DNA of 64,000 nucleotides from the NCBI GenBank assembly GCA_028345575.1, contig JAOMDR010000001.1, positions 1 to 64,000 on the forward strand, read 5' to 3'. The DNA comes from Candidatus Nitrosopelagicus sp. Lineage in GTDB: Archaea > Thermoproteota > Nitrososphaeria > Nitrososphaerales > Nitrosopumilaceae. The translations under genes and the position numbers were made by a program. The notes under the pieces are model-generated. The model saw only the letters and a list, made by a program, of their open reading frames with translations. It did no database searches and was not told the origin of the DNA. Each line of letters starts with the position of its first letter. Positions within the stretch are counted from its first letter, which is position 1. Positions 1 through 64,000 of this stretch are shown piece by piece.

Positions 1-417
1 TTCTGCACGTGTAACAATCATTGTTTGTGTAATTCCAGGTAGAGTTAATTGTGTTCCAAGTGCTGCTGCAGATGCCAAAAATGATGTAACACCAGGTACG
101 ACAATTGATTCTACATCTTTTTTTTCTAGATTATCAATCTGTTCTCTAATTGCACCATAAATTGCAGGGTCACCATCATGTAATCTAACTACGGTTTTTC
201 CTTTTTTTGAATTTTTTAAAAGTAAATCAAATATTTCTTCACGAACAAGTTTTGCTGCATCATGTTTTTTGCCTTTTTTATTAAATTTTAGAATCTCAGG
301 AGGAATCAATGAACCTGAGTAAACGATTACATCTGCCTTTTGAACCAATTTTTTTGCCTTTATAGTGATTAAATCGGGGTCACCAGGACCGCAACCAACA
401 AAATATACCTTAGACAC
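1..417 (-). CDS. cbiF: Precorrin-4/cobalt-precorrin-4 C11-methyltransferase, 3' part missing
   Basis: SAM-dependent methyltransferase of corrin-ring synthesis, adding the C11 methyl group. The 139 codons present open with GTG at 417 and show the tetrapyrrole methylase signature GCGPGDPDL near residue 9, then HDGDPAIYG, then PGVTSF and the family-typical TLPGITQTMIVTRAE just before the window edge. The C-terminal roughly 110 residues lie outside the window. The start overlaps the end of cbiL by 8 bases, so the two are probably one transcript. The TLPGITQT motif separates it from other Cbi methylases. CobM is the aerobic-pathway name; the anaerobic name fits archaea. Confidence 0.9.
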   Translation of the reverse strand, partial: MSKVYFVGCGPGDPDLITIKAKKLVQKADVIVYSGSLIPPEILKFNKKGKKHDAAKLVREEIFDLLLKNSKKGKTVVRLHDGDPAIYGAIREQIDNLEKKDVESIVVPGVTSFLASAAALGTQLTLPGITQTMIVTRAE

Positions 418-1132
418 GTTTTATCACCAAAATTGAAAAGTATTTTGTAGTTAAAGTATCATCATTTACATCACCTAGTCTTAATTTTCTAATAATTTCT
501 TTGTCTGTACCTAAATCTTGACCAATTGCAAATATAGAATCCTCTGGAAATCCAGACTCTCTAACTAGTTCAATCACTTGATCAAAATATCTACCGTCTT
601 TAAGAAATACCAATACCTCAGAATTCTTTGCAATTTCTTTAACTGAACTTAAATCATAACAAGAGGGAATAATTGAAACTTTTTCTGCCCCTTCAGCTAT
701 ACTTATTCCAACTTTAGATGCAAAGGTGAACATCGAAACAATTCCAGGTATTACTGTAATCTTCATTTCAGGATGTTTTTTACTAATTTCTCGGTGCATG
801 TAGATCCATGTGCTGTAAAGATATGGATCGCCAACCGTTAGATAAACAACATTTTTTCCTGACAAAACTTTTTCTGCCATAATTTTTGAATTTTCTTTCC
901 AGTGTGCTTCAAGAATATCTTTATCTTTAGTCATCGGAAAAATCAGTTTTACAATTTCTTGATTTTTTGATTTATCAATTAAAGTGTTAACAACTGATAG
1001 AGCAATACTAGGTCTATCTTCTGCTGATGCGGGACACATTATCATATCAGCATCTTGAATTGCTTTTACTGCTTTTACAGTAAGTAAATCTGGATCGCCA
1101 GGACCGACTCCAATTCCAGTTAATTGAGACAT
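410..1132 (-). CDS. cbiL: Precorrin-2/cobalt-factor II C20-methyltransferase
   Basis: Second methylation step of cobalamin synthesis, transferring a methyl from SAM to C20 of the ring. The 240-residue protein has the family length. Visible motifs are GIGVGPGDPDLLTVKA (residues 6-21), YLTVGDPYLYSTW (about 98-110) and a PGIVSMFTFASKVGI segment (about 129-143). It lies between cbiT and cbiF on the same strand, overlapping cbiF by 8 bases and leaving 36 bases to cbiT, consistent with an operon. The CobI name is equivalent; only the methylation position is inferred from resemblance. Confidence 0.9.
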   Translation of the reverse strand: MSQLTGIGVGPGDPDLLTVKAVKAIQDADMIMCPASAEDRPSIALSVVNTLIDKSKNQEIVKLIFPMTKDKDILEAHWKENSKIMAEKVLSGKNVVYLTVGDPYLYSTWIYMHREISKKHPEMKITVIPGIVSMFTFASKVGISIAEGAEKVSIIPSCYDLSSVKEIAKNSEVLVFLKDGRYFDQVIELVRESGFPEDSIFAIGQDLGTDKEIIRKLRLGDVNDDTLTTKYFSILVIKRV

Positions 1133-1168
1133 AAGAAAGATGATTTTGTTCCCAATTAAAAAGCTAGA

Positions 1169-1759
1169 TTATTTTTTTGTAGCAGAGATAACACTGACCG
1201 GGTTTCGTGCAAGCATCATTGTGCCTGTTTTGGTCTTTCGACTCTTTCCAATTGTAATTTGTGTGATATCGATTGATTCAAAGTCTAATTTTTCAATTGT
1301 CTTCAATACAGAATAGAGTGTTTCAATTAAAATAACACCAATTACAATTCTTCCGCCAGATTTGATTTTATCTTGACATAATTCTACTATATCTTTTGTA
1401 TCACCACCTGTTCCACCAATAAATACAGTATCTGCTTGAGGAAGTTCTGAAATTTTTTCTTTAGCGTTTCCTTCAATTAATCTATAATTTGAGATTCCAA
1501 ATTTTTTTAAATTTTTTTCTGTCAGTTCAATTGCATTAGAATCAATGTCAACGCCAATTATCTTACCTGATTCTTCAACTTGAATTGCAGCTTCTACTGT
1601 TACAGAGCCACTACCACATCCAATGTCTAAAACAGTTTGTCCTACAGAAAGTCTACCTTTACTAATTTGTATAGCACGAATCTCTTCTTTAGTAATTGGT
1701 ACAGACTCTGTTCTTTCAAATTCTTCATCTGGAATTCCAGGAGTTTTTGATTTCCACAT
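1169..1759 (-). CDS. cbiT: Cobalt-precorrin-6B C15-methyltransferase (decarboxylating)
   Basis: Methylates C15 and decarboxylates the C12 acetate side chain during corrin formation. The 196-residue protein has a Rossmann methyltransferase fold with the SAM loop VLDIGCGSGSVTVEAA (residues about 43-58), an acidic ribose-binding strand IIGVDIDSNAIELT and the GGTGGD segment typical of CbiT. In many bacteria CbiT is fused to CbiE as CobL; here they are separate and cbiE lies at 53.6 kb. It is first of the three cbi genes in the local order T-L-F. Confidence 0.9.
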   Translation of the reverse strand: MWKSKTPGIPDEEFERTESVPITKEEIRAIQISKGRLSVGQTVLDIGCGSGSVTVEAAIQVEESGKIIGVDIDSNAIELTEKNLKKFGISNYRLIEGNAKEKISELPQADTVFIGGTGGDTKDIVELCQDKIKSGGRIVIGVILIETLYSVLKTIEKLDFESIDITQITIGKSRKTKTGTMMLARNPVSVISATKK

Positions 1760-1766
1760 TTTGTAA

Positions 1767-2279
1767 TTATAGACCAGGAATCATTGATGGACTGGTGGTA
1801 GCATTAACTACTGTGTAAGTAAATATCCAAATGAATAGATACATGAATACAAAACTGCCTATTCCAGTTGTAACGTATTTTTTCCTATTTGCAATTCTAA
1901 TTTTCCAAGACTTGGCAATTATTGCAGTTGCGATAAATAACATAATCATAAAAACAATTGATGTCCAACGTTTTTCTTCAACATCGGCAATATCTTCAAA
2001 TGCAAATGTTGCTATAATACCACCAGCAATTGCAACAGCAATTCTTAACCAAAATAATCTATCTGTAAGTTTTTTTGTTGCAGATTTATCCATTGGGTCT
2101 TCGGTAGGATCAGGTTTAGGATCAAGTTTAGATTCAGATTCAGTTTCTTCTGCAGATCCTGTTGCTTCGGCAATTGCTTTTTTCTCATCTTCTGTTGCTT
2201 CAATTTCAGGAAGATCGTCATTTTCATCCTTAGGATCTGGTTTATCTGCTGAAAATTTCTTTTTTTTGAACTTTGCCAT
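1767..2279 (-). CDS. Acidic-linker three-helix membrane protein, unknown role
   Basis: I do not recognise this with confidence. From the ATG at 2279 it begins with a basic MAKFKKKKF stretch, continues through an acidic, Asp/Glu/Pro-rich low-complexity region to about residue 70, and ends in three hydrophobic segments. The frame is open up to an ATG at 2333, but a TATA-like TTATACT near 2350 and a TTTTAAA near 2320 favour the inner start. The three-helix end loosely resembles archaeal EMC6/Rab5ip-like proteins, which is speculation. It sits 7 bases upstream of cbiT and diverges from the RqcH gene. Confidence 0.7.
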   Translation of the reverse strand: MAKFKKKKFSADKPDPKDENDDLPEIEATEDEKKAIAEATGSAEETESESKLDPKPDPTEDPMDKSATKKLTDRLFWLRIAVAIAGGIIATFAFEDIADVEEKRWTSIVFMIMLFIATAIIAKSWKIRIANRKKYVTTGIGSFVFMYLFIWIFTYTVVNATTSPSMIPGL

Positions 2280-2377
2280 TTGAATTTCTTGAGTTGACTC
2301 AGAAATGCCTCGTTTAAAATCTTTGGCAGTCACTAGGCAATAGTAAGAGTATAATTTCCAGAAAAATTTGCAATACC

Positions 2378-4306
2378 ATGACTCTTGCGGGAATTGAATT
2401 AGTATATCTGGTAGATGACATTGGAGAAAAGACTAGTGGATACTATGCAAGTAATATTTGGGGAATAAATCGAAATAGTCTTTTATTCAAATTACATCAT
2501 ACAACAAAACCAGACATAATGTTAATGGTTTCTAGTATAGGAATGTGGATTACAGATAAGAAAATTGATACAATTGAACCAAATAAAATGTTAAGACGAT
2601 TACGTGGCGATCTTTTACGAGCAAAACTAACAAAAATTGAACAAATTGGTACTGAAAGAATTGCTTACTTTACATTTACAAATTTTGAAAAGGAGTTTAT
2701 CCTAATTGTAGAATTTTTTGGAGATGGAAATATTATTTTATGTAATGGCGATAAAAAAATTCTAGCACTTTTACATTCAATTGATGTAAGACATAGACAA
2801 CTTCGTGTAGGATTAGATTACATTCCACCTCCAGAAGATGGATTAGATATTTTAAATTTAACAAAAGAATCATTTAGAGAGTTATTTTCTTCTAGTGGAA
2901 TTGGAAAAACTATAGGTAGAGGATTAGGTTTACCAAAAAAATATGTTGAAGAAATAATTAGATTATCAGGAATTGATTCTAAAAAACCAAGTAATGAAAT
3001 TACAGATGATGAATTTGAGGCATTATTTGAAATTATTACATCAACTCTTTCTAAAGTAACAAAAGGTCCACATGATCCATCTGTAATAATTGAAGATAAT
3101 GTACATGATGCATATCCAATAAGATTTTCAGATGATAACCTGAATGCAAAAAAAGTAGATAGTTTTAATGAAGGATTAGATATAGTATTTACTGAAGAAA
3201 TTTTAGAAAAAGGAAAATCATTATTCAGTAGTCCTGCTGACAAAAAAATAGAATCATTAGAAACAACATTAGCTGAACAAAAAAATGCAATTAATGTAGT
3301 AATAGAAAAATCAAAAGTAATAGCAGATGTAGCAAATTTACTTTTTACAATGACATCTCAAGGTCAACATAATGTTAGAGATGAAAGTATCACCAGTTCA
3401 CTAAAAGAAAAAAATGCAGAAATAATTAGTGAGAAGGGAATTTCATACATGAAGATTAATGAATCAAAAATAAGAGTAGACCCTGATTCATCTCTTCCAA
3501 CAATTGCTTCAAAATTATTTGACGAGTCAAAGAAACAAAAAGGTGCGGTAAAATCAATTGAAAAATTAATGAAGAAAACAGAAGAGAAATTAGAAAAAAC
3601 AATTGAAAAAGGAGAAATTGCAAAAGGTTCTGTCGGATTCAAAGAAATAAGAAAGAAAAGTTGGTATGAGAGGTACAGATGGTTTTTCACATCAGACGGA
3701 GTTTTAGCAGTTGGAGGAAGAGACAGCTCATCAAATAGTGCAATAATTAGAAAATATTTAGAAAAAAACGATAAGGTCTTTCATGCAGAAGTTCATGGTT
3801 CACCGTTCTTTTTGCTAAAAGCAGAAGATGAGGAATTACTACCATTAAGTTTGGAAGAAGTTGCACACGCAACAGTTTGTTTTAGTCGTGCATGGCAAAT
3901 ATCTGCATATGGAATGAGTAGTTTTTGGGTTAATCCAGATCAAGTGAAAAAAGGTGCACCGACAGGACAATCAATGGCTAAAGGTTCATTCATGATTAAT
4001 GGTACAAGAAATTTTATCAAAGTTTCATCACTAAAACTTGCAGTTGGAATTTTTAAAGAAGATGAAGATTATTTGCTAGTTTGCGGACCACCAGAACCAA
4101 TTAAGAAAAAATGTTTGTGTTATGCAGTAATTGAACCTGGTGGCTCAACAATGTCAGATATTTCAAAAAAAATTAGAGCAGAATTTGATAAAACAGATGA
4201 AGGATTTAAAAAAATATTTTTGATCGATGATTATGTTAGAGCACTACCAACGGGTTCAAGTAAAGTTACAGAAACTGGTTCAAGTAAAGTTACAGAAACT
4301 AATTAA
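2378..4306 (+). CDS. rqcH: RqcH/NFACT family ribosome quality-control protein
   Basis: Homologue of Rqc2/NEMF/RqcH, which binds split large ribosomal subunits carrying stalled peptidyl-tRNA and recruits tRNA for C-terminal tailing. The N-terminal NFACT-N region starts with MTLAGIELVYLVDDI; a long lysine/glutamate coiled coil covers about residues 295-420; the NFACT-R (DUF814) domain about 425-560 contains KKSWYERYRWFFTSDG and VGGRDSSSNSAII, matching the family GGRD motif. A 24-base tandem duplication gives TGSSKVTE twice at the very C-terminus. It diverges from the membrane gene at 2279 and overlaps the convergent dehydratase subunit by 4 bases. Confidence 0.9.
   Translation: MTLAGIELVYLVDDIGEKTSGYYASNIWGINRNSLLFKLHHTTKPDIMLMVSSIGMWITDKKIDTIEPNKMLRRLRGDLLRAKLTKIEQIGTERIAYFTFTNFEKEFILIVEFFGDGNIILCNGDKKILALLHSIDVRHRQLRVGLDYIPPPEDGLDILNLTKESFRELFSSSGIGKTIGRGLGLPKKYVEEIIRLSGIDSKKPSNEITDDEFEALFEIITSTLSKVTKGPHDPSVIIEDNVHDAYPIRFSDDNLNAKKVDSFNEGLDIVFTEEILEKGKSLFSSPADKKIESLETTLAEQKNAINVVIEKSKVIADVANLLFTMTSQGQHNVRDESITSSLKEKNAEIISEKGISYMKINESKIRVDPDSSLPTIASKLFDESKKQKGAVKSIEKLMKKTEEKLEKTIEKGEIAKGSVGFKEIRKKSWYERYRWFFTSDGVLAVGGRDSSSNSAIIRKYLEKNDKVFHAEVHGSPFFLLKAEDEELLPLSLEEVAHATVCFSRAWQISAYGMSSFWVNPDQVKKGAPTGQSMAKGSFMINGTRNFIKVSSLKLAVGIFKEDEDYLLVCGPPEPIKKKCLCYAVIEPGGSTMSDISKKIRAEFDKTDEGFKKIFLIDDYVRALPTGSSKVTETGSSKVTETN
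4253..4300 (+). repeat. 24-base perfect tandem duplication at the rqcH 3' end
   Basis: Two identical 24-base units, 4253-4276 and 4277-4300, beginning GGTTCAAGTAAAG. They encode the octapeptide GSSKVTET twice, after which only Asn and the stop follow. Identity at every base suggests a recent slippage or duplication event in a tail that tolerates length change. Confidence 0.9.
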
Positions 4307-4686
4307 TTAAAAATATTTTCAGATTTTGTATCAACCGTAATTTTATTACCATCTTGTATAGAATCAAATTCTTCATTGGATACTACAATCATTGGAATAT
4401 TTGCAAGTGCACAACCTGATGCAACAGTTAGATCTGCTTTTGTACATATCATTGCAACAGGTGCAGAATTATTAGATTTTAATGAATAAATTGTATATGC
4501 ACCAACACTACTTCCAATACCATGTGGAAATACTAGTATAGTATCTTTGATTGATTTTTCAAAAATATCATATTTTTCATCACGAATTGTACCTGTTTTT
4601 TTATCAACAGCACCAAGAAAATTAATTGGACTAGTAGTTTTTAGAACTGTTCCCTGTGCCGTTCCTTGAACAATTATTTTACTCAT
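4303..4686 (-). CDS. Phosphomevalonate dehydratase small subunit (aconitase X swivel)
   Basis: Small, swivelling-domain subunit (DUF126) of the aconitase X family. In archaea this enzyme dehydrates 5-phosphomevalonate to trans-anhydromevalonate phosphate in the modified mevalonate pathway leading to isoprenoid lipids. The 127-residue protein contains GTVLKTTSPINFLGAVDKKTGTI near the N-terminus, then VFPHGIGSSVGAYTIYSL and a conserved late segment IPMIVVSNEEFDSI. Its ATG overlaps the stop of the large-subunit gene by 4 bases, implying translational coupling. Assignment to phosphomevalonate rather than another hydroxyacid rests on the archaeal context. Confidence 0.87.
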   Translation of the reverse strand: MSKIIVQGTAQGTVLKTTSPINFLGAVDKKTGTIRDEKYDIFEKSIKDTILVFPHGIGSSVGAYTIYSLKSNNSAPVAMICTKADLTVASGCALANIPMIVVSNEEFDSIQDGNKITVDTKSENIFN

Positions 4687-5846
4687 TTTGTTTCATCCTC
4701 AATAATTTTTGCAAGTGGTTTTAGGTTTACGTCTACACCTGTAGAATTTTTCAAATAGTACGCACCTTTTATGGAATTAGTAGTAATTGCATCAGTTTCA
4801 TTAGTATCAATCAATGGTGTAAGACATGTACAACAATCAGATAAAATTTCTCCTCCTGCTCTTTCAATTTCATTGATGTAATCAAGAGCACGTGCTTGTT
4901 CTTGTATAGCTCTTGAACAAAATATCATGCAACGCTTTTCAAATGATTTTCCTTTTAGCATTTTTGATAAGTCAGATATTTCTTCTAATCCTAATTGAGG
5001 ACTTCCAAGAGTGATAATATCGCCTTTTTCTGCAGTGTTTAATTCATCAAAGACTTCATTCATCTCTTCTTTTCCAAAATCAACTTTCTCAGATGTTGTA
5101 TCTTCAGTATCAACAAATTGGAATTTAGCGCATGTACCTGAAGTGCCCATTCCTCCACACAAGGCTTTACAGCTACGTCGGTTTGGTTGTGAGACTCCTG
5201 ATATGTTAACAGATGTATCACCAACTTTTCCTGCAAAAAACCCAAGCATTCCAAAATCTAGTTCACTTGGATTATCCATTTTCATTCGTATCGTCATTGG
5301 AGTTGAAATGTTATCTTTTCGTAAATCAGAATATGGAGATTTTCCAGTTATTGCGCTTGCTAATGCACTAAATGCACTTTCTTTGTTTGTTTTTAGACCA
5401 CCAAGTGAGTTTGCAAAGATTGCAGCATTACTTTCAGCAAATGAAACTTGAGTGTTTTTTTCTGGTAAATCAAAAATATCATATGGCGTGCATGAAAATG
5501 TTGGTTCAACTCCCATCCTAATGTAAGAATCACGAATACTTGCTTGTTTTTTGATAAATTCATCATCAATGTGATTAAATTCAGAGATGCGATCAAAATC
5601 AATTCCCATTGGATTAACAGTTGCTTTAACCTTAACACGAGCATCTTTACTTAATTCTCGAAGAAACTGTTCGCCAGCATCACCAATTGTATTATAATTA
5701 ACACCTGAAAGATGTGCCCATGTTATAGGAATGAGTTTTTCTGCATTGGTTGCCTCACCTGTAGCAACTAGAATTCGGTATGCAGTTTGTAATGTATCAC
5801 CATGTTCACCATTTAATGCAGCTTTTTCTTCAGAAGTTAACTCCAT
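4683..5846 (-). CDS. Phosphomevalonate dehydratase large subunit (aconitase X catalytic)
   Basis: Catalytic subunit (DUF521) carrying the iron-sulfur centre. From MELTSEEKAALNGEHG it is 387 residues. Cysteine-bearing motifs likely to hold the cluster are CKALCGGMGTSGTCAKF in the middle and CCTCLTPL near the C-terminus; ITWAHLSGVNYNTIGD and the CTPYDI segment are also family-like. The frame stays open to 5924, but that would overlap the divergent endonuclease III gene, and the downstream ATG at 5846 starts the conserved sequence. Paired with the small subunit through a 4-base overlap. GGGP synthase at 42.9 kb uses the isoprenoids made downstream. Confidence 0.88.
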   Translation of the reverse strand: MELTSEEKAALNGEHGDTLQTAYRILVATGEATNAEKLIPITWAHLSGVNYNTIGDAGEQFLRELSKDARVKVKATVNPMGIDFDRISEFNHIDDEFIKKQASIRDSYIRMGVEPTFSCTPYDIFDLPEKNTQVSFAESNAAIFANSLGGLKTNKESAFSALASAITGKSPYSDLRKDNISTPMTIRMKMDNPSELDFGMLGFFAGKVGDTSVNISGVSQPNRRSCKALCGGMGTSGTCAKFQFVDTEDTTSEKVDFGKEEMNEVFDELNTAEKGDIITLGSPQLGLEEISDLSKMLKGKSFEKRCMIFCSRAIQEQARALDYINEIERAGGEILSDCCTCLTPLIDTNETDAITTNSIKGAYYLKNSTGVDVNLKPLAKIIEDETK

Positions 5847-5897
5847 AATCATTACATAGGTTTTACAGATATAAGACTTGTATTGTAACAACCACGT

Positions 5898-6551
5898 ATG
5901 AAAAAAATTCTTAATGGAATGCACAAAACAATGAATTCAGTAAAAACTCCAAGAATTACTGCATTAAGAGATCTACATGATGCCGAAGACCATGGGCCAT
6001 TTAGTATTTTGATTGGAACAATCTTATCTGCAAGAACAAAAGATGAATCAACTACAAGAATTGTCAAAGATTTATTCAAAGTATACAAAAATGCACGACA
6101 ATTATCAAAAGCTAAATTAAAAGATGTAGAGAAAATTATTAAATCAATAGGGTTCTATCATGTAAAAGCAGAACGTATTATCGAGGTTGCAAAAATTATT
6201 GATTCAAAGTATAAAGGAAAAGTCCCTGATGATTTAGAAAAACTAGTTGAATTACCAGGAGTTGGAAGAAAAACCGCAAATTGTGTACTAGTTTATGCAT
6301 ATGAAATTCCTGCAATCCCAGTAGACATTCATGTTCATAGAATTTCAAATAGAATTGGACTAGTCAAAACAAAAACACCTGAAGAAACAGAGTTTGCGTT
6401 AATGAAAAAAGTCCCAAAAAAATATTGGCTTGATGTGAATGATACATTTGTAATGTATGGTCAAAATATTTGCAAACCAATTTCACCAATGTGTGAAGTT
6501 TGTAAAATAAGAAATGGGTGTGAATATTATAAAACTAATTCCGCTTCTTAG
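5898..6551 (+). CDS. nth: Endonuclease III (DNA glycosylase/AP lyase)
   Basis: Base-excision repair enzyme removing oxidised pyrimidines and cleaving the abasic site. The 217-residue protein has the helix-hairpin-helix ELPGVGRKTANCVL with catalytic Lys125, the catalytic Asp143 in VDIHVHRI, and a complete 4Fe-4S loop with Cys192, Cys199, Cys202 and Cys208 (spacing 6-2-5). ATGs at residues 8 and 12 are alternative starts. The 3' end overlaps the convergent secreted-protein gene by 17 bases. Confidence 0.94.
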   Translation: MKKILNGMHKTMNSVKTPRITALRDLHDAEDHGPFSILIGTILSARTKDESTTRIVKDLFKVYKNARQLSKAKLKDVEKIIKSIGFYHVKAERIIEVAKIIDSKYKGKVPDDLEKLVELPGVGRKTANCVLVYAYEIPAIPVDIHVHRISNRIGLVKTKTPEETEFALMKKVPKKYWLDVNDTFVMYGQNICKPISPMCEVCKIRNGCEYYKTNSAS

Positions 6552-7206
6552 TGAAGAGTAAGAATGCTACTATAATACCTAGACACCCAACTACATAAAA
6601 CGGAAACATGTGCAATGGACCTTCTTTTGGATCACCAGAAAGAACTTCAAAATTTAGAAATCCTGCAACAGTAGCAGGTGGATCCTGTGAACCTTTCAAG
6701 CCCCAAACAGAGTATGAGTTTATTGCAAATCCTTCTACATCTAGATTTGTAATTACAATTCTTTCTCCATTGTTGATAGTTAATCCGGCGGTATCAGCAT
6801 ATGCTAAGATAACCTTTCCAGTTCCAGGCCAACCTCTGTCAAGTTTGTCATGAACAACCACATATCCTTCCTCAGGAAGTTTAATTGCAACCCAAAATGG
6901 TCTATCAGGAATTGCGCCCATTCCTATTTCTATGAATTTATCTTCAATATTTGCATCATACAATCTTACTACTGCAACACCATCAGGATTACCATATAGT
7001 AATTCATTTTGTAAATTTACTTGCCACGTTGTATGATGAAGTTCATCAAGTGGAATTATTTCTGCATCTCGTGCAGGCAAATTGAACTCATCCCAATTAA
7101 TATCAAATTTTGCAACAGAAAGTGATTCATTTGGTGTTTCCCATTGTCCAAATGCAGGAAAGACCATTAAAGATGCAAAAAAGATTATAGAAATTTTATA
7201 TTTCAT
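6535..7206 (-). CDS. Secreted, C-terminally anchored protein of unknown function
   Basis: The 223-residue product starts with a signal peptide (MKYKISIIFFASLMVFPAFG, residues 1-20) and ends with one membrane helix followed by KKRN, so most of it faces outside. The middle carries a beta-rich segment LPEEGYVVVHDKLDRGWPGT that resembles extracellular DUF7282-type domains of archaea; this is a tentative resemblance. A single later YADTAGLTINNGERIVITNL segment also looks beta-sandwich-like. The gene ends inside the 3' end of nth (17-base overlap) and lies downstream of sat without an obvious functional link. Confidence 0.8.
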   Translation of the reverse strand: MKYKISIIFFASLMVFPAFGQWETPNESLSVAKFDINWDEFNLPARDAEIIPLDELHHTTWQVNLQNELLYGNPDGVAVVRLYDANIEDKFIEIGMGAIPDRPFWVAIKLPEEGYVVVHDKLDRGWPGTGKVILAYADTAGLTINNGERIVITNLDVEGFAINSYSVWGLKGSQDPPATVAGFLNFEVLSGDPKEGPLHMFPFYVVGCLGIIVAFLLFTKKRN

Positions 7207-7236
7207 ATTCTAAATTTTCCAGATCTTGATAAAAAG

Positions 7237-8364
7237 CTACTCAACAAATGGTTTATCATAATCAATGATTACTTTAGCAACTTCAGGTCTTAAGATGAAT
7301 TCTGATGGAGATTCACCATTGTTAATCATCTCTCTCATTTTTGTACCAGAAATTTGTTCTCTATATTCTGGAGCACAAGGACAAACATTTGGATTTGTAA
7401 ATGTAAGACATTTTTTACAGTAAAAGAATGCTGGGAAAAAGATTGGTTCTATCTCAAGTTCAGGATAATCATCAAATATTTTGTGTGCTGCAAATGGATC
7501 ATAGAATTTTCCAACGCCTGCATGGTCTCTTCCTATAATGATGTGTGTACATCCATAGTTTTGACGCATGATTGCATGATGAATTGCTTCTCTAGGTCCT
7601 GCATATTTCATTTCTGTATGTAGAGTTGCTAGTTGACATTTATTTTCTGGATAGTATTTTTCAATCATTGTTTCATATGCTTTTACAATAATTTCATCTT
7701 TAAAATCACCAGATTTTTTCTTTCCAATGAGTGGATTTACAAAAACACCATCACGTGTTGTTATTGCAGTTTTTTGTAACATTTCATGTGCAACATGTGG
7801 AGGATTTCGAGTTTGAAATGCGACTATTGTTTTCCATCCTATTTTTTCAAATAACTCTCTTGTTTGTGTTGGAGTCATTCTATGTTTTCGAATTTCAGTC
7901 TCATTTTGTCTTTGAATATAATCAATTTTTCCGCCAACAAGAAAATCTTTCATTGAGTTAGTTTTTGCAACACCTGGATGAGATTCATCGTTTGTTCCAT
8001 AAACTCCATTCATGGTATTTTGTTTATCATAAGAGTAGACATCTTCTACATGTAAAATTGCAATTCCTATTCCATCTGGATTTTTAAGTAATACATTACC
8101 TGCATCTTTCATTTTTTTACCAGTGTCATCATCAACATCGAGAACAGTTGGCATAGTCCATGCCATACCATTTGCTAGTCTTCCTTTTGAAATAACAGAT
8201 TCAAAATCTTGTTGATTAAGAAATCCTTCTAGTGGTGAGAATATTCCATCTGCAATATTTTCTACATCATTAGCTAAATCTGCAGAAATATCAATTGACA
8301 TTAATCCTGATGGATCAACATCTTTTACTCGATTTACTAACTTTCCACCGTGTGCATTAATCAA
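7237..8364 (-). CDS. sat: Sulfate adenylyltransferase (ATP sulfurylase)
   Basis: Makes adenylylsulfate (APS) and pyrophosphate from sulfate and ATP, the entry step of sulfate assimilation. The 375-residue protein has the PUA-like N-terminal part, the nucleotide-binding [11 protein letters not shown] (residues 184-194), GRDHAGVG (279-286) and ISGTKMR (338-344). Four cysteines at about 316, 319, 328 and 330 form the zinc site of archaeal and bacterial homodimeric Sat. It follows cysH on the same strand with a 25-base gap, so the pair is probably cotranscribed. An ATG at residue 22 is an alternative start. Confidence 0.94.
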
Positions 8365-8389
8365 TATGAATCAGTTTTGTATGATTAAT

Positions 8390-9109
8390 TTAATTGTCGT
8401 GATTCATGTGGAGACCACATTCTTTGTTTGTGTCGTTTTCCCACCACCAACGACCAGCTCTTATGTCTTCACCGATCTTAATTGGTCTAGTACATGGCTC
8501 ACAACCAATACTAGGATACCCCTGATCAAGTAATTTGTTGTAAGGACAATTGTTTGATTTTACATAATCCCATGTTTGATCATAAGTCCAGTCAACAAGT
8601 GGATTAACTTTCACAATATCTCCATGCATTTCATCAATTTCAAGCATTTTAGCTGCAGAACGATTTTGGTTTTGATCATTTCTAAGACCAGTAATCCAGC
8701 CGTCAAGTGTTGCAAGCATTTTATTCATAGGATGAACTTTTCGTATACCACAACATAGTTTTCTGTTATCAATACTGTCATAGAAACAGTTTAGACCTTT
8801 TTCTTTAACCATTTTTTCAACTTCGTTTTGATCAGGAAATAATTTTTCAATTTTTGTATTATACTGTTTTTCGACCGCATCCATTACATCAAAAGTTTCT
8901 TGAGGTAATCTTCCCGTTTCAAGTGTGAACAATCTAGAATTTGAATTAATTTTGAACATCATATCAACAATTGCTGCATCTTCTGCACCAAAACTAGATG
9001 CTTTTGCTAGTTTGGGATGAAGATTATCAAACGCCCATTTCAAACAGTCCTCAGGGGTAGACAAAGTATTGTTTACATCATCTAATTCCCGCTGACTAAA
9101 TTTTCCCAT
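8390..9109 (-). CDS. cysH: Assimilatory APS/PAPS reductase
   Basis: Thioredoxin-dependent reduction of activated sulfate to sulfite. The PP-loop-like domain starts with ASSFGAEDAAIVDM (residues 38-50). The paired cysteines Cys119-Cys120 and Cys203/Cys206 (CCGIRKV and CEPCTRP) are the 4Fe-4S ligands characteristic of APS-type reductases, and the catalytic ECGLH motif with Cys231 lies near the C-terminus. The cluster suggests APS as substrate, yet an APS kinase gene is also present at 24.0 kb, so substrate preference is not settled. It leads the cysH-sat unit. Confidence 0.93.
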   Translation of the reverse strand: MGKFSQRELDDVNNTLSTPEDCLKWAFDNLHPKLAKASSFGAEDAAIVDMMFKINSNSRLFTLETGRLPQETFDVMDAVEKQYNTKIEKLFPDQNEVEKMVKEKGLNCFYDSIDNRKLCCGIRKVHPMNKMLATLDGWITGLRNDQNQNRSAAKMLEIDEMHGDIVKVNPLVDWTYDQTWDYVKSNNCPYNKLLDQGYPSIGCEPCTRPIKIGEDIRAGRWWWENDTNKECGLHMNHDN

Positions 9110-9205
9110 GAGTTTGATTACATAATCAACTATTATAATTATATCAAAATTAGCTCAAGTTAAGAGATATTGTAAAATATAAACTCCTTAGAAATAACAA
9201 ATTAG

Positions 9206-10324
9206 ATGACAGAAGATACTCTAGTGGTTGTTTATCCATCATTATTTGCTGAAAATAAAATTAATCAACTTATAGAAAATATTAAAAAAATTTTAAAGAC
9301 AAAAGATTTAAAATTTGGTAAAATTACTAGAGATGATTTTTTAATTTGTGTTAAAGCAGATGATCCAGTTTTCGTATCAAGTGCAATTGCATTATTATTT
9401 GGTGTAAAACAAATTGTAATTGCAAAAAAAATTAAAAATGATTTTAAAACAATTGTATCACAGGTTGGTGAAATTGGTTCTAATCTTCTTTTGAAAGGTG
9501 AAAAATTTTATGTTAAAGCAGATGGGCATGCAAAAGGATTTGTTATAAAAGATTTAGAGTTAGCTGCAACATCAACATTAATACAAAAAAATCAAAAAAT
9601 TTCTGCTAAACCGGGTACAGAATTAAAACATGATAAATTATTACAAATTTATGTTACAAAATCAAATGCTTATGTCTGTATTTTTGTAGATGAAGGATTA
9701 GGTGGAACTGTAAATAATTCTCAATTACAGAAATCAATTTGTTGTGTAACAGATGAGTTTTCAGCAGTAAATTGTCTTGAGACAATCAAACAAGGATTTG
9801 AGGTAAAACTTTTGGTTTGTTATGAAACACGTGAAGATGCAATACATTTAGTGAAAATTATAGACAAAATACTTCCTAGAATGTTGAGATCAGAAATAGA
9901 ACTAGAATTTCATAAAATATCAAAATTTGGTAAAAATTCAGAAGATGTATTATCAAAGAATACCCTCATCACCAACATTCTAATTAAATCTGCAAAAGAA
10001 AAGAAGATTTCTCACATATCACTTTCAGCTTCACCGTTAATTTATCCGTCAAGATATGTTGAAACATTACAAAAGAGAATTTTTAGTGCAGGCATGATTC
10101 CACATATTCCATTGTCTGGAATTGATTCAGAAATCATGAAAAATGCAAAAGAAATTGGAATGGAAAAATATATTTCAAAAATTGAAAAATTTCTAAAAAT
10201 TGATTTAGTAAAATCTAACAAAAAAGCAAGTAAAAATGAAAAGACAACAAAGAAAATTATCAAGATTAAGTTGGGACCAAATAATGTTCACACTATATTG
10301 GACTCCTTAGAAATTGAACATTGA
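9206..10324 (+). CDS. THUMP-domain ThiI-like protein with a degenerate PP-loop
   Basis: The 372-residue protein has a ferredoxin-like/THUMP N-terminal half (about 1-170) with a typical DGHAKGFVIKDLELA region, followed by an AANH-like alpha/beta domain and a C-terminal part containing PLIYPSRYVETLQKRIFSAGMIPHIPL. ThiI needs an SGGxDS PP-loop to adenylate tRNA for 4-thiouridine; at the matching place this protein reads CCVTDEFSAVNCLETI, so the ATP-pyrophosphatase loop is gone. It may bind tRNA without thiolating it. A basic tail (residues 340-360) ends the protein. The first ATG at 9206 follows a TATA-containing gap from cysH. Confidence 0.75.
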   Translation: MTEDTLVVVYPSLFAENKINQLIENIKKILKTKDLKFGKITRDDFLICVKADDPVFVSSAIALLFGVKQIVIAKKIKNDFKTIVSQVGEIGSNLLLKGEKFYVKADGHAKGFVIKDLELAATSTLIQKNQKISAKPGTELKHDKLLQIYVTKSNAYVCIFVDEGLGGTVNNSQLQKSICCVTDEFSAVNCLETIKQGFEVKLLVCYETREDAIHLVKIIDKILPRMLRSEIELEFHKISKFGKNSEDVLSKNTLITNILIKSAKEKKISHISLSASPLIYPSRYVETLQKRIFSAGMIPHIPLSGIDSEIMKNAKEIGMEKYISKIEKFLKIDLVKSNKKASKNEKTTKKIIKIKLGPNNVHTILDSLEIEH

Positions 10325-10355
10325 AAATTTAAACGGGAATTTTGAGTAAAGAGAC

Positions 10356-11585
10356 ATGGCAAAGATAGGACAATTCATCTATCCGTGGGGAAATGGCCAT
10401 TATTCTAGAATGATGAGATTGAATGAAAAATTAAAAGAAATAGGTAATAATGAATTTCATTATTTTAGTAAAGGCGATATTTATGAAAAATTACTAGAAA
10501 AATTTCCTAATGAAAAGGAAAACATTCACGAAGTTTTGATGCCTACACCAATTGATGGTAAATTTGGACCAAGTTTAACAAAATCTATGCTAAATTTTCT
10601 ATTACCAGTAGAGGAGAATAAACCGCTTGTAACACAAATTTCAAGTTATTTGAAAGACGAAGCTAAATTGTATAACAAAATTGGATTTGATTTAGTAATT
10701 AATGATGGAGATATGGGTTCGAATGTATTAGCACAACGACGAAATATCACAAGTTTGTTCGTTACCAATCAGTTCAAACCAAAATTATGGAAATCAAGAA
10801 TATATTTCAAACCAGCGTTAGAGTTTGTTGCAAAGCAAATTTCCAAAGCAACTAAAATTCTTGTGGCAGATTCTGAACCACCATATACAATGTGTGAATA
10901 TAATCTAAATTTTACAAAAGAAGTTGAAGAAAAAGTGGTCTATGTTGGACATTTTACGAATGAAAAAAAAATTGAGAAGAGTGAGAAAAGTGATTTAGAA
11001 AAATTAGTTGTAGATTCAGTTTATGGTTATTGGATGAGAACTGGAAACAAGTCAACTAATGATGGAACAGGTGAAAGATATGAAGAAGCATTTCATCAAT
11101 CAGAGATGAAAGATGAGAAAAGAATCGTCTCTCATGCAAGAAATGATTCAGGTATTGATAGGGTTTTAGACAGAGATGGAAAAGAATATTCTATATCAGA
11201 GGCATATGAAAAGAAAATAGATTGGATCCAAATTGATAAAGGATTTCTTTCTGAGCAAGAAAAAGAAACTGTTTTGAATTTGTGCAAATATTCAGTAGTA
11301 AATGGTTCCCATACAGTAATGGGAGAAATTCTAGGCAGTCATGCAAAACCAATAATTGGAATTCCAATTTACGATGAACATACAAATCAGATTGAATGGG
11401 TAAAAGAAAAAAAATTAGGACTTTTTGCTCGAAATAGAGTCCAAATAGCAGAAGCGATAAGAGAAATGCATGAAAATTATGAAGAAATTACAGATTCAGT
11501 TAAGGAATTTTCAAGAAACTTCAACGGTAATGGCGTCAGCAATACAACAAAAATTGCATCAGAAATTTTAGAAGACAAAAAATAA
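10356..11585 (+). CDS. GT-B-type glycosyltransferase-like protein (MJ1255 family resemblance)
   Basis: The 409-residue product begins IGQFIYPWGNGHYSRMM, the glycine/histidine loop of nucleotide-sugar transferases of the GT28-like class. The C-terminal half has NLCKYSVVNGSHTVMGEIL and GIPIYDEHTNQIEWVKE, matching the donor-binding acidic motif (a glutamate/histidine pair and a DEHxNQ segment) of MurG-like enzymes. A loop at about 225-290 is unusually charged. Donor and acceptor cannot be told from sequence; surface glycan or glycolipid synthesis is inference. It lies 31 bases after the THUMP gene, likely cotranscribed. Confidence 0.75.
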   Translation: MAKIGQFIYPWGNGHYSRMMRLNEKLKEIGNNEFHYFSKGDIYEKLLEKFPNEKENIHEVLMPTPIDGKFGPSLTKSMLNFLLPVEENKPLVTQISSYLKDEAKLYNKIGFDLVINDGDMGSNVLAQRRNITSLFVTNQFKPKLWKSRIYFKPALEFVAKQISKATKILVADSEPPYTMCEYNLNFTKEVEEKVVYVGHFTNEKKIEKSEKSDLEKLVVDSVYGYWMRTGNKSTNDGTGERYEEAFHQSEMKDEKRIVSHARNDSGIDRVLDRDGKEYSISEAYEKKIDWIQIDKGFLSEQEKETVLNLCKYSVVNGSHTVMGEILGSHAKPIIGIPIYDEHTNQIEWVKEKKLGLFARNRVQIAEAIREMHENYEEITDSVKEFSRNFNGNGVSNTTKIASEILEDKK

Positions 11586-11604
11586 TAGCTTTCAAAAACT
11601 AACA

Positions 11605-11684
11605 GAGATGTACTGGTGCGCGGTTGTCGATGGGCGAACTGACCGCAAGGGATGAAGAGTTAATCCGCGCATCAGTCATTTTTT
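11605..11684 (+). ncRNA. Candidate structured RNA, 12-bp closing stem
   Basis: The gene-free stretch after the glycosyltransferase is much richer in G and C than its surroundings. Bases 11612-11623 (ACTGGTGCGCGG) pair with 11665-11676 (CCGCGCATCAGT) over 12 bp with one G-U pair. The mismatch is a wobble only if the plus strand is transcribed. The 41-base interior holds GGTTG/TGACC complementarity and an AACTGACCGCAAGGGATGAAG segment with CTGA and GATGA boxes reminiscent of C/D RNAs, but box spacing does not fit a standard guide. A run of six T follows. Ends are approximate. Confidence 0.5.
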
Positions 11685-11699
11685 AGATCTAAAAAATGA
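11676..11699. terminator. 24-base perfect palindrome, likely bidirectional terminator
   Basis: A perfect 24-base inverted repeat centred on AGATCT, with T6 on the left and A6 on the right (CATTTTTT ... AAAAAATG). It directly follows the structured RNA and precedes the zinc-ribbon gene at 11737. T-runs on both strands suit archaeal termination in either direction; an operator for a dimeric regulator is the alternative. Confidence 0.55.
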
Positions 11700-11736
11700 G
11701 GCAACACTCTTATGTAAAAATAGAAGGAAATCGATA

Positions 11737-12078
11737 TTGGTAAACTGCCCTGAATGCGTAAGTAGAGAAGTAGCTAAAAAAAGGAAACAGCTAGAGGCAG
11801 ATTTTAAGGCTGAAGAACAAGAAGAAGGTTTTGAATTTAGAGCACCACCATACAGAGAAATGGAAGATGAAATTGATTTTGAGGAATTAGGTCTAATAAT
11901 GAAGTTAGATCCTGCAACAAAGCACTTCATTTGTAAAAGATGTGGTCTCTATGCAACAAGAGAGCAGGTTAGTGATATTAGATACAAATTATCTCGTAAA
12001 GAAAGCACAAAATCAGATAAACAGTATGATTATCTAGATTGGTGGCAAAAAAGCAAAAAAGATAAAAACGAAGAATAA
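11737..12078 (+). CDS. Small zinc-ribbon-like protein of unknown function
   Basis: A 113-residue protein starting at TTG (no in-frame ATG is available), with GAAGG eight bases upstream as a possible ribosome-binding site. CPEC (residues 4-7) and CKRC (about 65-68) could make a four-cysteine zinc site, separated by an acidic helical stretch rich in Lys and Glu. The C-terminus is charged and ends WWQKSKKDKNEE. It is followed 13 bases later by another small gene on the same strand. No specific family recognised; RNA or protein binding is only a guess. Confidence 0.7.
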   Translation: MVNCPECVSREVAKKRKQLEADFKAEEQEEGFEFRAPPYREMEDEIDFEELGLIMKLDPATKHFICKRCGLYATREQVSDIRYKLSRKESTKSDKQYDYLDWWQKSKKDKNEE

Positions 12079-12091
12079 TTTTTGATGAAAA

Positions 12092-12457
12092 ATGGCTAAA
12101 AAAAAGGACGAAGTTCCAGAAGATATCAATAAAGAATTAGAATCACCAAAATTTGGAAAACCAAAATCACTAACAAATAGTGGTTATGTTTTAGATATCA
12201 ATGAAAAAGATAAGAAAGTTGATCTACAACTGTATGAATCAGTACAAGGAACATCAATCATTGAAGGGCTAAATCTTTCAAAGGATGTAAAATTAAATGA
12301 TTTACAAAAAGGCGTCGTATGTGAATTCAAACTAAATGAAATGAAAGCTAAACTAAGTAAAAAAACAGTGGATTATCTTGCAGAACAAGGAATCAATCTT
12401 ACTGAAATAATTCAATACGAATTAGCTGAAATAAAAATTACAGACGAAAATGCCTAA
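12092..12457 (+). CDS. Small soluble protein of unknown function
   Basis: A 121-residue, lysine/glutamate-rich protein without membrane segments or cysteines. Residues 25-95 alternate short hydrophobic strands (GYVLDINEKDKKVDLQLYES, VVCEFKLNEMKAKL), suggesting a small beta-barrel or OB-like fold, and the C-terminal third looks helical. It follows the zinc-ribbon gene by 13 bases, so the two probably form one unit. Its stop overlaps the convergent SDR gene by 4 bases. I do not recognise it. Confidence 0.7.
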   Translation: MAKKKDEVPEDINKELESPKFGKPKSLTNSGYVLDINEKDKKVDLQLYESVQGTSIIEGLNLSKDVKLNDLQKGVVCEFKLNEMKAKLSKKTVDYLAEQGINLTEIIQYELAEIKITDENA

Positions 12458-13254
12458 GAATCTCTTTTATCAAGCTGTTTTCTAAATCTATTTCCAATTA
12501 TTGGATTAATTAAAAATGGAAATGTTTGTTTAAACCAGATTCCGATTCGTACGAATGATGGAACGACAATTTCTAATCTAGATGAATCTGATGCCTTGAT
12601 GATTGCTTTTGCAACAGTTTCAGAACTTAAGGAAATTCCAGTTGCAAATTTTGTAAAATTTTTGAATGATGGATGATCAAATAAGCTAGTTCTAACCATT
12701 ATTGGACTTACAACAGTTACTCCAACATTAGTTTCATAAAGTTCGTGGTGTAACCCTTCAGAAAATCCTAGCATTGCAAATTTTGTTGCACAATATGATG
12801 CAATACCAGGCACCCCAAAGCTTCCTCCAACTGATGCCACATTTACCATATGACCAGAATTTTGTTTTAGAAAATGTGGCAGAAAATATTTGGTACAATT
12901 TATCATACCAAAATAGTTGGTTTGCATTTGAGATTCAATATCTTCAATAGATAATTCCTCCACTTTGCCATAAATTACGAATCCTGCATTATTTACTAGT
13001 ACATCAATTTTAGAGAATATTTCAATTACTTTTTCAGACATTTGCTTTACTTGTTCTTTATCAGACACATCACAAACCTGTACTAGAATTTTTGTAGAAT
13101 ATTTTGAAAGTTTTTTCTCAACTTGCTCTAGCTTTTCTTTTCTTCTTGCAACAAGCACGATATTTGCTCCTTTTTTAGCAAATTGTTCAGCTGCTGCTTC
13201 ACCAATTCCACTAGATGCACCAGTAATTACTACAACTTTATTTTTAAAATTCAT
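12454..13254 (-). CDS. Short-chain dehydrogenase/reductase
   Basis: NAD(P)-dependent oxidoreductase of the classical SDR family, 266 residues. The cofactor loop TGASSGIGEAAAEQ starts at about residue 10, basic ARRKEK after the second strand points to NADPH, NNAGFVIYG marks the central sheet, and the catalytic Ser plus YCATK (Tyr-x3-Lys) are intact. The C-terminal 40 residues are hydrophobic and basic (VRIGIWFKQTFPFLINPIIGNRF), suggesting membrane association and a lipid-like substrate. It starts 3 bases after the flippase-like gene. Substrate unknown. Confidence 0.85.
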   Translation of the reverse strand: MNFKNKVVVITGASSGIGEAAAEQFAKKGANIVLVARRKEKLEQVEKKLSKYSTKILVQVCDVSDKEQVKQMSEKVIEIFSKIDVLVNNAGFVIYGKVEELSIEDIESQMQTNYFGMINCTKYFLPHFLKQNSGHMVNVASVGGSFGVPGIASYCATKFAMLGFSEGLHHELYETNVGVTVVSPIMVRTSLFDHPSFKNFTKFATGISLSSETVAKAIIKASDSSRLEIVVPSFVRIGIWFKQTFPFLINPIIGNRFRKQLDKRDS

Positions 13255-13257
13255 TGT

Positions 13258-14274
13258 TCATGCAGAATTTGGTTTACTGATTTTACTTAATGCTAATTTT
13301 ACCAACAAGATCCATGTAACAGCAATTGGTACATAATATGTGGCTATTCTCCATCCAATTACAGCGTTCCATTGAAGTGGATCAACATCTGCAGATAAAT
13401 TAAAAGGATCTAAGTTATTCAAATAAGCAATTATTCCAAATTCTGCTAATCCTGAACCACCAACTGTAATTGGAAGATTAGCAATTGCATTTGCGCCCAT
13501 TACTGCCATAATTGAATCAAAGAATTCTACTGCAAAACCTACACCATCAGCAATTATTAAAAATGAAACTCCATAACATATCCAAGATACAATTGATACA
13601 AAAAATCCTACAATGAATACTTTTTTTGATTTGCTAGAATGAAGATTTTCTCTACTCATCACACAAACATCTTCAATCCAACCATTGGTTTGTTTAACAT
13701 ATTTTTCTCCACGTTCTTTTCCTAGTGTAGTAACAATGTATGAAATTACTCTAGGAAGTGTGAATGTACGTTTTGATGACATGAAGAATAAAACAATCCA
13801 TAATCCTGTAATTGGAACAGCGGTTCCTAAAACTACGGCTCCAACAACATATGCACCGTACATTAATGCAAGAATTCCTGCTAGAATTGAAAGTACACCT
13901 GCAGCAAACACTTCAGTTACAATATCTAATAATGCAACCCATGATGCTTTTGATGTTGGTATTCCTTTTTTTGTCATGTAATAGATGACTGCAAACTCTG
14001 CTCCAACAAACATTGGAGTTGTAAATTTGATAAACTCACTACCAACACGCATTGCAGTTAGACGTTTTATTGAATCAAATGGACCAAGAAAAGTTCGTGC
14101 AATGTATGCAAGCTTTAATCCTTGTAATCCTAATTTTGTCATTATTGCTAAAACGGCTAATGCGAAAGGTATAGCCCCTATTGCAAAGATATCTTCCGCT
14201 TCAATGTCAAATTGGACAGCAATTATGATGATTGGTATGAGGGTAACAGGAATTACTGCTAGTCTCCAGTTCAT
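13258..14274 (-). CDS. UPF0104/AglD-type flippase-like integral membrane protein
   Basis: A 338-residue polytopic protein with about eight hydrophobic segments, resembling the lysylphosphatidylglycerol synthase transmembrane (UPF0104) family. Family-like features are LKLAYIARTFLGP, MRVGSEFIKFTTPMFVGAE and the late GANAIANLPITVGGSGLAEFG. Members are thought to move lipids or lipid-linked sugars or to act with surface glycosylation systems, but this one's substrate is unknown. It lies 3 bases upstream of the SDR gene in the same direction, so a joint lipid-related role is possible. Confidence 0.8.
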   Translation of the reverse strand: MNWRLAVIPVTLIPIIIIAVQFDIEAEDIFAIGAIPFALAVLAIMTKLGLQGLKLAYIARTFLGPFDSIKRLTAMRVGSEFIKFTTPMFVGAEFAVIYYMTKKGIPTSKASWVALLDIVTEVFAAGVLSILAGILALMYGAYVVGAVVLGTAVPITGLWIVLFFMSSKRTFTLPRVISYIVTTLGKERGEKYVKQTNGWIEDVCVMSRENLHSSKSKKVFIVGFFVSIVSWICYGVSFLIIADGVGFAVEFFDSIMAVMGANAIANLPITVGGSGLAEFGIIAYLNNLDPFNLSADVDPLQWNAVIGWRIATYYVPIAVTWILLVKLALSKISKPNSA

Positions 14275-14332
14275 TGCTCAATTTTTAAGAGATTCAAATA
14301 TAAGCGAATAAAAAAGAATTTTTGTCGAACCA

Positions 14333-15091
14333 TTGAAAGTTATTTTTGTTACAGGCACAGCAGGGGCAGGAAAGTCGTTACTGACTTCAAAACTCAAGGA
14401 ATATTATGCAAAAAATGCCACATTTCCAATTACACTGAATCTAGATCCAGGGGTAGCAAGTTTGCCATATTCACCAGATATCGATGTCAGAGATTACATT
14501 GATCTCAATTCATTGATGGAACAATATGAGTTAGGATCAAATGGCTCTTTGATAATGGCAAATGATTTGATTGCTACAAAAATTGATGATATACAAAAAG
14601 AAGCAGATACAATTAATCCGGATTATCTGATTGTTGATACACCCGGACAGATTGAATTATTTGCATACAGACAGAGCGGTCCATTTTTTGTAAATGAGTT
14701 TATTGCAGAAGAAAAAATGAACTTGTTTTTGTTTGACGGGACAATGGTTTCAACTCCAAATAATTTTGTATCACTAACATTATTGTCAACATCAATAAGG
14801 TTACGTCTAGGATTGCCAACAGTTAATGTAATTACCAAAACAGACTTGATACAAGAAAAATTAGAAAAAGTGTTAAGCTGGTCAGGAACAGACTCGCAGT
14901 TAGAGGCAGATTTGGCGGGAGAAGTAAATGGAGATACATTTTCTCTAATATCAGACATGTTAACAAGTTTGAATAGACATGATTTTCAACAGGATTTGAT
15001 TCCAGTTTCTAATGCAACAGGAGATGGAATGGTAAATCTGCAAAGTGCATTAAGCAGAACTATTAACTTGGGCGAAGAAATAGAAGATTAA
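14333..15091 (+). CDS. GPN-loop GTPase family protein with a GSN loop
   Basis: P-loop NTPase of the archaeal/eukaryotic GPN (XAB1) family, which in eukaryotes helps assemble RNA polymerase. The Walker A loop is GTAGAGKS (residues 8-15), DTPGQIELF follows the second switch, and VITKTDL gives base specificity. The defining Gly-Pro-Asn loop reads ELGSNGSL (Gly68-Ser69-Asn70), replacing the proline. The start is TTG at 14333, since the next ATG lies inside conserved sequence. The stop shares one base with the thrB start, so the two are translationally coupled. Confidence 0.85.
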   Translation: MKVIFVTGTAGAGKSLLTSKLKEYYAKNATFPITLNLDPGVASLPYSPDIDVRDYIDLNSLMEQYELGSNGSLIMANDLIATKIDDIQKEADTINPDYLIVDTPGQIELFAYRQSGPFFVNEFIAEEKMNLFLFDGTMVSTPNNFVSLTLLSTSIRLRLGLPTVNVITKTDLIQEKLEKVLSWSGTDSQLEADLAGEVNGDTFSLISDMLTSLNRHDFQQDLIPVSNATGDGMVNLQSALSRTINLGEEIED

Positions 15092-16011
15092 TGGTAAAAT
15101 CAGTATCTGTACGTGCTCCTTGCTCTACTGCAAATTTAGGTCCAGGATTTGACGTATTTGGTATGGCATTAGATGCATTATACGATAATGTTGTTCTAAC
15201 AAAGAAAGGAAAAGGAATTGTCATAGTTAGTTCAGATGATATTCCATTGAATCCATCAAAAAATACTGCAGGATTAGTTGTATCTGCAATGAGGAAAAAA
15301 TTTAAGATAAAAGATGGCATAGAAATTAAAATAAATAAAAATATACCAGCAGGATATGGAATGGGAAGTAGTGCAGCATCAGCTTCTGCATGTGCAATAG
15401 GTATTAACAAATTATATAATTTGAAATTAACTGATGCAGAACTAGTTGAGTTTGCTGGAATTGGTGAAAAAGCTAGCGCAGGTACAATACATTATGATAA
15501 TGTTGCAGCATCAGCATTAGGTGGATTTGTGATAGTCAAGACAAAACCTTTGCAAGTTGTAAAAATGCAACCCCCAAATGACCTAGTTTTGTGTGTAGCG
15601 GTGCCAAAATTGAAGGTTCCAGCAAAAAAAACTAAAGTTTCAAGAGGAGCTATTCCAAAAAAAGTTTCTTTATCAGACATGGTGAAAAATATCTCAAATG
15701 CATCAGCATTAGTTGCAGGTTTTTCAGAAAAAAATTCAGAATTAATTGGAAGATCAGTACAAGATGTAATTGTCGAACCAGCAAGAAAACATATGATTCC
15801 AGGATTCGATAAGGTGAAAAAAAATGCGTTAGCTGCAGGTGCATATGGAGTAACAATCAGCGGTGCAGGACCATCAGTGGTAGCATTTACAGATAAAAAA
15901 CATGATTCAAAGAAAATTTCTAATGCAATGAAAAGAGGATTCAAAGATTCAAGAAAAGAATCTACAGTTTTTGTTTGTAAACCAAGCAAAGGCCCAGTAA
16001 TCAGAAGGTAA
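15091..16011 (+). CDS. thrB: Homoserine kinase
   Basis: GHMP-family kinase phosphorylating L-homoserine on the way to threonine. APCSTANLGPGFDVFG (residues 9-24) is the family N-terminal signature, PAGYGMGSSAAS (86-97) is the ATP-binding loop, and GAYGVTISGAGPSVVAF near residue 250 is motif 3. The 306-residue length is normal. It starts on the last base of the GTPase stop and is followed 4 bases later by queC, making a compact three-gene unit with no evident metabolic theme. Confidence 0.93.
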   Translation: MVKSVSVRAPCSTANLGPGFDVFGMALDALYDNVVLTKKGKGIVIVSSDDIPLNPSKNTAGLVVSAMRKKFKIKDGIEIKINKNIPAGYGMGSSAASASACAIGINKLYNLKLTDAELVEFAGIGEKASAGTIHYDNVAASALGGFVIVKTKPLQVVKMQPPNDLVLCVAVPKLKVPAKKTKVSRGAIPKKVSLSDMVKNISNASALVAGFSEKNSELIGRSVQDVIVEPARKHMIPGFDKVKKNALAAGAYGVTISGAGPSVVAFTDKKHDSKKISNAMKRGFKDSRKESTVFVCKPSKGPVIRR

Positions 16012-16014
16012 AAA

Positions 16015-16689
16015 ATGAAAAGAGCAGTTATCATTCTAAGCGGAGGTTTAGATTCAGCATGCATGATGTCATATTTAAAAAAAGGATACCAGTTGTATGG
16101 AATTACATTTGCATACGGTCAAAGAGCGTCTGAGGAGATAAAGGCTGCAAAGCGTGTAGCAAAATTACTCAAACTAAAAGAGCATAAAATTCTCGACATT
16201 GGCTTCATGAAGGAGTTGTATGGAGACAGCAATGTTTTAACAAATACGAAGAAAAAGATGCCTAGTAAGTTCGAATATTCTATTGTTGTCCCTATCAGAA
16301 ATGCAATATTTCTTTCAATTGCCACAGCATGGGCATTTACTCTAAATGCAGAATTGGTTGCGTATGGAGCACAAAAAGGAGATACACAATACCCAGATTG
16401 TAGACCCGAATTTACTAGAAAAATACAATCTGCATTAAATCAAGGTGAATATGATGGAATTAAAAATAAAATTAGAAAGGAGATTAAAATTTGGTCTCCA
16501 TATTCAGAAAATATTTCGAAAAGTGATTTAATAAAAAAAGGCTACAAGGTTTTAGGAAATGAAATTTTCAAGACATGGAGCTGTTATCTAAGCGGCGAAA
16601 TGCAATGTGGAAAATGTGAATCTTGCAATAATAGGAAAATTGCATTTGAGAAAGCAAAGATTACAGATAAGACAAAATATTTAAAATAA
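16015..16689 (+). CDS. queC: 7-cyano-7-deazaguanine (preQ0) synthase
   Basis: Converts 7-carboxy-7-deazaguanine and ammonia to preQ0, the precursor of archaeosine in archaeal tRNA. The PP-loop SGGLDSA is at residues 9-15, VVPIRNAIFLSIA and YGAQKGDTQYPDCRPEF are QueC signatures, and CYLSGEMQCGKCESC at the C-terminus is the zinc site. The 224-residue length is normal. GTP cyclohydrolase I, encoded 0.4 kb away on the other strand, makes the first intermediate of this pathway. Confidence 0.94.
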   Translation: MKRAVIILSGGLDSACMMSYLKKGYQLYGITFAYGQRASEEIKAAKRVAKLLKLKEHKILDIGFMKELYGDSNVLTNTKKKMPSKFEYSIVVPIRNAIFLSIATAWAFTLNAELVAYGAQKGDTQYPDCRPEFTRKIQSALNQGEYDGIKNKIRKEIKIWSPYSENISKSDLIKKGYKVLGNEIFKTWSCYLSGEMQCGKCESCNNRKIAFEKAKITDKTKYLK

Positions 16690-16691
16690 AA

Positions 16692-17006
16692 TTAGAGTAT
16701 TTTTCTTTTTAAAACAAATCTACGAGCGCCCATATACCATCCAGCAAAGATTGCACCTACTATTCCCCAAAATATCCAATTAAGTGAGCCTTGATTAACA
16801 GTTTCTTCGTCTGCCATACTACAGTCGGTTATTTGTGATGTTTGTTCACATTCCCATCCATAAGACATCACAGAATCTTCAAAGAATGGGTTGACTTGCC
16901 ATGAAATAACTATTGCAATTGCAATTACTATTGCAAATTCAATAATAGACCAGGAGAAAAATGGCCATGATTCACCTGGAACGTGTATGTTATTTCTTGC
17001 AGGCAT
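16692..17006 (-). CDS. Small two-helix membrane protein
   Basis: A 104-residue protein with two hydrophobic helices (about residues 18-37 and 76-95). Between them a roughly 40-residue acidic loop carries two cysteines (CEQTSQITDC) that could form a disulfide if the loop is outside the cell. It ends with basic RRFVLKRKIL, consistent with an inside C-terminus. It runs convergent to queC, 2 bases apart, and lies downstream of folE on the same strand. No family recognised. Confidence 0.7.
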   Translation of the reverse strand: MPARNNIHVPGESWPFFSWSIIEFAIVIAIAIVISWQVNPFFEDSVMSYGWECEQTSQITDCSMADEETVNQGSLNWIFWGIVGAIFAGWYMGARRFVLKRKIL

Positions 17007-17052
17007 GATGAATTTCTAATTAGGGGATTATTTAATTTTTGATAGAAGATTA

Positions 17053-17589
17053 CTAGTGGCTCATAGCTTTTAGCAGCTCTTCTTTGGTCTTTTGATCCTC
17101 AAATGTACCTCTAAATGCCGATGTTGTAACTTTGGCATCATTTTTGACGCCTCTCATCTTCATACATAGATGTTCAGCATCTGCTACAACTGCAACTCCT
17201 TTTACACCCTGAGCATAAAGTTCATCTGCAATATTTTTGGTAATTCTTTCTTGGATTTGGAGTCTCTTTGAGAATTTTTCAACAACTCGAACTAGTTTAG
17301 AAATACCAAAGACTCGGCCATTTGGTACATATGCAATTTGAATAGTTCCATAAAATGGTAACATGTGGTGTTCACACATTGAATAAAATTGAATATTTTT
17401 TGCAACTACTGTTTCAGAATCTTCAGAAAATTGTACAGACAATTCAGAATCAGAATCATAGCCTCCAAATATTTCACTATATGCGTCAGCAATTCGTCTA
17501 GGAGTATCCTTTAGACCCTCTCTAGTAGGATCTTCACCGATTTCAATGATTAGTTCACGTACTAATTTTTTAACACGCTCTTTATCCAT
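17053..17589 (-). CDS. folE: GTP cyclohydrolase I (type IA)
   Basis: Opens the purine ring of GTP to form 7,8-dihydroneopterin triphosphate, feeding the 7-deazaguanine branch and possibly pterins. The 178-residue protein has DPTREGLKDTPRR (20-32), the zinc ligands Cys72, His75 and Cys142 (SMCEHHMLPF and AEHLCMKMRG), and FSKRLQIQERIT. Zinc-dependent type IA is therefore clear. Its placement beside queC supports an archaeosine role; in other archaea type IB often substitutes. Confidence 0.94.
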   Translation of the reverse strand: MDKERVKKLVRELIIEIGEDPTREGLKDTPRRIADAYSEIFGGYDSDSELSVQFSEDSETVVAKNIQFYSMCEHHMLPFYGTIQIAYVPNGRVFGISKLVRVVEKFSKRLQIQERITKNIADELYAQGVKGVAVVADAEHLCMKMRGVKNDAKVTTSAFRGTFEDQKTKEELLKAMSH

Positions 17590-17643
17590 GTGATCATTTG
17601 GTTTGAAAGGTTATTTTAAAGGATGTGAATTTCTTAGGCACAG

Positions 17644-17841
17644 TTATTCTTGAATAATTATTTCCTTTTTGTAGAACATGCCTGAGATCATAAAGACTAC
17701 ACCTAATATTCCAATTAAAGATCCAACAAATTCAATTGTTGATACCACTCCTTCAGCAAGAGGTGCTATGAGTATAGCTATGAATGCTCCAAAAATTACC
17801 ATTGGTAACCCAACACCAAAAATGATTGCTTTTGAAGTCAT
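17644..17841 (-). CDS. Small two-helix membrane protein
   Basis: A 65-residue product made almost wholly of two hydrophobic helices (about residues 5-28 and 35-57), a short polar turn and a charged KKEIIIQE tail. It lies 32 bases after the secreted coiled-coil gene in the same direction and before folE. No family recognised; the clean frame, ATG and hydrophobic pattern support a real protein. Confidence 0.6.
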   Translation of the reverse strand: MTSKAIIFGVGLPMVIFGAFIAILIAPLAEGVVSTIEFVGSLIGILGVVFMISGMFYKKEIIIQE

Positions 17842-17873
17842 AAAGAAAAACGGGATTGAAATCTATATGAAGT

Positions 17874-18965
17874 TTATGTTGACTCTTGTACAAGTTTCTC
17901 TGCTTTTGTTAGGAGTTGATCTATTAACTGCAATTTTGAGTTAATTTTTCGTTCAGAATCATCTAGATTATTTCGTACATTATCAATAACGGAAATCGCT
18001 TTTTCTACATAATATAATGCAGCGTTACTTCCTTTTACATCAGAATGAAGTAATTTTGCTCTTGTCTCAAATTGTGCAAGTTCAGATGTGATTCTTTGTT
18101 TTTGAGATAATTGTATTTGATCAACATCAATTTGTTGTAAATTATTCTTTTCGATTTCTTCGATATCATTGTGAATTGTTATGACTATTCTGATTTGCTT
18201 TGTAATTTGAGATGTGGAATTTGAAGAAATTAGTTGAATTTTTGAGTTCTCTAACATGTTAACATAATCTAGTAACCCAGAAGTTTTTGCTTGAACAATT
18301 AATGTATTAATTCTATCAACATATTTTTCTGCCAATGCCTGTGCACGGATTATCTTATTTTTTTCATTGATTGATTGAAGTGATTTATAGATTTCAAGTC
18401 CTTTCAAAGCAATCTGATCAATTGTTTGTTTTGCTTTGTCACTTTCACCTTGTTGATTATTTTGTTTTGCAAGAGATATGAGACTCTTCATTTCTGAAAA
18501 GTCAACATCTGCTCCAATTTTATCAGATATTTGTTGAAGTCTTTGATAATTCATTTCATATCTTTTGATAATCTGAGAATGATCTGGTAATGCTGCATCT
18601 TGTGCTTTATTTTCAGCAATTTGGTTTAGCATTTGGCTGATTTGTTTGATTTTACTCATAGATGATATGAAATGTTCTCTTGCAGATTTTACATCTCCAT
18701 TTTCGATTGCAGTTGATAATTGATCAATCTCATAGGTACTTTTGTTGTAAATTTCTAGTACGGCTTGTCTGTTTTTCCAGTCTTGAGTGTTTGAATTTTC
18801 CATCTCATCAATATTGTGTTTAATGTAACGCTTTGCTTTTTCAGCAATATTCAACATGTAATCTAAATCTGATTCAGCTTCAACTTGCATAGCTGATGTC
18901 GGTAACAAAAGACCAGCAAAGGCAAAAATTGCAATTGTACCATAAATTTTATTCATTTTTGTCAT
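17874..18965 (-). CDS. Secreted coiled-coil protein
   Basis: A 363-residue protein with a signal peptide (IYGTIAIFAFAGLLLPTSAM, residues 7-26, from MTKMNKIYG) and then an almost entirely helical, Gln/Lys/Asn-rich body with several heptad-like stretches and no cysteines. It is probably exported to the cell surface. ATG codons at residues 1 and 4 are both possible. It overlaps the upstream membrane-bound winged-helix gene by 17 bases, which implies coupled synthesis; a sensor-partner relation is inference. No enzymatic motif is seen. Confidence 0.75.
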   Translation of the reverse strand: MTKMNKIYGTIAIFAFAGLLLPTSAMQVEAESDLDYMLNIAEKAKRYIKHNIDEMENSNTQDWKNRQAVLEIYNKSTYEIDQLSTAIENGDVKSAREHFISSMSKIKQISQMLNQIAENKAQDAALPDHSQIIKRYEMNYQRLQQISDKIGADVDFSEMKSLISLAKQNNQQGESDKAKQTIDQIALKGLEIYKSLQSINEKNKIIRAQALAEKYVDRINTLIVQAKTSGLLDYVNMLENSKIQLISSNSTSQITKQIRIVITIHNDIEEIEKNNLQQIDVDQIQLSQKQRITSELAQFETRAKLLHSDVKGSNAALYYVEKAISVIDNVRNNLDDSERKINSKLQLIDQLLTKAEKLVQEST

Positions 18966-19884
18966 CCTCTACGTTTGTTAATTTTATGAGGTTTTGTTGG
19001 TCTTTTTTAGTGATTTCAATTAATTCATATCTTTCTAATCTTTTTACTGCTCTCCACATTGTTGTTCTAGGTAAGAGGAATTTTTTCCTAAGATCACTTT
19101 CTAATGCACTACCACCATTTTCATGAATAAATTTGATTATCTGTTTATCGTCTTCTCTGAGATCTGGCATTTCTAGAACTTTTTCAATATTGAAAGGCTC
19201 ATTCTTTTCTAAAACCGTGGTCTGAGAAGCTGAAACAATTTGTTTTGGTTTATTTTTCATCTTTACTGCGATTGTAGTTATAACAGCAATTGCTACAACA
19301 GCCCCACCTACAACATACACCATAGAATTATCACCTTCTGGTGTAGGAGTTTCTTCAGTTGGTAAAACTTGGGACGATTCTGCGACTGCTAAAAAATATG
19401 TAATTTCGGCAACTCCACTAGGGAGTAAAATTTTGGTTCTTTCAGAATCGACATTCATGTCAATAGGAAATGTTGACATGCCTACAATGACAGAGTTTTC
19501 TGGCATTACTACATTGAATTCAACTGGAGAATCTATCTCAAATGACCACATTTTTCCATCTTTTGAAATTAGCGAATAAGTATCATAATTAATCAGAATG
19601 TTTGAAGACCCCAGCGTCTCAACTTGTAAAATATTTCTTTCAGATTGTGTAGTTAAAGGAAATCCATTTTCATCTTCTGCTACAAGATTTTCTAGAGAAT
19701 CACCATAAAGTGAAACTTCAGTATCAGGAAGAAATGGATCAGATTCTAAAGAATAAGTAACATGCGTAGAACCATCAGGAAAAAGAAAGAAATCGAGGGT
19801 TCGAGTTGAGCCAAAAGAGTGCTGTAGCGGTACGGACATTGCAAGCAGAATTAGGACGAAAGCTGCCATGTGTACGCGGGCCAT
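18949..19884 (-). CDS. Membrane-anchored winged-helix regulator with extracellular domain
   Basis: From the ATG at 19884 the protein starts with a signal/anchor helix (HMAAFVLILLAMSVPLQ), continues with a beta-rich outer domain of about 165 residues, crosses the membrane with VYVVGGAVVAIAVITTIAV, and ends in a cytoplasmic winged helix (DLREDDKQIIKFIHENGGSA through RAVKRLERYELIEI). This is a one-component membrane sensor layout. The frame extends to a TTG at 19971, but a CTTTTAAGC TATA-like box near 19910 places transcription start at about 19885, fitting a leaderless ATG start. It overlaps the secreted coiled-coil gene by 17 bases. Confidence 0.75.
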   Translation of the reverse strand: MARVHMAAFVLILLAMSVPLQHSFGSTRTLDFFLFPDGSTHVTYSLESDPFLPDTEVSLYGDSLENLVAEDENGFPLTTQSERNILQVETLGSSNILINYDTYSLISKDGKMWSFEIDSPVEFNVVMPENSVIVGMSTFPIDMNVDSERTKILLPSGVAEITYFLAVAESSQVLPTEETPTPEGDNSMVYVVGGAVVAIAVITTIAVKMKNKPKQIVSASQTTVLEKNEPFNIEKVLEMPDLREDDKQIIKFIHENGGSALESDLRKKFLLPRTTMWRAVKRLERYELIEITKKDQQNLIKLTNVEDDKNE

Positions 19885-19973
19885 CAAAATCAGGGCTTCG
19901 GTTGGGCTTAAAAGCATTCCATCATTCTTGGAATCTTCCAACCAACCACAGCAAGCTGACTCTTGGTTCAATT

Positions 19974-20261
19974 CTAATACCTCAGATTCATCGAATTTAG
20001 GAGGTTTTGGAAGTTCTTGAATTCATCAAAGAATTTTAGACCTTTTTCAGTTATCATGAATTTGCGATTTCTATCATCACGTCTTGTTTCGACTAAACCT
20101 GCATTGATCAATTTTTCACATTTATCAAGAACGGCATAGTGAGATAGGTTTGCTCTTCTGGAGATTGCAGACACAATGACGCCCTGCTGGCCTCCATTCA
20201 TGGTAACATCTAAGATGTCTCCCATTATTCCCATTTCGGATCTGTATTGTTGTTTTGACAT
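19974..20261 (-). CDS. Small winged-helix transcription regulator
   Basis: A 95-residue DNA-binding protein. IVSAISRRANLSHYAVLDKCEKLINAGLVETR is the helix-turn-helix and recognition part, RNRKFMITEKGLKFFDEF the wing and dimer helix, matching archaeal HTH_45-like winged helices. It lies just upstream of the membrane-bound regulator on the same strand. The region upstream of it (20262-20467) carries repeated short sequences that may be its own binding sites. Target genes unknown. Confidence 0.8.
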   Translation of the reverse strand: MSKQQYRSEMGIMGDILDVTMNGGQQGVIVSAISRRANLSHYAVLDKCEKLINAGLVETRRDDRNRKFMITEKGLKFFDEFKNFQNLLNSMNLRY

Positions 20262-20310
20262 GGTCTAGTTTAGGATCTAGAGCTTTATGAGGAACATTTT
20301 GAAATGTCAC

Positions 20311-20362
20311 AGCGGAACGCATAGCGGAACGGGTTTGAAACGGCTAAAAATCGACTAAAAAT
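20311..20362. promoter_or_regulatory. Repeat-rich divergent control region
   Basis: Between the winged-helix gene (start 20261, minus) and the coiled-coil gene (start 20468, plus), AGCGGAACG occurs at 20311-20319 and 20323-20331 (12-base spacing) and CTAAAAAT at 20344-20351 and 20355-20362 (11-base spacing). Spacing close to one helical turn is what paired regulator sites show. Binding by the adjacent winged-helix protein is inference. Confidence 0.45.
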
Positions 20363-20467
20363 GGCAATTTTGGTGAAAGTTGTTGAAAATTGTATTTTTT
20401 CGTATGTGTAAAATGTGCGTAAAATTCGTCCGTTCATCTTTTTATTTGAGGAAAATGAAGTTAATTC

Positions 20468-20947
20468 GTGACTGGATTATTAGGTTCTTCCAAAGAAGAC
20501 GAAGGCGGCGAAATGATGGAAGAAAGACCAGCTGAATCTATGCCTGAACCACCTCAAGAAATGGGTCAATCAGACTCAGATATTGGAATTTCATCATTGA
20601 TGAACAAGCGGGCAAAATTAGAAGAGGCTATCGATTATGTTGGAGGCTTGATTGCAAACCTCAAAGAAAAAAGAACTAATCTTGAAAAAGAGATTGAAGA
20701 AGAATCAGTAGACATTAAAAATTTAAAAGAAAAATTAATGAAAGTTAGTGATTATATCGATGAAGAGACACGTGGAATAGAACATCTAACTCAAAAAAGA
20801 AATACAGTTGAAAATGAAGCAGATGAGGTAGGCACTCTAATCTCTTCAATGAGAGAGAAACTATCAGGTATAGACAAAATCATCGATGACGAAGGAAAAA
20901 GAATTACTAGTTTCAAAGAGTCACGAGATAAATCTTCTAGTTTCTAG
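20468..20947 (+). CDS. Coiled-coil protein facing cdvB
   Basis: A 159-residue protein starting at GTG. The first 40 residues are acidic and probably disordered (EDEGGEMMEERPAESMPEPP); residues 45-150 form a continuous charged coiled coil (KRAKLEEAIDYVGGLIANLKEKRTNL onward in blocks). No membrane segment or enzyme motif. It ends 5 bases from the convergent cdvB gene. It lacks the PRC-barrel start of CdvA, so it is not CdvA; a role in division or chromosome structure is only suggested by its neighbour. Confidence 0.75.
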   Translation: MTGLLGSSKEDEGGEMMEERPAESMPEPPQEMGQSDSDIGISSLMNKRAKLEEAIDYVGGLIANLKEKRTNLEKEIEEESVDIKNLKEKLMKVSDYIDEETRGIEHLTQKRNTVENEADEVGTLISSMREKLSGIDKIIDDEGKRITSFKESRDKSSSF

Positions 20948-20952
20948 AGAAT

Positions 20953-21612
20953 CTACATAAATTTTGATTCAGAAGTTGGAATATCAAATTGCTCCATTCC
21001 AGTTGATGGTACTGAAGGGAACTGTTCTCCTGATTGTGATTCTGCGACTGCTGCTGCTTCTGCTAAGATACTATCAGATTCGGCGTTTGTTGATTCTTCA
21101 ACTCCGAAGGATGATCCGCTGCTGCTGAAGGTTTCAGTCATTAGTCCACCTAACATCTCAGTCATTCTACCAATCTCTTGATCTGCACCTGGCATGAATT
21201 TGACAAGTGATGATTTGAGTCCGTTCATGAGACCGATTGTTGGCATCAATGTGGTGACTGTATCGCCCAAGTCGTGGAAGGTTGTTAATCTTAATTCAAT
21301 TCTTTCTAATCCCATTTTGGCATTAGACATTATTTTGTTAACTTTACGAACTTCTACTAGTTCATTTGATAATACTTTACTTGAATAGGTGTCGTGTGCT
21401 TGTTGAGCAGCGACAATTTTTTGGAAAATTTTCTGATCTCTTTCTTGAAGTTTTTGGCACATACCATCAAGTTTTCCGATTTGAGCCTGTAATCGTTTTA
21501 CAGCCATTTCGACTCTTGGTTTTAGTGATCCTTTTGGTTTGAGAGTATCACCAAGTTTGTCCATGAAGCTTTGCTTCTGAGGAGCTGCCCATTTGTCTTG
21601 GAAACTTGCCAT
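20953..21612 (-). CDS. cdvB: CdvB-type ESCRT-III (Snf7-like) cell division protein
   Basis: Homologue of archaeal ESCRT-III, which forms membrane-constricting polymers at the division site with CdvA and the ATPase CdvC. From MASFQDKWAAPQKQ the protein is 219 residues; residues 30-150 are helical and basic with PRVEMAVKRLQAQIGKLDGM and ISNAKMGLERIELR-like blocks of Snf7 proteins, and the tail is Ser/Glu-rich. A TATA-like ACATATTT near 21633 supports the ATG at 21612 rather than the earlier in-frame ATG at 21663. Thaumarchaea carry several paralogues; which one this is cannot be said. Confidence 0.82.
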   Translation of the reverse strand: MASFQDKWAAPQKQSFMDKLGDTLKPKGSLKPRVEMAVKRLQAQIGKLDGMCQKLQERDQKIFQKIVAAQQAHDTYSSKVLSNELVEVRKVNKIMSNAKMGLERIELRLTTFHDLGDTVTTLMPTIGLMNGLKSSLVKFMPGADQEIGRMTEMLGGLMTETFSSSGSSFGVEESTNAESDSILAEAAAVAESQSGEQFPSVPSTGMEQFDIPTSESKFM

Positions 21613-21730
21613 GCGTACTGTTTTGAAATATGTTATTAATTTCCGGTGTGAATAATGGTTCACAAATTATAGAAATTGTATGACTAGAATTAACAAAATG
21701 ACTATAATCTGGGAAATTCATGCCTAAATT

Positions 21731-22228
21731 ATGAACAAAACACTCATCGCGGGAGGAATAGTAGCTGTTGCCATTGTGGTTTCAATGGCATATGGTGCTC
21801 AAATGAATCCAGGCGGAAATGAGGAAAAACGTGCAGATTCAGAGATTTGGAATTTCCGTTTTTCAGGACCAGAATTTCATGATATTGCTTCACATCAATT
21901 CGCACCAATATCATTAGACAAAAATGTTCCATACAAATTCGAGTTCGTACCTATGGGAGATTCACCAGAACGTCTGAGAATAACTGTGGGCGGAGACGGA
22001 CATGGAGTTCGAGTATTCTCTGAAGAATTTATCTTAGAAAGAGAATTGGTTGATACTGGAATCTCAAAATACTATACGTGGGATTATTCTGGAGACAAAT
22101 ATTTTGAAATTTCCGATCTGCAATGCAAGAATCAGAATATGTGTAATTATGATTTAATGGTTCAAAGATATGGCAATCTAAAGGGCTCAGTCAGTATTTC
22201 ATTGATTGCGATAGACAGAAGCATCTAG
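21731..22228 (+). CDS. Exported or membrane-anchored beta-rich protein, unknown
   Basis: A 165-residue product with an N-terminal hydrophobic helix (LIAGGIVAVAIVVSMAYGA, about residues 5-23) acting as signal or anchor, followed by a roughly 140-residue domain with alternating strands (YKFEFVPMGDSPERLRITVGG in part) and one CKNQNMC cysteine pair that may bridge outside the cell. No family recognised. Its 3' end faces the minus-strand RNA candidate that begins at 22366. Confidence 0.7.
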   Translation: MNKTLIAGGIVAVAIVVSMAYGAQMNPGGNEEKRADSEIWNFRFSGPEFHDIASHQFAPISLDKNVPYKFEFVPMGDSPERLRITVGGDGHGVRVFSEEFILERELVDTGISKYYTWDYSGDKYFEISDLQCKNQNMCNYDLMVQRYGNLKGSVSISLIAIDRSI

Positions 22229-22235
22229 GCTGAAT

Positions 22236-22366
22236 AAATGGGGGCGTGGCCCTTCGGCAAAGCAATGTGAGATTCCCTCACTTGTCAGCATCTATGTGCA
22301 TTAACTCTATTTTCTGCTCTGCAGGACCACGCAAGTCTAATCGATAGGATTTACATCCTTCCGCAT
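22236..22366 (-). ncRNA. Candidate novel structured non-coding RNA
   Basis: A roughly 130-base, GC-rich, gene-free island with a fold that works best on the minus strand. A 5' hairpin (22359-22355 with 22350-22346) has a GUAA (GNRA) loop. A 10-bp stem pairs 22332-22323 with 22253-22244, and an 8-bp stem (22322-22315 with 22264-22257) stacks directly inside it with a 3-base bulge. A third hairpin is GTGAG/CTCAC (22281-22277, 22271-22267). Each long stem has one G-U pair that would be a C-A mismatch on the plus strand. TTAAATAT lies about 25 bases upstream of the proposed start. No match to a known RNA recognised. Confidence 0.6.
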
Positions 22367-22387
22367 TAATTACCGTATGTTATAATC

Positions 22388-22395
22388 ATATTTAA
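22388..22395 (-). promoter_or_regulatory. TATA box of the minus-strand RNA candidate
   Basis: TTAAATAT on the minus strand, inside CTTAAATATG, is an excellent archaeal TATA box. Its centre is about 25 bases before the proposed RNA 5' end near 22366. The element is nearly symmetric, so it could also serve plus-strand transcription toward the GtrA gene. Confidence 0.5.
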
Positions 22396-22492
22396 GAGAT
22401 TTGACAAATTATTACAAAAAAAACTAGTGTTTTTTGAAAATTATTATTGATTCAATCTATTGTTAATTATAGAAGGTCAAATAATCAGGGAC

Positions 22493-22927
22493 ATGACAAT
22501 AGAGGACGATAAGAAGAAGGGCGGATTATCATTATTTGCAAAACATGCAGTTCAGTTTTACATCGTTGGTGCAACCGGTGTTATAGTAAATTTAGGAATT
22601 TTATACCTTCTAACAGATATCGGAGGATTCTGGTATGTTGCATCTCAAATTATAGCAATCTCAGTTTCAATTACCACAAATTTCTTTTTCAATAGATATT
22701 GGACATTTGGTAGTTTCGTAAAAGATAAACGAAATTCAGTGATGTATATCAAATTCCTCATAGTTAGCGCAATTGGAATGGCAATTCAATTAGGAATTAC
22801 AGTAACTCTAGTAGAAAGTAGTGCATTTTATCATATGTATGGTGCAGGAATTGGAATTGCAGTCGCCAGTGCCATAAATTACGTCCTAAATAGAAGAGTT
22901 ACCTTTGGAATAAAGTTCAAGAATTAA
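22493..22927 (+). CDS. GtrA-like membrane protein
   Basis: A 144-residue, four-helix protein of the GtrA family (PF04138), whose members help move polyprenyl-linked sugars across the membrane or support cell-surface polysaccharide synthesis. YIVGATGVIVNLGILYLLTD is the first helix region and TNFFFNRYWTFGSF the family signature between helices two and three; NYVLNRRVTFG repeats it near the end. The ATG at 22493 is preferred over an in-frame TTG at 22460. It starts a run with the small membrane protein and cysQ. Confidence 0.85.
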   Translation: MTIEDDKKKGGLSLFAKHAVQFYIVGATGVIVNLGILYLLTDIGGFWYVASQIIAISVSITTNFFFNRYWTFGSFVKDKRNSVMYIKFLIVSAIGMAIQLGITVTLVESSAFYHMYGAGIGIAVASAINYVLNRRVTFGIKFKN

Positions 22928-22954
22928 ATTTGATGAGAACAAAGTGATTTTATC

Positions 22955-23182
22955 ATGAATGCTAGGAAAAAACAGAGAATTGAGATAATTGGGCTTCTAG
23001 TAGGAGTCTGGTTTATTTTATCACTTCCACTTCCATGGCTGATAACAACACCCGATGTAGCACAGCAACAACTATTGATTATAGTTCAAATGACTGGATT
23101 GATATCAGTTCCATTTGTTGGTTTAGCCATAGCATGGACTCTAAAGCCAGAATTAGCAAATAGAGATTTGAAGAATGATTAG
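22955..23182 (+). CDS. Small two-helix membrane protein
   Basis: A 75-residue product with two hydrophobic helices (about 10-31 and 41-63), a proline-rich turn (LPLPWLITTPD) and a polar C-terminus. It overlaps the cysQ start by 8 bases and follows GtrA by 27 bases, so it sits inside the same transcript. No family recognised. Confidence 0.65.
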   Translation: MNARKKQRIEIIGLLVGVWFILSLPLPWLITTPDVAQQQLLIIVQMTGLISVPFVGLAIAWTLKPELANRDLKND

Positions 23183-23993
23183 TGAATTACCGTTTAAATC
23201 AAGTCTGCCTGAATTAGGAAAAATTATTGATGGAATAGTAAAAGCTGGTGAAAAGGTAATTGAGGTTTATGAAACTGATTTCTCAACTGAAAAAAAAGAT
23301 GATGACTCACCAATAACTCAAGCAGATATTGAGAGTAACAAAATTCTAAAGGAGGTTTTGGGAGAAACTGGAATTACTATTTTATCTGAGGAAGATGTAG
23401 ATGATAAAAAAAGATTATCAAATGATAAGATTTGGATAATTGATCCGCTAGATGGAACCACGGATTTTGTAAACAGGACAGGAGAGTTTACAATAATGGT
23501 AGGATTAGTTGAAAAACAAAAATCTGTTTTGGGTCTAATTTATTGGCCTACCAAAAAGAAGATGTATTTGGCTGAATCAGGAAAAGGAGCTTTTCGTCAT
23601 GACGAGGAGTGGGAGAAAATTGAGACTACAATGATGTCAGAAATACAAAATTGTCATGCTTTAGTCAGTAGACATCATCTTTCAGAAAAGGAGAAAAAGT
23701 TGTTGGATGAAATGGAAATTTCAGTTGTTACAAGTATTGGAAGCTCGCTAAAAGTAACAGAGATTGCATCTGGAGATGCCGAAATTTACATGACTACCAC
23801 AAACAAGATGAAACAGTGGGATACCTGTGCCTCTAATTGTATAATTTCCGAGGCCGGTGGAAAGATGACCGATATTTCAGGCAAGGAAATGGTATACAAT
23901 ACAGAATCAGTGAATCATGAAAATGGTGTTTTAGTTACAAATGGATTAATTCATCAAGATGCGTTAAATGCAATTTCTAGATTAGATTCTTAG
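23175..23993 (+). CDS. cysQ: 3'(2'),5'-bisphosphate nucleotidase / inositol monophosphatase family
   Basis: Lithium-sensitive phosphatase fold. SPITQADIESNKIL (residues 45-58), SEED at 71-74, the metal site IIDPLDGTTDF (88-98) and WDTCASNCIISEAGG near the C-terminus carry the metal ligands. Family members hydrolyse PAP, inositol phosphates or fructose bisphosphate. Tail-to-tail overlap with the APS kinase gene cysC (17 bases) favours PAP as substrate, the by-product of PAPS use. Certainty is high for the fold, moderate for the substrate. Confidence 0.87.
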   Translation: MISELPFKSSLPELGKIIDGIVKAGEKVIEVYETDFSTEKKDDDSPITQADIESNKILKEVLGETGITILSEEDVDDKKRLSNDKIWIIDPLDGTTDFVNRTGEFTIMVGLVEKQKSVLGLIYWPTKKKMYLAESGKGAFRHDEEWEKIETTMMSEIQNCHALVSRHHLSEKEKKLLDEMEISVVTSIGSSLKVTEIASGDAEIYMTTTNKMKQWDTCASNCIISEAGGKMTDISGKEMVYNTESVNHENGVLVTNGLIHQDALNAISRLDS

Positions 23994-24489
23994 ATTTTAA
24001 AAATTCTAGTACTTCTGCAGCACTCTCATCAAGTGATTTGTTCTCAGTATCTAGAACTAAATCTGCATTGTCTGGTGCCTCATATGGGTCGTCAATTCCT
24101 GTAAATCCCTTAATCTCTCCAGAACGGGCTTTTGCATACATTCCTTTGACATCACGTTCTTCACATTGTGCTAATGAAGCATTGACATAAACTTCAAAGA
24201 ATTTTGTGTCATCACCAATAATCTCTTTTGCGTTTGCACGATTCTCCTTGTATGGGCTGATTAATGATACACCCATTGGAACATTGTGTTTTAGAAGTAG
24301 TTTTGACAAATGAGCAACTCTTCTGTTATGCTCATCTCTTGCCTCTTTTGAGAAGTCTTTTGGAGAGAACCATTCTCTTAGTTCATCACCATCTAAAATG
24401 GCTAGATTTGGTATGGTTTCAGCAAGTTTTCTTACTATGGTGGTTTTACCTGAACAAGGCAATCCGGTCATCCATAAACAAAAGGCCAT
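23977..24489 (-). CDS. cysC: Adenylylsulfate (APS) kinase
   Basis: Phosphorylates APS to PAPS. From MAFCLWMTGLPCSGKT the protein is 170 residues with a P-loop GLPCSGKT (9-16), LDGDELREWFSPKDFSKEAR, RVAHLSKLLLKHNVPMGVSLISPY and KGFTGIDDPYEAP, all CysC signatures. The frame stays open to 24534, but that would run into the hemerythrin gene, and the ATG at 24489 starts the conserved part. Having both CysC and an APS-type CysH suggests PAPS also serves sulfation or other uses. Confidence 0.92.
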   Translation of the reverse strand: MAFCLWMTGLPCSGKTTIVRKLAETIPNLAILDGDELREWFSPKDFSKEARDEHNRRVAHLSKLLLKHNVPMGVSLISPYKENRANAKEIIGDDTKFFEVYVNASLAQCEERDVKGMYAKARSGEIKGFTGIDDPYEAPDNADLVLDTENKSLDESAAEVLEFLKSKNLI

Positions 24490-24521
24490 GTAAATGGCAG
24501 AGAAATTACCGCTTAAGAATG

Positions 24522-25061
24522 TTATTTTGCCCAATCTTGGGATTCTAGATAATCAATATCTTCTAAAAGAGAGGTAACCTTTTCTGCAATTGCAGATATA
24601 GACTGGAACTGCTCAAACATTTCTTGTTCTTCTTCTCTTGAGAGAATTTCTTTTTCTGCTTTTTCAAAAAATGCTTCTTCTCTTTTCATGTGTTCTATTA
24701 GAAATGTCGAATATACACTCAAAAATCTAGCAACCGGTTCACGTTTGTCTTGACCTTCTTTCCATAATTTGAGATTTTTTGAAATTGATCTTGCTATATT
24801 TCTGCTAAATTCATGTTCAATTAACAATTCACGAATTTCTTTATTCAGATGATCGTATGTTGCAACACATGGAAAGTATGAACCTTCTTCTCTTGTAAAA
24901 TGCACAGAATCTAAAAATTCTGCAATTAGAAAATTAATCTTATCAATATCAGAAAATGGAATATCTACTCCATCGTACAATGCTTTGTATGATTTTGTGA
25001 TTACTTTTTCAAGACGTAAAATATCTTGATGTTCATTTCGTAGAAATTCACTAGCACTCAT
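24522..25061 (-). CDS. Hemerythrin-domain (HHE) protein
   Basis: A 179-residue four-helix bundle with the di-iron ligand pattern: NEHQDI (His10), VHFTREEGSYF (about 54), IEHEFSR (about 83) and IEHMKREEAFF (about 123). Such proteins bind oxygen, nitric oxide or iron, or sense redox state. It lies between cysC and a 32-residue small gene on the same strand, with a 4-base gap to the latter. The specific role is unknown. Confidence 0.85.
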   Translation of the reverse strand: MSASEFLRNEHQDILRLEKVITKSYKALYDGVDIPFSDIDKINFLIAEFLDSVHFTREEGSYFPCVATYDHLNKEIRELLIEHEFSRNIARSISKNLKLWKEGQDKREPVARFLSVYSTFLIEHMKREEAFFEKAEKEILSREEEQEMFEQFQSISAIAEKVTSLLEDIDYLESQDWAK

Positions 25062-25065
25062 AATT

Positions 25066-25164
25066 CTAATTTTTTTTCTTGGAGAAAATGGATTTTATTT
25101 TTTCTTTATAGATATCAAGTTCCATCTTGAGGTTTTGAACCATTTCGTCAGATTTATCGCCCAT
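25066..25164 (-). CDS. 32-residue charged small protein
   Basis: An ATG at 25164 opens a clean 32-codon frame that ends in TAG at 25066, 4 bases before the hemerythrin start. The peptide begins MGDKSDEMVQNLKMELD and is a single amphipathic, lysine-rich helix ending FSKKKN. The tight spacing to the next gene and the helical pattern suggest a real small protein, but length alone cannot prove it. Confidence 0.5.
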   Translation of the reverse strand: MGDKSDEMVQNLKMELDIYKEKIKSIFSKKKN

Positions 25165-25198
25165 GAAAATTATAGAAATTTCAGATTTTTAAAGAGAT

Positions 25199-25531
25199 CT
25201 ATACGCCTAATGTTTCAGATTTTGAGATGTCTAGATTGACCTTATCTCCAACAGATAATCCAAGCTGCTTGTATTCGTGCATGTCTAGTTTGATCGATGT
25301 TGTTCCTGGTGCTGCACCGCCCATCATACCTGGCATTCCACCACCAGAGATCATTTTATTTAGATTTTTCATCATGTCATCCATGTTGGAAAATCCCATA
25401 ACATTTGTTGTAGATGGGTTTGGAGGCTGATTTCCTTCTGCCATATCTTTGGCTAAAGAAAGAGTAACAAGAACATATGGTGCACCGTCCGGGGCTGCAT
25501 CAATTCTCATAACTACAAATTCTTTTCTCAT
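25199..25531 (-). CDS. Small Met/Gly-rich soluble protein, unknown
   Basis: A 110-residue protein with a beta-strand N-terminus (EFVVMRIDAAPDGAPYVLVT), a Met/Gly-rich low-complexity middle (MMKNLNKMISGGGMPGMMGG) and a final strand-turn-strand GLSVGDKVNLDISKS resembling a small barrel. The MPGMMGG segment resembles chaperonin tails but the rest does not. It lies just downstream of the KamA-like gene on the same strand. I do not recognise it. Confidence 0.7.
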   Translation of the reverse strand: MRKEFVVMRIDAAPDGAPYVLVTLSLAKDMAEGNQPPNPSTTNVMGFSNMDDMMKNLNKMISGGGMPGMMGGAAPGTTSIKLDMHEYKQLGLSVGDKVNLDISKSETLGV

Positions 25532-25557
25532 ATCATTTACCTGTAAAAATCCATATT

Positions 25558-26934
25558 TTAACTATTCATGTTTTTCATTTTTTGGTCTTTAATTTCATTT
25601 AGTTCGTCTTCGAAAAAGAATTTATCTTCAAAAGCAGGTTTTAGATCATCAAGCCATATTGCATTTTCATCATATTTTGCAAAGAATGGACGGTTTACCC
25701 ACTCTGGATTTCGTCCCTGAAGCATTCTCAGTACAATAACTTTAGTCCCATTTATTTCAGAAACTCCATCAATCTGAACTTTTCCAGGAGTAGCAGACAT
25801 ACTTGGACCTCTAACTGTTCTTCCTAATCCGCTTACTTTTTGAATTGCATGTTGGAAAATTTGATGTGCTTTGACTAGTGGTATTCCAAAGTAATGCTGT
25901 GCTCCAGTATCTCTTACAACAAACATGTAATATGGAATACAACCAAGCTCTACTTGTTTCTGCCACATTTGAGCCCACATATCTGCATCATCATTAATGT
26001 TAGTAAGAAGTGGAGATTGGGTTCTAATTTGAGCACCTGTCTCTCGAACATTTTTGATTGCAAGTTTTACAGCACCTGTTTTTAATTCTGCTAAATGGTT
26101 GAAATGCCCCATTATTGCAAGATGAACCCCTTTTGAGTTTACTCGTCTAAATGTTTCAAGTGTTTCTTCAGCATCATCATCAGAGATGAATTTGTATGGC
26201 CAATAAGATAAGGCCTTTGTTCCAATTCGAATTGTTTTAAGATTTGGTAAATCTGCATCTAAAATTTTATCAATATATGTAGAAAATATTTTTGCCGGCA
26301 TAATCATAGGATCTCCTCCAGTAAACAAAATATCTGAAATTTCGGGATGTTCTTTTACATATTGTGCTAAATCATCTCCTTCTTGCATCGCAAATTTCAT
26401 TTCATCCATACCAACGAATTGTGGCCATCTAAAACAAAAGCTACAATATGCATGACAAGTTTGTCCTTGACTTGGGAAAAAGAGAGTTGTTTCTTTGTAT
26501 TTATGCTGCATTCCATAAAGTTTAGTTCCGTCTTTTAACATTGGAACATTTAGCTCCATTTGACCAGCTGGATGTGGGTTTAATTGTAAACGAATTTTAT
26601 TTGCCATATCTCGAAGTTCCTTTCCAGATGAATTATTTTTTAAAGTTGAGGCCATCATTTCATAATGCTCTGGTTTGAGCATGCCTTTTTGTGGAAATGT
26701 TAGATTGAACATTGAATCACCTGGCACATTATCCCAGTCAATTAATTGCTCAATTACGTAATTATTTGCCTTGAAAGGTAAAACATGTCCAACTACCTCC
26801 ATTTCAAAAATTTGTTCTTCTGTGAAATTTTCAATTTGTGGAATTTTCCTTAGATTTGAAAGCGTGTATGACTTGATCTTTGGTGAAGAATCTATTGTCC
26901 AGATCGATTCTTGTTGATTACTTGTTTGAGCCAT
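25558..26934 (-). CDS. KamA-family radical SAM protein (lysine 2,3-aminomutase-like)
   Basis: A 458-residue radical SAM enzyme. The cluster motif is CHAYCSFC (Cys160, Cys164, Cys167), followed by FTGGDPMIMPA (the GGDP SAM-binding motif) and RIGTKALSYWP. Later YMFVVRDTGAQHYFGIPL and SATPGKVQIDGV align with the PLP-lysine region of lysine 2,3-aminomutase. The true substrate may be lysine (beta-lysine solute) or another amino acid; no acetyltransferase partner is adjacent. A divergent promoter region of 158 bases separates it from the MscS gene. Confidence 0.85.
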   Translation of the reverse strand: MAQTSNQQESIWTIDSSPKIKSYTLSNLRKIPQIENFTEEQIFEMEVVGHVLPFKANNYVIEQLIDWDNVPGDSMFNLTFPQKGMLKPEHYEMMASTLKNNSSGKELRDMANKIRLQLNPHPAGQMELNVPMLKDGTKLYGMQHKYKETTLFFPSQGQTCHAYCSFCFRWPQFVGMDEMKFAMQEGDDLAQYVKEHPEISDILFTGGDPMIMPAKIFSTYIDKILDADLPNLKTIRIGTKALSYWPYKFISDDDAEETLETFRRVNSKGVHLAIMGHFNHLAELKTGAVKLAIKNVRETGAQIRTQSPLLTNINDDADMWAQMWQKQVELGCIPYYMFVVRDTGAQHYFGIPLVKAHQIFQHAIQKVSGLGRTVRGPSMSATPGKVQIDGVSEINGTKVIVLRMLQGRNPEWVNRPFFAKYDENAIWLDDLKPAFEDKFFFEDELNEIKDQKMKNMNS

Positions 26935-27092
26935 TCCATAATTACAATAAATCCTCTGTTAAACTTTAGGATCTGACATTTACGAAGAGATTATGCCTGA
27001 AAATGCATATTTTTGAAAAAAATTGACAGTTTTTTTAAAACTTGACGACAAATCTACTAACTTAAGTTTAGGATTCTCAAAAAATATTAGAG

Positions 27093-28835
27093 ATGGCAGA
27101 AGAAATTAGTGAGATTTCAGTTGGGCAATTTGATACAGTATCACAGTTGATCGCATCATCAGTATCTTTGCAATTAGCGGTAATTGGACTGATAATCGGA
27201 ATTATTGTGATTAGTGTAGTTTATAGAAAATTTTCATTTTGGATTAAAACTCAAAAATTCAACCATACAAGACCACATGTTGCAAGGTTTGCAAGAAAAA
27301 TAATTTTACCATTTTTAGCAATTGCTTTAATTTCATCTGTAAACATGTACATTCAAGTTTTTGAATTATTTGATGAAGAGTCAACAGTTATGCAAATAGA
27401 AGGAGAGCTAGCACCTAGTGAAATTTTTGCAAAAATGTTAAACACATTGAACATTTTGGTTATAGGATATACAATTTCACAGTTAGTTCCAATAGCATTA
27501 ACAAAACGCGATAGTTCACGTCTTGAACGTGAAGATTTTGAAGCCTGGAGAGAAATGAGAGGATTTCCAGATGATGCTGACGATTTATTTCATAAATTAT
27601 ACAAATGGATTCCACCAAAACAAAAACCAGATGACCTAACTGAAGAAGAATTCAATAGTTATTTGCAAACTGACGAAGGAATACAATACTTAGAGAACTT
27701 CCGGACGTCAAGGGGAGCCCCAATTGGAAGTTATGAAAAAAATTCTAAAGAACCTTATGAAAAATGGAAAAAATCTGAACGAAAAAAATATCAGTCATAC
27801 TTTGAAGCTTGTGTAACAGGAAAGAATGTATCTGGAAGGAAATTATTTCCAGGCGTATTACCTGAGGAGATTTACCCAATAGATATTTGGAGAGAACAAA
27901 AAAGAAATTCAGGTTTTGAATCAATAATTTCAGGAAACAAACCACCAGGACACTCACGTAAACAAAAAGAAGGGGTTCCAAAATCTGCAAAACAGGTTTT
28001 ACCAATTTTAATTTTTGTTGGAGTATTAGTTGGAGTAGTATCATGGTGGGAAGTAGATTTGATAGTGCTAGCAACTGCAACAGGAGGACTTGCTTTTGGT
28101 GTTGGATTAGCATTAAAAGAAACTTTAGAAAATTACTTTTCATATATTCTTATCAGAAAAGATAAGGTTGTCAAAGAAGGAGACAGAATACAATTACAAA
28201 GTGGATATAATGGATATGTGCATAAAATTACACCAAGAGTCACATACATCCGTCATGGATTAAATGAATCAGTTGCAATTATTCCTACACGACAATTAGT
28301 TAGTGCAGAAATAATTAATTATACAAAAGAAATCAAACTTGTTCCTGCAGTAGTAAATGTTGGTGTATCATATCTGAATAATCCAAGGCAAGTTACATCA
28401 ATTTTAGTCAAAGTTGGGAAACGTGCTATGATTGAAGCTACAGATGCAAGAGGAAGACATCTTGTAAGACAAAATAGATGTCCATATCTTGAAGAAAACA
28501 AACCTAGCTGTGGATGTGACAAGGATATTCATGTGGATGTAACGCAACCAGTTGTACGATTTGACAAGTTCAATGATTCGTCTTTGGATTTTTCAATGTG
28601 GGTTTACGTAAGAGATTATGGTGCACAATTCAAGACAAAAAGCGATATGCGTCTGATTATGTATGAAGAATTCAAGAAATATGATATTAGAATACCATGG
28701 CCAATACGTACAGTTTACCAAGGGGATGAAAAACGTGAAGAACAGGAAATTAATCAACTAGATTCCAAGCGTAATGAAGTGATGGACGAGTATGGATTAG
28801 GTGATTTAGGTCGTGGTGAAGCAGGAGATGAATAG
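27093..28835 (+). CDS. Mechanosensitive channel of the MscS family with a large loop
   Basis: A 580-residue channel protein that would release solutes under osmotic downshift. Helices lie at about 27-45, 70-88 and 115-135, then a roughly 150-residue charged cytoplasmic segment (140-295) not found in basic MscS, then two more helices and the pore helix in TGGLAFGVGLALKETLENYF. The beta domain follows (VKEGDRIQLQSGYNGYV, IIPTRQLVSAEIINYTK). A CPYLEENKPSCGCD cysteine patch lies near residue 465. CTTAAGTTTA at 27061-27070 is a likely TATA box, suggesting a short leader. Confidence 0.88.
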   Translation: MAEEISEISVGQFDTVSQLIASSVSLQLAVIGLIIGIIVISVVYRKFSFWIKTQKFNHTRPHVARFARKIILPFLAIALISSVNMYIQVFELFDEESTVMQIEGELAPSEIFAKMLNTLNILVIGYTISQLVPIALTKRDSSRLEREDFEAWREMRGFPDDADDLFHKLYKWIPPKQKPDDLTEEEFNSYLQTDEGIQYLENFRTSRGAPIGSYEKNSKEPYEKWKKSERKKYQSYFEACVTGKNVSGRKLFPGVLPEEIYPIDIWREQKRNSGFESIISGNKPPGHSRKQKEGVPKSAKQVLPILIFVGVLVGVVSWWEVDLIVLATATGGLAFGVGLALKETLENYFSYILIRKDKVVKEGDRIQLQSGYNGYVHKITPRVTYIRHGLNESVAIIPTRQLVSAEIINYTKEIKLVPAVVNVGVSYLNNPRQVTSILVKVGKRAMIEATDARGRHLVRQNRCPYLEENKPSCGCDKDIHVDVTQPVVRFDKFNDSSLDFSMWVYVRDYGAQFKTKSDMRLIMYEEFKKYDIRIPWPIRTVYQGDEKREEQEINQLDSKRNEVMDEYGLGDLGRGEAGDE

Positions 28836-28872
28836 TAATGATTAATTTATTTGAAAAAATTCAAAACGCATA

Positions 28873-29484
28873 TTGAAAGATATTATCAAATTCATTTTAA
28901 AGAATTCAATAATTTTTGCAATAGTCTCACTTGTGTTTTCGATGATTGGTGCCTTCTTTCCTGAGAGTGAATTCACATTTGTGATTGGAAATCCGCTTGT
29001 AGTGAGTAGCATTACGTATGAACATGTGTTAGGTCATATTTTTTGGGGCGCAGTAATTGGGTTGGGAACATTAAGTATTAGATACATCATTTTAGGTGGA
29101 AGTTTTGCAATTTTCTTAGATTCGGATCATTTACTACAATTTTTGGATATAGAGTTAGTTTCAAGAATGAGTCATTCAATTCCATTTGCAGTAATTATAT
29201 CTATAGTATTTTTTGTAATTATACGAGGAAAAGATATTAGAATTTGTGCTGTTGCATTTGGTGCGGTTTTATCACATATTGCGTTTGATGTTTTCTTAGC
29301 AGATGTTTTACTTGATTCAGCCACAGAATTTCCATTGTTTTCACCATTTACATTTGAAACAGTATCATTACAGGGATTAGATTGGCTCGGAATACAGATT
29401 ATGGGGGTTAGCATAGTGGCAATTACAAGCTATTTTTTCAAAAGAAAGGAGATTAAAGTTAAGAATACGCTTACGAAAACTTAA
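28873..29484 (+). CDS. Membrane-bound metal-dependent hydrolase-like protein (YdjM resemblance)
   Basis: A 203-residue polytopic protein starting at TTG. About five hydrophobic helices; HVLGHIFWG, AIFLDSDHLLQF and VLSHIAFDVFLA supply the spaced His/Asp residues of the YdjM/DUF457 metal-dependent hydrolase family. Catalytic activity of the family is poorly known. It follows the MscS gene by 37 bases and may share its transcript. Confidence 0.65.
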   Translation: MKDIIKFILKNSIIFAIVSLVFSMIGAFFPESEFTFVIGNPLVVSSITYEHVLGHIFWGAVIGLGTLSIRYIILGGSFAIFLDSDHLLQFLDIELVSRMSHSIPFAVIISIVFFVIIRGKDIRICAVAFGAVLSHIAFDVFLADVLLDSATEFPLFSPFTFETVSLQGLDWLGIQIMGVSIVAITSYFFKRKEIKVKNTLTKT

Positions 29485-29509
29485 GAATCCGTTTTGATTC
29501 GTTGATTTA

Positions 29510-30385
29510 ATGACAAAATTTACAGTTGTTGGCGGAGATGCATCATCTGATTTAGCTAAAAGAATTGCTAGAAAATTAAAATCACCCTATATCAAGACTG
29601 AGAAGAAAATATTTCCTGATGGAGAAAGTAAAATAACAATTAATCAAATTCCAAAAAAAAGTATAGTTGTTGTTGTTCAATCAACTAACCCCCCAGTTGA
29701 TTCAAATCTTTTAGAATTATTGAGTATTGTTTCAAAGGTACAAAAATTTTCTTCAAAAGTGTATGCAGTGATTCCTTACATGGGATATGCAAGACAAGAT
29801 AGAGAATTTCTTGGTGGGGAGATAATCACTATCGGTGTAGTTGGAAAATTACTCAAAGCAGCAGGTGTAAAGAAAATCCTCACAGTTGACATTCATAGTA
29901 AATTAGCATTAAAAGAATTAAAAATTCCATCAGAAAATGTTTCTGCAATGGAAGTACTAGTCAAACATTTTAAGAAAATGAAAATGAAAGATCCGTTGGT
30001 TGTATCTCCAGATTTAGGGGGTAAAGAAAGAGCTGGAAAATTTTCTAATCTTTTGAAAACAGATTTCATTGCATTGAAAAAACATAGAGATAGAAAAACT
30101 GGAAAAGTGAATATTCTTTCTGGTAAAGTTGATGTGAAAAATAGAGATTTAATTCTGGTAGATGATATGGTTAGTACTGGCGGAAGTATTGTTAAAGCAA
30201 CCCAATTTTTAAAGAAACAAAAATGCAGGCGTGTTTTTGTTGCATGTACGCATGCATTATTGGTTAATAATGCAACAAAAAAGATCAAAAATGCAGGTGT
30301 TACTCAAATTATTAGCACAAACACCATACCTGGTGAATCAGCAAAAGTAGATGTATCAAGAGTTATTTCTGATGCATTGAGATGA
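29510..30385 (+). CDS. prs: Ribose-phosphate pyrophosphokinase (PRPP synthetase)
   Basis: Makes 5-phosphoribosyl 1-pyrophosphate from ribose 5-phosphate and ATP for nucleotide, His and Trp synthesis. The 291-residue protein has VIPYMGYARQDREF (about 86-99), TVDIHS, SPDLGGKERA and the PRPP loop LILVDDMVSTGGSI (about 214-227). The length matches archaeal class I-like enzymes. RNase Z follows 10 bases later on the same strand. Confidence 0.94.
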   Translation: MTKFTVVGGDASSDLAKRIARKLKSPYIKTEKKIFPDGESKITINQIPKKSIVVVVQSTNPPVDSNLLELLSIVSKVQKFSSKVYAVIPYMGYARQDREFLGGEIITIGVVGKLLKAAGVKKILTVDIHSKLALKELKIPSENVSAMEVLVKHFKKMKMKDPLVVSPDLGGKERAGKFSNLLKTDFIALKKHRDRKTGKVNILSGKVDVKNRDLILVDDMVSTGGSIVKATQFLKKQKCRRVFVACTHALLVNNATKKIKNAGVTQIISTNTIPGESAKVDVSRVISDALR

Positions 30386-30395
30386 AAATAACATT

Positions 30396-31292
30396 ATGAA
30401 AATAGTTTATCTTGGAACTTCGGCTGCTGCACCGACAGTTGATCGTTCATTAACATGCATTTGTCTTGTTCGTGAAAATGAAGTTTTGATGTTTGATGCG
30501 GGAGAAGGAGCCCAAGTTGCATATTTGAAAGCAGGTTTACCGTGGAATAAAAAAATGAAAATATTTGTCACACATCTACATGGAGATCATTGTTTGGGTG
30601 TCTTGGGTCTTTTACAAACAATGTCATTACAAAAGAGAACAGAAGCTGTTGAGATTTACGGCCCAGCTGGAATTGAAGAATTCATTACTGCAAATATCAA
30701 AGTATTAAATTTTGGATTACCATTTCCTGTTTTTATAACAATTGTAAATGAAGGTAATGTTGTTAACGAAAAAGATTATCAGATAAATTGTTGTGAGGCA
30801 CAACACGGAATTACTGCGTATTCATATTGTTTTGAAGAAAATGAAAGAGCTGGTGTATTTTATCCAGAAAAAGCAAAAGAGTTAGGAATTCCGGAAGGGA
30901 AATTATGGCAGGAGTTACAAAATGGCAATTCCGTAGAAGTAGAGGGTAAAAAAATTAACTCATCACAGGTAACAGGTGAAAAAAGACCGGGTAAGAAAAT
31001 TGGAATTTCAGGTGATACACGTCCTACTGAAAAATTACTAGCATTTTTTAAAAATAGTGACTACATGAGCTTTGATTGTACATTTTCATATGAACTAAAA
31101 GATAGAGCAATTGAGACAAATCATTCAACAGCAAAAGAAGCAGCAGAATTGGCAAAAAATGCAAATGTAAAAAATCTCATTTTAACACACTTTTCAGCAA
31201 GATATAATGACGAATCAATTTTGCTAAATGAAGCAAAACAGATTCATGAATCAGTTATAGCTGCAAAAGATCTACTTGAAATTGAGATTTAG
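30396..31292 (+). CDS. rnz: Ribonuclease Z (tRNA 3' endonuclease)
   Basis: Metallo-beta-lactamase fold nuclease that trims the 3' trailer of tRNA precursors. VTHLHGDHCLGVLGL (about residues 60-74) is the zinc motif HxHxDH, GISGDTRPTEKLL supplies the aspartate, and THFSARY near the C-terminus the last histidine; ETNHSTAKEAAE is the HST loop. The 298-residue short form is normal for archaea. It is followed tail to tail by a small secreted protein gene. CCA transferase at 33.2 kb acts next on the same tRNAs. Confidence 0.94.
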   Translation: MKIVYLGTSAAAPTVDRSLTCICLVRENEVLMFDAGEGAQVAYLKAGLPWNKKMKIFVTHLHGDHCLGVLGLLQTMSLQKRTEAVEIYGPAGIEEFITANIKVLNFGLPFPVFITIVNEGNVVNEKDYQINCCEAQHGITAYSYCFEENERAGVFYPEKAKELGIPEGKLWQELQNGNSVEVEGKKINSSQVTGEKRPGKKIGISGDTRPTEKLLAFFKNSDYMSFDCTFSYELKDRAIETNHSTAKEAAELAKNANVKNLILTHFSARYNDESILLNEAKQIHESVIAAKDLLEIEI

Positions 31293-31293
31293 A

Positions 31294-31581
31294 TTATTCA
31301 TCAAATTTTAAAAAGTCAATCTCAGGGATTTCTGTTTCATCGATAGTGTTTTCAACTTGACCTGCAACATCTACTACTGTATCTCCTGCCTTTAATCCAA
31401 CATCATACAATGTATCACCGACTTGGCTTGTATGCTGATTGTATTCCTTAATGTTAGTGGCATCTGCAACTAATGCATCAAGAACTAATGTACCTGCAGG
31501 AAATTGACTCATTGTTTCAGGTAAGAATAAAATTCCACCAGCTACCAATACTGCGCCAATTATTGCTAATTGTATTTTCAT
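31294..31581 (-). CDS. Small exported protein, unknown
   Basis: A 95-residue protein with an N-terminal hydrophobic helix (LAIIGAVLVAGGILFL) acting as signal or anchor and an acidic, Thr/Val-rich remainder containing two similar stretches (VGDTLYDVGLKAGDTVVDVAG). No family recognised. It is convergent with rnz, 1 base apart. Confidence 0.65.
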   Translation of the reverse strand: MKIQLAIIGAVLVAGGILFLPETMSQFPAGTLVLDALVADATNIKEYNQHTSQVGDTLYDVGLKAGDTVVDVAGQVENTIDETEIPEIDFLKFDE

Positions 31582-31658
31582 AACAAATGCTGTAAAAATC
31601 GATTTTTCATAACTGAGCTAAAAAAAAGCTCTCAAAATGGATAGAAATAGCTAGTTGT

Positions 31659-32042
31659 CTAATTTGTGATAGAATCAATTACTTGTTCTATGTCGTTTGA
31701 GCGTAAAATTATCTTAATTGGGCCTAAAGATGATTCGTTTGCTTCACTGCATAATGCTACAGCATTTACAAATGCTGCTTGTTTATTGAGATAAAACCAA
31801 GTGGAGTCACCGTCACTGTTTTTTTTAAGAATACGTTGATAGGTGTTTTTAGTGTTTTTTTCATGAATTGATTTTGAAATTTGGGATAGAATTGAAAAAT
31901 TATTTGTTTTTCCACTAATTTCTGTATCAGATATTTCTAATTCTATTTCAGGAAAAATGTTATTTATTGCAGATTTTACTTTTTCAGGATCTTCAGATGG
32001 ATTGATTTGACAGAAAATTTGAATTGTTGTTTTTTGATTCAT
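31659..32042 (-). CDS. UPF0201 family RNA-binding-like protein
   Basis: A 127-residue protein of the archaeal UPF0201/COG1325 group, described as exosome-associated or dihydrofolate-like RNA-binding domain; function unproven. The N-terminal IQIFCQINPSEDPEKVKSAI and the later TKNTYQRILKKNSDGDSTWFYLNKQAAF are family-like. Its start overlaps the stop of the UPF0200 kinase gene by one base. In other archaea these two are found as a fused UPF0200/UPF0201 protein, which supports a joint role. Confidence 0.8.
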   Translation of the reverse strand: MNQKTTIQIFCQINPSEDPEKVKSAINNIFPEIELEISDTEISGKTNNFSILSQISKSIHEKNTKNTYQRILKKNSDGDSTWFYLNKQAAFVNAVALCSEANESSLGPIKIILRSNDIEQVIDSITN

Positions 32043-32590
32043 TATTCAATCCACTTTTGAAAGATTTTAACTGCAGATTTTACCATTTCTTCAATTGTTA
32101 CATTGTTATTTTCAATTGATTCATCAGCAAGTCCAATAATTTCTTCTAACCCAACACCAATTTCACGATTATCACGTTCTTCAAATTTTTCTCTTGTTAA
32201 TGGATCATCCGACCTTTTACGCTCACGGAGAAAATTGAATCTTGTATCAGCAGATGCGTTTACAGCTAAAAGTTTTACATTTCCAGTTTCTTTTAGAACA
32301 TTAATTTCATGTGTTGAACGTATACCGTCAATAATTATAATTTCATGTGTTGAGTTTTCAATAGAATTTTTAAGTAATTTTGCAATTGCACCTGGTCCAT
32401 TTTTTTCACGTAAATCTAACATAAGTTTACCAAGATTCTCACCTGTAGGTTCCAAATCTAGTCTTTTGGCCTCAGCTCTAACACCATCACCAAGGCTAAA
32501 TGTTTCATAACCACCTTCTTTTAATTTTGAAACAATAGTTGATTTTCCTGCACCAGGCATTCCAGTTAAACAAACAACTAGTTTTGACAC
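32042..32590 (-). CDS. UPF0200 family P-loop nucleotide kinase
   Basis: A 182-residue kinase related to dephospho-CoA kinase and adenylate kinase. LTGMPGAGKSTIV is the Walker A loop near residue 8; LGDGVRAEAKRLDLEPTGENLGKL and IIDGIRSTHEINVL are typical of the archaeal UPF0200 group; ERKRSDDPLTREKFEERD forms the lid. The substrate is not established. Overlaps the UPF0201 gene by one base, so they are translated together. Confidence 0.85.
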   Translation of the reverse strand: MSKLVVCLTGMPGAGKSTIVSKLKEGGYETFSLGDGVRAEAKRLDLEPTGENLGKLMLDLREKNGPGAIAKLLKNSIENSTHEIIIIDGIRSTHEINVLKETGNVKLLAVNASADTRFNFLRERKRSDDPLTREKFEERDNREIGVGLEEIIGLADESIENNNVTIEEMVKSAVKIFQKWIE

Positions 32591-32654
32591 AGATTATTTT
32601 TGAATGACTAGTCTATGAAGGTAGCGATAAATAATTACTAATGTTTTATTTTTC

Positions 32655-33194
32655 ATGAGAGTTTTTGTAGCAGTTGAAATTTCTAATGACGAAATTTTGA
32701 AGAATATTCAAACATTTGAAAAAAATATTCAGATTGATGCAAAACCTACAAAAATTGATCAGATTCATTTTACTTTAAAATTTTTAGGAGAAATTGATGA
32801 AAGTAAATGTGAACAAGTAAAAGATATTGTTAAGAAAATATCATTTTCTTCTTTTGATTTATCGTTGAAAGGTGTAGGCGGATTTCCAAATTTAAAAAAT
32901 CCACGAGTAATCTGGATTGGAATCGATGAAAATGGTGCAGAGAAATTAACCGCTATAGCAAATGAAATAGGAATAAAATTAACATCGTTGGGTTTTGAAA
33001 ATGATAAAAAATTCAAACCTCACTTGACAATTTTTAGGGTAAAAAATAAAATTAACGACATTTCAGTCATGATGAAAGATTATCAGACTATTGATTTTGG
33101 TACACAAACTGTATCAAAAATCAAAGTAAAAAGAAGTGTTTTAAGTCCAAAGGGGTCAGAATATTCAGATTTACTGGAGGTTAATGCAAAATGA
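32655..33194 (+). CDS. thpR: RNA 2',3'-cyclic phosphodiesterase (ThpR/LigT family)
   Basis: A 179-residue 2H phosphoesterase. The two catalytic HxTx motifs are IHFTLKFLGE (about residue 37) and PHLTIFRV (about 122). Family enzymes open 2',3'-cyclic phosphates on RNA and join some tRNA halves. The gene overlaps cca by 4 bases, which fits a role in tRNA end repair. Divergent from the UPF0200 gene across a 64-base promoter gap. Confidence 0.9.
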   Translation: MRVFVAVEISNDEILKNIQTFEKNIQIDAKPTKIDQIHFTLKFLGEIDESKCEQVKDIVKKISFSSFDLSLKGVGGFPNLKNPRVIWIGIDENGAEKLTAIANEIGIKLTSLGFENDKKFKPHLTIFRVKNKINDISVMMKDYQTIDFGTQTVSKIKVKRSVLSPKGSEYSDLLEVNAK

Positions 33195-34531
33195 AAAGCG
33201 ATATCATAAAAAAATCAAAACAAATAGCAATTCCAAACAACATACTAAGAAAAAAAGTGGATAAAATTGCAAATCAGGTCTTTAGTCTAGTAAATAAAGA
33301 AACTGAGAAACAAAAAGCGGTCGTGTCAGTACATTTTGGAGGTTCATATGCAAAAGAAACGTGGACTCCAGAAAAAATTGATATTGATATTTTTGTAAAA
33401 TTTAAAAAAACAACAACTGAAAAAAATTTTGAAACGATTGGTAAAAAAATTGGATTTGATTCACTAAAAAAATTCAAGCCATATGTAAGATATTCAGAAC
33501 ATCCATTTGTTGAAGCAGACATTGATGGAGTAGGAGTTAATGTTGTACCGTGTTATGACATTAAAAAAGGAGAATGGAAAAGTGCAGCTGATAGATCAAC
33601 ATTTCATACAGAGTTTATGAGCGAAAAACTAACGGGTTCAATGAAAGATGACATTAGAGTTTTAAAATGTTTTTTAAAAATTAATAGAATGTATGGAGCA
33701 GAGATTGCAAAGCAGGGATTCAGTGGTTATGTTTGTGAAGTTTTAGTTTACTATCTTGGTAGCTTTGAAAATGTCTTAAAGAAAATTGCAAAATTGCAAA
33801 ATAATGAAATGATTGGAGAATCTCCAAGAAAATTTGAATCTTCAATAGTAATAATTGATCCAATAGACAGGAATAGAAATCTTGGAGCTGCAATATCAAT
33901 TCAAAATGTTACAAATTTCATTTTAATTGCTAGAAATTTCTTAAAGAAGAATTCAATTTCATACTTTAAAGAAAAATCAAAAATTAAGATTCCTACTGAA
34001 ATTGTAAAAAATTTACTAATTGTGAATTTTACATACAAAAAAAGGAGCGATGACATTGTTTATGGGCAAATTAAGCGTGCATCTAGCTCAATTGAATCCC
34101 AAATGATCAATGAGGGATTTAATGTTCTTAGAAATGATGCTATAGCATATGATGAAACCAAAGCTAGTTTGTTGTTCTTACTAGAATCACTAACCATATC
34201 AAAAAATGAAATAAGAACAGGGCCGGATGTGTTTTCTGGTGAGTTTGCAACTAAATTTATCAATATTAATTCCAAAAAATCAAAATTAATGTGGACAGAT
34301 AAGGAAGGAAAATTACAATCATTACAAACTCGAAGATATGAAAATGCCAAAACATACCTTAATGATTTAATTAAAAATCATATTGGACAATCAGGAATTC
34401 CAAAGGGATTAAGAAATGATTTCAAAAAGGGATTTAAGATAACAAGTGGAAAAGACAAACAAAGCAAATCTGTTAAAAAGAGCATTTCAAAACTGATAAC
34501 TACTGATGACACAGCATTTTCAACCAATTAG
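33191..34531 (+). CDS. cca: CCA-adding tRNA nucleotidyltransferase, archaeal class I
   Basis: Adds or repairs the 3' CCA of tRNA. The nucleotidyltransferase signature GGSYAKETWTPEKIDIDIFVKF (family GSxAKxTWxxxxxDID) lies around residues 48-68, with EADIDGVGVNVVPCYD supplying the third aspartate. MKDDIRVLKCFLKINRMYGAE and QGFSGYVCEVLVYYLGSF belong to the central domain. The 446-residue length is typical. It overlaps thpR by 4 bases and the fusion gene downstream by 26 bases. Confidence 0.93.
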   Translation: MKSDIIKKSKQIAIPNNILRKKVDKIANQVFSLVNKETEKQKAVVSVHFGGSYAKETWTPEKIDIDIFVKFKKTTTEKNFETIGKKIGFDSLKKFKPYVRYSEHPFVEADIDGVGVNVVPCYDIKKGEWKSAADRSTFHTEFMSEKLTGSMKDDIRVLKCFLKINRMYGAEIAKQGFSGYVCEVLVYYLGSFENVLKKIAKLQNNEMIGESPRKFESSIVIIDPIDRNRNLGAAISIQNVTNFILIARNFLKKNSISYFKEKSKIKIPTEIVKNLLIVNFTYKKRSDDIVYGQIKRASSSIESQMINEGFNVLRNDAIAYDETKASLLFLLESLTISKNEIRTGPDVFSGEFATKFININSKKSKLMWTDKEGKLQSLQTRRYENAKTYLNDLIKNHIGQSGIPKGLRNDFKKGFKITSGKDKQSKSVKKSISKLITTDDTAFSTN

Positions 34532-35873
34532 CGTTTTCAATAAAGAACCTTACAAAAAAATTCTAGCATTTCCAGAGGGAAAACAAACAGAGATTAAAAA
34601 ACGACTAACAGAATTAAAAAAATTAGGAATTTCTCATGTTTCATTCACCGGACCATTACAAATTGAAAAGTGTCAGATTCTTGGAAAGGGGTATGTGGGA
34701 ATGGTTGTTCTTGCAAAAAAAGATAAGAATGTCGTAGCGTTAAAAATTCGAAGAATTGATTCTCCAAGGAAAAATATGGCAAATGAAGCCAAATTACTTA
34801 AAATTGCAAATAAAATTGATGTAGGTCCAAAGTTTATCAAAAATTCAAAAAATTTTTTGATAATGGAGTACATTGAAGGTGAGAAAATTATTGATTGGGC
34901 AAAAAAGCCTGAAACAAAATCAGAAGAAATTCGTTTAGTATTGAATAATGTTTTGAGAGAATGTTATCTTTTAGATAATATAGGATTAGATCATGGAGAA
35001 CTAAGTACAATAGACAAACATGTAATTGTTGGAAAAAATAAAAATACAATTATTGATTTTGAGAGTTCAAGTACTAATAGAAAACCATCCAATGTAACAG
35101 GTGCAACGCAAGCAATTTTTATTGGAACAGGATTGGCAAAAATTATTCAAAAAAAAATAAATTTACTAACAAAATTAAAGATAATTAATCTAACTAGAGA
35201 ATACAAAAAAAATCCAACAGCAAAAAACTTTGAAAATATTACTATTGGATTAAAATTACAAACCGCAGGTAAATATGAAAAAGAGGTTTCATCTTTGTAT
35301 TTAGATAAAAAACTTGAACCATTGATAAGAAAAATTGGTCCATGTACAATGAGAATTACAAAAAACTCGTACCAAACACTTGTGGAGGCAATAATCTATC
35401 AACAATTATCAGAAGCATCTGCCACAGCAATTACAAAGAGATTTCTAAAACTTTACAAAAAATTTCCGACTCCAGAACAGGTTATGAATACAAATGATAA
35501 AAAATTAAAAGATACAGGAATTTCAGGCACAAAAATCAATTACATTAAAGGATTATCAAAACAGATTATTCAAAAAGAAATTGATTTTAGAAAAATTTCG
35601 AAATTAAAAGATGAACAAGTAATTGAAGAGTTAACAAAAATCAAAGGAATTGGAAATTGGACGGCACAAATCTATCTAATGTTCTGTTTACAAAGAAAAG
35701 ATGTTTTTCCAGTAGGAGATTTAGGAATACAAAAAGGAATTAGAGACTTGTTTTCATTAAAAGAACTGCCTAATCCAAAAATTATGGAAAAATTTTCTGC
35801 TAGATGGAAACCAAATCGCAGTATTGCGTGTTGGTATATTTGGAAAAGTCAGAGAATAAATTCTATAGGCTAA
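34506..35873 (+). CDS. Protein kinase-like domain fused to AlkA-type DNA glycosylase
   Basis: One open frame of 455 residues with two unrelated halves. Residues about 50-215 resemble the archaeal COG2112 predicted Ser/Thr kinases: GKGYVGMVVLAKK, LKIRRID (Lys), FLIMEYIEGEKI, LDHGELSTIDKHVIV and TIIDFESSS (Asp-Phe-Glu in place of DFG). Residues about 255-450 are a HhH-GPD 3-methyladenine glycosylase: VEAIIYQQLSEASA, the hairpin IKGIGNWTAQIYLMF and the catalytic Asp in VGDLGIQKG. It starts inside cca (26-base overlap), so it is expressed with tRNA processing genes. Confidence 0.82.
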   Translation: MTQHFQPISVFNKEPYKKILAFPEGKQTEIKKRLTELKKLGISHVSFTGPLQIEKCQILGKGYVGMVVLAKKDKNVVALKIRRIDSPRKNMANEAKLLKIANKIDVGPKFIKNSKNFLIMEYIEGEKIIDWAKKPETKSEEIRLVLNNVLRECYLLDNIGLDHGELSTIDKHVIVGKNKNTIIDFESSSTNRKPSNVTGATQAIFIGTGLAKIIQKKINLLTKLKIINLTREYKKNPTAKNFENITIGLKLQTAGKYEKEVSSLYLDKKLEPLIRKIGPCTMRITKNSYQTLVEAIIYQQLSEASATAITKRFLKLYKKFPTPEQVMNTNDKKLKDTGISGTKINYIKGLSKQIIQKEIDFRKISKLKDEQVIEELTKIKGIGNWTAQIYLMFCLQRKDVFPVGDLGIQKGIRDLFSLKELPNPKIMEKFSARWKPNRSIACWYIWKSQRINSIG

Positions 35874-35938
35874 AAATCAGTAGAGATTTGACCTTTCATG
35901 CATGAAATAATTAAATCGTGGTGAGACAAAATGAGTGT

Positions 35939-36151
35939 ATGGGTACATGTTCTATCTGTAAGAAAATTTGTGCAACAGATAGTGATCATCTACACTGTGT
36001 AGAAAAAAGACGAATTGAATTAGAAAATTTACAAGTAAAAGATAGTATAACTGAAAAATTGGATTTAGGAAAAGATACTAACAATATGGGTAAGGAAATC
36101 AAAGCGCTCTTAGGACATATGAATAGAGAAAAAGATACTAAATCTGAATAA
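35939..36151 (+). CDS. Small Cys/His zinc-finger-like protein
   Basis: A 70-residue protein. MGTCSICKKICATDSDHLHC provides CxxC and a later His/Cys set that could bind zinc; the rest is a charged helix. The frame extends upstream to GTG at 35918, giving seven more residues; the ATG at 35939 begins just before the motif and suits the TATA-like AATTAAAT near 35907. It is convergent with the SDR gene, with no gap. No family recognised. Confidence 0.6.
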   Translation: MGTCSICKKICATDSDHLHCVEKRRIELENLQVKDSITEKLDLGKDTNNMGKEIKALLGHMNREKDTKSE

Positions 36152-36892
36152 TTATACTTCTTGCGTAGTTGGTCTTATTAGAATTTCATTCACGTTCATG
36201 TGATTTGGTGCTTCTAGTGCAAAAATAATTGCATTTGAAATATCTTCAGCTTGTAAACCTTCCATTTCTTTATGTTTATCAACAAATGCTTGTAATGATT
36301 GTTCAGTAATTGTGTTGGTTAATTCAGTTTGTACAACTCCAGGTTCAATACTGGTAACTCGAATATTTTTTCGTACAGAAAGTTCTTGTCTCAATCCTTC
36401 TGTAAATGCGGCTACTGCGAATTTTGTAGCACAATATACACTTCCAGCAGGGAAAACGACTCTTCCTGCAACTGATGAAATATTTACAATATGACCTGAT
36501 TTTTTCTCAACCAATGTAGGAACTACTGCTGCAGTGCAATAAAGAACACCTTTGATGTTTACATCTACCATTCTATCCCATTCATCAATTTTTAGAGATT
36601 TTACAAAACTAAGAGGCATTAATCCGGCATTATTTATCAGAACATCAACTGTTCCATACTTTTCAATAGCTTGTTTAACTAAATTATCACAATCAGATTT
36701 TTTGGTAACATCTGTTTCACAAATAATAATTTCACCACCATCTTCAGTAATTTCTTTTTTCAAAGTTTCTAATCTATCTAATCTTCTTGCTCCAGCAACT
36801 ATTTTTGCGCCCTTTTTTGCAAGTGCTTTAGCAGTTGAATATCCAATTCCGCTAGATGCGCCGGTAATTACTACAACTTTATCTTGTATCAA
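36152..36892 (-). CDS. Short-chain dehydrogenase/reductase
   Basis: A 246-residue classical SDR. TGASSGIGYSTA (about 10-21) binds the cofactor, GARRLDR suggests NADPH, NNAGLMPLS and the catalytic Ser with YCATKFA (Tyr-x3-Lys) are intact. It has no hydrophobic tail, unlike the SDR at 12.5 kb, and resembles serine/3-hydroxy acid dehydrogenase-like YdfG enzymes. It starts with TTG at 36892. Substrate unknown. Confidence 0.85.
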   Translation of the reverse strand: MIQDKVVVITGASSGIGYSTAKALAKKGAKIVAGARRLDRLETLKKEITEDGGEIIICETDVTKKSDCDNLVKQAIEKYGTVDVLINNAGLMPLSFVKSLKIDEWDRMVDVNIKGVLYCTAAVVPTLVEKKSGHIVNISSVAGRVVFPAGSVYCATKFAVAAFTEGLRQELSVRKNIRVTSIEPGVVQTELTNTITEQSLQAFVDKHKEMEGLQAEDISNAIIFALEAPNHMNVNEILIRPTTQEV

Positions 36893-36954
36893 AGCTGAAT
36901 TTTATGAATTTCGTTATGACTAAAAATGTTACGTGATTTAGATAAAAAGAAGAG

Positions 36955-37095
36955 TTAGCAGTCGTGCCCGCCACAACCGCATCCACTGTGAGTCTCGGTA
37001 CCTTGAGACGCACTTGGTCTACATTTGGAACATTTGTCTCCTCCATCTGCTGAGAAAAATCCAATTCCACATGTTACACATTTCATGCTTGCCAT
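36955..37095 (-). CDS. 46-residue zinc-ribbon protein with Gly/Cys/His tail
   Basis: ATG at 37095 to TAA at 36955 encodes 46 residues. It begins MASMKCVTCGIGFFSADGG, giving CxxC, then CSKC sixteen residues on, a compact zinc ribbon, and ends with a second Cys/His-rich tail GCGCGGHDC that could bind another metal. Nine cysteines in 46 residues in a clean frame argue strongly for a real gene. Function is unknown. It lies between the SDR and the SpoIIM-like gene on the same strand. Confidence 0.75.
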   Translation of the reverse strand: MASMKCVTCGIGFFSADGGDKCSKCRPSASQGTETHSGCGCGGHDC

Positions 37096-37125
37096 ACAAA
37101 TTCTCAATATTGTGAGTATTTTATG

Positions 37126-37656
37126 CTATCCGTTCATTCCTTGAGCGGTTTCAATCATCCACATTTCAACAATACCACCAATCAACAATAATGCAACGAC
37201 AATACCAATTTCAATTGAAATAATCAGTTTATCACTTTTAATTTGATTCCAATTTTTTTGAAATACATCTTTTGCAAGTAACGTACTGCGTGACATTGCA
37301 AGTGAATAGGACGCCATCTCCATCAATCCAAATGGTGTCAAAAGAATAGCTAGCGGGTTTAGTTGTGCTACTTGAGCATTTGAAGCTGCTATAGCTGAAT
37401 ATGCAAATCCTGTTGAATAAGCAGAAAACAATCCCCAAGCTACACCAAAACCTGGAATAAACATCGGTAATGCTATTGTTGTATTATGTACAAAGATACC
37501 AATTCCATCTATAGTATCAATAATTTCTTCAAAGAAACTCATTACTTCTTCAATTTCTTCTTCAGTAGGCTCACTTGTTACAGCAGAACCACCATATACG
37601 ACTGTGAAAATTGCTGTAAATATGAAAAATAATATTATTCGTTTCATTGTTAACAT
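37126..37656 (-). CDS. SpoIIM/DUF95-like membrane protein
   Basis: A 176-residue membrane protein with an N-terminal hydrophobic helix, possibly cleaved (IILFFIFTAIFTVVYGGSA), and about three further helices. IFVHNTTIALPMFIPGFGVAWGLFSAYSTG matches (in pieces) the SpoIIM family, in which an Asn and Pro-Gly loop and a Glu-Tyr pair (MEMASYSLA) are conserved. Archaeal members have no assigned function. ATG codons at residues 1 and 4 are both possible. Confidence 0.75.
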   Translation of the reverse strand: MLTMKRIILFFIFTAIFTVVYGGSAVTSEPTEEEIEEVMSFFEEIIDTIDGIGIFVHNTTIALPMFIPGFGVAWGLFSAYSTGFAYSAIAASNAQVAQLNPLAILLTPFGLMEMASYSLAMSRSTLLAKDVFQKNWNQIKSDKLIISIEIGIVVALLLIGGIVEMWMIETAQGMNG

Positions 37657-37732
37657 GGTGCACGTTTAATCGATCTATATTTGAGGTTTTGTTGTAAAAC
37701 AGATTTAATTAAAACTCTAATCACTATTTGGA

Positions 37733-39208
37733 ATGGACGAAGAAATTTCCTCAGCTGTTAGTTATGCGTTGAATAAAGGATTTCAGATCCATCCAGATGC
37801 ACTTGAAATTCTACATAAAATTGATGTTAAGGAATTGGCTCAGATTATCAAAGATGTAGTTAAAGAAAAGACAAAACAAAAGCAGTTTTTGATAAATGAA
37901 GAAGATTTTGAGATTTATCTAGGAATAAAAGATGATGAGGAACATCAGGTGGAGTTTGAGATTTTATCAGACCCTACCAGCAAAATAACATCTGCAGAAG
38001 GTGTTGAGGGATATGGAAAATTATTTGCTAGTAGATTTAACAAATTAAAACAGATAATGTCTGATAGACCAGAATCAAAAAAGGTCAAAGATATCGAATC
38101 TGTCAAATCAATCACAAAAAATGATGATGAATTATTCGTATGGGGATTGGTTTCAGATAGAAAATCAGATAGAAACATCACAAAAATCACTCTAGAAGAC
38201 CCTACCAGTTCAATGGAGATAGTGGTTTTTGAAGGAGACTTGAAAGATACCGCAGATACTTTGCTCATGGACCAATTTGCAATGTTTAAGATAGTTCCTG
38301 CCAAAAATGGTGGATTTTTTGCAAAAGAGATTCTTCTTCCAGACATACCAGAACATACCACAAATCGCTCAAAAACTGAGACTTATGCTGTATTTTTATC
38401 AGATTTACATGTTGGAAGTAAGTTCTTCATGGAAGAAGAGCTATCAGAATTTATCAAATGGATTTCAAGTGCAGACCCAATAGCCAGAAAAATTAGATTC
38501 GTCGTTGTGGGAGGAGATTTAATTGATGGAGTTGGTGTTTTCCCAGGTCAAGAAAAGATACTAAATCAAACAACAACAGAAGGGCAATTACAAAAAACGT
38601 TTGAGGTTTTAGATAAGATACCAAAGCACATCAAGGTCTTTTTGATATCTGGAAATCATGATGCAGGAAGAAAGGCTCTTCCACAACCGGCAATCCCAAA
38701 GATGTACAATTCAGAATTATGGGATAGGGAAAATTTCTTCATGTTAGGAAATCCATCAATGGTTTCATTAAACGGAGTTAAGGTTTTGATGTATCATGGC
38801 CAATCAATAGATGATGTGGTCAGAACCACACCTGGAGTTAGTTATGACAAGCCGGCTGCTGTAATGAGACATTTTCTTAAAGCCAGACATATGAGCCCGA
38901 TTTACGGAAGTAGAACTCCAATCGCCCCAGAAACAGAAGATATGATGGTAATTGATGATATTCCAGACATCTTCCATTCGGGGCATGTTCATTTTGTGGG
39001 ACTTGATATGTACAAAGGGGTATTGATAGTCAATTCGGGTGCTTGGCAAAGACAGACAGATTTCCAGGAAAGTGTTGGAATTACACCTACCCCTGGAATG
39101 GCCATTATAGTAAATCTACAAACAATGAAGGTTTACCAAAAAGATTTTCGTGTTCAAGAATCAGACTTTATTGAACCAAAACATGCAGAGCCACAACAAC
39201 TCAGTTAG
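37733..39208 (+). CDS. polB: DNA polymerase D small subunit (DP1, exonuclease)
   Basis: Proofreading subunit of the archaeal replicative polymerase D. The N-terminal helical part and an OB-fold (about 115-200, ELFVWGLVSDRKSDRNITKI) precede a calcineurin-like phosphoesterase domain with LSDLHVGS, VVGGDLIDG, LISGNHD, MYHGQ and SGHVHFVG, all metal ligands present, so the 3'-5' exonuclease should be active. It overlaps the convergent cdc6 gene by 4 bases. Its partner DP2 lies at 43.6 kb. Confidence 0.94.
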   Translation: MDEEISSAVSYALNKGFQIHPDALEILHKIDVKELAQIIKDVVKEKTKQKQFLINEEDFEIYLGIKDDEEHQVEFEILSDPTSKITSAEGVEGYGKLFASRFNKLKQIMSDRPESKKVKDIESVKSITKNDDELFVWGLVSDRKSDRNITKITLEDPTSSMEIVVFEGDLKDTADTLLMDQFAMFKIVPAKNGGFFAKEILLPDIPEHTTNRSKTETYAVFLSDLHVGSKFFMEEELSEFIKWISSADPIARKIRFVVVGGDLIDGVGVFPGQEKILNQTTTEGQLQKTFEVLDKIPKHIKVFLISGNHDAGRKALPQPAIPKMYNSELWDRENFFMLGNPSMVSLNGVKVLMYHGQSIDDVVRTTPGVSYDKPAAVMRHFLKARHMSPIYGSRTPIAPETEDMMVIDDIPDIFHSGHVHFVGLDMYKGVLIVNSGAWQRQTDFQESVGITPTPGMAIIVNLQTMKVYQKDFRVQESDFIEPKHAEPQQLS

Positions 39209-40440
39209 AGAATATCTTGTAGTAGCATCTCATCTTTGAAGGTAGTTTTTACCATATCTGGTGAGACTGTAATTCTGAATTTCTTTGTGTTTCCATGTGT
39301 TCCCTGGTGGACGATTCTACCGGCAATGATTCCTGACATTTCTATCTCACTTAACATTTGAGTGACTCTTCTTTGAGTGAGCTCTTTTTGGCGAATATCT
39401 TTACAGAGATTTTTGTATGTTGAATATACTTCTCCTGTGGATATCTCTGATGATTTCATAATTGCTAAAATTAGTAACTTTTCATGTAATGGGTAGGAGC
39501 GAAGTGCTACAACCTCTTTGTTTTCCTCAATCTTTTCTGCTGCCATTCTGATATGATCTTCAGAGACGGTTGGCATTTGGGTTCTTTCTGCTATCTCGGC
39601 TGCTACTCGAAGAAGGTCTAATGCACGTCTAGCATCTCCTGATTCTCTTCCAGCCATAGCAGAACAGAGGTTTAATGCTGCATCTGAGACTATGTTTTGT
39701 TCAAATGCCACCTCAATTCGAGCATCCAATATCTCTTTGATTTGTGGTAGATTGTAATTTGTGAATATGACTTCTTCCTCACTCAAACTGCTAATTACAC
39801 GTGGGTCTAGTCTTTCTTTGAAGGTGAGATCATTTGACACACCAATTAGTGTTAATGAGCCTGTGGTTAATCGCTCGTTTGCTCTGGTAATTTGATAAAG
39901 AACATCTTTGCCTGTTTTTTGGATTAATTCTGCCAAGTAATCAATCTCATCAATTACGAATACTGCGTTTGTTTCGTTCTTGTCTAAGACGTAGAGAATT
40001 CTGTTAAATACTTCGCTTATTGATAGGCCCGTACTTGGAAGCCACATCTTCTCATCGTTGGTTTTTTGACTTCCTAGGCCTAATTGTCTTCCAAAGGAGA
40101 CCAATAGTCCGTATAGGGTTGTCTCTTGTTTTGCGTTTGTATATGCTAGTTTAATTGGAAATGATCCCTCTTCAACCCTTTTTTGGATTTTTGAGAGTAC
40201 TTTCTTGATTACCAGAGTCTTGCCTGTTCCAGGCTTGCCATACACCAGTAAGTTTGATGGTCTTGATTCCATTAAAATTGGAAGTAAAGATTGAGTAATT
40301 TTTTCCTGCTCAGGGTCCCTGTGAAGTATCTGATTAGGCATGAATGTAAAGTGAAGTACGTCTCTATTTTTGATTAGAGTTTTGCCGTTTTGGGCTGCAT
40401 CTAAAAGACGGTCAATTGGATCGATTGTGGTTGTACTCAT
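39205..40440 (-). CDS. cdc6: Cdc6/Orc1 replication initiator
   Basis: AAA+ origin-binding protein. From MSTTTIDPIDRLLDAA it is 411 residues, with Walker A GKPGTGKT (68-75), Walker B VFVIDEIDYL, sensor 1 GVSNDLTF, the ISM region between, sensor 2 GDARRALDLLRVAAEIAE and a C-terminal winged helix. The frame is open to 40560; the ATG at 40440 begins sequence typical of the family. The gene lies next to repeats of ORB type, as usual for an initiator beside its own origin. Confidence 0.93.
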   Translation of the reverse strand: MSTTTIDPIDRLLDAAQNGKTLIKNRDVLHFTFMPNQILHRDPEQEKITQSLLPILMESRPSNLLVYGKPGTGKTLVIKKVLSKIQKRVEEGSFPIKLAYTNAKQETTLYGLLVSFGRQLGLGSQKTNDEKMWLPSTGLSISEVFNRILYVLDKNETNAVFVIDEIDYLAELIQKTGKDVLYQITRANERLTTGSLTLIGVSNDLTFKERLDPRVISSLSEEEVIFTNYNLPQIKEILDARIEVAFEQNIVSDAALNLCSAMAGRESGDARRALDLLRVAAEIAERTQMPTVSEDHIRMAAEKIEENKEVVALRSYPLHEKLLILAIMKSSEISTGEVYSTYKNLCKDIRQKELTQRRVTQMLSEIEMSGIIAGRIVHQGTHGNTKKFRITVSPDMVKTTFKDEMLLQDIL

Positions 40441-40648
40441 GTTGAGATCATATTGTATTTCAAAACAACAGTTCAACTGATCTTTTTGAAAAACTTCACA
40501 AGACTGATCGTTCTTGTTGACTCTTCTCAGATCGATAGGATCGCTCCCAGACACCTTCATTTCTAATGATAAACTAGATTGTATAATAAAATAAAATAAA
40601 ATTAGTATGAATATGAATTCTCATTTTAAAAAAATTAGAAAAGGTAAC

Positions 40649-40665
40649 ACTGGAAAGATAGGTGT
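40649..40665 (+). repeat. Weak inverted ORB-like element
   Basis: ACTGGAAAGATAGGTGT on the plus strand matches the ORB core of the other copies at the TGGAAA, AGG and GT positions (11 of 15 core bases) but in the opposite orientation, across the AT-rich core. Oppositely oriented ORBs flanking an unwinding element are typical of archaeal origins; this one alone would be weak. Confidence 0.45.
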
Positions 40666-40792
40666 GTGGGATATCAAAAAATAAAAATAAAAAATGAAAT
40701 TTGTGAGGGAATTTTACGAAAAATCTAAAATGCTTGGGGATAGTTAACAACTGTTAAGGACGTGTTAAGAAAAGTGAAAAGAAGCCCATTTT

Positions 40793-40820
40793 ACCCCTTA
40801 ATTTCCAGTCTAGGCGTGAA
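40793..40820 (-). repeat. ORB-like element, copy 1
   Basis: 28 bases identical to copy 2. Read on the minus strand the end is CTGGAAATTAAGGGGT, matching the Cdc6/Orc1 mini-ORB core TGGAAA-NN-AAGGGGT, including the G-stretch. The remaining part, starting TTCACGCCTAGA on the minus strand, is lineage-specific. Confidence 0.8.
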
Positions 40821-40853
40821 GATGGCTGTTAACATTGTTAATATGATAAAATC

Positions 40854-40881
40854 ACCCCTTAATTTCCAGTCTAGGCGTGAA
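40854..40881 (-). repeat. ORB-like element, copy 2
   Basis: Perfect copy of the 28 bases at 40793-40820, same orientation, 61 bases (about six helical turns) further on. The spacing puts both sites on the same face of the DNA, as for cooperative initiator binding. Confidence 0.8.
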
Positions 40882-41033
40882 ATATCCCCAAATTTGGAGG
40901 GTATAGGAGATGGTTTTGTTAATAACAAAAAAACACTCAGGCGTGGGCTAGGCAGTCAATGTTAACAAACCTGTTAGTTAACAAATCTCAGAAGATCAGT
41001 TGATGAGTTAAGGTTGGATCCTTATTGATCTGA

Positions 41034-41435
41034 ATGGCAGGAAAAAGAATTAGAATAGATCTAGAGGACAAGGATGGGGCCAAATACAAGTTCAACTTGG
41101 AGGGTAACATCAATCGTGATAAAGTCCTCAAAATTTTCGATTTACTAGACTTGATGAATATTGAAGAAACCGCAGACAACCCTGGGGTAGAGTCAGTTGG
41201 AGGTAAGATATGGCATATAGTAGACAAATACTACCCAACCGGTAAATTCACATCTTCAGACATACTAGAGAAATATGAGGATGAATACAACCAACCAATC
41301 AAACTTAGCGTAATTTCGACATATTTGGCCAGATTTACCTCTAAAAACAAGGTTGAAAGAGCCAAAAAAGGCAGAGAATGGGCTTATCACACTCTAAAAC
41401 TCACAAATACCGCCCCAAAACTTTCAGAAAACTAA
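41034..41435 (+). CDS. Winged-helix-like protein beside the origin
   Basis: A 133-residue protein. The N-terminus (MAGKRIRIDLEDKDGAKYKFN) is strand-like; residues 60-120 (GGKIWHIVDKYYPTGKFTSS, VISTYLARFTSKNKVERAKK) look like a winged helix, ending with a basic wing. No cysteines or membrane segments. Its position directly after the origin repeats suggests a DNA-related role, which is inference. It overlaps the convergent AbrB-like gene by 4 bases. Confidence 0.75.
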   Translation: MAGKRIRIDLEDKDGAKYKFNLEGNINRDKVLKIFDLLDLMNIEETADNPGVESVGGKIWHIVDKYYPTGKFTSSDILEKYEDEYNQPIKLSVISTYLARFTSKNKVERAKKGREWAYHTLKLTNTAPKLSEN

Positions 41436-41590
41436 GAAATACGCACTTTTCGGACCACTAAATGGTCTCCTTCCAGGCCTATTTTGAGGTAATCACCCTT
41501 CTGCATCTCTAAATATCGTCTAAATTGCTTAGGTATGGAGATGGTTCCACCTGATGTTATCTTTACTAATTCTTCAGGAACCTCACTCAT
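41432..41590 (-). CDS. AbrB/SpoVT-type DNA-binding protein, 52 residues
   Basis: ATG at 41590 to TAG at 41432 encodes a 52-residue swapped-hairpin domain: VKITSGGTISIPKQFRRYL followed by GDYLKIGLEGDHLVVRKV, the classic AbrB/MazE layout (strand, IPKxFR, GDxL, strand). It may regulate genes or act as an antitoxin, but no toxin gene is adjacent. A perfect inverted repeat overlaps its start codon, suggesting autoregulation. It lies next to the replication origin. Confidence 0.8.
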   Translation of the reverse strand: MSEVPEELVKITSGGTISIPKQFRRYLEMQKGDYLKIGLEGDHLVVRKVRIS

Positions 41591-41606
41591 ATCATAATAT
41601 ATGATA
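41590..41606. promoter_or_regulatory. Inverted repeat at the AbrB-like gene start
   Basis: TATCAT-AATAT-ATGATA, perfect 6-base arms, begins at the first base of the AbrB-like start codon. A further TATCATAA copy lies at 41638-41645. This arrangement fits an autoregulatory operator; the same AT-rich block also serves as promoter DNA. Confidence 0.5.
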
Positions 41607-41660
41607 AACTAGTATTAATTAATTATGTTTATTATTATATCATAAATTACAATAGAAAAT

Positions 41661-41732
41661 ATGAGTAAAACCATCAAAAAATCAACATCTCAAACACAAT
41701 TCAACAAAGTCAAAAAACCTTTCAGATCATGA
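41661..41732 (+). CDS. Possible 23-residue basic peptide
   Basis: ATG at 41661 to TGA at 41730-41732 encodes 23 residues, 7 of them lysine or arginine (starts MSKTIKKSTSQTQF). TATA-like AT-rich sequence lies upstream (about 41620-41640). It could be a small protein or chance; I keep it only as a candidate. Confidence 0.2.
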   Translation: MSKTIKKSTSQTQFNKVKKPFRS

Positions 41733-41754
41733 AAATTACCTTAATTTTATCCAA

Positions 41755-42348
41755 CTAGGAGGTCTGTGGGGCTATAGTTTGTGTTGCTGCACCTGATCCA
41801 GACAACCTGGAACGGCCAGTTTGGGTAATTGAGTAGCTGTATGGCTTTGCGTTGGTGTTTCTCTCCACCAACCCATCATCAGACATTTTCTTCATTGTCC
41901 TCGAAATATGCTCTCTACTCTTACCTAGTGTGATTTGAATATCACGTGATGTGCGTGACCTGTCTGTGATTAGTCTCAATACTACCTCAACAATATCACC
42001 ACTACTCATGTTAGGTGTTCTTTCTACTCTAGGCTGAACTGGAGTCTGCTCAGGCACAACTTGGACCTGTTTCTCCACAACTTGGACCGGTTTTTCCTCA
42101 TTTCTTACAACATTTTGTGGTATTTGTTGAGAAAAGCTAAGATTTTCCAAGTCAATTGCATCTAATTTAATTTTAAGATCAATTAACTGTCTTTCATAGA
42201 ACTCTAAACGCTCTGAATCTGCCTTTGTTTGGTCGTTAGAGGCTGAAACTGCCTTTAATTTAAAATAAATGAATAGTGTGAATAATCCGCCTATGAAGGC
42301 CAATATGAGACCGAATATCACATCTAAGTCTGGAATCTCAACTAACAT
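41755..42348 (-). CDS. Membrane-anchored winged-helix regulator
   Basis: A 197-residue protein: an N-terminal membrane helix (VIFGLILAFIGGLFTLFIYF, about 10-29), a coiled coil (45-80), a Pro/Gln/Val linker, then a MarR-like winged helix (SSGDIVEVVLRLITDRSRTS, SREHISRTMKKMSDDGLVER). The C-terminal tail is Ser/Ala/Thr-rich. This is the second tethered transcription-factor-like protein in the window, with the opposite topology size to that at 18.9 kb (no large outer domain). Targets unknown. Confidence 0.75.
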   Translation of the reverse strand: MLVEIPDLDVIFGLILAFIGGLFTLFIYFKLKAVSASNDQTKADSERLEFYERQLIDLKIKLDAIDLENLSFSQQIPQNVVRNEEKPVQVVEKQVQVVPEQTPVQPRVERTPNMSSGDIVEVVLRLITDRSRTSRDIQITLGKSREHISRTMKKMSDDGLVERNTNAKPYSYSITQTGRSRLSGSGAATQTIAPQTS

Positions 42349-42462
42349 GACATATCATGAGGAATTTGTGATTTATCGTGATAGGACAACATTATTTCAC
42401 ACTTAGAGTAACCAAAACATCATCACACTATTACACAAGAAATATTCCTCACAGGCACAAAA

Positions 42463-42825
42463 TCACATTGCTGTAGTCTGCTTGACTACACGCTCTATCA
42501 CACTAATGATTTCTTGTTCCTTCTCAGGGAAAACATCACCATCTTTTATCACACTCATTCGTTCGGAGAGTTGTGATATTACATCAATATCATCAGGCAA
42601 AACCACGCCTAGTATGCCTAGAACTATGAATGAATAATACAAGCCTGAAAGCTTATCCCTGGACTGAGAAACCTGCCTGTAATAGGCGCCTTTAGTCATA
42701 GTAAATTCGACATCAGAAAGATTCTTTGATTTTAAAATAATTTCAATTTGCCTCTCTGTAAACAGTGATTTTTTGATGATTTCCTTTAAAATATTAGAAA
42801 AATTAGAATTACTAGGGTCGCTCAT
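42463..42825 (-). CDS. Soluble helical protein, unknown
   Basis: A 120-residue mostly helical protein. FTERQIEIILKSKNLSDVEF and TKGAYYRQVSQSRDKLSGLY could form a helix-turn-helix-like N-terminal half, followed by a hydrophobic FIVLGILGVVLPDDI segment. No family recognised. It is divergent from the GGGP synthase gene across 64 bases and unrelated in strand to the winged-helix gene downstream (114-base gap). Confidence 0.65.
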   Translation of the reverse strand: MSDPSNSNFSNILKEIIKKSLFTERQIEIILKSKNLSDVEFTMTKGAYYRQVSQSRDKLSGLYYSFIVLGILGVVLPDDIDVISQLSERMSVIKDGDVFPEKEQEIISVIERVVKQTTAM

Positions 42826-42860
42826 AGCTATACAAATCTGTATACCGATACTTGAATAAA

Positions 42861-42870
42861 ACTTAAAGGG
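42861..42870 (+). promoter_or_regulatory. TATA box for GGGP synthase
   Basis: ACTTAAAGGG within AAAACTTAAAGG is centred about 25 bases before the ATG at 42890, so transcription should start at or next to the start codon (leaderless mRNA). Confidence 0.5.
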
Positions 42871-42889
42871 TCATCATTAAACGTGAAGC

Positions 42890-43630
42890 ATGACTGGAAA
42901 AGTAGAAGAATTACTCATTTCTGAGCGTAAAAAATCACCATTACTATTCGTATTAATTGATTCAGAGGTATCTCAGATAGATTCTGCTGTAAAACTAGCC
43001 AAAGATGTTGAAGAAATAGGTGCAGCATCAATACTAGTAGGAGGTTCATCTGCAACTGATCAGATGGAGATGGCCGAGGTAGTCAAAAACCTCAAAAGCG
43101 CAGTAAATATTCCAATTATTCTATTTCCTGGTAACATTACCGGAGTTGTGCCTCAGGCAGACGCTATACTGTTTAGTTCCTTAATGAACTCTGAGAACCC
43201 ATATTACATTACACAGGCACAAGCCCTTGGTGCTCCAAACGTCCTCAAATTCGGCTTAGAACCTCTCCCAACATCATATTTAGTGATTGGAGAAGGAACA
43301 TCTGCCTGGTTTGTAGGTAATGTTAGAGGAATACCATTTGATAAGCCGAAAATCGCAGCTGCATACTCTTTAGCAGCCCAATTCTTTGGTATGAGATTTG
43401 TCTATTTGGAGGCAGGCTCTGGTGCAAAAACCAACGTAACTCCTGAAATGGTTGCAACTGTGAGAAAGGTCTTTCAAGGATTTTTAATCGTAGGTGGAGG
43501 CATTCGTGATGCTCAAACCGCAAAATCATTGACTGATGCAGGGGCAGATGCTTTGGTAATTGGAACCCTTCTTGAGGATAGTAAGAACTTGGAAAAACTA
43601 ACCGAAATAGCCAAAGCCATCAAAAACTAA
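42890..43630 (+). CDS. Geranylgeranylglyceryl phosphate synthase
   Basis: Joins geranylgeranyl diphosphate to sn-glycerol 1-phosphate, the first ether bond of archaeal lipids. The 246-residue TIM barrel has ILVGGSSATDQ, IILFPGNITGVVPQADAILF (phosphate-binding and substrate loop, in two parts), FVYLEAGSGAKTNV and FLIVGGGIRDAQTAKSLTDA, the phosphate site. All are typical. It probably uses prenyl units made through the phosphomevalonate dehydratase route at 4.3 kb. DP2 starts 8 bases later. Confidence 0.93.
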   Translation: MTGKVEELLISERKKSPLLFVLIDSEVSQIDSAVKLAKDVEEIGAASILVGGSSATDQMEMAEVVKNLKSAVNIPIILFPGNITGVVPQADAILFSSLMNSENPYYITQAQALGAPNVLKFGLEPLPTSYLVIGEGTSAWFVGNVRGIPFDKPKIAAAYSLAAQFFGMRFVYLEAGSGAKTNVTPEMVATVRKVFQGFLIVGGGIRDAQTAKSLTDAGADALVIGTLLEDSKNLEKLTEIAKAIKN

Positions 43631-43638
43631 CCTTCTAC

Positions 43639-46600
43639 ATGTCTACTACCGCAAATTATCTTAAAGAAATCAAGGTTCCTCAAAATTACTCTGATTACTA
43701 TGAAGAACTATCACAACAGGTCTACAAGGAGTTTGAGAGGGCAGCAGACGCAAAATCAACGCTTTTAGACTCTTCTGGAATAATAGAGCCGAAAATCGCA
43801 TTTGATCTGGCGGAACGAGTAGCTAAAATGCATGATATTGACATTTCTACACCACTTCGTGAGTTATTAGATAAAACCGGAAAAGAAAACGCTGCTTTGA
43901 TAATGTCAAAGGAGATAGCATTAGGAAAGTATCAATCTCCAAATGCAAGTTTAGAGGATAAATTAGATCATGCAGTTAGAGTTGGGTTAGCTATTGTAAC
44001 AGAAGGTGTGACAATTGCTCCCTTACAAGGAATTAGTGAAATTAAAATTAAAAATAACAAAGATGGTTCTCAGTATCTTTCTGTATCTATTGCGGGACCA
44101 ATGAGGTCTGCAGGAGGAACTGAATCTGCTGTTACCATGTTAATTGCTGATCACGTGAGACGTGCAGTTGGACTCGAAAAATATCAAGCAGATTGTTTTG
44201 ATGATGAGACTGGAAGATTTGTAGAAGAGTTGCGAATCTATGAAAGTGAAGCAAAACAAAGTTTTCAATTTCACGTATCTGATGATGACATCAAAACTGT
44301 GATTTCTAATTTACCTGTTGAACTTGAAGGAGAAGGAACAGACCCCGATGAAGTAGTCAATCATCGTAACATGACTCGAATTAAAACAGACAGAGTAAGA
44401 GGCGGTGCACTACGTGTACTAAATGATGGATTAATTGGAAGATCAAAAAAACTCCTAAAACGAATTGAGAAGTACAACTTGGAAGGTTGGGAGTGGCTAA
44501 ACGATGTTCAAGGTGCTGTTCAAAAAGGTGAATCTGGTGATGATGCATCTGAAAAACGTATGAGAGAAGTCATTACTGGGCGTTCCGTACTATCAATGCC
44601 AAACAAGATTGGAGGTTTTCGACTCAGATATGGACGTGCATGCAACACAGGTTTTGCTAGCGTTGGACTACATCCAGTGATTGCTGAAATCTTAGATCAT
44701 ACTATTGCTGTAGGAACACAAATCAAACTTGACAAACCAAGTAAAGGCGCAACTGTAGCCTTTGTTGACTCACTTGAGACGCCTATTGTCAGACTAAAAG
44801 GAGGCGATGTAGTCAAAATTCAAGATACAGAACACGGAATTCAGATTAAAAATGATATTGAAAAGATTCTGCATCTAGGTGATATTCTAATAACATTTGG
44901 TGACTTTTTGGAAAATAATGCAGAATTAATCCCAACTCCAATGGTGGAAGAGGTTTGGGCTGAATATCTTAAAGCAAAACTTTCCAAACATGACGAAAGA
45001 CTCGAATTTCTAACAAAGACTCCTACATTTGTTGATGCCATATTACTTTCAAAAGAACTGAAAATTCCATTACACCCAAAATTTCTTTACTACTGGGATT
45101 TTATCACAACAAAAGAGCTTGAGAAAATCTCAAACCCAATCTTAAAATCAGAAAATGAAATTCATTATGAAATTTCAACAAAACAAATTCTTGAAAATTT
45201 AGGAATCCCACATAAGGTTACAGATGATAAAATCATTATTTCTGGAATAGATGTTCAAATCTTAAACCACCTTATTTTTGGTACTACCTTAAATTTTGAT
45301 ACCACCAAATCTGTTTTAGAACTGTTAACAGAAACCACTGGAATTGAAATAAAGAATAAATTTTCAAAGTCAATTGGTGTTAGAATTGGAAGACCTGAAA
45401 AGGCTGCACCACGTCTAATGAAACCGCCAGTTCATGTACTATTTCCTGTTGCAGAAAAAGGTGGCATTACTAGAGATATTTTGAAAGCCGCTGTTGCATC
45501 AGAATCATTTTTTACGAATCTGAATAATCGTCGTTGCACAAATTGTAATATTCCATCAATTGGAATTGTTTGTTCAAAATGTGGTAATAAAACTACAAAA
45601 TTTTACATCTGCAGAATTTGTAAAGATGAATTAGAAACACCACATTGTGAGAAATGTAAAAGAGATGCAAATGGATTTTCTTACAAACAGTTCCCACTAA
45701 AACAGAATTTGATGGCAGCACAAGAAAAACTTGGAATACGTGCAAAAGCACCATTCAAAGGCGTTGATAAATTAATCAATCAGGAAAAAATCCCAGAACC
45801 TCTAGAAAAAGGGCTAATTAGACAAAAGTTTGGTTTATCTACCTTCAAAGATGGTACTGTTAGATTTGATGCTACAAACTCACCTTTGACACACTTCAAA
45901 CTCTCCTGGATAGGAACAACAGTCGAGCAAATCACAAAACTTGGATATGAAAATGATATTGATGGAAATCCAATCACAAATGATGAGCAATTAATTGAAT
46001 TAAAGATGCAAGATGTGATCATTCCTCTTGAAAGTGCCGAATATCTGGTAAATGTTTCAAAGTATATTGATTTTGAACTGCAGAAATTTTTTGGGAAACA
46101 ACCATTTTACAATCTAAAAGATACACAGGATTTGTTAGGTCATTTAGTTATTGGCCTTGCACCACATACCTCTGTAGGAATTACCGGACGACTAATTGGT
46201 TATACGAAAACCCACGTATGTTTTGCTAGTCCAATTTGGCATTCTGCAAAAAGAAGAGACGCAGATGGTGATGCAGATTCTGTCATGTTATTACTAGATG
46301 CATTATTGAACTTCTCAAGACAGTTCTTGTCTGATAAGATTGGAGGATTAATGGATGCGCCATTACTAATTCAACCAATAGTTTTACCACATGAGGCACA
46401 AACACAAGCACATAACTTTGAGGTAGCAAAAGAATTCCCACTCGAATTTTATGAATCATCATTAAATAATGAAAAATCAGGTGATATCAAAAATATTGAA
46501 ACTTTAGCTATGCGAAAAGATACTGGTGATGAAAATATTTTCTATGATCATTTCTTCACTCACAACACAACAACACTAACTACATCAAAATCACGAAGCG

Positions 46601-47016
46601 CATATTCCACACTTGAATCAATGGTTGACAAGCTTGACTTGCAAATTAGAAATGCAGACATTATCAATGCAGTTGAGACAAGAGATATTGTTTCATATCT
46701 AATACAAACACATCTTATTCCTGATATTATGGGAAACATTCGTGCATATGCAAAACAAAAATTCCGTTGTACTGCATGTGGTGCAAAGTATAGACGAATG
46801 CCGTTACTTCAAAAATGTACTTGTGGTCACAAGTTATTACAAACAATTACTCGGCCATCAATTGAAAAATATCTCCCATTGGCAAAGAAACTAGTCACAA
46901 AATATGACGTGGATCCATATCTGAAAGGAAGAATCATGACTTTGTCTGATGAAATTGAACTACTCTTTGGAAAAGGTGATGGTTCACAACAACTACTAAC
47001 TGATTTTGTAAATTAA
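43639..47016 (+). CDS. polC: DNA polymerase D large subunit (DP2)
   Basis: Catalytic subunit of the replicative polymerase D, 1125 residues, the usual length without an intein. The N-terminal FERAADAKST region and GPMRSAGGTESAVTML segment belong to the double-psi barrel core; the catalytic Asp motif is RRDADGDADSVMLL near residue 873. Zinc sites are CTNCNIPSIGIVCSKCG and CRICKDELETPHCEKC in the middle and CTACGAKYRRMPLLQKCTC near the C-terminus. It follows the GGGP synthase gene and overlaps the convergent glyA by 4 bases. Confidence 0.95.
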   Translation: MSTTANYLKEIKVPQNYSDYYEELSQQVYKEFERAADAKSTLLDSSGIIEPKIAFDLAERVAKMHDIDISTPLRELLDKTGKENAALIMSKEIALGKYQSPNASLEDKLDHAVRVGLAIVTEGVTIAPLQGISEIKIKNNKDGSQYLSVSIAGPMRSAGGTESAVTMLIADHVRRAVGLEKYQADCFDDETGRFVEELRIYESEAKQSFQFHVSDDDIKTVISNLPVELEGEGTDPDEVVNHRNMTRIKTDRVRGGALRVLNDGLIGRSKKLLKRIEKYNLEGWEWLNDVQGAVQKGESGDDASEKRMREVITGRSVLSMPNKIGGFRLRYGRACNTGFASVGLHPVIAEILDHTIAVGTQIKLDKPSKGATVAFVDSLETPIVRLKGGDVVKIQDTEHGIQIKNDIEKILHLGDILITFGDFLENNAELIPTPMVEEVWAEYLKAKLSKHDERLEFLTKTPTFVDAILLSKELKIPLHPKFLYYWDFITTKELEKISNPILKSENEIHYEISTKQILENLGIPHKVTDDKIIISGIDVQILNHLIFGTTLNFDTTKSVLELLTETTGIEIKNKFSKSIGVRIGRPEKAAPRLMKPPVHVLFPVAEKGGITRDILKAAVASESFFTNLNNRRCTNCNIPSIGIVCSKCGNKTTKFYICRICKDELETPHCEKCKRDANGFSYKQFPLKQNLMAAQEKLGIRAKAPFKGVDKLINQEKIPEPLEKGLIRQKFGLSTFKDGTVRFDATNSPLTHFKLSWIGTTVEQITKLGYENDIDGNPITNDEQLIELKMQDVIIPLESAEYLVNVSKYIDFELQKFFGKQPFYNLKDTQDLLGHLVIGLAPHTSVGITGRLIGYTKTHVCFASPIWHSAKRRDADGDADSVMLLLDALLNFSRQFLSDKIGGLMDAPLLIQPIVLPHEAQTQAHNFEVAKEFPLEFYESSLNNEKSGDIKNIETLAMRKDTGDENIFYDHFFTHNTTTLTTSKSRSAYSTLESMVDKLDLQIRNADIINAVETRDIVSYLIQTHLIPDIMGNIRAYAKQKFRCTACGAKYRRMPLLQKCTCGHKLLQTITRPSIEKYLPLAKKLVTKYDVDPYLKGRIMTLSDEIELLFGKGDGSQQLLTDFVN

Positions 47017-48332
47017 CGTAATTTTACGTATTCGTAGGCACCGAGTTTGTTATCAAAACAGTATTGTGTCTTTTTGAAATCTGTTTTGAATTCTTTAACA
47101 TGTGCTGCAATTTCTCCTGCATTTTTTTTATCAACAACAACCTGTTTCAACAAAGATGCAATCTCTTTCATTTCAGATTCCTTCATACCTAAACGGGTAA
47201 TCTCAGATGTTCCTAAACGAATTCCACCTGGATGCATATAGTGACGACCTGCTTTCAAATCTCCAGGAATTAATTGACGATTAACAATGATGTTTGCTTT
47301 TTCTAAATCAGCTTCAATTGTTCCACCATCACCATAATCTAAAACATTAACAACTGTTTGGTGTGATTCTGTGTAACCTCTCTTTTCACCTAGCACTTTG
47401 AATCCTACATTGTTTAATTCTGAGGCTAATGCTTTTGCATTTTTAATTGTCTGCTCTGCATAATCTTTTCCAAACTCTAAAGCTTCGGCAAATGCAACTG
47501 CCTTTGCACCCATGTGATGAATGTGATGACTGCTTGTTAATCCTGGGAACATTGCTTTTTTGATTGGTTCTGCATGTTCTTCAGATCCTAAAACTAATCC
47601 TCCTTGTGGTCCGAACAAAGTTTTATGAGTACTCATTGTCATCGTGTCTGTTCCTTCTCTGAGTGGGTCTTGGAATTTTCCACCAGCAATTAATCCTGCA
47701 ACGTGTGCAGCATCATAATTGATATGCATGCCATGACCTTTTAGAAATTCAGCTAATTCTTTTACTGGATGTGGAAATAAAAATACCGAACCACCAAACA
47801 TTGCAATCTTTGGTAGTTTTCCTTGTGATTTCAAATCTTCAACTTTAGCTTTTGTTTTATCAACATCTAATGTCATTTCTTCTGGATCAAATGCAAAGAA
47901 CTCAATATCTAATCCATGTACTAATCCTGCAGTTCCTGAATGTTCTTTTTTACCATGTGAAATGTGACCTCCCGCAGGAATTGATGATGCAATCATGACA
48001 TCACCTGGATTTGAATAAGCAGAATAAATTGCCAAGTTTGCTACGACACCAGAAACACTTCTTACATCTGCAAACTCTGCATCAAATAATTTTTGTGCCA
48101 ACTCCATACATTGAATTTCAACCTCATCGATGTAGGTACATCCTGCATAGACTCGCTCACCTGGCCAACCTTCGGCATATCTATTACCAAAATCTGACAT
48201 TACAGCTTCTCTGACCGCTGGGCTAGGAATATTCTCACTAGCAATTAATGGAATAGAGTTCTCAAACCATTCATGATGTTTTTCAAGACTGGTGAAAATC
48301 TTATCATACGATTCTTTGTTTGAATCAGCCAT
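47013..48332 (-). CDS. glyA: Serine hydroxymethyltransferase
   Basis: PLP enzyme interconverting serine and glycine with a pterin one-carbon carrier. The 439-residue protein has IPLIASENIPSPAVREA (N-terminal), GNRYAEGWPGERVYAGCTYIDE (in parts), the PLP lysine in MSTHKTLFGPQGG (about residue 235), and RLGTSEITRLGMKE near the C-terminus. In archaea the carrier may be tetrahydromethanopterin or a folate. It starts 105 bases from the divergent thermosome gene. Confidence 0.94.
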   Translation of the reverse strand: MADSNKESYDKIFTSLEKHHEWFENSIPLIASENIPSPAVREAVMSDFGNRYAEGWPGERVYAGCTYIDEVEIQCMELAQKLFDAEFADVRSVSGVVANLAIYSAYSNPGDVMIASSIPAGGHISHGKKEHSGTAGLVHGLDIEFFAFDPEEMTLDVDKTKAKVEDLKSQGKLPKIAMFGGSVFLFPHPVKELAEFLKGHGMHINYDAAHVAGLIAGGKFQDPLREGTDTMTMSTHKTLFGPQGGLVLGSEEHAEPIKKAMFPGLTSSHHIHHMGAKAVAFAEALEFGKDYAEQTIKNAKALASELNNVGFKVLGEKRGYTESHQTVVNVLDYGDGGTIEADLEKANIIVNRQLIPGDLKAGRHYMHPGGIRLGTSEITRLGMKESEMKEIASLLKQVVVDKKNAGEIAAHVKEFKTDFKKTQYCFDNKLGAYEYVKLR

Positions 48333-48405
48333 GATTTTGAACTTGATTTTCCTAATTTAAGAACAGCGATCTTTCTTCTAATTTTCTAGAAAAACAAGAA
48401 GCTAG

Positions 48406-48416
48406 CTATATATTTT
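48406..48416 (+). promoter_or_regulatory. TATA box of the thermosome gene
   Basis: CTATATATTTT is a near-ideal archaeal TATA box centred about 26 bases before the ATG at 48437, predicting a leaderless, strongly expressed mRNA. Confidence 0.6.
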
Positions 48417-48436
48417 GAAAATTGATGTTTTGATCT

Positions 48437-50131
48437 ATGGCAGCACAAACTCCAAAAGGCAACATGCCGGTTGTAGTTCTCAAAGATGACGCAAGTCAGG
48501 TAAAGGGAAGAGAAGCCCAAAAAAACAATATTGCAGCTGCCAAAATTATAGCCGAAATTGTTCATACTAGTCTAGGTCCAAAAGGAATGGACAAAATGCT
48601 TGTAGACTCTTTAGGCGATGTTACAATTACAAATGATGGTGCAACAATTCTAAAAGAAATTGATGTGCAACATCCAGCAGCAAAAATGCTAGTTGAGATT
48701 TCAAAAACTACTGATAATGAAGTAGGTGATGGAACCACATCTGCAGTTGTATTGGCTGGTGCATTACTAGAACATGCTGAAGAACTAGTCTTACAAGACG
48801 TTCACCCAACAATTATTGTTGACGGATACAGAAAAGCAGGAAGAAAAGCAAAAGAGTTCCTAGATCAAATTGCAGACAAAGTTGAACCAACTGATAATGG
48901 AATTTTATTAAAAATTGCAAAAACTTCTATGCAAACTAAACTAGTTAGAAAAGATTCTGAACAACTAGGAGATATGATTGTCAAAGCAGTAAAAGCAGTT
49001 GCAGAAAAGAACGGTGAAAAATATGTTGTTGACATTGATGATATTAAAGTAGAAAAGAAAGCAGGCGGTTCAATCAAAGATTCTAGAATAATTCAAGGTA
49101 TTGTTTTGGATAAGGAAATTGTTCACTCTGGAATGCCAAAGAAAATTACAGAAGGAAAAATTGCACTCTTAAATGCAGCATTAGAAATTAACAAAACTGA
49201 AACTGATGCAAAAATTAATATTTCAAATCCACAACAAATGAAAGCATTTTTGGATGAAGAAAACAAAATGCTCAAAACAATGGTTGACAAAGTTATTGGC
49301 TCTGGTGCAAATGTTGTATTGTGTCAAAAAGGAATTGATGACATGGCACAACATTACTTATCAAAAGCAGGTATCCTAGCAGTAAGACGTGTAAAAGAAA
49401 GTGATTTATCAAAACTTGCAAAAGCAACCGGTGCAAGAATTGTAACTAACTTAGATGATTTATTTGAAAGAGATTTGGGTTCTGCATCATCAATTCAAGA
49501 AAAGAAAGTTGAAGAAGACAAATGGGTATTTGTTGAAGGTTGTAAACATCCAAAATCTGTAACATTACTACTTCGTGCTGGCTCACAAAGAGTTGTAGAT
49601 GAAGTAGAACGTTCAGTTCATGATTCATTAATGGTTGTAAGAGATGTAATGGAATTACCATCTATAGTAGCAGGTGGTGGTGCACCAGAAACATTTGCAG
49701 CCACAAAAATTAGAAGTTGGGCAAAATCACTTCAAGGTCGTGAACAACTAGCAGCAGAAAAATTTGCAGAAGCATTAGAATCAATTCCTTTAGCATTATC
49801 TGAAAACGCAGGTATGGATCCAATTGACACACTTACTCACTTACGTGCAAAACAAATCAAAGGTGAAAAATGGACTGGAATTGATGTTATGAAAGGTAAA
49901 GTTGGTAATTTGAAATCAACTGATATCATTGAACCATTAGCAGTTAAACACCAAATTGTTTCAGCAGCAACAGAGGCAGCATGTATGATTTTAAGAATTG
50001 ATGATGTTATTGCAACTGCAAAATCTGCAGGACCTCCACCAGGAGCAGAAGGCGGAATGCCTGATATGGGTGGAATGGGTGGAATGCCAGGTATGGGAGG
50101 CATGGGAATGCCACCTGGAATGGGAATGTAG
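48437..50131 (+). CDS. Thermosome (group II chaperonin) subunit
   Basis: ATP-driven double-ring protein-folding chaperonin. The 564-residue subunit has [16 protein letters not shown] (about 47-62), [13 protein letters not shown], the ATPase loop [15 protein letters not shown] (about 97-111), VVAGGGAPE in the C-terminal equatorial part (reads [13 protein letters not shown]), and a Gly/Met-rich tail of GGM repeats typical of thermosomes. Whether other subunits exist elsewhere cannot be seen here. Confidence 0.95.
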
Positions 50132-50174
50132 ATTAGTAAAAATTTTAATCAATACAATTTCAATCTAGATTATC

Positions 50175-50564
50175 ATGGTAAAGCACAGAAGATTTTCTGA
50201 TAAACCAAAAGAAGATTCTACTAAAAACGAAGAAAAAATAGAACTTCAAGAACAAGAAGTTTCATCAGAAAAAACCTCTTTTGATTTAAAATCAATTCTA
50301 TTATCTGGAACAAAATATGCATACATTATAGGAGCTGTTGCTTTACTTTCTGGAATTTTTACTCCATTAACTTTAGGTGTAGAAATTGAAGCTGTAATTT
50401 TTGGAATGCTTTCGATCTTTTTGGGTCTTGCAGGTGGAATAGTGATTTTTCTGGGAATTAAATACCAAAAATTTACAATAATGATGGTTTGTGGTGGATT
50501 AGGAATGATGTTTGCTTCTTTAATTCTAATTTACGAATCAACTAATCATTCGTTAATTAACTAA
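50175..50564 (+). CDS. Small polytopic membrane protein, unknown
   Basis: A 129-residue protein with a charged 40-residue N-terminal tail and four closely spaced hydrophobic helices between about residues 48 and 124, rich in Gly and Leu (GMLSIFLGLAGGIVIFLG). No family recognised. It begins 44 bases after the thermosome and ends 2 bases from the convergent glnA. Confidence 0.65.
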   Translation: MVKHRRFSDKPKEDSTKNEEKIELQEQEVSSEKTSFDLKSILLSGTKYAYIIGAVALLSGIFTPLTLGVEIEAVIFGMLSIFLGLAGGIVIFLGIKYQKFTIMMVCGGLGMMFASLILIYESTNHSLIN

Positions 50565-50565
50565 C

Positions 50566-52026
50566 TTAAACATCAAAGTAGAGATAAAATTCGTGTGGGT
50601 GTGGTCTAATTGCAATTTCTCTGTGATCTCTTCTTTCCAATTCAATAATTTTATCTAAAACTTCATTTGAGAAAATTGGATTTAGGAATTTTCTATCACT
50701 TTCCAATTCATCAAGTGCTCTTCCAAGGTTTGCAGGTAACGTGTCAATTCCATGTTTCTTCCTTTCTGATTTTGTCATTTTGTAAATATCTTCTTTTACA
50801 GGATCACCCGGTTCTGTTTTCTTTTTAATTCCATCTAGTCCTGCAGCTAAGACAGCTGAAAATACAAGATACGGATTAGATGCTGGATCCGGTACACGAT
50901 ATTCCATTCTTTTCATATATGCATATTTTTCTCCCTTAAAATGACCAGGAATTCTAATTGTTGCAGAACGGTTACTTGAACTCCATGCAATGTAAACTGG
51001 TGCTTCATAACCTGGAACTAATCTATGGTACGAGTTTGTTGTTGGGTTTGTAATTGCAGTTAGTGCTTTTGCATGTTCCATTACTCCCCCACAGAAATAA
51101 CGTCCAGTTTGACTTAATTCTAATTCTTCATCTTTGTCATAAAATGTATTTTCATCTTTTTTCCATAAACTGACATTGGTGTGCATTCCAGAACCTGCAT
51201 CCATTGATATTGGTTTTGGCATCATTGTTGCAACTTTGCCAAACTGTTGTGCAACATTTCTTACAACATATTTGTACGATTGTGCACCATCAGCAGAATT
51301 AGTCATTAAATCATATTTTATATCAATTTCACATTGTCCTGCTGTTGCTACTTCATGATGATGATTATCACATAAAATACCAAAATTGTCATTCAAAACA
51401 TCTACGCATTCATTTCTAAATTCTGCAAGAGTATCTGACGGGGTGCTTGGGTAATATCCTTCTTGTAATCCCATAGGGTATCCAGTTCCTTCTTGACTCC
51501 ATGGTGATTCAGATGATTCGATTGAATATGATTGACCTTTGTATGGTGTTAAAACATCCCAGTGTACCTTATCAAACACAAAAAATTCTACTTCAGGTCC
51601 CCAATTGCTAAAATCAAATCCCTGTGTCCTAACATATTTCTCTGCTTTTTGGCAAATTCCTCGAGGATCACTTTCAAGACGTCCTCTTCCTCCGCCCCAG
51701 TATACATCACATAACAATCTTGCAGTTTTTTTCTCTTTTACCCATGGAATTATTGCAAAGGTGCTTGGGTCTGGTTTTAGTATCAAGTCAGAATCTGCAA
51801 TGTCGGTAAATCCAACTATTGATGAACCATCTAATTTTGGTAATCCATCCTCCATTTGCTCAGGAGTAAATGTATTTGCTGAGATTGTAGTATGATGAAA
51901 TCTACCTGTTAGACCTGTAAATTGAAGATCTATGAATTTGATATCCTCATGTTTTATTCTAGAGAATACCTCGTCAGATGAATATTTTACTTGTGTGGCT
52001 TTACCACCTATTACTTTGTACGGCAA
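50566..52026 (-). CDS. glnA: Glutamine synthetase, type I
   Basis: ATP-dependent ammonia assimilation onto glutamate, important in an ammonia-oxidising lineage. The 486-residue protein has the beta-grasp N-terminus (FIDLQFTGLTGRFHHTTIS), DGSSIVGFTDIADSDL, metal-binding GPEVEFFVFD, SGMHTNVSLW with the catalytic His, and NRSATIRIPG near residue 350. The late Tyr region used for adenylylation in bacteria is not obvious. It is divergent from the GINS gene over 58 bases with two possible TATA boxes. Confidence 0.95.
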   Translation of the reverse strand: MPYKVIGGKATQVKYSSDEVFSRIKHEDIKFIDLQFTGLTGRFHHTTISANTFTPEQMEDGLPKLDGSSIVGFTDIADSDLILKPDPSTFAIIPWVKEKKTARLLCDVYWGGGRGRLESDPRGICQKAEKYVRTQGFDFSNWGPEVEFFVFDKVHWDVLTPYKGQSYSIESSESPWSQEGTGYPMGLQEGYYPSTPSDTLAEFRNECVDVLNDNFGILCDNHHHEVATAGQCEIDIKYDLMTNSADGAQSYKYVVRNVAQQFGKVATMMPKPISMDAGSGMHTNVSLWKKDENTFYDKDEELELSQTGRYFCGGVMEHAKALTAITNPTTNSYHRLVPGYEAPVYIAWSSSNRSATIRIPGHFKGEKYAYMKRMEYRVPDPASNPYLVFSAVLAAGLDGIKKKTEPGDPVKEDIYKMTKSERKKHGIDTLPANLGRALDELESDRKFLNPIFSNEVLDKIIELERRDHREIAIRPHPHEFYLYFDV

Positions 52027-52084
52027 TTTTCTACTTCAAGCTAAAAGAATTAAACGTACCATTTAAGATTAACTTTGTATTAAA

Positions 52085-52642
52085 ATGTCAACTCTTGAAT
52101 CACTAGATCTAAAAAATCTCCATGTAATTGTCATGCAAGAATTTCAAACTGATGATATACAGGAGCTTAGCACAGATTTTTTCAGAAATTTATCAAACTT
52201 TATTGGAAAATTAAAAAATGAAGAATATGATGGAATTGAAAAGAAAACAAAAAATGATATTATTTCAACTGCTACAAATCTAACTAAACTCTTAATAAAT
52301 AAAAGACTAGAAAAAATCTCAAAATCCCCGACTACATCTTATAGTATCCTAAGTGATGAAGAAAAATTTGTTATTGATTCAAACGACGAAATGAATGAGC
52401 GTAAAGACATGATAATCTCTGGAATAATTAATGGAAAGTCAAAATTTCTAGAAAATACTTCCACAAAACACAAAATAAAACCTGTAACGGTGAGATTTGT
52501 AAAAGAATTTGATGAAATAGTAGGAGTTGATTTAGAAAAATATGGTCCATTCAAGCCTGAAGATATAGCAACAATTCCTAATGAAAATGCGCAAGCTTTA
52601 ATTTCAAATGGAATTGCATTAAAGATTAGAATAGAAGAATAA
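52085..52642 (+). CDS. GINS replication complex subunit (Gins51/Gins15 type)
   Basis: Component of the archaeal CMG-like helicase, linking MCM and the Cdc45/RecJ-like protein. The 185-residue protein has the helical A domain first and a C-terminal B domain with KPVTVRFVKEFDEIVGVDLE then YGPFKPEDIATIPNENAQAL, the archaeal Gins51 signature; this order (A then B) marks the Gins51 type. It sits 9 kb from the proposed origin and 5 kb from DP2. A small membrane protein follows 1 base later. Confidence 0.85.
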   Translation: MSTLESLDLKNLHVIVMQEFQTDDIQELSTDFFRNLSNFIGKLKNEEYDGIEKKTKNDIISTATNLTKLLINKRLEKISKSPTTSYSILSDEEKFVIDSNDEMNERKDMIISGIINGKSKFLENTSTKHKIKPVTVRFVKEFDEIVGVDLEKYGPFKPEDIATIPNENAQALISNGIALKIRIEE

Positions 52643-52643
52643 C

Positions 52644-52958
52644 ATGTCTCATCCCGGTTCAGTTGATATAATTGATTTTTTAGCTTTTACAATTTATCCT
52701 TTCATAGCTCTTGGTCTAATTGAATTAATCAGCAGAGGAATAAAACTTTCATCATGGAAAAAATTATCTACACAAGGAATTGCAATGATAATTTTGTCTA
52801 TTGTTTATGTTGTTTTCCCTGCAATGATTGTTACACAAGAAAATAATGTTCATGTTGAACCATTATGGATGTCTATTTTAGTTATGCTTGCACTAGCTGT
52901 TACATTATTTTTTCAAGCTAGACGTTCAAAACTTGATCCTACTAAAGCAGATTATTGA
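52644..52958 (+). CDS. Small three-helix membrane protein
   Basis: A 104-residue protein with three hydrophobic helices (about 9-29, 45-63 and 73-92) and a polar C-terminus ending RRSKLDPTKADY. VDIIDFLAFTIYPFIALGLI is the first helix. No family recognised. It follows the GINS gene by one base and is convergent with the zinc-finger gene, one base apart. Confidence 0.65.
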   Translation: MSHPGSVDIIDFLAFTIYPFIALGLIELISRGIKLSSWKKLSTQGIAMIILSIVYVVFPAMIVTQENNVHVEPLWMSILVMLALAVTLFFQARRSKLDPTKADY

Positions 52959-52959
52959 T

Positions 52960-53181
52960 CTAACGAAATCTTCCAAAAAACTTTTTGAATTTACTGGAAC
53001 CTGGTCCTCCATCTCTGATTACTTTTTTTTCACCAAACTTTTTTGCTCTTATCACTGTTAATTTTACGCAACGATGATCTTCTGGAAGTCTATGTTCATC
53101 ACAAAATGGATCTTTACAATATGTGCACTCAAACGGAATATCTACCATGTCGCCACAATATGCACAATTTTCTGGTTTCAT
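52960..53181 (-). CDS. AN1-type zinc finger protein
   Basis: A 73-residue protein with the AN1 pattern: NCAYCG, then FECTYCKDPFCDEHRLPEDH, then RCVKL, supplying Cys and His for two zinc ions. The rest is a basic tail (KKFGEKKVIRDG, KKFFGRFR). AN1 fingers mediate protein binding, in eukaryotes with ubiquitin or stress systems; the archaeal role is unknown. It lies downstream of the HEPN-like gene on the same strand. Confidence 0.85.
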   Translation of the reverse strand: MKPENCAYCGDMVDIPFECTYCKDPFCDEHRLPEDHRCVKLTVIRAKKFGEKKVIRDGGPGSSKFKKFFGRFR

Positions 53182-53211
53182 AATATCAAATAGATTTTTT
53201 CTCTAATAAAT

Positions 53212-53640
53212 TTACAACATTTTCTCTAATGCTGTAAATGTGCTGATAACACAAACTCTATACTTTTCGAATTTTGTAGTTGAATTTGTATGAGATGTAC
53301 CAAGATAATCTAATTCTCTGATATTGTTTCCAATCGCTTTTTCATCAGGTTTCAATCTGTGTGCATATCTATTTCTTATACTATTAATCAAGCGAACATT
53401 TTTCTTTACGTTGCCTTTTAGTAGACCTGATTTTTCTAGTATCAAGTATTTTTGTGTCCACATAATCATTGGATCATCTAATGCTTCTAAAGGAATATTG
53501 AATTTCTTTTCTAATATTTTCTCTAACATCCTTTCGATACAGACTTGTCCAACTAGAAACAACTCATGTACGTTATCTACTTCTAATATTTTCTCTAATT
53601 CTTTTTTTGATGGTGCCCACATTGGTGCTTTTTTACCCAT
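53212..53640 (-). CDS. HEPN-like small protein
   Basis: A 142-residue helical protein. SIRNRYAHRLKPDEKA contains Arg-x4-His within RNRYAH, the catalytic motif of HEPN ribonucleases and of DUF4145-like proteins; VCIERMLEKILEKKFNIPLEAL precedes it. HEPN proteins act as toxins, RNA-cleaving effectors or scaffolds. No nucleotidyltransferase (MNT) antitoxin is adjacent; neighbours are the AN1 gene and cbiE. The gene is 2 bases upstream of nothing else on that strand but the AN1 gene 30 bases on. Nuclease activity is only inferred. Confidence 0.65.
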   Translation of the reverse strand: MGKKAPMWAPSKKELEKILEVDNVHELFLVGQVCIERMLEKILEKKFNIPLEALDDPMIMWTQKYLILEKSGLLKGNVKKNVRLINSIRNRYAHRLKPDEKAIGNNIRELDYLGTSHTNSTTKFEKYRVCVISTFTALEKML

Positions 53641-53642
53641 GA

Positions 53643-54341
53643 CTATTCAAAATTGATATACGATTCAAGTGTTGCTTGATTAAATACCATTACGGAGAGG
53701 TCTGAAAACTCTTTGTCTTCTAATTGATCGACCATCCCTTCAAAACTAGTCTCATTTTCTGTAGTTATTGATTCATAGACATGTACTTTCATCTTCGATG
53801 TATCAAATCCATTTTTTTTCAAATATTTTGCAATCTCAGATTGCATGAAGTGTTTCTCTGGAACTTTTGGCCATGGTCTTGGAACAAGTATAACACTGTA
53901 TCCATCAATCAATGCTTTTTGTAATTCTAATTTCTTCTCTTCTATTGATGTTGAAATATGCATCGTAATCACTTTTGACTTGTCAGTTGGAACTTTTGCA
54001 CGTGATGCAGCAACCTGTGTTGAGCTAATGCCCGGAATTATTTCAACTTCATCATAAATTTCAATTAATCTATCTACAACTTCAGATTCTGAAAAATTGA
54101 CATCACCTGTGAATGGAACTAGTATTGTATGATTATCTTCTTTAGCAATTTTTTGATATGCCTCTTCTTGATTCTGCATTGTTACTTCAAGTATTTTTTT
54201 GTCGTTAACATATTCTTGAATTGTTTTTATTGTGTAACCATATCCAATCACAACATCACATTGTGATATTGCTTCTTTTACTATATCTGTAACATATTTT
54301 GGCGAACCTGGACCTACACCTACTGCAAAAACTTTATTCAT
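53643..54341 (-). CDS. cbiE: Cobalt-precorrin-7 C5-methyltransferase
   Basis: Adds the C5 methyl group in cobalamin synthesis, working with CbiT (1.2 kb). The 232-residue protein starts VFAVGVGPGSPKYVTD, the glycine-rich start of tetrapyrrole methylases, has DVVIGYGYT, VPFTGDVNFSESEVVD and EIIPGISSTQVAASRAKV, which are CbiE traits. It is separated by 52 kb from the other cbi genes of the window. It starts one base after the PH-like gene's stop. Confidence 0.87.
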   Translation of the reverse strand: MNKVFAVGVGPGSPKYVTDIVKEAISQCDVVIGYGYTIKTIQEYVNDKKILEVTMQNQEEAYQKIAKEDNHTILVPFTGDVNFSESEVVDRLIEIYDEVEIIPGISSTQVAASRAKVPTDKSKVITMHISTSIEEKKLELQKALIDGYSVILVPRPWPKVPEKHFMQSEIAKYLKKNGFDTSKMKVHVYESITTENETSFEGMVDQLEDKEFSDLSVMVFNQATLESYINFE

Positions 54342-54342
54342 T

Positions 54343-54846
54343 TTATTTTGTAACTCGTTGTTTTGATTTAATGAACTCTATACATGGTTTCCAATCAACA
54401 CTAAGATATTTTGTAGGATCTTTTATTGGATATTTTACCCAGTCTTGAACAATTGAAAAATCATACTTTTTCTCTTTACCATCTTCAATTGCTTTTATTG
54501 ATAATACACTACCCCATGTTTTTTCTTCTTCCCCAATTTCTAAAATATTATCAAATGTGATTTTACTGATATGTTTTCTCTTAACTTCTTCTAAATCAAC
54601 CTGTAAATCTTTTTCCTCATATCCATCTAATTTTTCAGTCATTGTATTTTTATTTTGTAATAACGTAACAATCTGTCTTTTACTTGCTGCACCCCACCAT
54701 TTTTTCATTCTTTCGGTTCTTTTCAGAAATATGAAGTGATTATCTGTTAATAGCAACATTCCTTCTTTTCCTCCAACACCAAAAAATGACTTTGATTCTC
54801 TCCAAACAGACATTAAATGTGTATGAATTTTTTCATCAAATTCCAT
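54343..54846 (-). CDS. Soluble PH-like-domain protein, unknown
   Basis: A 167-residue protein with a strand-rich start (GKEGMLLLTDNHFIFLKRTE), a Trp-containing loop (MKKWWGAASKR) and a later strand-helix pair (KHISKITFDNILEIGEEE, CIEFIKSKQRV). The pattern resembles a PH-like or bacterial PH domain but I cannot name a family. It is transcribed just before cbiE with a one-base gap, so the two are probably coexpressed. Confidence 0.65.
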   Translation of the reverse strand: MEFDEKIHTHLMSVWRESKSFFGVGGKEGMLLLTDNHFIFLKRTERMKKWWGAASKRQIVTLLQNKNTMTEKLDGYEEKDLQVDLEEVKRKHISKITFDNILEIGEEEKTWGSVLSIKAIEDGKEKKYDFSIVQDWVKYPIKDPTKYLSVDWKPCIEFIKSKQRVTK

Positions 54847-54921
54847 AGAACAACTTGAAAAATGGATCGTTAAAAGTCAATTGCAGATCTAATTTTTATT
54901 ATACATATAATTTTCACATTC

Positions 54922-56532
54922 ATGAACGGAAAATTCTTTTCTATACTTTTTACATTATTGATAATTACCATCACTCCTCATGCTTTTGCAGAATATGAGG
55001 ATACAATTGTAGTATTAGAGACTGATTCTGGACGATTAATTATAGAATTTTTCCCTCAATTTGCACCAAACCATGTTGAAAATTTTGTAACATTGTCTGA
55101 AGATGGATTTTACACAGGAACTATTTTTCATCGTATAATTGAAGGGTTTATGATACAAGGTGGTGATCCTAAATCCGCAGATGATTCAGCATCAATGTCT
55201 GAATGGGGAACAGGTGATCCTGGTTACTCCATTGACGCAGAATTTAACAATATTGAACATAAACGAGGAATAGTTTCAATGGCACGTTCTGCAGATCCTA
55301 ATAGTGCAGGTTCACAATTTTTCATTGTTCACAAGGATTCAAACTTTCTTGATGGGCAATATACTGTATTTGGTAGAATTTTAACAGATGAAAGTTTTGA
55401 AACGCTAGATAGAATTGCAACAATGAATACTGCCCCAAATGACCAACCAATGGATGCATGGAAAGCTATCATAAAAAATGTTCAAGTTATAGATCGTTCT
55501 GAATTATCAAATTTACCAGAATATGTAACCCCAGTAACTACTGATGAAGGAAATGCTCTCATAGCTCCTACGACAAGTCAACCAAACTCTTTTCCTGAGT
55601 ATGGATTATCTTTCACATCTCCTGCAGGTTGGTTAGTTCAAACACCTCCACCATCCGGTACTAGTCCGGACATAGTTGTAGTTGGTCCAAAAACATCTAC
55701 ATCAGCTCCTGCGGTATCTTTTGCCATTACTCGTCAAGATGTTACAATTGACGAAGCAATAAATGGACTGAGACAACAAGTTACTCCTATGATCGAAACA
55801 GGAGCATTATCAATTGTAAGTGAAGAAGGTACTCAAATTAAAGGAAATGATGCATACCATCTAAAAGCAATTGGTCATTTTGAAAATAGAGAAGGGATAG
55901 AAATGAACATTGGTTTTTCAACTCTTCTAATAAAAGTAGATGATATGTTTTACACTGTTCAATATACAAATAATTTAGAAAGTCATGATAGACAATCTAA
56001 TTATTATGATGACATTGTAAATTCGATAGAGTTCACTAACATTGATTTTGCAAAAGTTCCTGTTGGAACTGATTCTTCATTGTCAGATGACACCAATGTA
56101 CAGAATGATCCTACTGGTGGTTATTCAGGTACATTAGATACTCAAGAAGAAGGTGGCGGATGTCTAATCGCAACTGCAGCATTTGGTTCTGAAATGGCAC
56201 CACAAGTTCAATTCTTAAGAGAAATTAGAGATAACACAGTAATGACAACACAATCCGGTACAGCATTCATGACCGGCTTCAACCAATTCTACTACTCTTT
56301 CTCACCAGCAGTTGCTGACTTAGAAAGAGAAAACCCAGTCTTCAAAGAAGCAGTCAAAGTTACACTAACTCCAATGTTAACATCACTAACATTACTCAAC
56401 TATGTTGAAGTTGATACAGAAGAAGAGATGCTAGGATACGGAATTAGTATAATCCTACTTAACATCGGAATGTACTTTGTAGCACCGGCAGCAGCAATCG
56501 TTGCAATAAAGAATAGAATTAAACAACAATAA
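54922..56532 (+). CDS. Secreted cyclophilin-type peptidyl-prolyl isomerase with CFI-box-like C-terminus
   Basis: A 536-residue exported protein. Signal peptide ILFTLLIITITPHAFAEY; cyclophilin domain 30-195 with FFPQFAPNHVENFVTLS, FHRIIEGFMIQGGDP, SMARSADPNSAGSQFFI and QYTVFGRI, so isomerase residues are intact. A middle alpha/beta domain (215-380) resembles PsbP/lipoprotein-type domains. From about 410, GGGCLIATAAFGSEMAPQVQ begins a C-terminal region like the CFI-box-CTERM domain, ending in a membrane helix and KNRIKQQ. This last 110-codon part uses more C-rich codons than the rest, as if shared or exchanged between genes. Confidence 0.88.
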   Translation: MNGKFFSILFTLLIITITPHAFAEYEDTIVVLETDSGRLIIEFFPQFAPNHVENFVTLSEDGFYTGTIFHRIIEGFMIQGGDPKSADDSASMSEWGTGDPGYSIDAEFNNIEHKRGIVSMARSADPNSAGSQFFIVHKDSNFLDGQYTVFGRILTDESFETLDRIATMNTAPNDQPMDAWKAIIKNVQVIDRSELSNLPEYVTPVTTDEGNALIAPTTSQPNSFPEYGLSFTSPAGWLVQTPPPSGTSPDIVVVGPKTSTSAPAVSFAITRQDVTIDEAINGLRQQVTPMIETGALSIVSEEGTQIKGNDAYHLKAIGHFENREGIEMNIGFSTLLIKVDDMFYTVQYTNNLESHDRQSNYYDDIVNSIEFTNIDFAKVPVGTDSSLSDDTNVQNDPTGGYSGTLDTQEEGGGCLIATAAFGSEMAPQVQFLREIRDNTVMTTQSGTAFMTGFNQFYYSFSPAVADLERENPVFKEAVKVTLTPMLTSLTLLNYVEVDTEEEMLGYGISIILLNIGMYFVAPAAAIVAIKNRIKQQ

Positions 56533-58147
56533 GACCAATTTTTATCAAAAATTCAATTCCTGTTGCAAATGTTTTATCATCAATCTGTCCTTTTGCCCAC
56601 CATCCAGCGTTAGTTTTGATCCATTCAGGAACATTAGATTCAACCATTGATTCAGTTTCAATAACTGGAACAACAATAATTTGTTCTTTTATCAAAAATT
56701 CAATTCCATCAATAAATGCGGAGTCTGGTATTTCTCCATCTGCCCACCATCCAGCATTATTTTTCACCCAATTAGGTACTTGATAATCCGATTTTACAGT
56801 AGATTTTCTATCTACAATTAACGGAAATTCCATATTTGCAACTTTACTTCCATCTAATTTTTCAAATTTTAAAATAATTAATCCGGACACATCTGATGGA
56901 ATATTCCATTCAAAATCATTTTTGTTTGATGGCCTGCTTTCATTTGATTTGTTATCCGAACTTACATTACTCTTTGAGAAAATTTTTTCATCATTATGGA
57001 ATATTTTTAATTCGTAAGGTACTGAAATTGGTCTATCTTTCAAAAATGTATCTAAAATATCATAACGTATTACTGTATATTCTCCAGATCTTAATTCTTT
57101 AGTCCACCACAAATTAACTTTAAACTGACCATTTTCTGTTACACCTGATAACGGTAAATCACTTTCAGGATTTACTGTCATTGTAATTTTATTTTCACTA
57201 AACTCATTGTTTGAAAAAATTTCTTGTAACTCTTTTTGACTCACCACAATATGTACAATTCTATCGTCAGATGAAAAATCATCAATGTTAATCATTGATT
57301 CAGGTAAGTCAAGTCCATTTAATGTTGCAACATACTTTGCAACTAAAAGATCACCAAATGTTTTTGGTACTAGAACTTCTTCATGTATGACGGTTGTTTG
57401 ATCAATAGTTTCTTGATTCCATTCAAATGGAAATGAAAATGTAATCTCTTTTGTCTCAAAATTATAATCAAATTCTGTTATTTGATCAAAAAATGTAACA
57501 ATTCCTAACTCCTGTTTACCATAGTTAACATCATTAATTTCATATCGTGTTGTTTCTTCTATTGAAATTCCAAGTTCATAATATGGGGGATCAGTTAAAA
57601 CATTATCGTAACTATTAATTGTAATTACTGAAATTTCAAACTCATACAATCCTCCATTTTCAAAAATTTCTCCTTCAAAGTTATACTGTTCACTTGCCAA
57701 TCCAAAAAATGACGCAAACGTTTCACGCTCCATTACTTGCACTTGTTCATTATCCGATGGTGTTAGATTCATTATCAGTACGCCGTCATCTCGTTGAAAT
57801 GTTTCACTAATTATGACATTACCACTTTTGATTAAATTAACTTGGAATGTAACATTATCAATTGGTTTTACTTCGTTTGATTCAACGTACGTGAAAGTTT
57901 CAAAAAAGTCAATTGAAATTTGTCTGATTCCTTTTTCTTCTCCATCTACATCAGTGTAAATTGTTGATGAGTTTACTTCGAGTGTTCCTTCAACTACAAA
58001 TGGTTCATCTCCAAGACCATCATACATTACAATCGTCACTGGAGGCATTGTCTCAGATCCAAGGCCATGTCCATAGGAATCTGAAATATGTCCTACAACT
58101 AGTATCCCCAAAAGAAAAACTGGAATTACCAGAAATTTGGAATTCAT
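56519..58147 (-). CDS. Secreted beta-rich protein with two NAGWW repeats
   Basis: A 542-residue protein with a signal peptide (FLVIPVFLLGILVVGHIS) and a large strand-rich body without cysteines. The C-terminus carries two copies of a roughly 38-residue module: VPNWVKNNAGWWADGEIPDS ... (about 455-492) and VPEWIKTNAGWWAKGQIDDK ... (about 505-542), each ending in a GIEFLIK segment. This module is common on exported thaumarchaeal proteins and may anchor or localise them. Function of the body unknown. It overlaps the cyclophilin gene by 14 bases. Confidence 0.8.
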   Translation of the reverse strand: MNSKFLVIPVFLLGILVVGHISDSYGHGLGSETMPPVTIVMYDGLGDEPFVVEGTLEVNSSTIYTDVDGEEKGIRQISIDFFETFTYVESNEVKPIDNVTFQVNLIKSGNVIISETFQRDDGVLIMNLTPSDNEQVQVMERETFASFFGLASEQYNFEGEIFENGGLYEFEISVITINSYDNVLTDPPYYELGISIEETTRYEINDVNYGKQELGIVTFFDQITEFDYNFETKEITFSFPFEWNQETIDQTTVIHEEVLVPKTFGDLLVAKYVATLNGLDLPESMINIDDFSSDDRIVHIVVSQKELQEIFSNNEFSENKITMTVNPESDLPLSGVTENGQFKVNLWWTKELRSGEYTVIRYDILDTFLKDRPISVPYELKIFHNDEKIFSKSNVSSDNKSNESRPSNKNDFEWNIPSDVSGLIILKFEKLDGSKVANMEFPLIVDRKSTVKSDYQVPNWVKNNAGWWADGEIPDSAFIDGIEFLIKEQIIVVPVIETESMVESNVPEWIKTNAGWWAKGQIDDKTFATGIEFLIKIGLIVV

Positions 58148-58228
58148 ACCATTATTCGATCATTTCTATAATTAACTGATATTACATAATCATCTCAGGC
58201 TCGGTTTAGGCATGAATAAACAATTAGG

Positions 58229-58237
58229 ATTATAAAC
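58229..58237 (+). promoter_or_regulatory. TATA box of tfb
   Basis: ATTATAAAC, centred about 28 bases before the ATG at 58261, so the mRNA should start within a few bases of the start codon. It lies in the 113-base gap shared with the divergent secreted-protein gene. Confidence 0.5.
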
Positions 58238-58260
58238 TAATTCTGTAATGGGTATACATT

Positions 58261-59172
58261 ATGGTTAATCAAGGCGCCTCAAAAGATGCTTGTCCACGTT
58301 GTGTCAAAGGCAAAATGGTCACAGATAATGAATCTGGCGAAATGTTTTGCTCCAAGTGTGGTTTTGTAATGTCAGAAAAACTACAAGAATCTGGTCCTGA
58401 ATGGCGTTCCTTTACACAAGATGAACATGGTGACAGAGCAAGAGCTGGTGCACCTACATCATTAACAATGCATGACATGGGTCTTGCAACTGTAATTAAT
58501 CCTGTAAACAAAGATGCATCTGGTAAACCACTTACTGCATCAATGAAAAATACAATTGAAAGATTAAGAACATGGGACAGTAGAAGTCAAGTTCATGAAC
58601 CAGTTGATAGAAACTTTAGACAAGCATTCAGTGAACTAAATAGATTAAAAGATAAACTCGCAATTTCAGAATCTGTTGTTGAAAAAGCAGCTTACATTTA
58701 TCGTAAAGCACTAGACAAAGGTCTTGTAAGAGGACGTTCAATCTCTGCATTAATGGCATCTGCATTGTATGCTGCATGTCGTGATACAGAAACACCAAGA
58801 AATCTTAAAGACGTTGAAATTGCTGCAAACATCAAAAGAAAAGATATCGCACGTTGTTATCGTTTACTTGTAAAAGAATTAGATCTAAAAATGCCTGTTA
58901 CTGATTCAGTACAGTGTGTTGCAAGAATTGCAAGTAAAATTGGTATTGCAGAAAAAACAAAACGTTATGCAATCAAGGTCTTAAAAATTGCACAAGATAA
59001 TGAAGCATCTGCTGGAAAAGATCCAATGGGATTAGCAGCAGCAGCACTATACCTATCATGTGTCAAAAATGGTGAAGATAAAACACAACGTGACATTGCA
59101 GAAGCTGCAAATGTTACTGAAGTTACAATCCGAAACCGCTACAAAGGCTTAAAAGAATCTATAGACGTATAA
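58261..59172 (+). CDS. tfb: Transcription initiation factor B
   Basis: Archaeal TFIIB homologue, bridging TBP-bound promoter and RNA polymerase. The 303-residue protein has a zinc ribbon (CPRCVKGKM...CSKCGFV, residues 11-40), the B-finger/reader region (EWRSFTQDEHGDRARAGAPT) and two cyclin folds (about 110-200 and 205-300), the second ending TEVTIRNRYKGLKE. Thaumarchaea usually have several TFBs; which paralogue is unknown. It is convergent with the antiporter gene, 5 bases apart. Confidence 0.93.
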   Translation: MVNQGASKDACPRCVKGKMVTDNESGEMFCSKCGFVMSEKLQESGPEWRSFTQDEHGDRARAGAPTSLTMHDMGLATVINPVNKDASGKPLTASMKNTIERLRTWDSRSQVHEPVDRNFRQAFSELNRLKDKLAISESVVEKAAYIYRKALDKGLVRGRSISALMASALYAACRDTETPRNLKDVEIAANIKRKDIARCYRLLVKELDLKMPVTDSVQCVARIASKIGIAEKTKRYAIKVLKIAQDNEASAGKDPMGLAAAALYLSCVKNGEDKTQRDIAEAANVTEVTIRNRYKGLKESIDV

Positions 59173-59177
59173 AGCAA

Positions 59178-60641
59178 TTATTTATCTTTTGTTTCTGTAA
59201 CAAATCCACCTGAACCTTCTGGTGGTGGAATTTTCTTTGCTCCGCCTAATCCAATTGTTGTAATTATCACAGATGTTAGTATGATGAAAAATATTATCTG
59301 TGGATAGGCTTCACCATTTTGCAATCCCATTGTAAGCGGTATTGTAGCTAGTACCGCAGCAGCTAATCCTCTTGGAATCATTACAGATGTAACTTTCTTA
59401 TCTAATCTAGAAAATCCGCGCACAAGCGCTGTATGCGTGATAATGATTCTTCCAACGTAAATCGCCACCGCCGCTATTACTCCAAATATTACATATTCAA
59501 TTTGACCAAAGCTTGCTAGTAGTCCTACGAAGACGAAGAAGAACGCTCTAACAATGAATGTAACCTGACTGTGAAGTGAGTTATCTATGGTATGCTCTGG
59601 CAGTTTAATTCGTAATTTTTTGAGCAGATATTTTTTGTTTCCAAGCATTAATCCAAATACAAGTGCTGTTAATGCTCCAGATTCTCCAAATGAGTTTGCC
59701 AAGAAGAATAGTAAAAACAAAACACCTAGTGTGAGCATGTAGTTGTGCTGTGCATTACTTAACTTGGAAATGATAAACATCCATGGAATTCCTACTCCGA
59801 ATCCAAGTATCAAACCGACAGCAATTGCTCTTCCAAGTGTTTCACCTAAAAGATCGATACTGAATGAACCTGATAGTACCGCTTCAAACAAAATGAATGC
59901 AACAATTGTTGATAAAATATCAGTTAACGCAGATTCAAAACTTAACATTGATTTTGCTTTGTCTGAAATTCTCAGTTTTCTGACCAAACCAAAAACAATG
60001 ATCGAGCTACTACCCCCCACTATAGTTCCAAGTAATATGCTGTCAAGCCATTCCCATCCTAAACCGTAATGGGCAAATGTTCCAACAGTTCCAACAGCTG
60101 CTGCAAATCCCAAAACTACAAGAATAACTGAAAAGTGTGCAGTCTTTAGAATTTGTCCAATCTTTAGATTATATCCGCCATCAAACATGATGATGATTAA
60201 TGCAAGTGCTGCAAAGTATGGAACGATTTCTATAACCGCGGCTGGTTGTACAATTCCAATTACCGGTCCAATCATAACTCCTAGTATCATCAAAAATGCA
60301 ATGTCTGGAATTCCAGTCTTTTTGAAAAATGCCTCACCTAGCACACCTAAAATAATTACAACACTTGCTGCAAGTAACAAAATTGGAGCAGATGCAATGA
60401 GCGAACCTTCTCCCATCGAAATCTCACCTATGAAACTTTGAATGTTTGCTAATCCATTCAGTATGATTTCCATGCCTGGATAATCGGAATCAACTTCCGG
60501 AAGCGGATTTCTCTCAAAATATGATCTGACTAAATCTCGAGCATTAGACTCTGCTAGCGCATCAGTATCGATTCTTGACAAAAACCCATCTTTGAACAGG
60601 TTTTGAAACTCCTCGAAAATACTCAGAAAAATCAAATTCAT
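59178..60641 (-). CDS. Cation/proton antiporter (CPA family)
   Basis: A 487-residue membrane protein with about twelve helices after a 75-residue N-terminal polar part. LMILGVMIGPVIGIV, IMFDGGYNLKIGQILKTAHF, LESALTDILSTIVAF-like SFESALTDILSTIVAF (with the Asp pair of CPA1/2 exchangers) and VMIPRGLAAAVLATIPL are family motifs. It probably exchanges Na+ or K+ for H+. No TrkA domain is attached at the C-terminus. The N-terminal 75 residues are not part of the canonical fold, so the true start could be later. Confidence 0.87.
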   Translation of the reverse strand: MNLIFLSIFEEFQNLFKDGFLSRIDTDALAESNARDLVRSYFERNPLPEVDSDYPGMEIILNGLANIQSFIGEISMGEGSLIASAPILLLAASVVIILGVLGEAFFKKTGIPDIAFLMILGVMIGPVIGIVQPAAVIEIVPYFAALALIIIMFDGGYNLKIGQILKTAHFSVILVVLGFAAAVGTVGTFAHYGLGWEWLDSILLGTIVGGSSSIIVFGLVRKLRISDKAKSMLSFESALTDILSTIVAFILFEAVLSGSFSIDLLGETLGRAIAVGLILGFGVGIPWMFIISKLSNAQHNYMLTLGVLFLLFFLANSFGESGALTALVFGLMLGNKKYLLKKLRIKLPEHTIDNSLHSQVTFIVRAFFFVFVGLLASFGQIEYVIFGVIAAVAIYVGRIIITHTALVRGFSRLDKKVTSVMIPRGLAAAVLATIPLTMGLQNGEAYPQIIFFIILTSVIITTIGLGGAKKIPPPEGSGGFVTETKDK

Positions 60642-60685
60642 GATATTTCAGCCTCATTAATGCTAATTTAAGATTGCATTATGAA

Positions 60686-61342
60686 TTATCTAGAAATCTG
60701 AGCACGCAATTTTTCATATGCTCTTGGGGCATCCTCTTCTTTGAGGACTATAACCAGGCCATCTTGTGTGAATAAGGCATCTGCCATATCGATTCCATTA
60801 TAATGCAAGATTTCAGTCACAAATGCCATAACATCAGAGCGACTATGATTCTCTGGAACTGCCACCTTGATTTTTGCCAATCCAGAATTGAATTGATTCT
60901 CTCTTGGCAAGGACTGAAAATGTCGTCTAACTCTGTCGCTATCTTCAGCTAAAATTCTAAACGAATCTCCAAATCTGAAAAACTCAGAATCTGTAAACTC
61001 TTTGTGGAACTCATTCAGCATCTTTGCCATCTCATCTCCTGCATCAGTCATATTCCATGATAGGCCCATAATTCCATCAGTTAGGGTTAATCTGGCATCT
61101 TTTAGAACCGGATCATCTATCATTTCATCTGTGGTCTCAAAAGAGTCAGCGTATCGCTTTATGGCAACTACTATGGTGTTGAGGTTCACAGGACCTCCCA
61201 TTGTTTTTTCAACATCAGCCTGAATTTTGACCGCTAATGCTGTAAAGTTAATCACATCCATTTTCATGCAGTCGTAAATTGAGCGGTTTCTAGTAATGAT
61301 TTCACGCACAACTTCAGGCATGGAAACACCGCTAGTTCTCAT
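60686..61342 (-). CDS. Regulatory protein with ACT-like C-terminal domain
   Basis: A 218-residue soluble protein. The first 60 residues (SMPEVVREIITRNRSIYDCM) look like a helical DNA-binding or dimer segment; the C-terminus has paired babb-like strands (LAKIKVAVPENHSRSDVMAF, GIDMADALFTQDGLVIVLKE) resembling an ACT domain that binds small molecules. Archaeal homologues are described as ACT-domain or aspartokinase-like proteins. Divergent from the Hsp20 gene over a 122-base operator region. Ligand unknown. Confidence 0.65.
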   Translation of the reverse strand: MRTSGVSMPEVVREIITRNRSIYDCMKMDVINFTALAVKIQADVEKTMGGPVNLNTIVVAIKRYADSFETTDEMIDDPVLKDARLTLTDGIMGLSWNMTDAGDEMAKMLNEFHKEFTDSEFFRFGDSFRILAEDSDRVRRHFQSLPRENQFNSGLAKIKVAVPENHSRSDVMAFVTEILHYNGIDMADALFTQDGLVIVLKEEDAPRAYEKLRAQISR

Positions 61343-61427
61343 AGAGTGTAATATATGAACAGATATAATAACATTATGTAATTTTAGATCGCTATTGTAA
61401 GTATATTCATGAATAGAAAATAAAACT

Positions 61428-61454
61428 TATATAATGTCATACCTATTACATTAT
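61428..61454 (+). promoter_or_regulatory. Hsp20 promoter with inverted-repeat operator
   Basis: TTATATAAT at 61428-61436 is the TATA box, centred about 33 bases before the ATG. ATAATGT (61431-61437) and ACATTAT (61448-61454) are perfect 7-base inverted arms with a 10-base spacer, overlapping the TATA box and reaching the expected transcription start. A third ACATTAT lies at 61371-61377. A repressor bound here would block initiation, suiting stress control. Confidence 0.6.
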
Positions 61455-61464
61455 AGAGGTAAAT

Positions 61465-61998
61465 ATGACAACGTTTAACAACGAAATCAATAGAATCTTC
61501 AAAGAAATGTCACGCTCCTTTGGAAGTGTAGATGACATCTTTGAGGCTCTACAAAACACTAACGGGGTTTCTGGTCCAGTCTACTACGGTTATACCATGA
61601 CCGTTGGACCTGATGGAAAACCCGTTATCCAAGAGTACGGAAATGTCAAGCCAGACACTTTACCTACTACAGACGCTTGTGGATGTGACAACCAACCACA
61701 AGTAGCTACTGCCGAGAAAAGAGAACCTCTGATAGACACCTTGGTTGACGACAAGGAACAAACTCTCAAGATTGTTGCCGAGATGCCAGGTGTTGAAAAG
61801 ACCGATGTGAAAGTCTTTGTGGATGAAGATATTGTCCACATCGATGCCAAGCATGGCGAAAAAGACTACCATGTTAATGTCCCAATTCCTCACAAGGTCG
61901 ATTCAGATTCTCCAAAAGCTACATACACAAACGGCATCCTTGAACTAACCTTCAATTTGGATACCAAACCAAGCGGTAGATCTGTAGACGTACTCTAA
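61465..61998 (+). CDS. Small heat shock protein (Hsp20/alpha-crystallin)
   Basis: ATP-independent holdase chaperone, 177 residues. The alpha-crystallin domain covers about 85-170: PLIDTLVDDKEQTLKIVAEM, PGVEKTDVKVFVDEDIVHID, VPIPHKVD and TYTNGILELTFN. The N-terminal 75 residues hold a DACGCDNQPQ cysteine pair just before the domain. No C-terminal IxI motif is clear. Strong TATA and an inverted-repeat operator precede it, consistent with induced expression. Confidence 0.92.
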   Translation: MTTFNNEINRIFKEMSRSFGSVDDIFEALQNTNGVSGPVYYGYTMTVGPDGKPVIQEYGNVKPDTLPTTDACGCDNQPQVATAEKREPLIDTLVDDKEQTLKIVAEMPGVEKTDVKVFVDEDIVHIDAKHGEKDYHVNVPIPHKVDSDSPKATYTNGILELTFNLDTKPSGRSVDVL

Positions 61999-62039
61999 TT
62001 CCTTTTTTTCTAATTTTTGTTCCTAGAATAGGCTATTTT

Positions 62040-62231
62040 CTATCCAGAATTGATGAACACTTTCGAGTTTGACACTGATATCATCTCAATCATCTTAATT
62101 GGAATACTTTCTCTTTCTGATGCCTCTTTCATCTCATCATGATGCATCTCGTTCAGATGCTTTAGAAACTCTTCTTCTTCGATATCGTTTTTCTTAAAAT
62201 CACAAGATGGGTAAACACAATTGAAATTCAA
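62040..62231 (-). CDS. Small C2H2-like zinc finger protein
   Basis: A 63-residue protein. CVYPSCDF near the start and FLKHLNEMHHDEM give two Cys and two or three His spaced like a short C2H2 or DUF1059 finger. The C-terminus is a mixed helix. No DNA target can be named. It lies in the same direction as and 33 bases after the duplicated zinc/RGG gene. Confidence 0.7.
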   Translation of the reverse strand: MNFNCVYPSCDFKKNDIEEEEFLKHLNEMHHDEMKEASERESIPIKMIEMISVSNSKVFINSG

Positions 62232-62264
62232 TAATTTTTTAGTAGATTATTTGTATAAAAATGA

Positions 62265-62690
62265 CTAATATCTTCCGCGTCCACGGTCGTCTCTTGCTGG
62301 TTTGTGGTCTTGGAAACAATCGTTACAATAAACTGGTTTATCTCCGCTTGGTTTGAATGGAACTTGACATTCTTTACCGCAATCTCCACATGTTGCGTCA
62401 TGCATCTCTCTTGGTGGTCTGTCTCTTCCAAATCTTCCTCCACCACGGCTATTTCTACCATATCCGCCTGCTCCGCGTCCACGGTCGTCTCTACCTCTAC
62501 CATATCCGCCACCGCCGCGTCCGCCAAATCGGCCTCCGCCACGGTCGTCTCTTGCTGGTTTGTGGTCTTGGAAACAATCGTTACAATAAACTGGTTTGTC
62601 ATTACGAGGCTCAAATGGAACCTGGCAATCTTTACCGCAATCTCCACATGTTGCGTCGTGCATTTCTCGTGGTGGTCTATCGTAACCCAT
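62265..62690 (-). CDS. Duplicated CxxC-zinc protein with RGG linker
   Basis: A 141-residue protein built from two near-identical zinc units: DRPPREMHDATCGDCGKDCQ ... YCNDCFQDHKP (residues 4-49) and the same again (89-134), joined by a Gly/Arg/Asp linker rich in RGG-type repeats (GGGRFGGRGGGGYGRGRDDR). The CxxC-x-CxxC pattern should bind zinc; RGG linkers usually bind RNA. The DNA of the two units includes a 59-base identical block, so the duplication is young or kept alike. It may bind RNA in cold or stress response; that is inference. Confidence 0.8.
   Translation of the reverse strand: MGYDRPPREMHDATCGDCGKDCQVPFEPRNDKPVYCNDCFQDHKPARDDRGGGRFGGRGGGGYGRGRDDRGRGAGGYGRNSRGGGRFGRDRPPREMHDATCGDCGKECQVPFKPSGDKPVYCNDCFQDHKPARDDRGRGRY
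62281..62339. repeat. 59-base direct repeat inside the zinc/RGG gene, copy 1
   Basis: Identical to 62539-62597 (period 258 bases), starting CCACGGTCGTCTC. It is part of the larger duplicated unit, whose flanks are also alike (for example the 29 bases at 62371-62399 and 62629-62657). Confidence 0.85.
62539..62597. repeat. 59-base direct repeat inside the zinc/RGG gene, copy 2
   Basis: Perfect copy of 62281-62339, the second zinc unit's equivalent. Outside the identical blocks the units differ at scattered bases, suggesting either recent duplication or patchy gene conversion. Confidence 0.85.
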
Positions 62691-62767
62691 AATCTTTCTG
62701 AACTTCCACTACATTTCCCCTAATTATACTAAGGGATCAAATTTCAAATTAGACTTAAACATACAAA

Positions 62768-63076
62768 ATGCCTTCATTTGACATGCGATTTTTTGGTAAA
62801 TCAAAAGAGGAGAAAATGGCTGAGGCACAGGCAAAGCAGGCGCTAAAAAATGGCAAGTCTCTAAAACAGGTTCTTACCGCTCTAAAAGAAAATCGTGACC
62901 AGATTGAGAAAAGTACAGGCAGAAGACCTGACATCGATGATACAACAAAACTCTTCATGCAAAAAGTACTCAATGTCTGGATATCTGAAGGTCGAGATAT
63001 TGATGATGAAAAGTTCTGGGACGCAGTTGATTACAATAAACAGTTTGATTATCCGGTTGAATACTATGAAAGATAA
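62768..63076 (+). CDS. Small soluble protein, unknown
   Basis: A 102-residue, charged, helical protein: MPSFDMRFFGKSKEEKMAEA opens an amphipathic helix, ALKNGKSLKQVLTALKENRD and GRRPDIDDTTKLFMQKVLN follow, with FWDAVDYNKQFDYPVEYYER at the end. No cysteines, no membrane helix. It is convergent with the C2H2 small gene (12-base gap). No family recognised. Confidence 0.7.
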   Translation: MPSFDMRFFGKSKEEKMAEAQAKQALKNGKSLKQVLTALKENRDQIEKSTGRRPDIDDTTKLFMQKVLNVWISEGRDIDDEKFWDAVDYNKQFDYPVEYYER

Positions 63077-63088
63077 TTTTCTAGAAAA

Positions 63089-63250
63089 TTAACAGTTTGG
63101 ACAACTAGGACCCGTGTCCTTTTTGGCCTTACCATGAGCCTTTACCATATGTCTCATCAATCTATCTGTGGCAGCAAAATTCATTCCACAAATTCGGCAT
63201 AATGTACCTGTTATGACTACTTCTTTTCCTTTATTTCCAAATAGACCCAT
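63089..63250 (-). CDS. 53-residue C2H2 zinc finger protein
   Basis: ATG at 63250 to TAA at 63089 encodes 53 residues starting MGLFGNKGKEVVITGTL. LCRICGMNFAATDRLMRHMV continues to KAHGK, giving the C2H2 pattern CxxC-x12-H-x5-H, and the tail has a second CPNC. Archaeal single C2H2 fingers are typically small DNA-binding or regulatory proteins. The clean frame, ATG and intact finger make it a solid gene. Confidence 0.8.
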   Translation of the reverse strand: MGLFGNKGKEVVITGTLCRICGMNFAATDRLMRHMVKAHGKAKKDTGPSCPNC

Positions 63251-63312
63251 GATGCAATTCTAAAAAAATTGATTAAAAAATGTTTTTTTGAAAACAAAAA
63301 GAGAGAGTGGGT

Positions 63313-63633
63313 CTATGGTTCCACTACTGCTAGCTTTTCATAGATTCTGTCGTAGTATCCATTTTTGTCGCTAGCTGGTGCGTAAAATTCTGCGGAAATT
63401 ACATCACCAACGCTTGCTGAACAATCACTTACTACGACTGAGTTACCCATCTGGGATTCACCAACACATCCGTAGTCGGTCACTGCAATCACAGTAATTT
63501 GTTCTGCGTATTCTGTTGGCATCCAGTTCCACGGAGCAAGCAATAGTGTTAGGATTACGGCTATTCCTGCTACAGCCAAGCCTACCATTGCTATCCGCGA
63601 TATACTTTCGCTTCTGAGTGATGTTTGTTGCAT
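63313..63633 (-). CDS. Small membrane-anchored extracellular protein, unknown
   Basis: From MQQTSLRSESISRIAMVGLA the product is 106 residues: a membrane helix (about 15-34), then an outer domain with two cysteines (DYGCVGESQ and VVSDCSASVG) likely to form a disulfide, and strand-rich sequence to the C-terminus. The frame extends to 63672, but the ATG at 63633 gives a sensible short N-terminus before the helix. No family recognised. Confidence 0.65.
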   Translation of the reverse strand: MQQTSLRSESISRIAMVGLAVAGIAVILTLLLAPWNWMPTEYAEQITVIAVTDYGCVGESQMGNSVVVSDCSASVGDVISAEFYAPASDKNGYYDRIYEKLAVVEP

Positions 63634-63699
63634 TTTCCTCACTGTACTTACGCGCTCAGAACATATAACCAAGTGCTAAAAATAACAACTAGTGGTAAT

Positions 63700-64000
63700 T
63701 TAATTAACTAATGCCATTGCTCTGACAGGTGAGCCTGTCGCATTTTTGAGTTTTAACGGTGCTACAATTAGATGAAATTTTTCTGAATGAATTTTATCAA
63801 GATTTGTTAAATTCTCTACAATCAAGATGTCACTTTTTGCTAAAACACGATGAACAGAAAACTTTTCATCTTTTCCTAAATCAATACTAGGTGAATCAAT
63901 CCCAACTAGATTGATTTTTTTTGATACTAGGTATTTTGCAGCAGATACTGCTAATCCTGGATTTTTCATAAAATATGATTTCTTGTTTAGATTTTTCTGC
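63700..64000 (-). CDS. Cyclase/arylformamidase-family hydrolase, N-terminus outside window
   Basis: C-terminal 99 codons of a metal-dependent cyclase-family enzyme (kynurenine formamidase-like, COG1878). The frame is open through base 64000, so the ATG at 63969 is internal. NPGLAVSAAKYLVSKKINLV leads to GIDSPSIDLG, the family metal/substrate segment, then VHRVLAKSDILIVENLTNLD and the closing VAPLKLKNATGSPVRAMAL, all typical. The substrate cannot be told without the N-terminal HxGTHxD part. Confidence 0.8.
   Translation of the reverse strand, partial: QKNLNKKSYFMKNPGLAVSAAKYLVSKKINLVGIDSPSIDLGKDEKFSVHRVLAKSDILIVENLTNLDKIHSEKFHLIVAPLKLKNATGSPVRAMALVN

Follow-up and report, generated by a model that had tools for sequence, protein, structure and literature searches.

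An ArkI-type tRNA kinase joined in one reading frame to a Mag1/AlkA2-type DNA glycosylase in Candidatus Nitrosopelagicus

When a kinase and a DNA repair glycosylase are encoded by one gene, does the kinase serve the repair enzyme, or have two enzymes with separate jobs been joined? This question is raised by positions 34506-35873 on the forward strand of the window (the whole stretch of 64,000 nucleotides of Candidatus Nitrosopelagicus sp. analysed here), where one open frame of 455 codons encodes a protein of 455 aa. The initial annotation had described it as a single frame joining a COG2112-like kinase to an HhH-GPD glycosylase, beginning inside the CCA transferase gene. Both points were confirmed: the frame opens within the 3' end of cca, with an overlap of 26 nt, and domain searches gave profile matches for both halves, kinase-like in the N-terminal one and PF00730 in the C-terminal one. 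The features of the locus are collected in Table 1.

Table 1. Coordinates of the fusion domains and of the genes preceding them in the window
Feature	Position	Strand	Remarks
thpR/LigT-type 2H phosphoesterase (RNA 2',3'-cyclic phosphodiesterase family)	32655..33194	+	Overlaps cca start; cluster repeated in relatives
cca, archaeal CCA tRNA nucleotidyltransferase	33191..34531	+	Shares its last 26 nt with the fusion gene; TIGR03671 E=7e-103
ArkI (tRNA U47 2'-kinase) domain, residues 1-245	34506..35240	+	TkArkI 7vnx match, Foldseek, PMC9095486
Short linker, about residues 246-257	35241..35276	+	Contains the low-confidence hinge 251-253 and no conserved start codon
Mag1/AlkA2-type HhH-GPD DNA glycosylase domain, residues 258-455	35277..35870	+	HhH GIGNWTA 381-387, catalytic D405

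Between the fusion and an SDR gene there is also a 77-aa Cys-containing ORF (CSICKK...HLHCVEKRR; 35918-36151, forward strand), which is conserved in the related genomes G409 and G419. It had no match in the Pfam scan and is possibly a zinc-binding protein.

The fusion is carried by 15 Nitrosopelagicus genomes, among them one of 1.2 Mb in a single contig; in 14 of the 15 it is full length, each time with exactly 455 codons and no stop. A frameshift or an assembly artefact is ruled out by these 15 genomes, single-contig assembly included. The objection foreseen with the initial annotation, that homologues might consistently be two genes with a frameshift at this point, fails: two genes do occur elsewhere in the family, but within Nitrosopelagicus the fusion is fixed across a clade. 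Median dN/dS among the fused copies is 0.12 in the kinase half and 0.09 in the glycosylase half, so both halves are maintained. The ArkI-glycosylase ORF is real and both of its domains are complete; as a single frame found in several independent genomes, with both halves under purifying selection, it represents a stable architecture.

In the AlphaFold2 model of the fusion the mean pLDDT is 89.6, the sole internal low-confidence stretch is at residues 251-253 and the pTM is 0.64; two alignments fed to the structure prediction misplaced some rows of unfused glycosylases, and the model is still confident per domain. From the high pLDDT, the hinge and the pTM we take it that each domain is well formed in the model, which leaves their mutual arrangement undefined and shows no defined domain-domain interface. 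A hinge in the linker would also suit a continuous frame that yields two proteins by internal initiation or cleavage, with no functional fusion, and near-cognate start codons are found around residues 249-274 in single genomes. This we consider unlikely, since no start codon at residues 205-281 is conserved among the 14 genomes with the full fusion, and at the first invariant ATG (M282), which is already within the glycosylase fold, initiation would drop the first two helices of that fold.

Concerning the N-terminal half, residues ~55-245 are kinase-like in Pfam (RIO1, E=3e-6; Pkinase, E=3e-5 with the N-terminal half alone), the Pkinase score of 24.0 bits being below the curated cut-off of 31.7. 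It does not look like a canonical Ser/Thr protein kinase either, having HGE and DFE in place of HRD and DFG. Among all solved structures the closest to residues 57-235 is TkArkI (7vnx; phmmer E=7e-19), while the next solved kinase reaches only E=2e-7; also when the model was searched with Foldseek, the kinase ranked first was TkArkI (E=2e-9, TM 0.74 by target length), above the RIO kinases. Protein kinase and RIO/Bud32 identities were both rejected as weaker than ArkI in sequence and fold, canonical protein kinases and Bud32/RIO being much weaker matches among solved structures. ArkI adds a phosphate to the 2'-OH of U47 in tRNA of archaea, giving 2'-phosphouridine-47 (Up47); its gene was tracked down as the COG2112 member STK_09530 (PMC9095486). 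Judged by sequence and modelled fold, both nearer to TkArkI than to other kinases, the N-terminal half is by family an ArkI (COG2112) RNA kinase and not a protein kinase, and the label "protein-kinase-like" first given to it has to be revised.

The residues of the domain agree with this assignment. The HGE and IIDFE motifs pointed out in the initial annotation are present (H163/E165 and D184), as is the catalytic Asp of the glycosylase (D405), and the alignment revealed no loss of kinase catalytic residues. Of 14 TkArkI residues tested by mutation, 11 recur unchanged in the fusion protein, all of them residues whose mutation lowers activity: K61, G62, K80, E94, H163, K171, D184, N196, T198, Y233 and K234. 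The first seven are the P-loop K and G, the VAIK-type Lys, a Glu, the H and K of the catalytic loop and the metal Asp; corresponding to K32, G33, K51, E65, H130, K137 and D149 of TkArkI, they are kept in all fused copies covering each site; N196 and T198 correspond to N160 and T162, T198 being S in 2 of 15 fused copies. The C-terminal RNA-binding motif YKR is found as Y233 K234 K235. The three positions that differ are Q132 (E165 here), R95 (M120) and R202 (K235). Since the E165 and M120 states were seen in all 68 aligned proteins, those of Nitrososphaeraceae included, they belong to the lineage and do not indicate decay.

With the kinase identified by family as a tRNA kinase, no support was left for the proposal that it regulates the glycosylase or senses damage. 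A kinase that phosphorylates the glycosylase or responds to DNA lesions would be in keeping with the kinase fold and the shared polypeptide; however, the domain belongs to an RNA-kinase family and retains the tRNA-binding YK(R/K) motif at 233-235, it persists in relatives unfused and without the glycosylase, and ArkI lacks subdomain VIII, the peptide-recognition part of protein kinases (PMC9095486). We regard this reading as very unlikely.

Substrates for an ArkI exist, because U47 is present in 17 of the 20 five-base V-loop tRNAs that could be parsed in the sister genome assembled as a single contig. It is also known that Up47 is formed in E. coli expressing the ArkI of Nitrososphaera viennensis, a mesophilic ammonia-oxidising archaeon, and the KptA/Tpt1 family has been described as eraser of this mark (PMC9095486). 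ArkI is almost universal among Nitrosopumilaceae, and no KptA/Tpt1 (PF01885) was detected in 121 genomes of this family (G000 and 120 others), with E. coli and Methanosarcina controls positive. Up47, if made, may therefore be irreversible in Nitrosopumilaceae or be removed by another eraser.

The C-terminal half is equally recognizable. Residues 293-435 match HhH-GPD (PF00730, E=1e-19) with 71.1 bits against a cut-off of 26.2, and among solved structures residues 257-452 match Mag2, Mag1, Bacillus 2h56 and Deinococcus AlkA2 at E=1e-33 to 3e-23 (S. pombe Mag2 1e-33, Bacillus 2h56 3e-33, Mag1 1e-31). Foldseek of the model retrieved Mag2/Mag1 for this half, and Bacillus 2h56 and DrAlkA2 are supported in both sequence and fold. 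The HhH motif GIGNWTA is at 381-387, a QQLS motif is present and D405 lies in VGDLGIQKG; D405 and the W and T of the HhH are invariant in 14 of 14 full fusions. The domain is thus an HhH-GPD protein of AlkA/Mag1 type, and it is the only Mag1/AlkA2-type one found in the window genome, which encodes two other HhH-GPD proteins, one at 6012-6419 with a stronger PF00730 match and one of 282 aa on another contig.

Beside the HhH Trp, at positions 384, 388, 389 and 390, which are otherwise constant among unfused glycosylase genes, the fused copies carry the fixed changes R384N, E388Q, M389I and F390Y. This cluster (N384, Q388, I389, Y390; window positions 35655-35681, residues 384-392) differs from Mag1 and DrAlkA2 too. 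The changes could mean altered DNA contacts; the lineage also has a long stem (0.75-0.8 changes per site), and they are inseparable from it.

To place the fusion among its relatives, we considered its distribution. The fusion query matched 368 of 398 genomes of the phylum, usually as the kinase alone in a gene of ~250 codons, and among these 398 genomes Candidatus Nitrosopelagicus alone gave matches over the full length in an uninterrupted frame; the surveyed genomes are partly incomplete, and beyond the phylum the survey consisted of a close-relative scan. Within the genus (31 genomes), 14 have the full 455-codon frame and one has a fusion truncated at the 5' end, three encode a kinase 76-79% identical and no glycosylase, and seven deeper-branching ones have a stand-alone kinase 51-55% identical; the remaining genomes, mostly incomplete, gave no clear match.

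Among the other Nitrosopumilaceae that match the glycosylase strongly, its gene directly follows arkI in at least 10 of the matches listed, is located ~1.4 kb downstream in at least nine and is on another contig in at least one. Where the two genes are separate and adjacent, in other Nitrosopumilaceae and one member of Nitrososphaeraceae, they are often less than 30 bp apart. In one Nitrosopumilaceae clade a 452-aa gene separates them (L091 4609-5967 and L092 5161-6519, the two read of the nine with the ~1.4-kb spacing); the one scanned (L091, genome G029) is a cation-efflux transporter. The order thpR-cca-arkI-glycosylase is also found in L087, from another family of the order that we take to be Nitrososphaeraceae; group names other than the genus are inferred in this survey. 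The glycosylase gene is absent beside arkI, or from the genome, in many ArkI-bearing relatives. As a separate observation, arkI is split in L099 (genome G287, 4353-5131) into pieces of 85 and 162 codons next to an intact glycosylase gene, which suggests a frameshift or a sequencing error.

The coupling with cca stressed in the initial annotation stands as far as the overlap goes; it is ordinary operon structure across ammonia-oxidising archaea. That arkI is coupled with cca follows from the work of ArkI on tRNA and is already published: arkI shares an operon with the tRNA nucleotidyltransferase gene (STK_09530/STK_09520; PMC9095486).

The kinase tree groups the 15 fused copies and the kinase-only genes of G406, G409 and G419 in one clade (100/100), with these three genes nested inside the fused copies on a 96/96 branch. 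No remnant of the glycosylase was seen after arkI in G409 and G419. The simplest history is a single fusion, after which the glycosylase half was lost once, and repeated independent fusion was rejected on the same grounds. As these three genomes lost the glycosylase and kept the kinase, the kinase does not need the glycosylase, even after the fusion. In the glycosylase tree all fused copies fall on one branch, whose stem is placed with Nitrososphaeraceae genes on long branches; we do not take this placement as a sign of transfer.

All this is probably best accounted for by a fusion of two operon neighbours whose ancestral functions both persist, with no obligatory coupling. In the ancestor of Candidatus Nitrosopelagicus, adjacent and co-transcribed arkI and glycosylase genes, in this order, would have lost the intervening stop in a single event. 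The ArkI domain would transfer phosphate from ATP to the 2'-OH of U47 in tRNAs whose variable loop has five bases, and the Mag1/AlkA2-type domain would excise alkylated purines from DNA. Joined by a short flexible linker, the halves would not need to pass substrate or signal to each other, and each most likely keeps its old job. The analysis shows the families, the residues, the gene order, the single fusion, purifying selection and the later glycosylase loss in one sub-lineage; the two activities and the absence of functional coupling we infer. A functional tie may exist, since arkI and the glycosylase gene stay linked across the order. However, tight coupling is disfavoured by the glycosylase loss in the fused clade, the cation-efflux gene between the two genes elsewhere and the pTM of 0.64, and the evidence favours a simple operon fusion.

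A tie centred on tRNA deserves consideration, in which the glycosylase domain has turned towards tRNA, excising or inspecting alkylated bases, while ArkI marks or stabilises the same tRNA. The neighbours thpR, cca and arkI are all tRNA-related, the arkI-glycosylase linkage is old and kept across an order, and the hairpin changes are fixed in the fused clade; yet every landmark residue of a DNA glycosylase is retained, and the glycosylase is missing in many ArkI-bearing relatives and was lost once within the fused clade. To our knowledge, no HhH-GPD glycosylase acts on RNA. We find this reading quite improbable. Very improbable, in our opinion, is a bifunctional caretaker whose tRNA 2'-kinase and HhH-GPD glycosylase work on the same RNA and were favoured as one unit by selection in streamlined marine archaea, be it by excising alkylated bases from tRNA or, with the same low probability, by steering damaged tRNA.

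A tRNA kinase linked with an HhH-GPD glycosylase was not found in the literature searched, and a review of the additional domains carried by DNA glycosylases names no kinase as fusion partner in the passages found (PMC9266487). The architecture thus appears to be unreported; the clustering of arkI with cca and both enzyme families are already known, and what is new is the domain architecture. The fusion of operon neighbours is best explained as a real, lineage-specific merger of two known enzymes, with no evidence of a new mechanism. The repair half has later disappeared from some relatives, so the merger is probably a peculiarity of one lineage rather than a kinase that senses damage. Replacing the story of a kinase regulating DNA repair by a tRNA-kinase account corrects the role of the kinase, and a mesophilic, streamlined ocean archaeon is seen to keep, in a new architecture, a tRNA U47 kinase known mainly from thermophiles. 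If the halves do cooperate, this would be the first link of tRNA phosphorylation with base excision.

Compared with known systems, the kinase half has the same domain, the same catalytic and tRNA-binding residues and the same cca-linked gene position as TkArkI (PDB 7VNX; COG2112 / AQ578 family). TkArkI and the other ArkI proteins examined are stand-alone (~220-260 aa), whereas the one in the window bears a C-terminal glycosylase, and HGQ of TkArkI is HGE here and in all ammonia-oxidising archaea examined. S. pombe Mag2 (4HSB/4B21) has the top score for the other half in sequence and fold and is its closest solved relative; its PDB titles call it a glycosylase "homolog". It has QKLS and PADDSTLKN where the fusion has QQLS and PVGDLGIQKG, the motifs of the fusion being nearer to those of bacterial AlkA2-type proteins. 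We know of no glycosylase activity of Mag2, a point that speaks against the preferred reading of an active glycosylase half, as do the fixed changes beside the HhH Trp. The Mag1/AlkA2-type enzymes (S. pombe Mag1 3S6I, Bacillus 2H56, D. radiodurans AlkA2 2YG8) share with the fusion the fold, the HhH GIGxWTA, QQLS (QQLH in S. pombe Mag1) and the catalytic Asp, while the attached kinase and the fixed changes R384N/E388Q/M389I/F390Y set the fusion apart.
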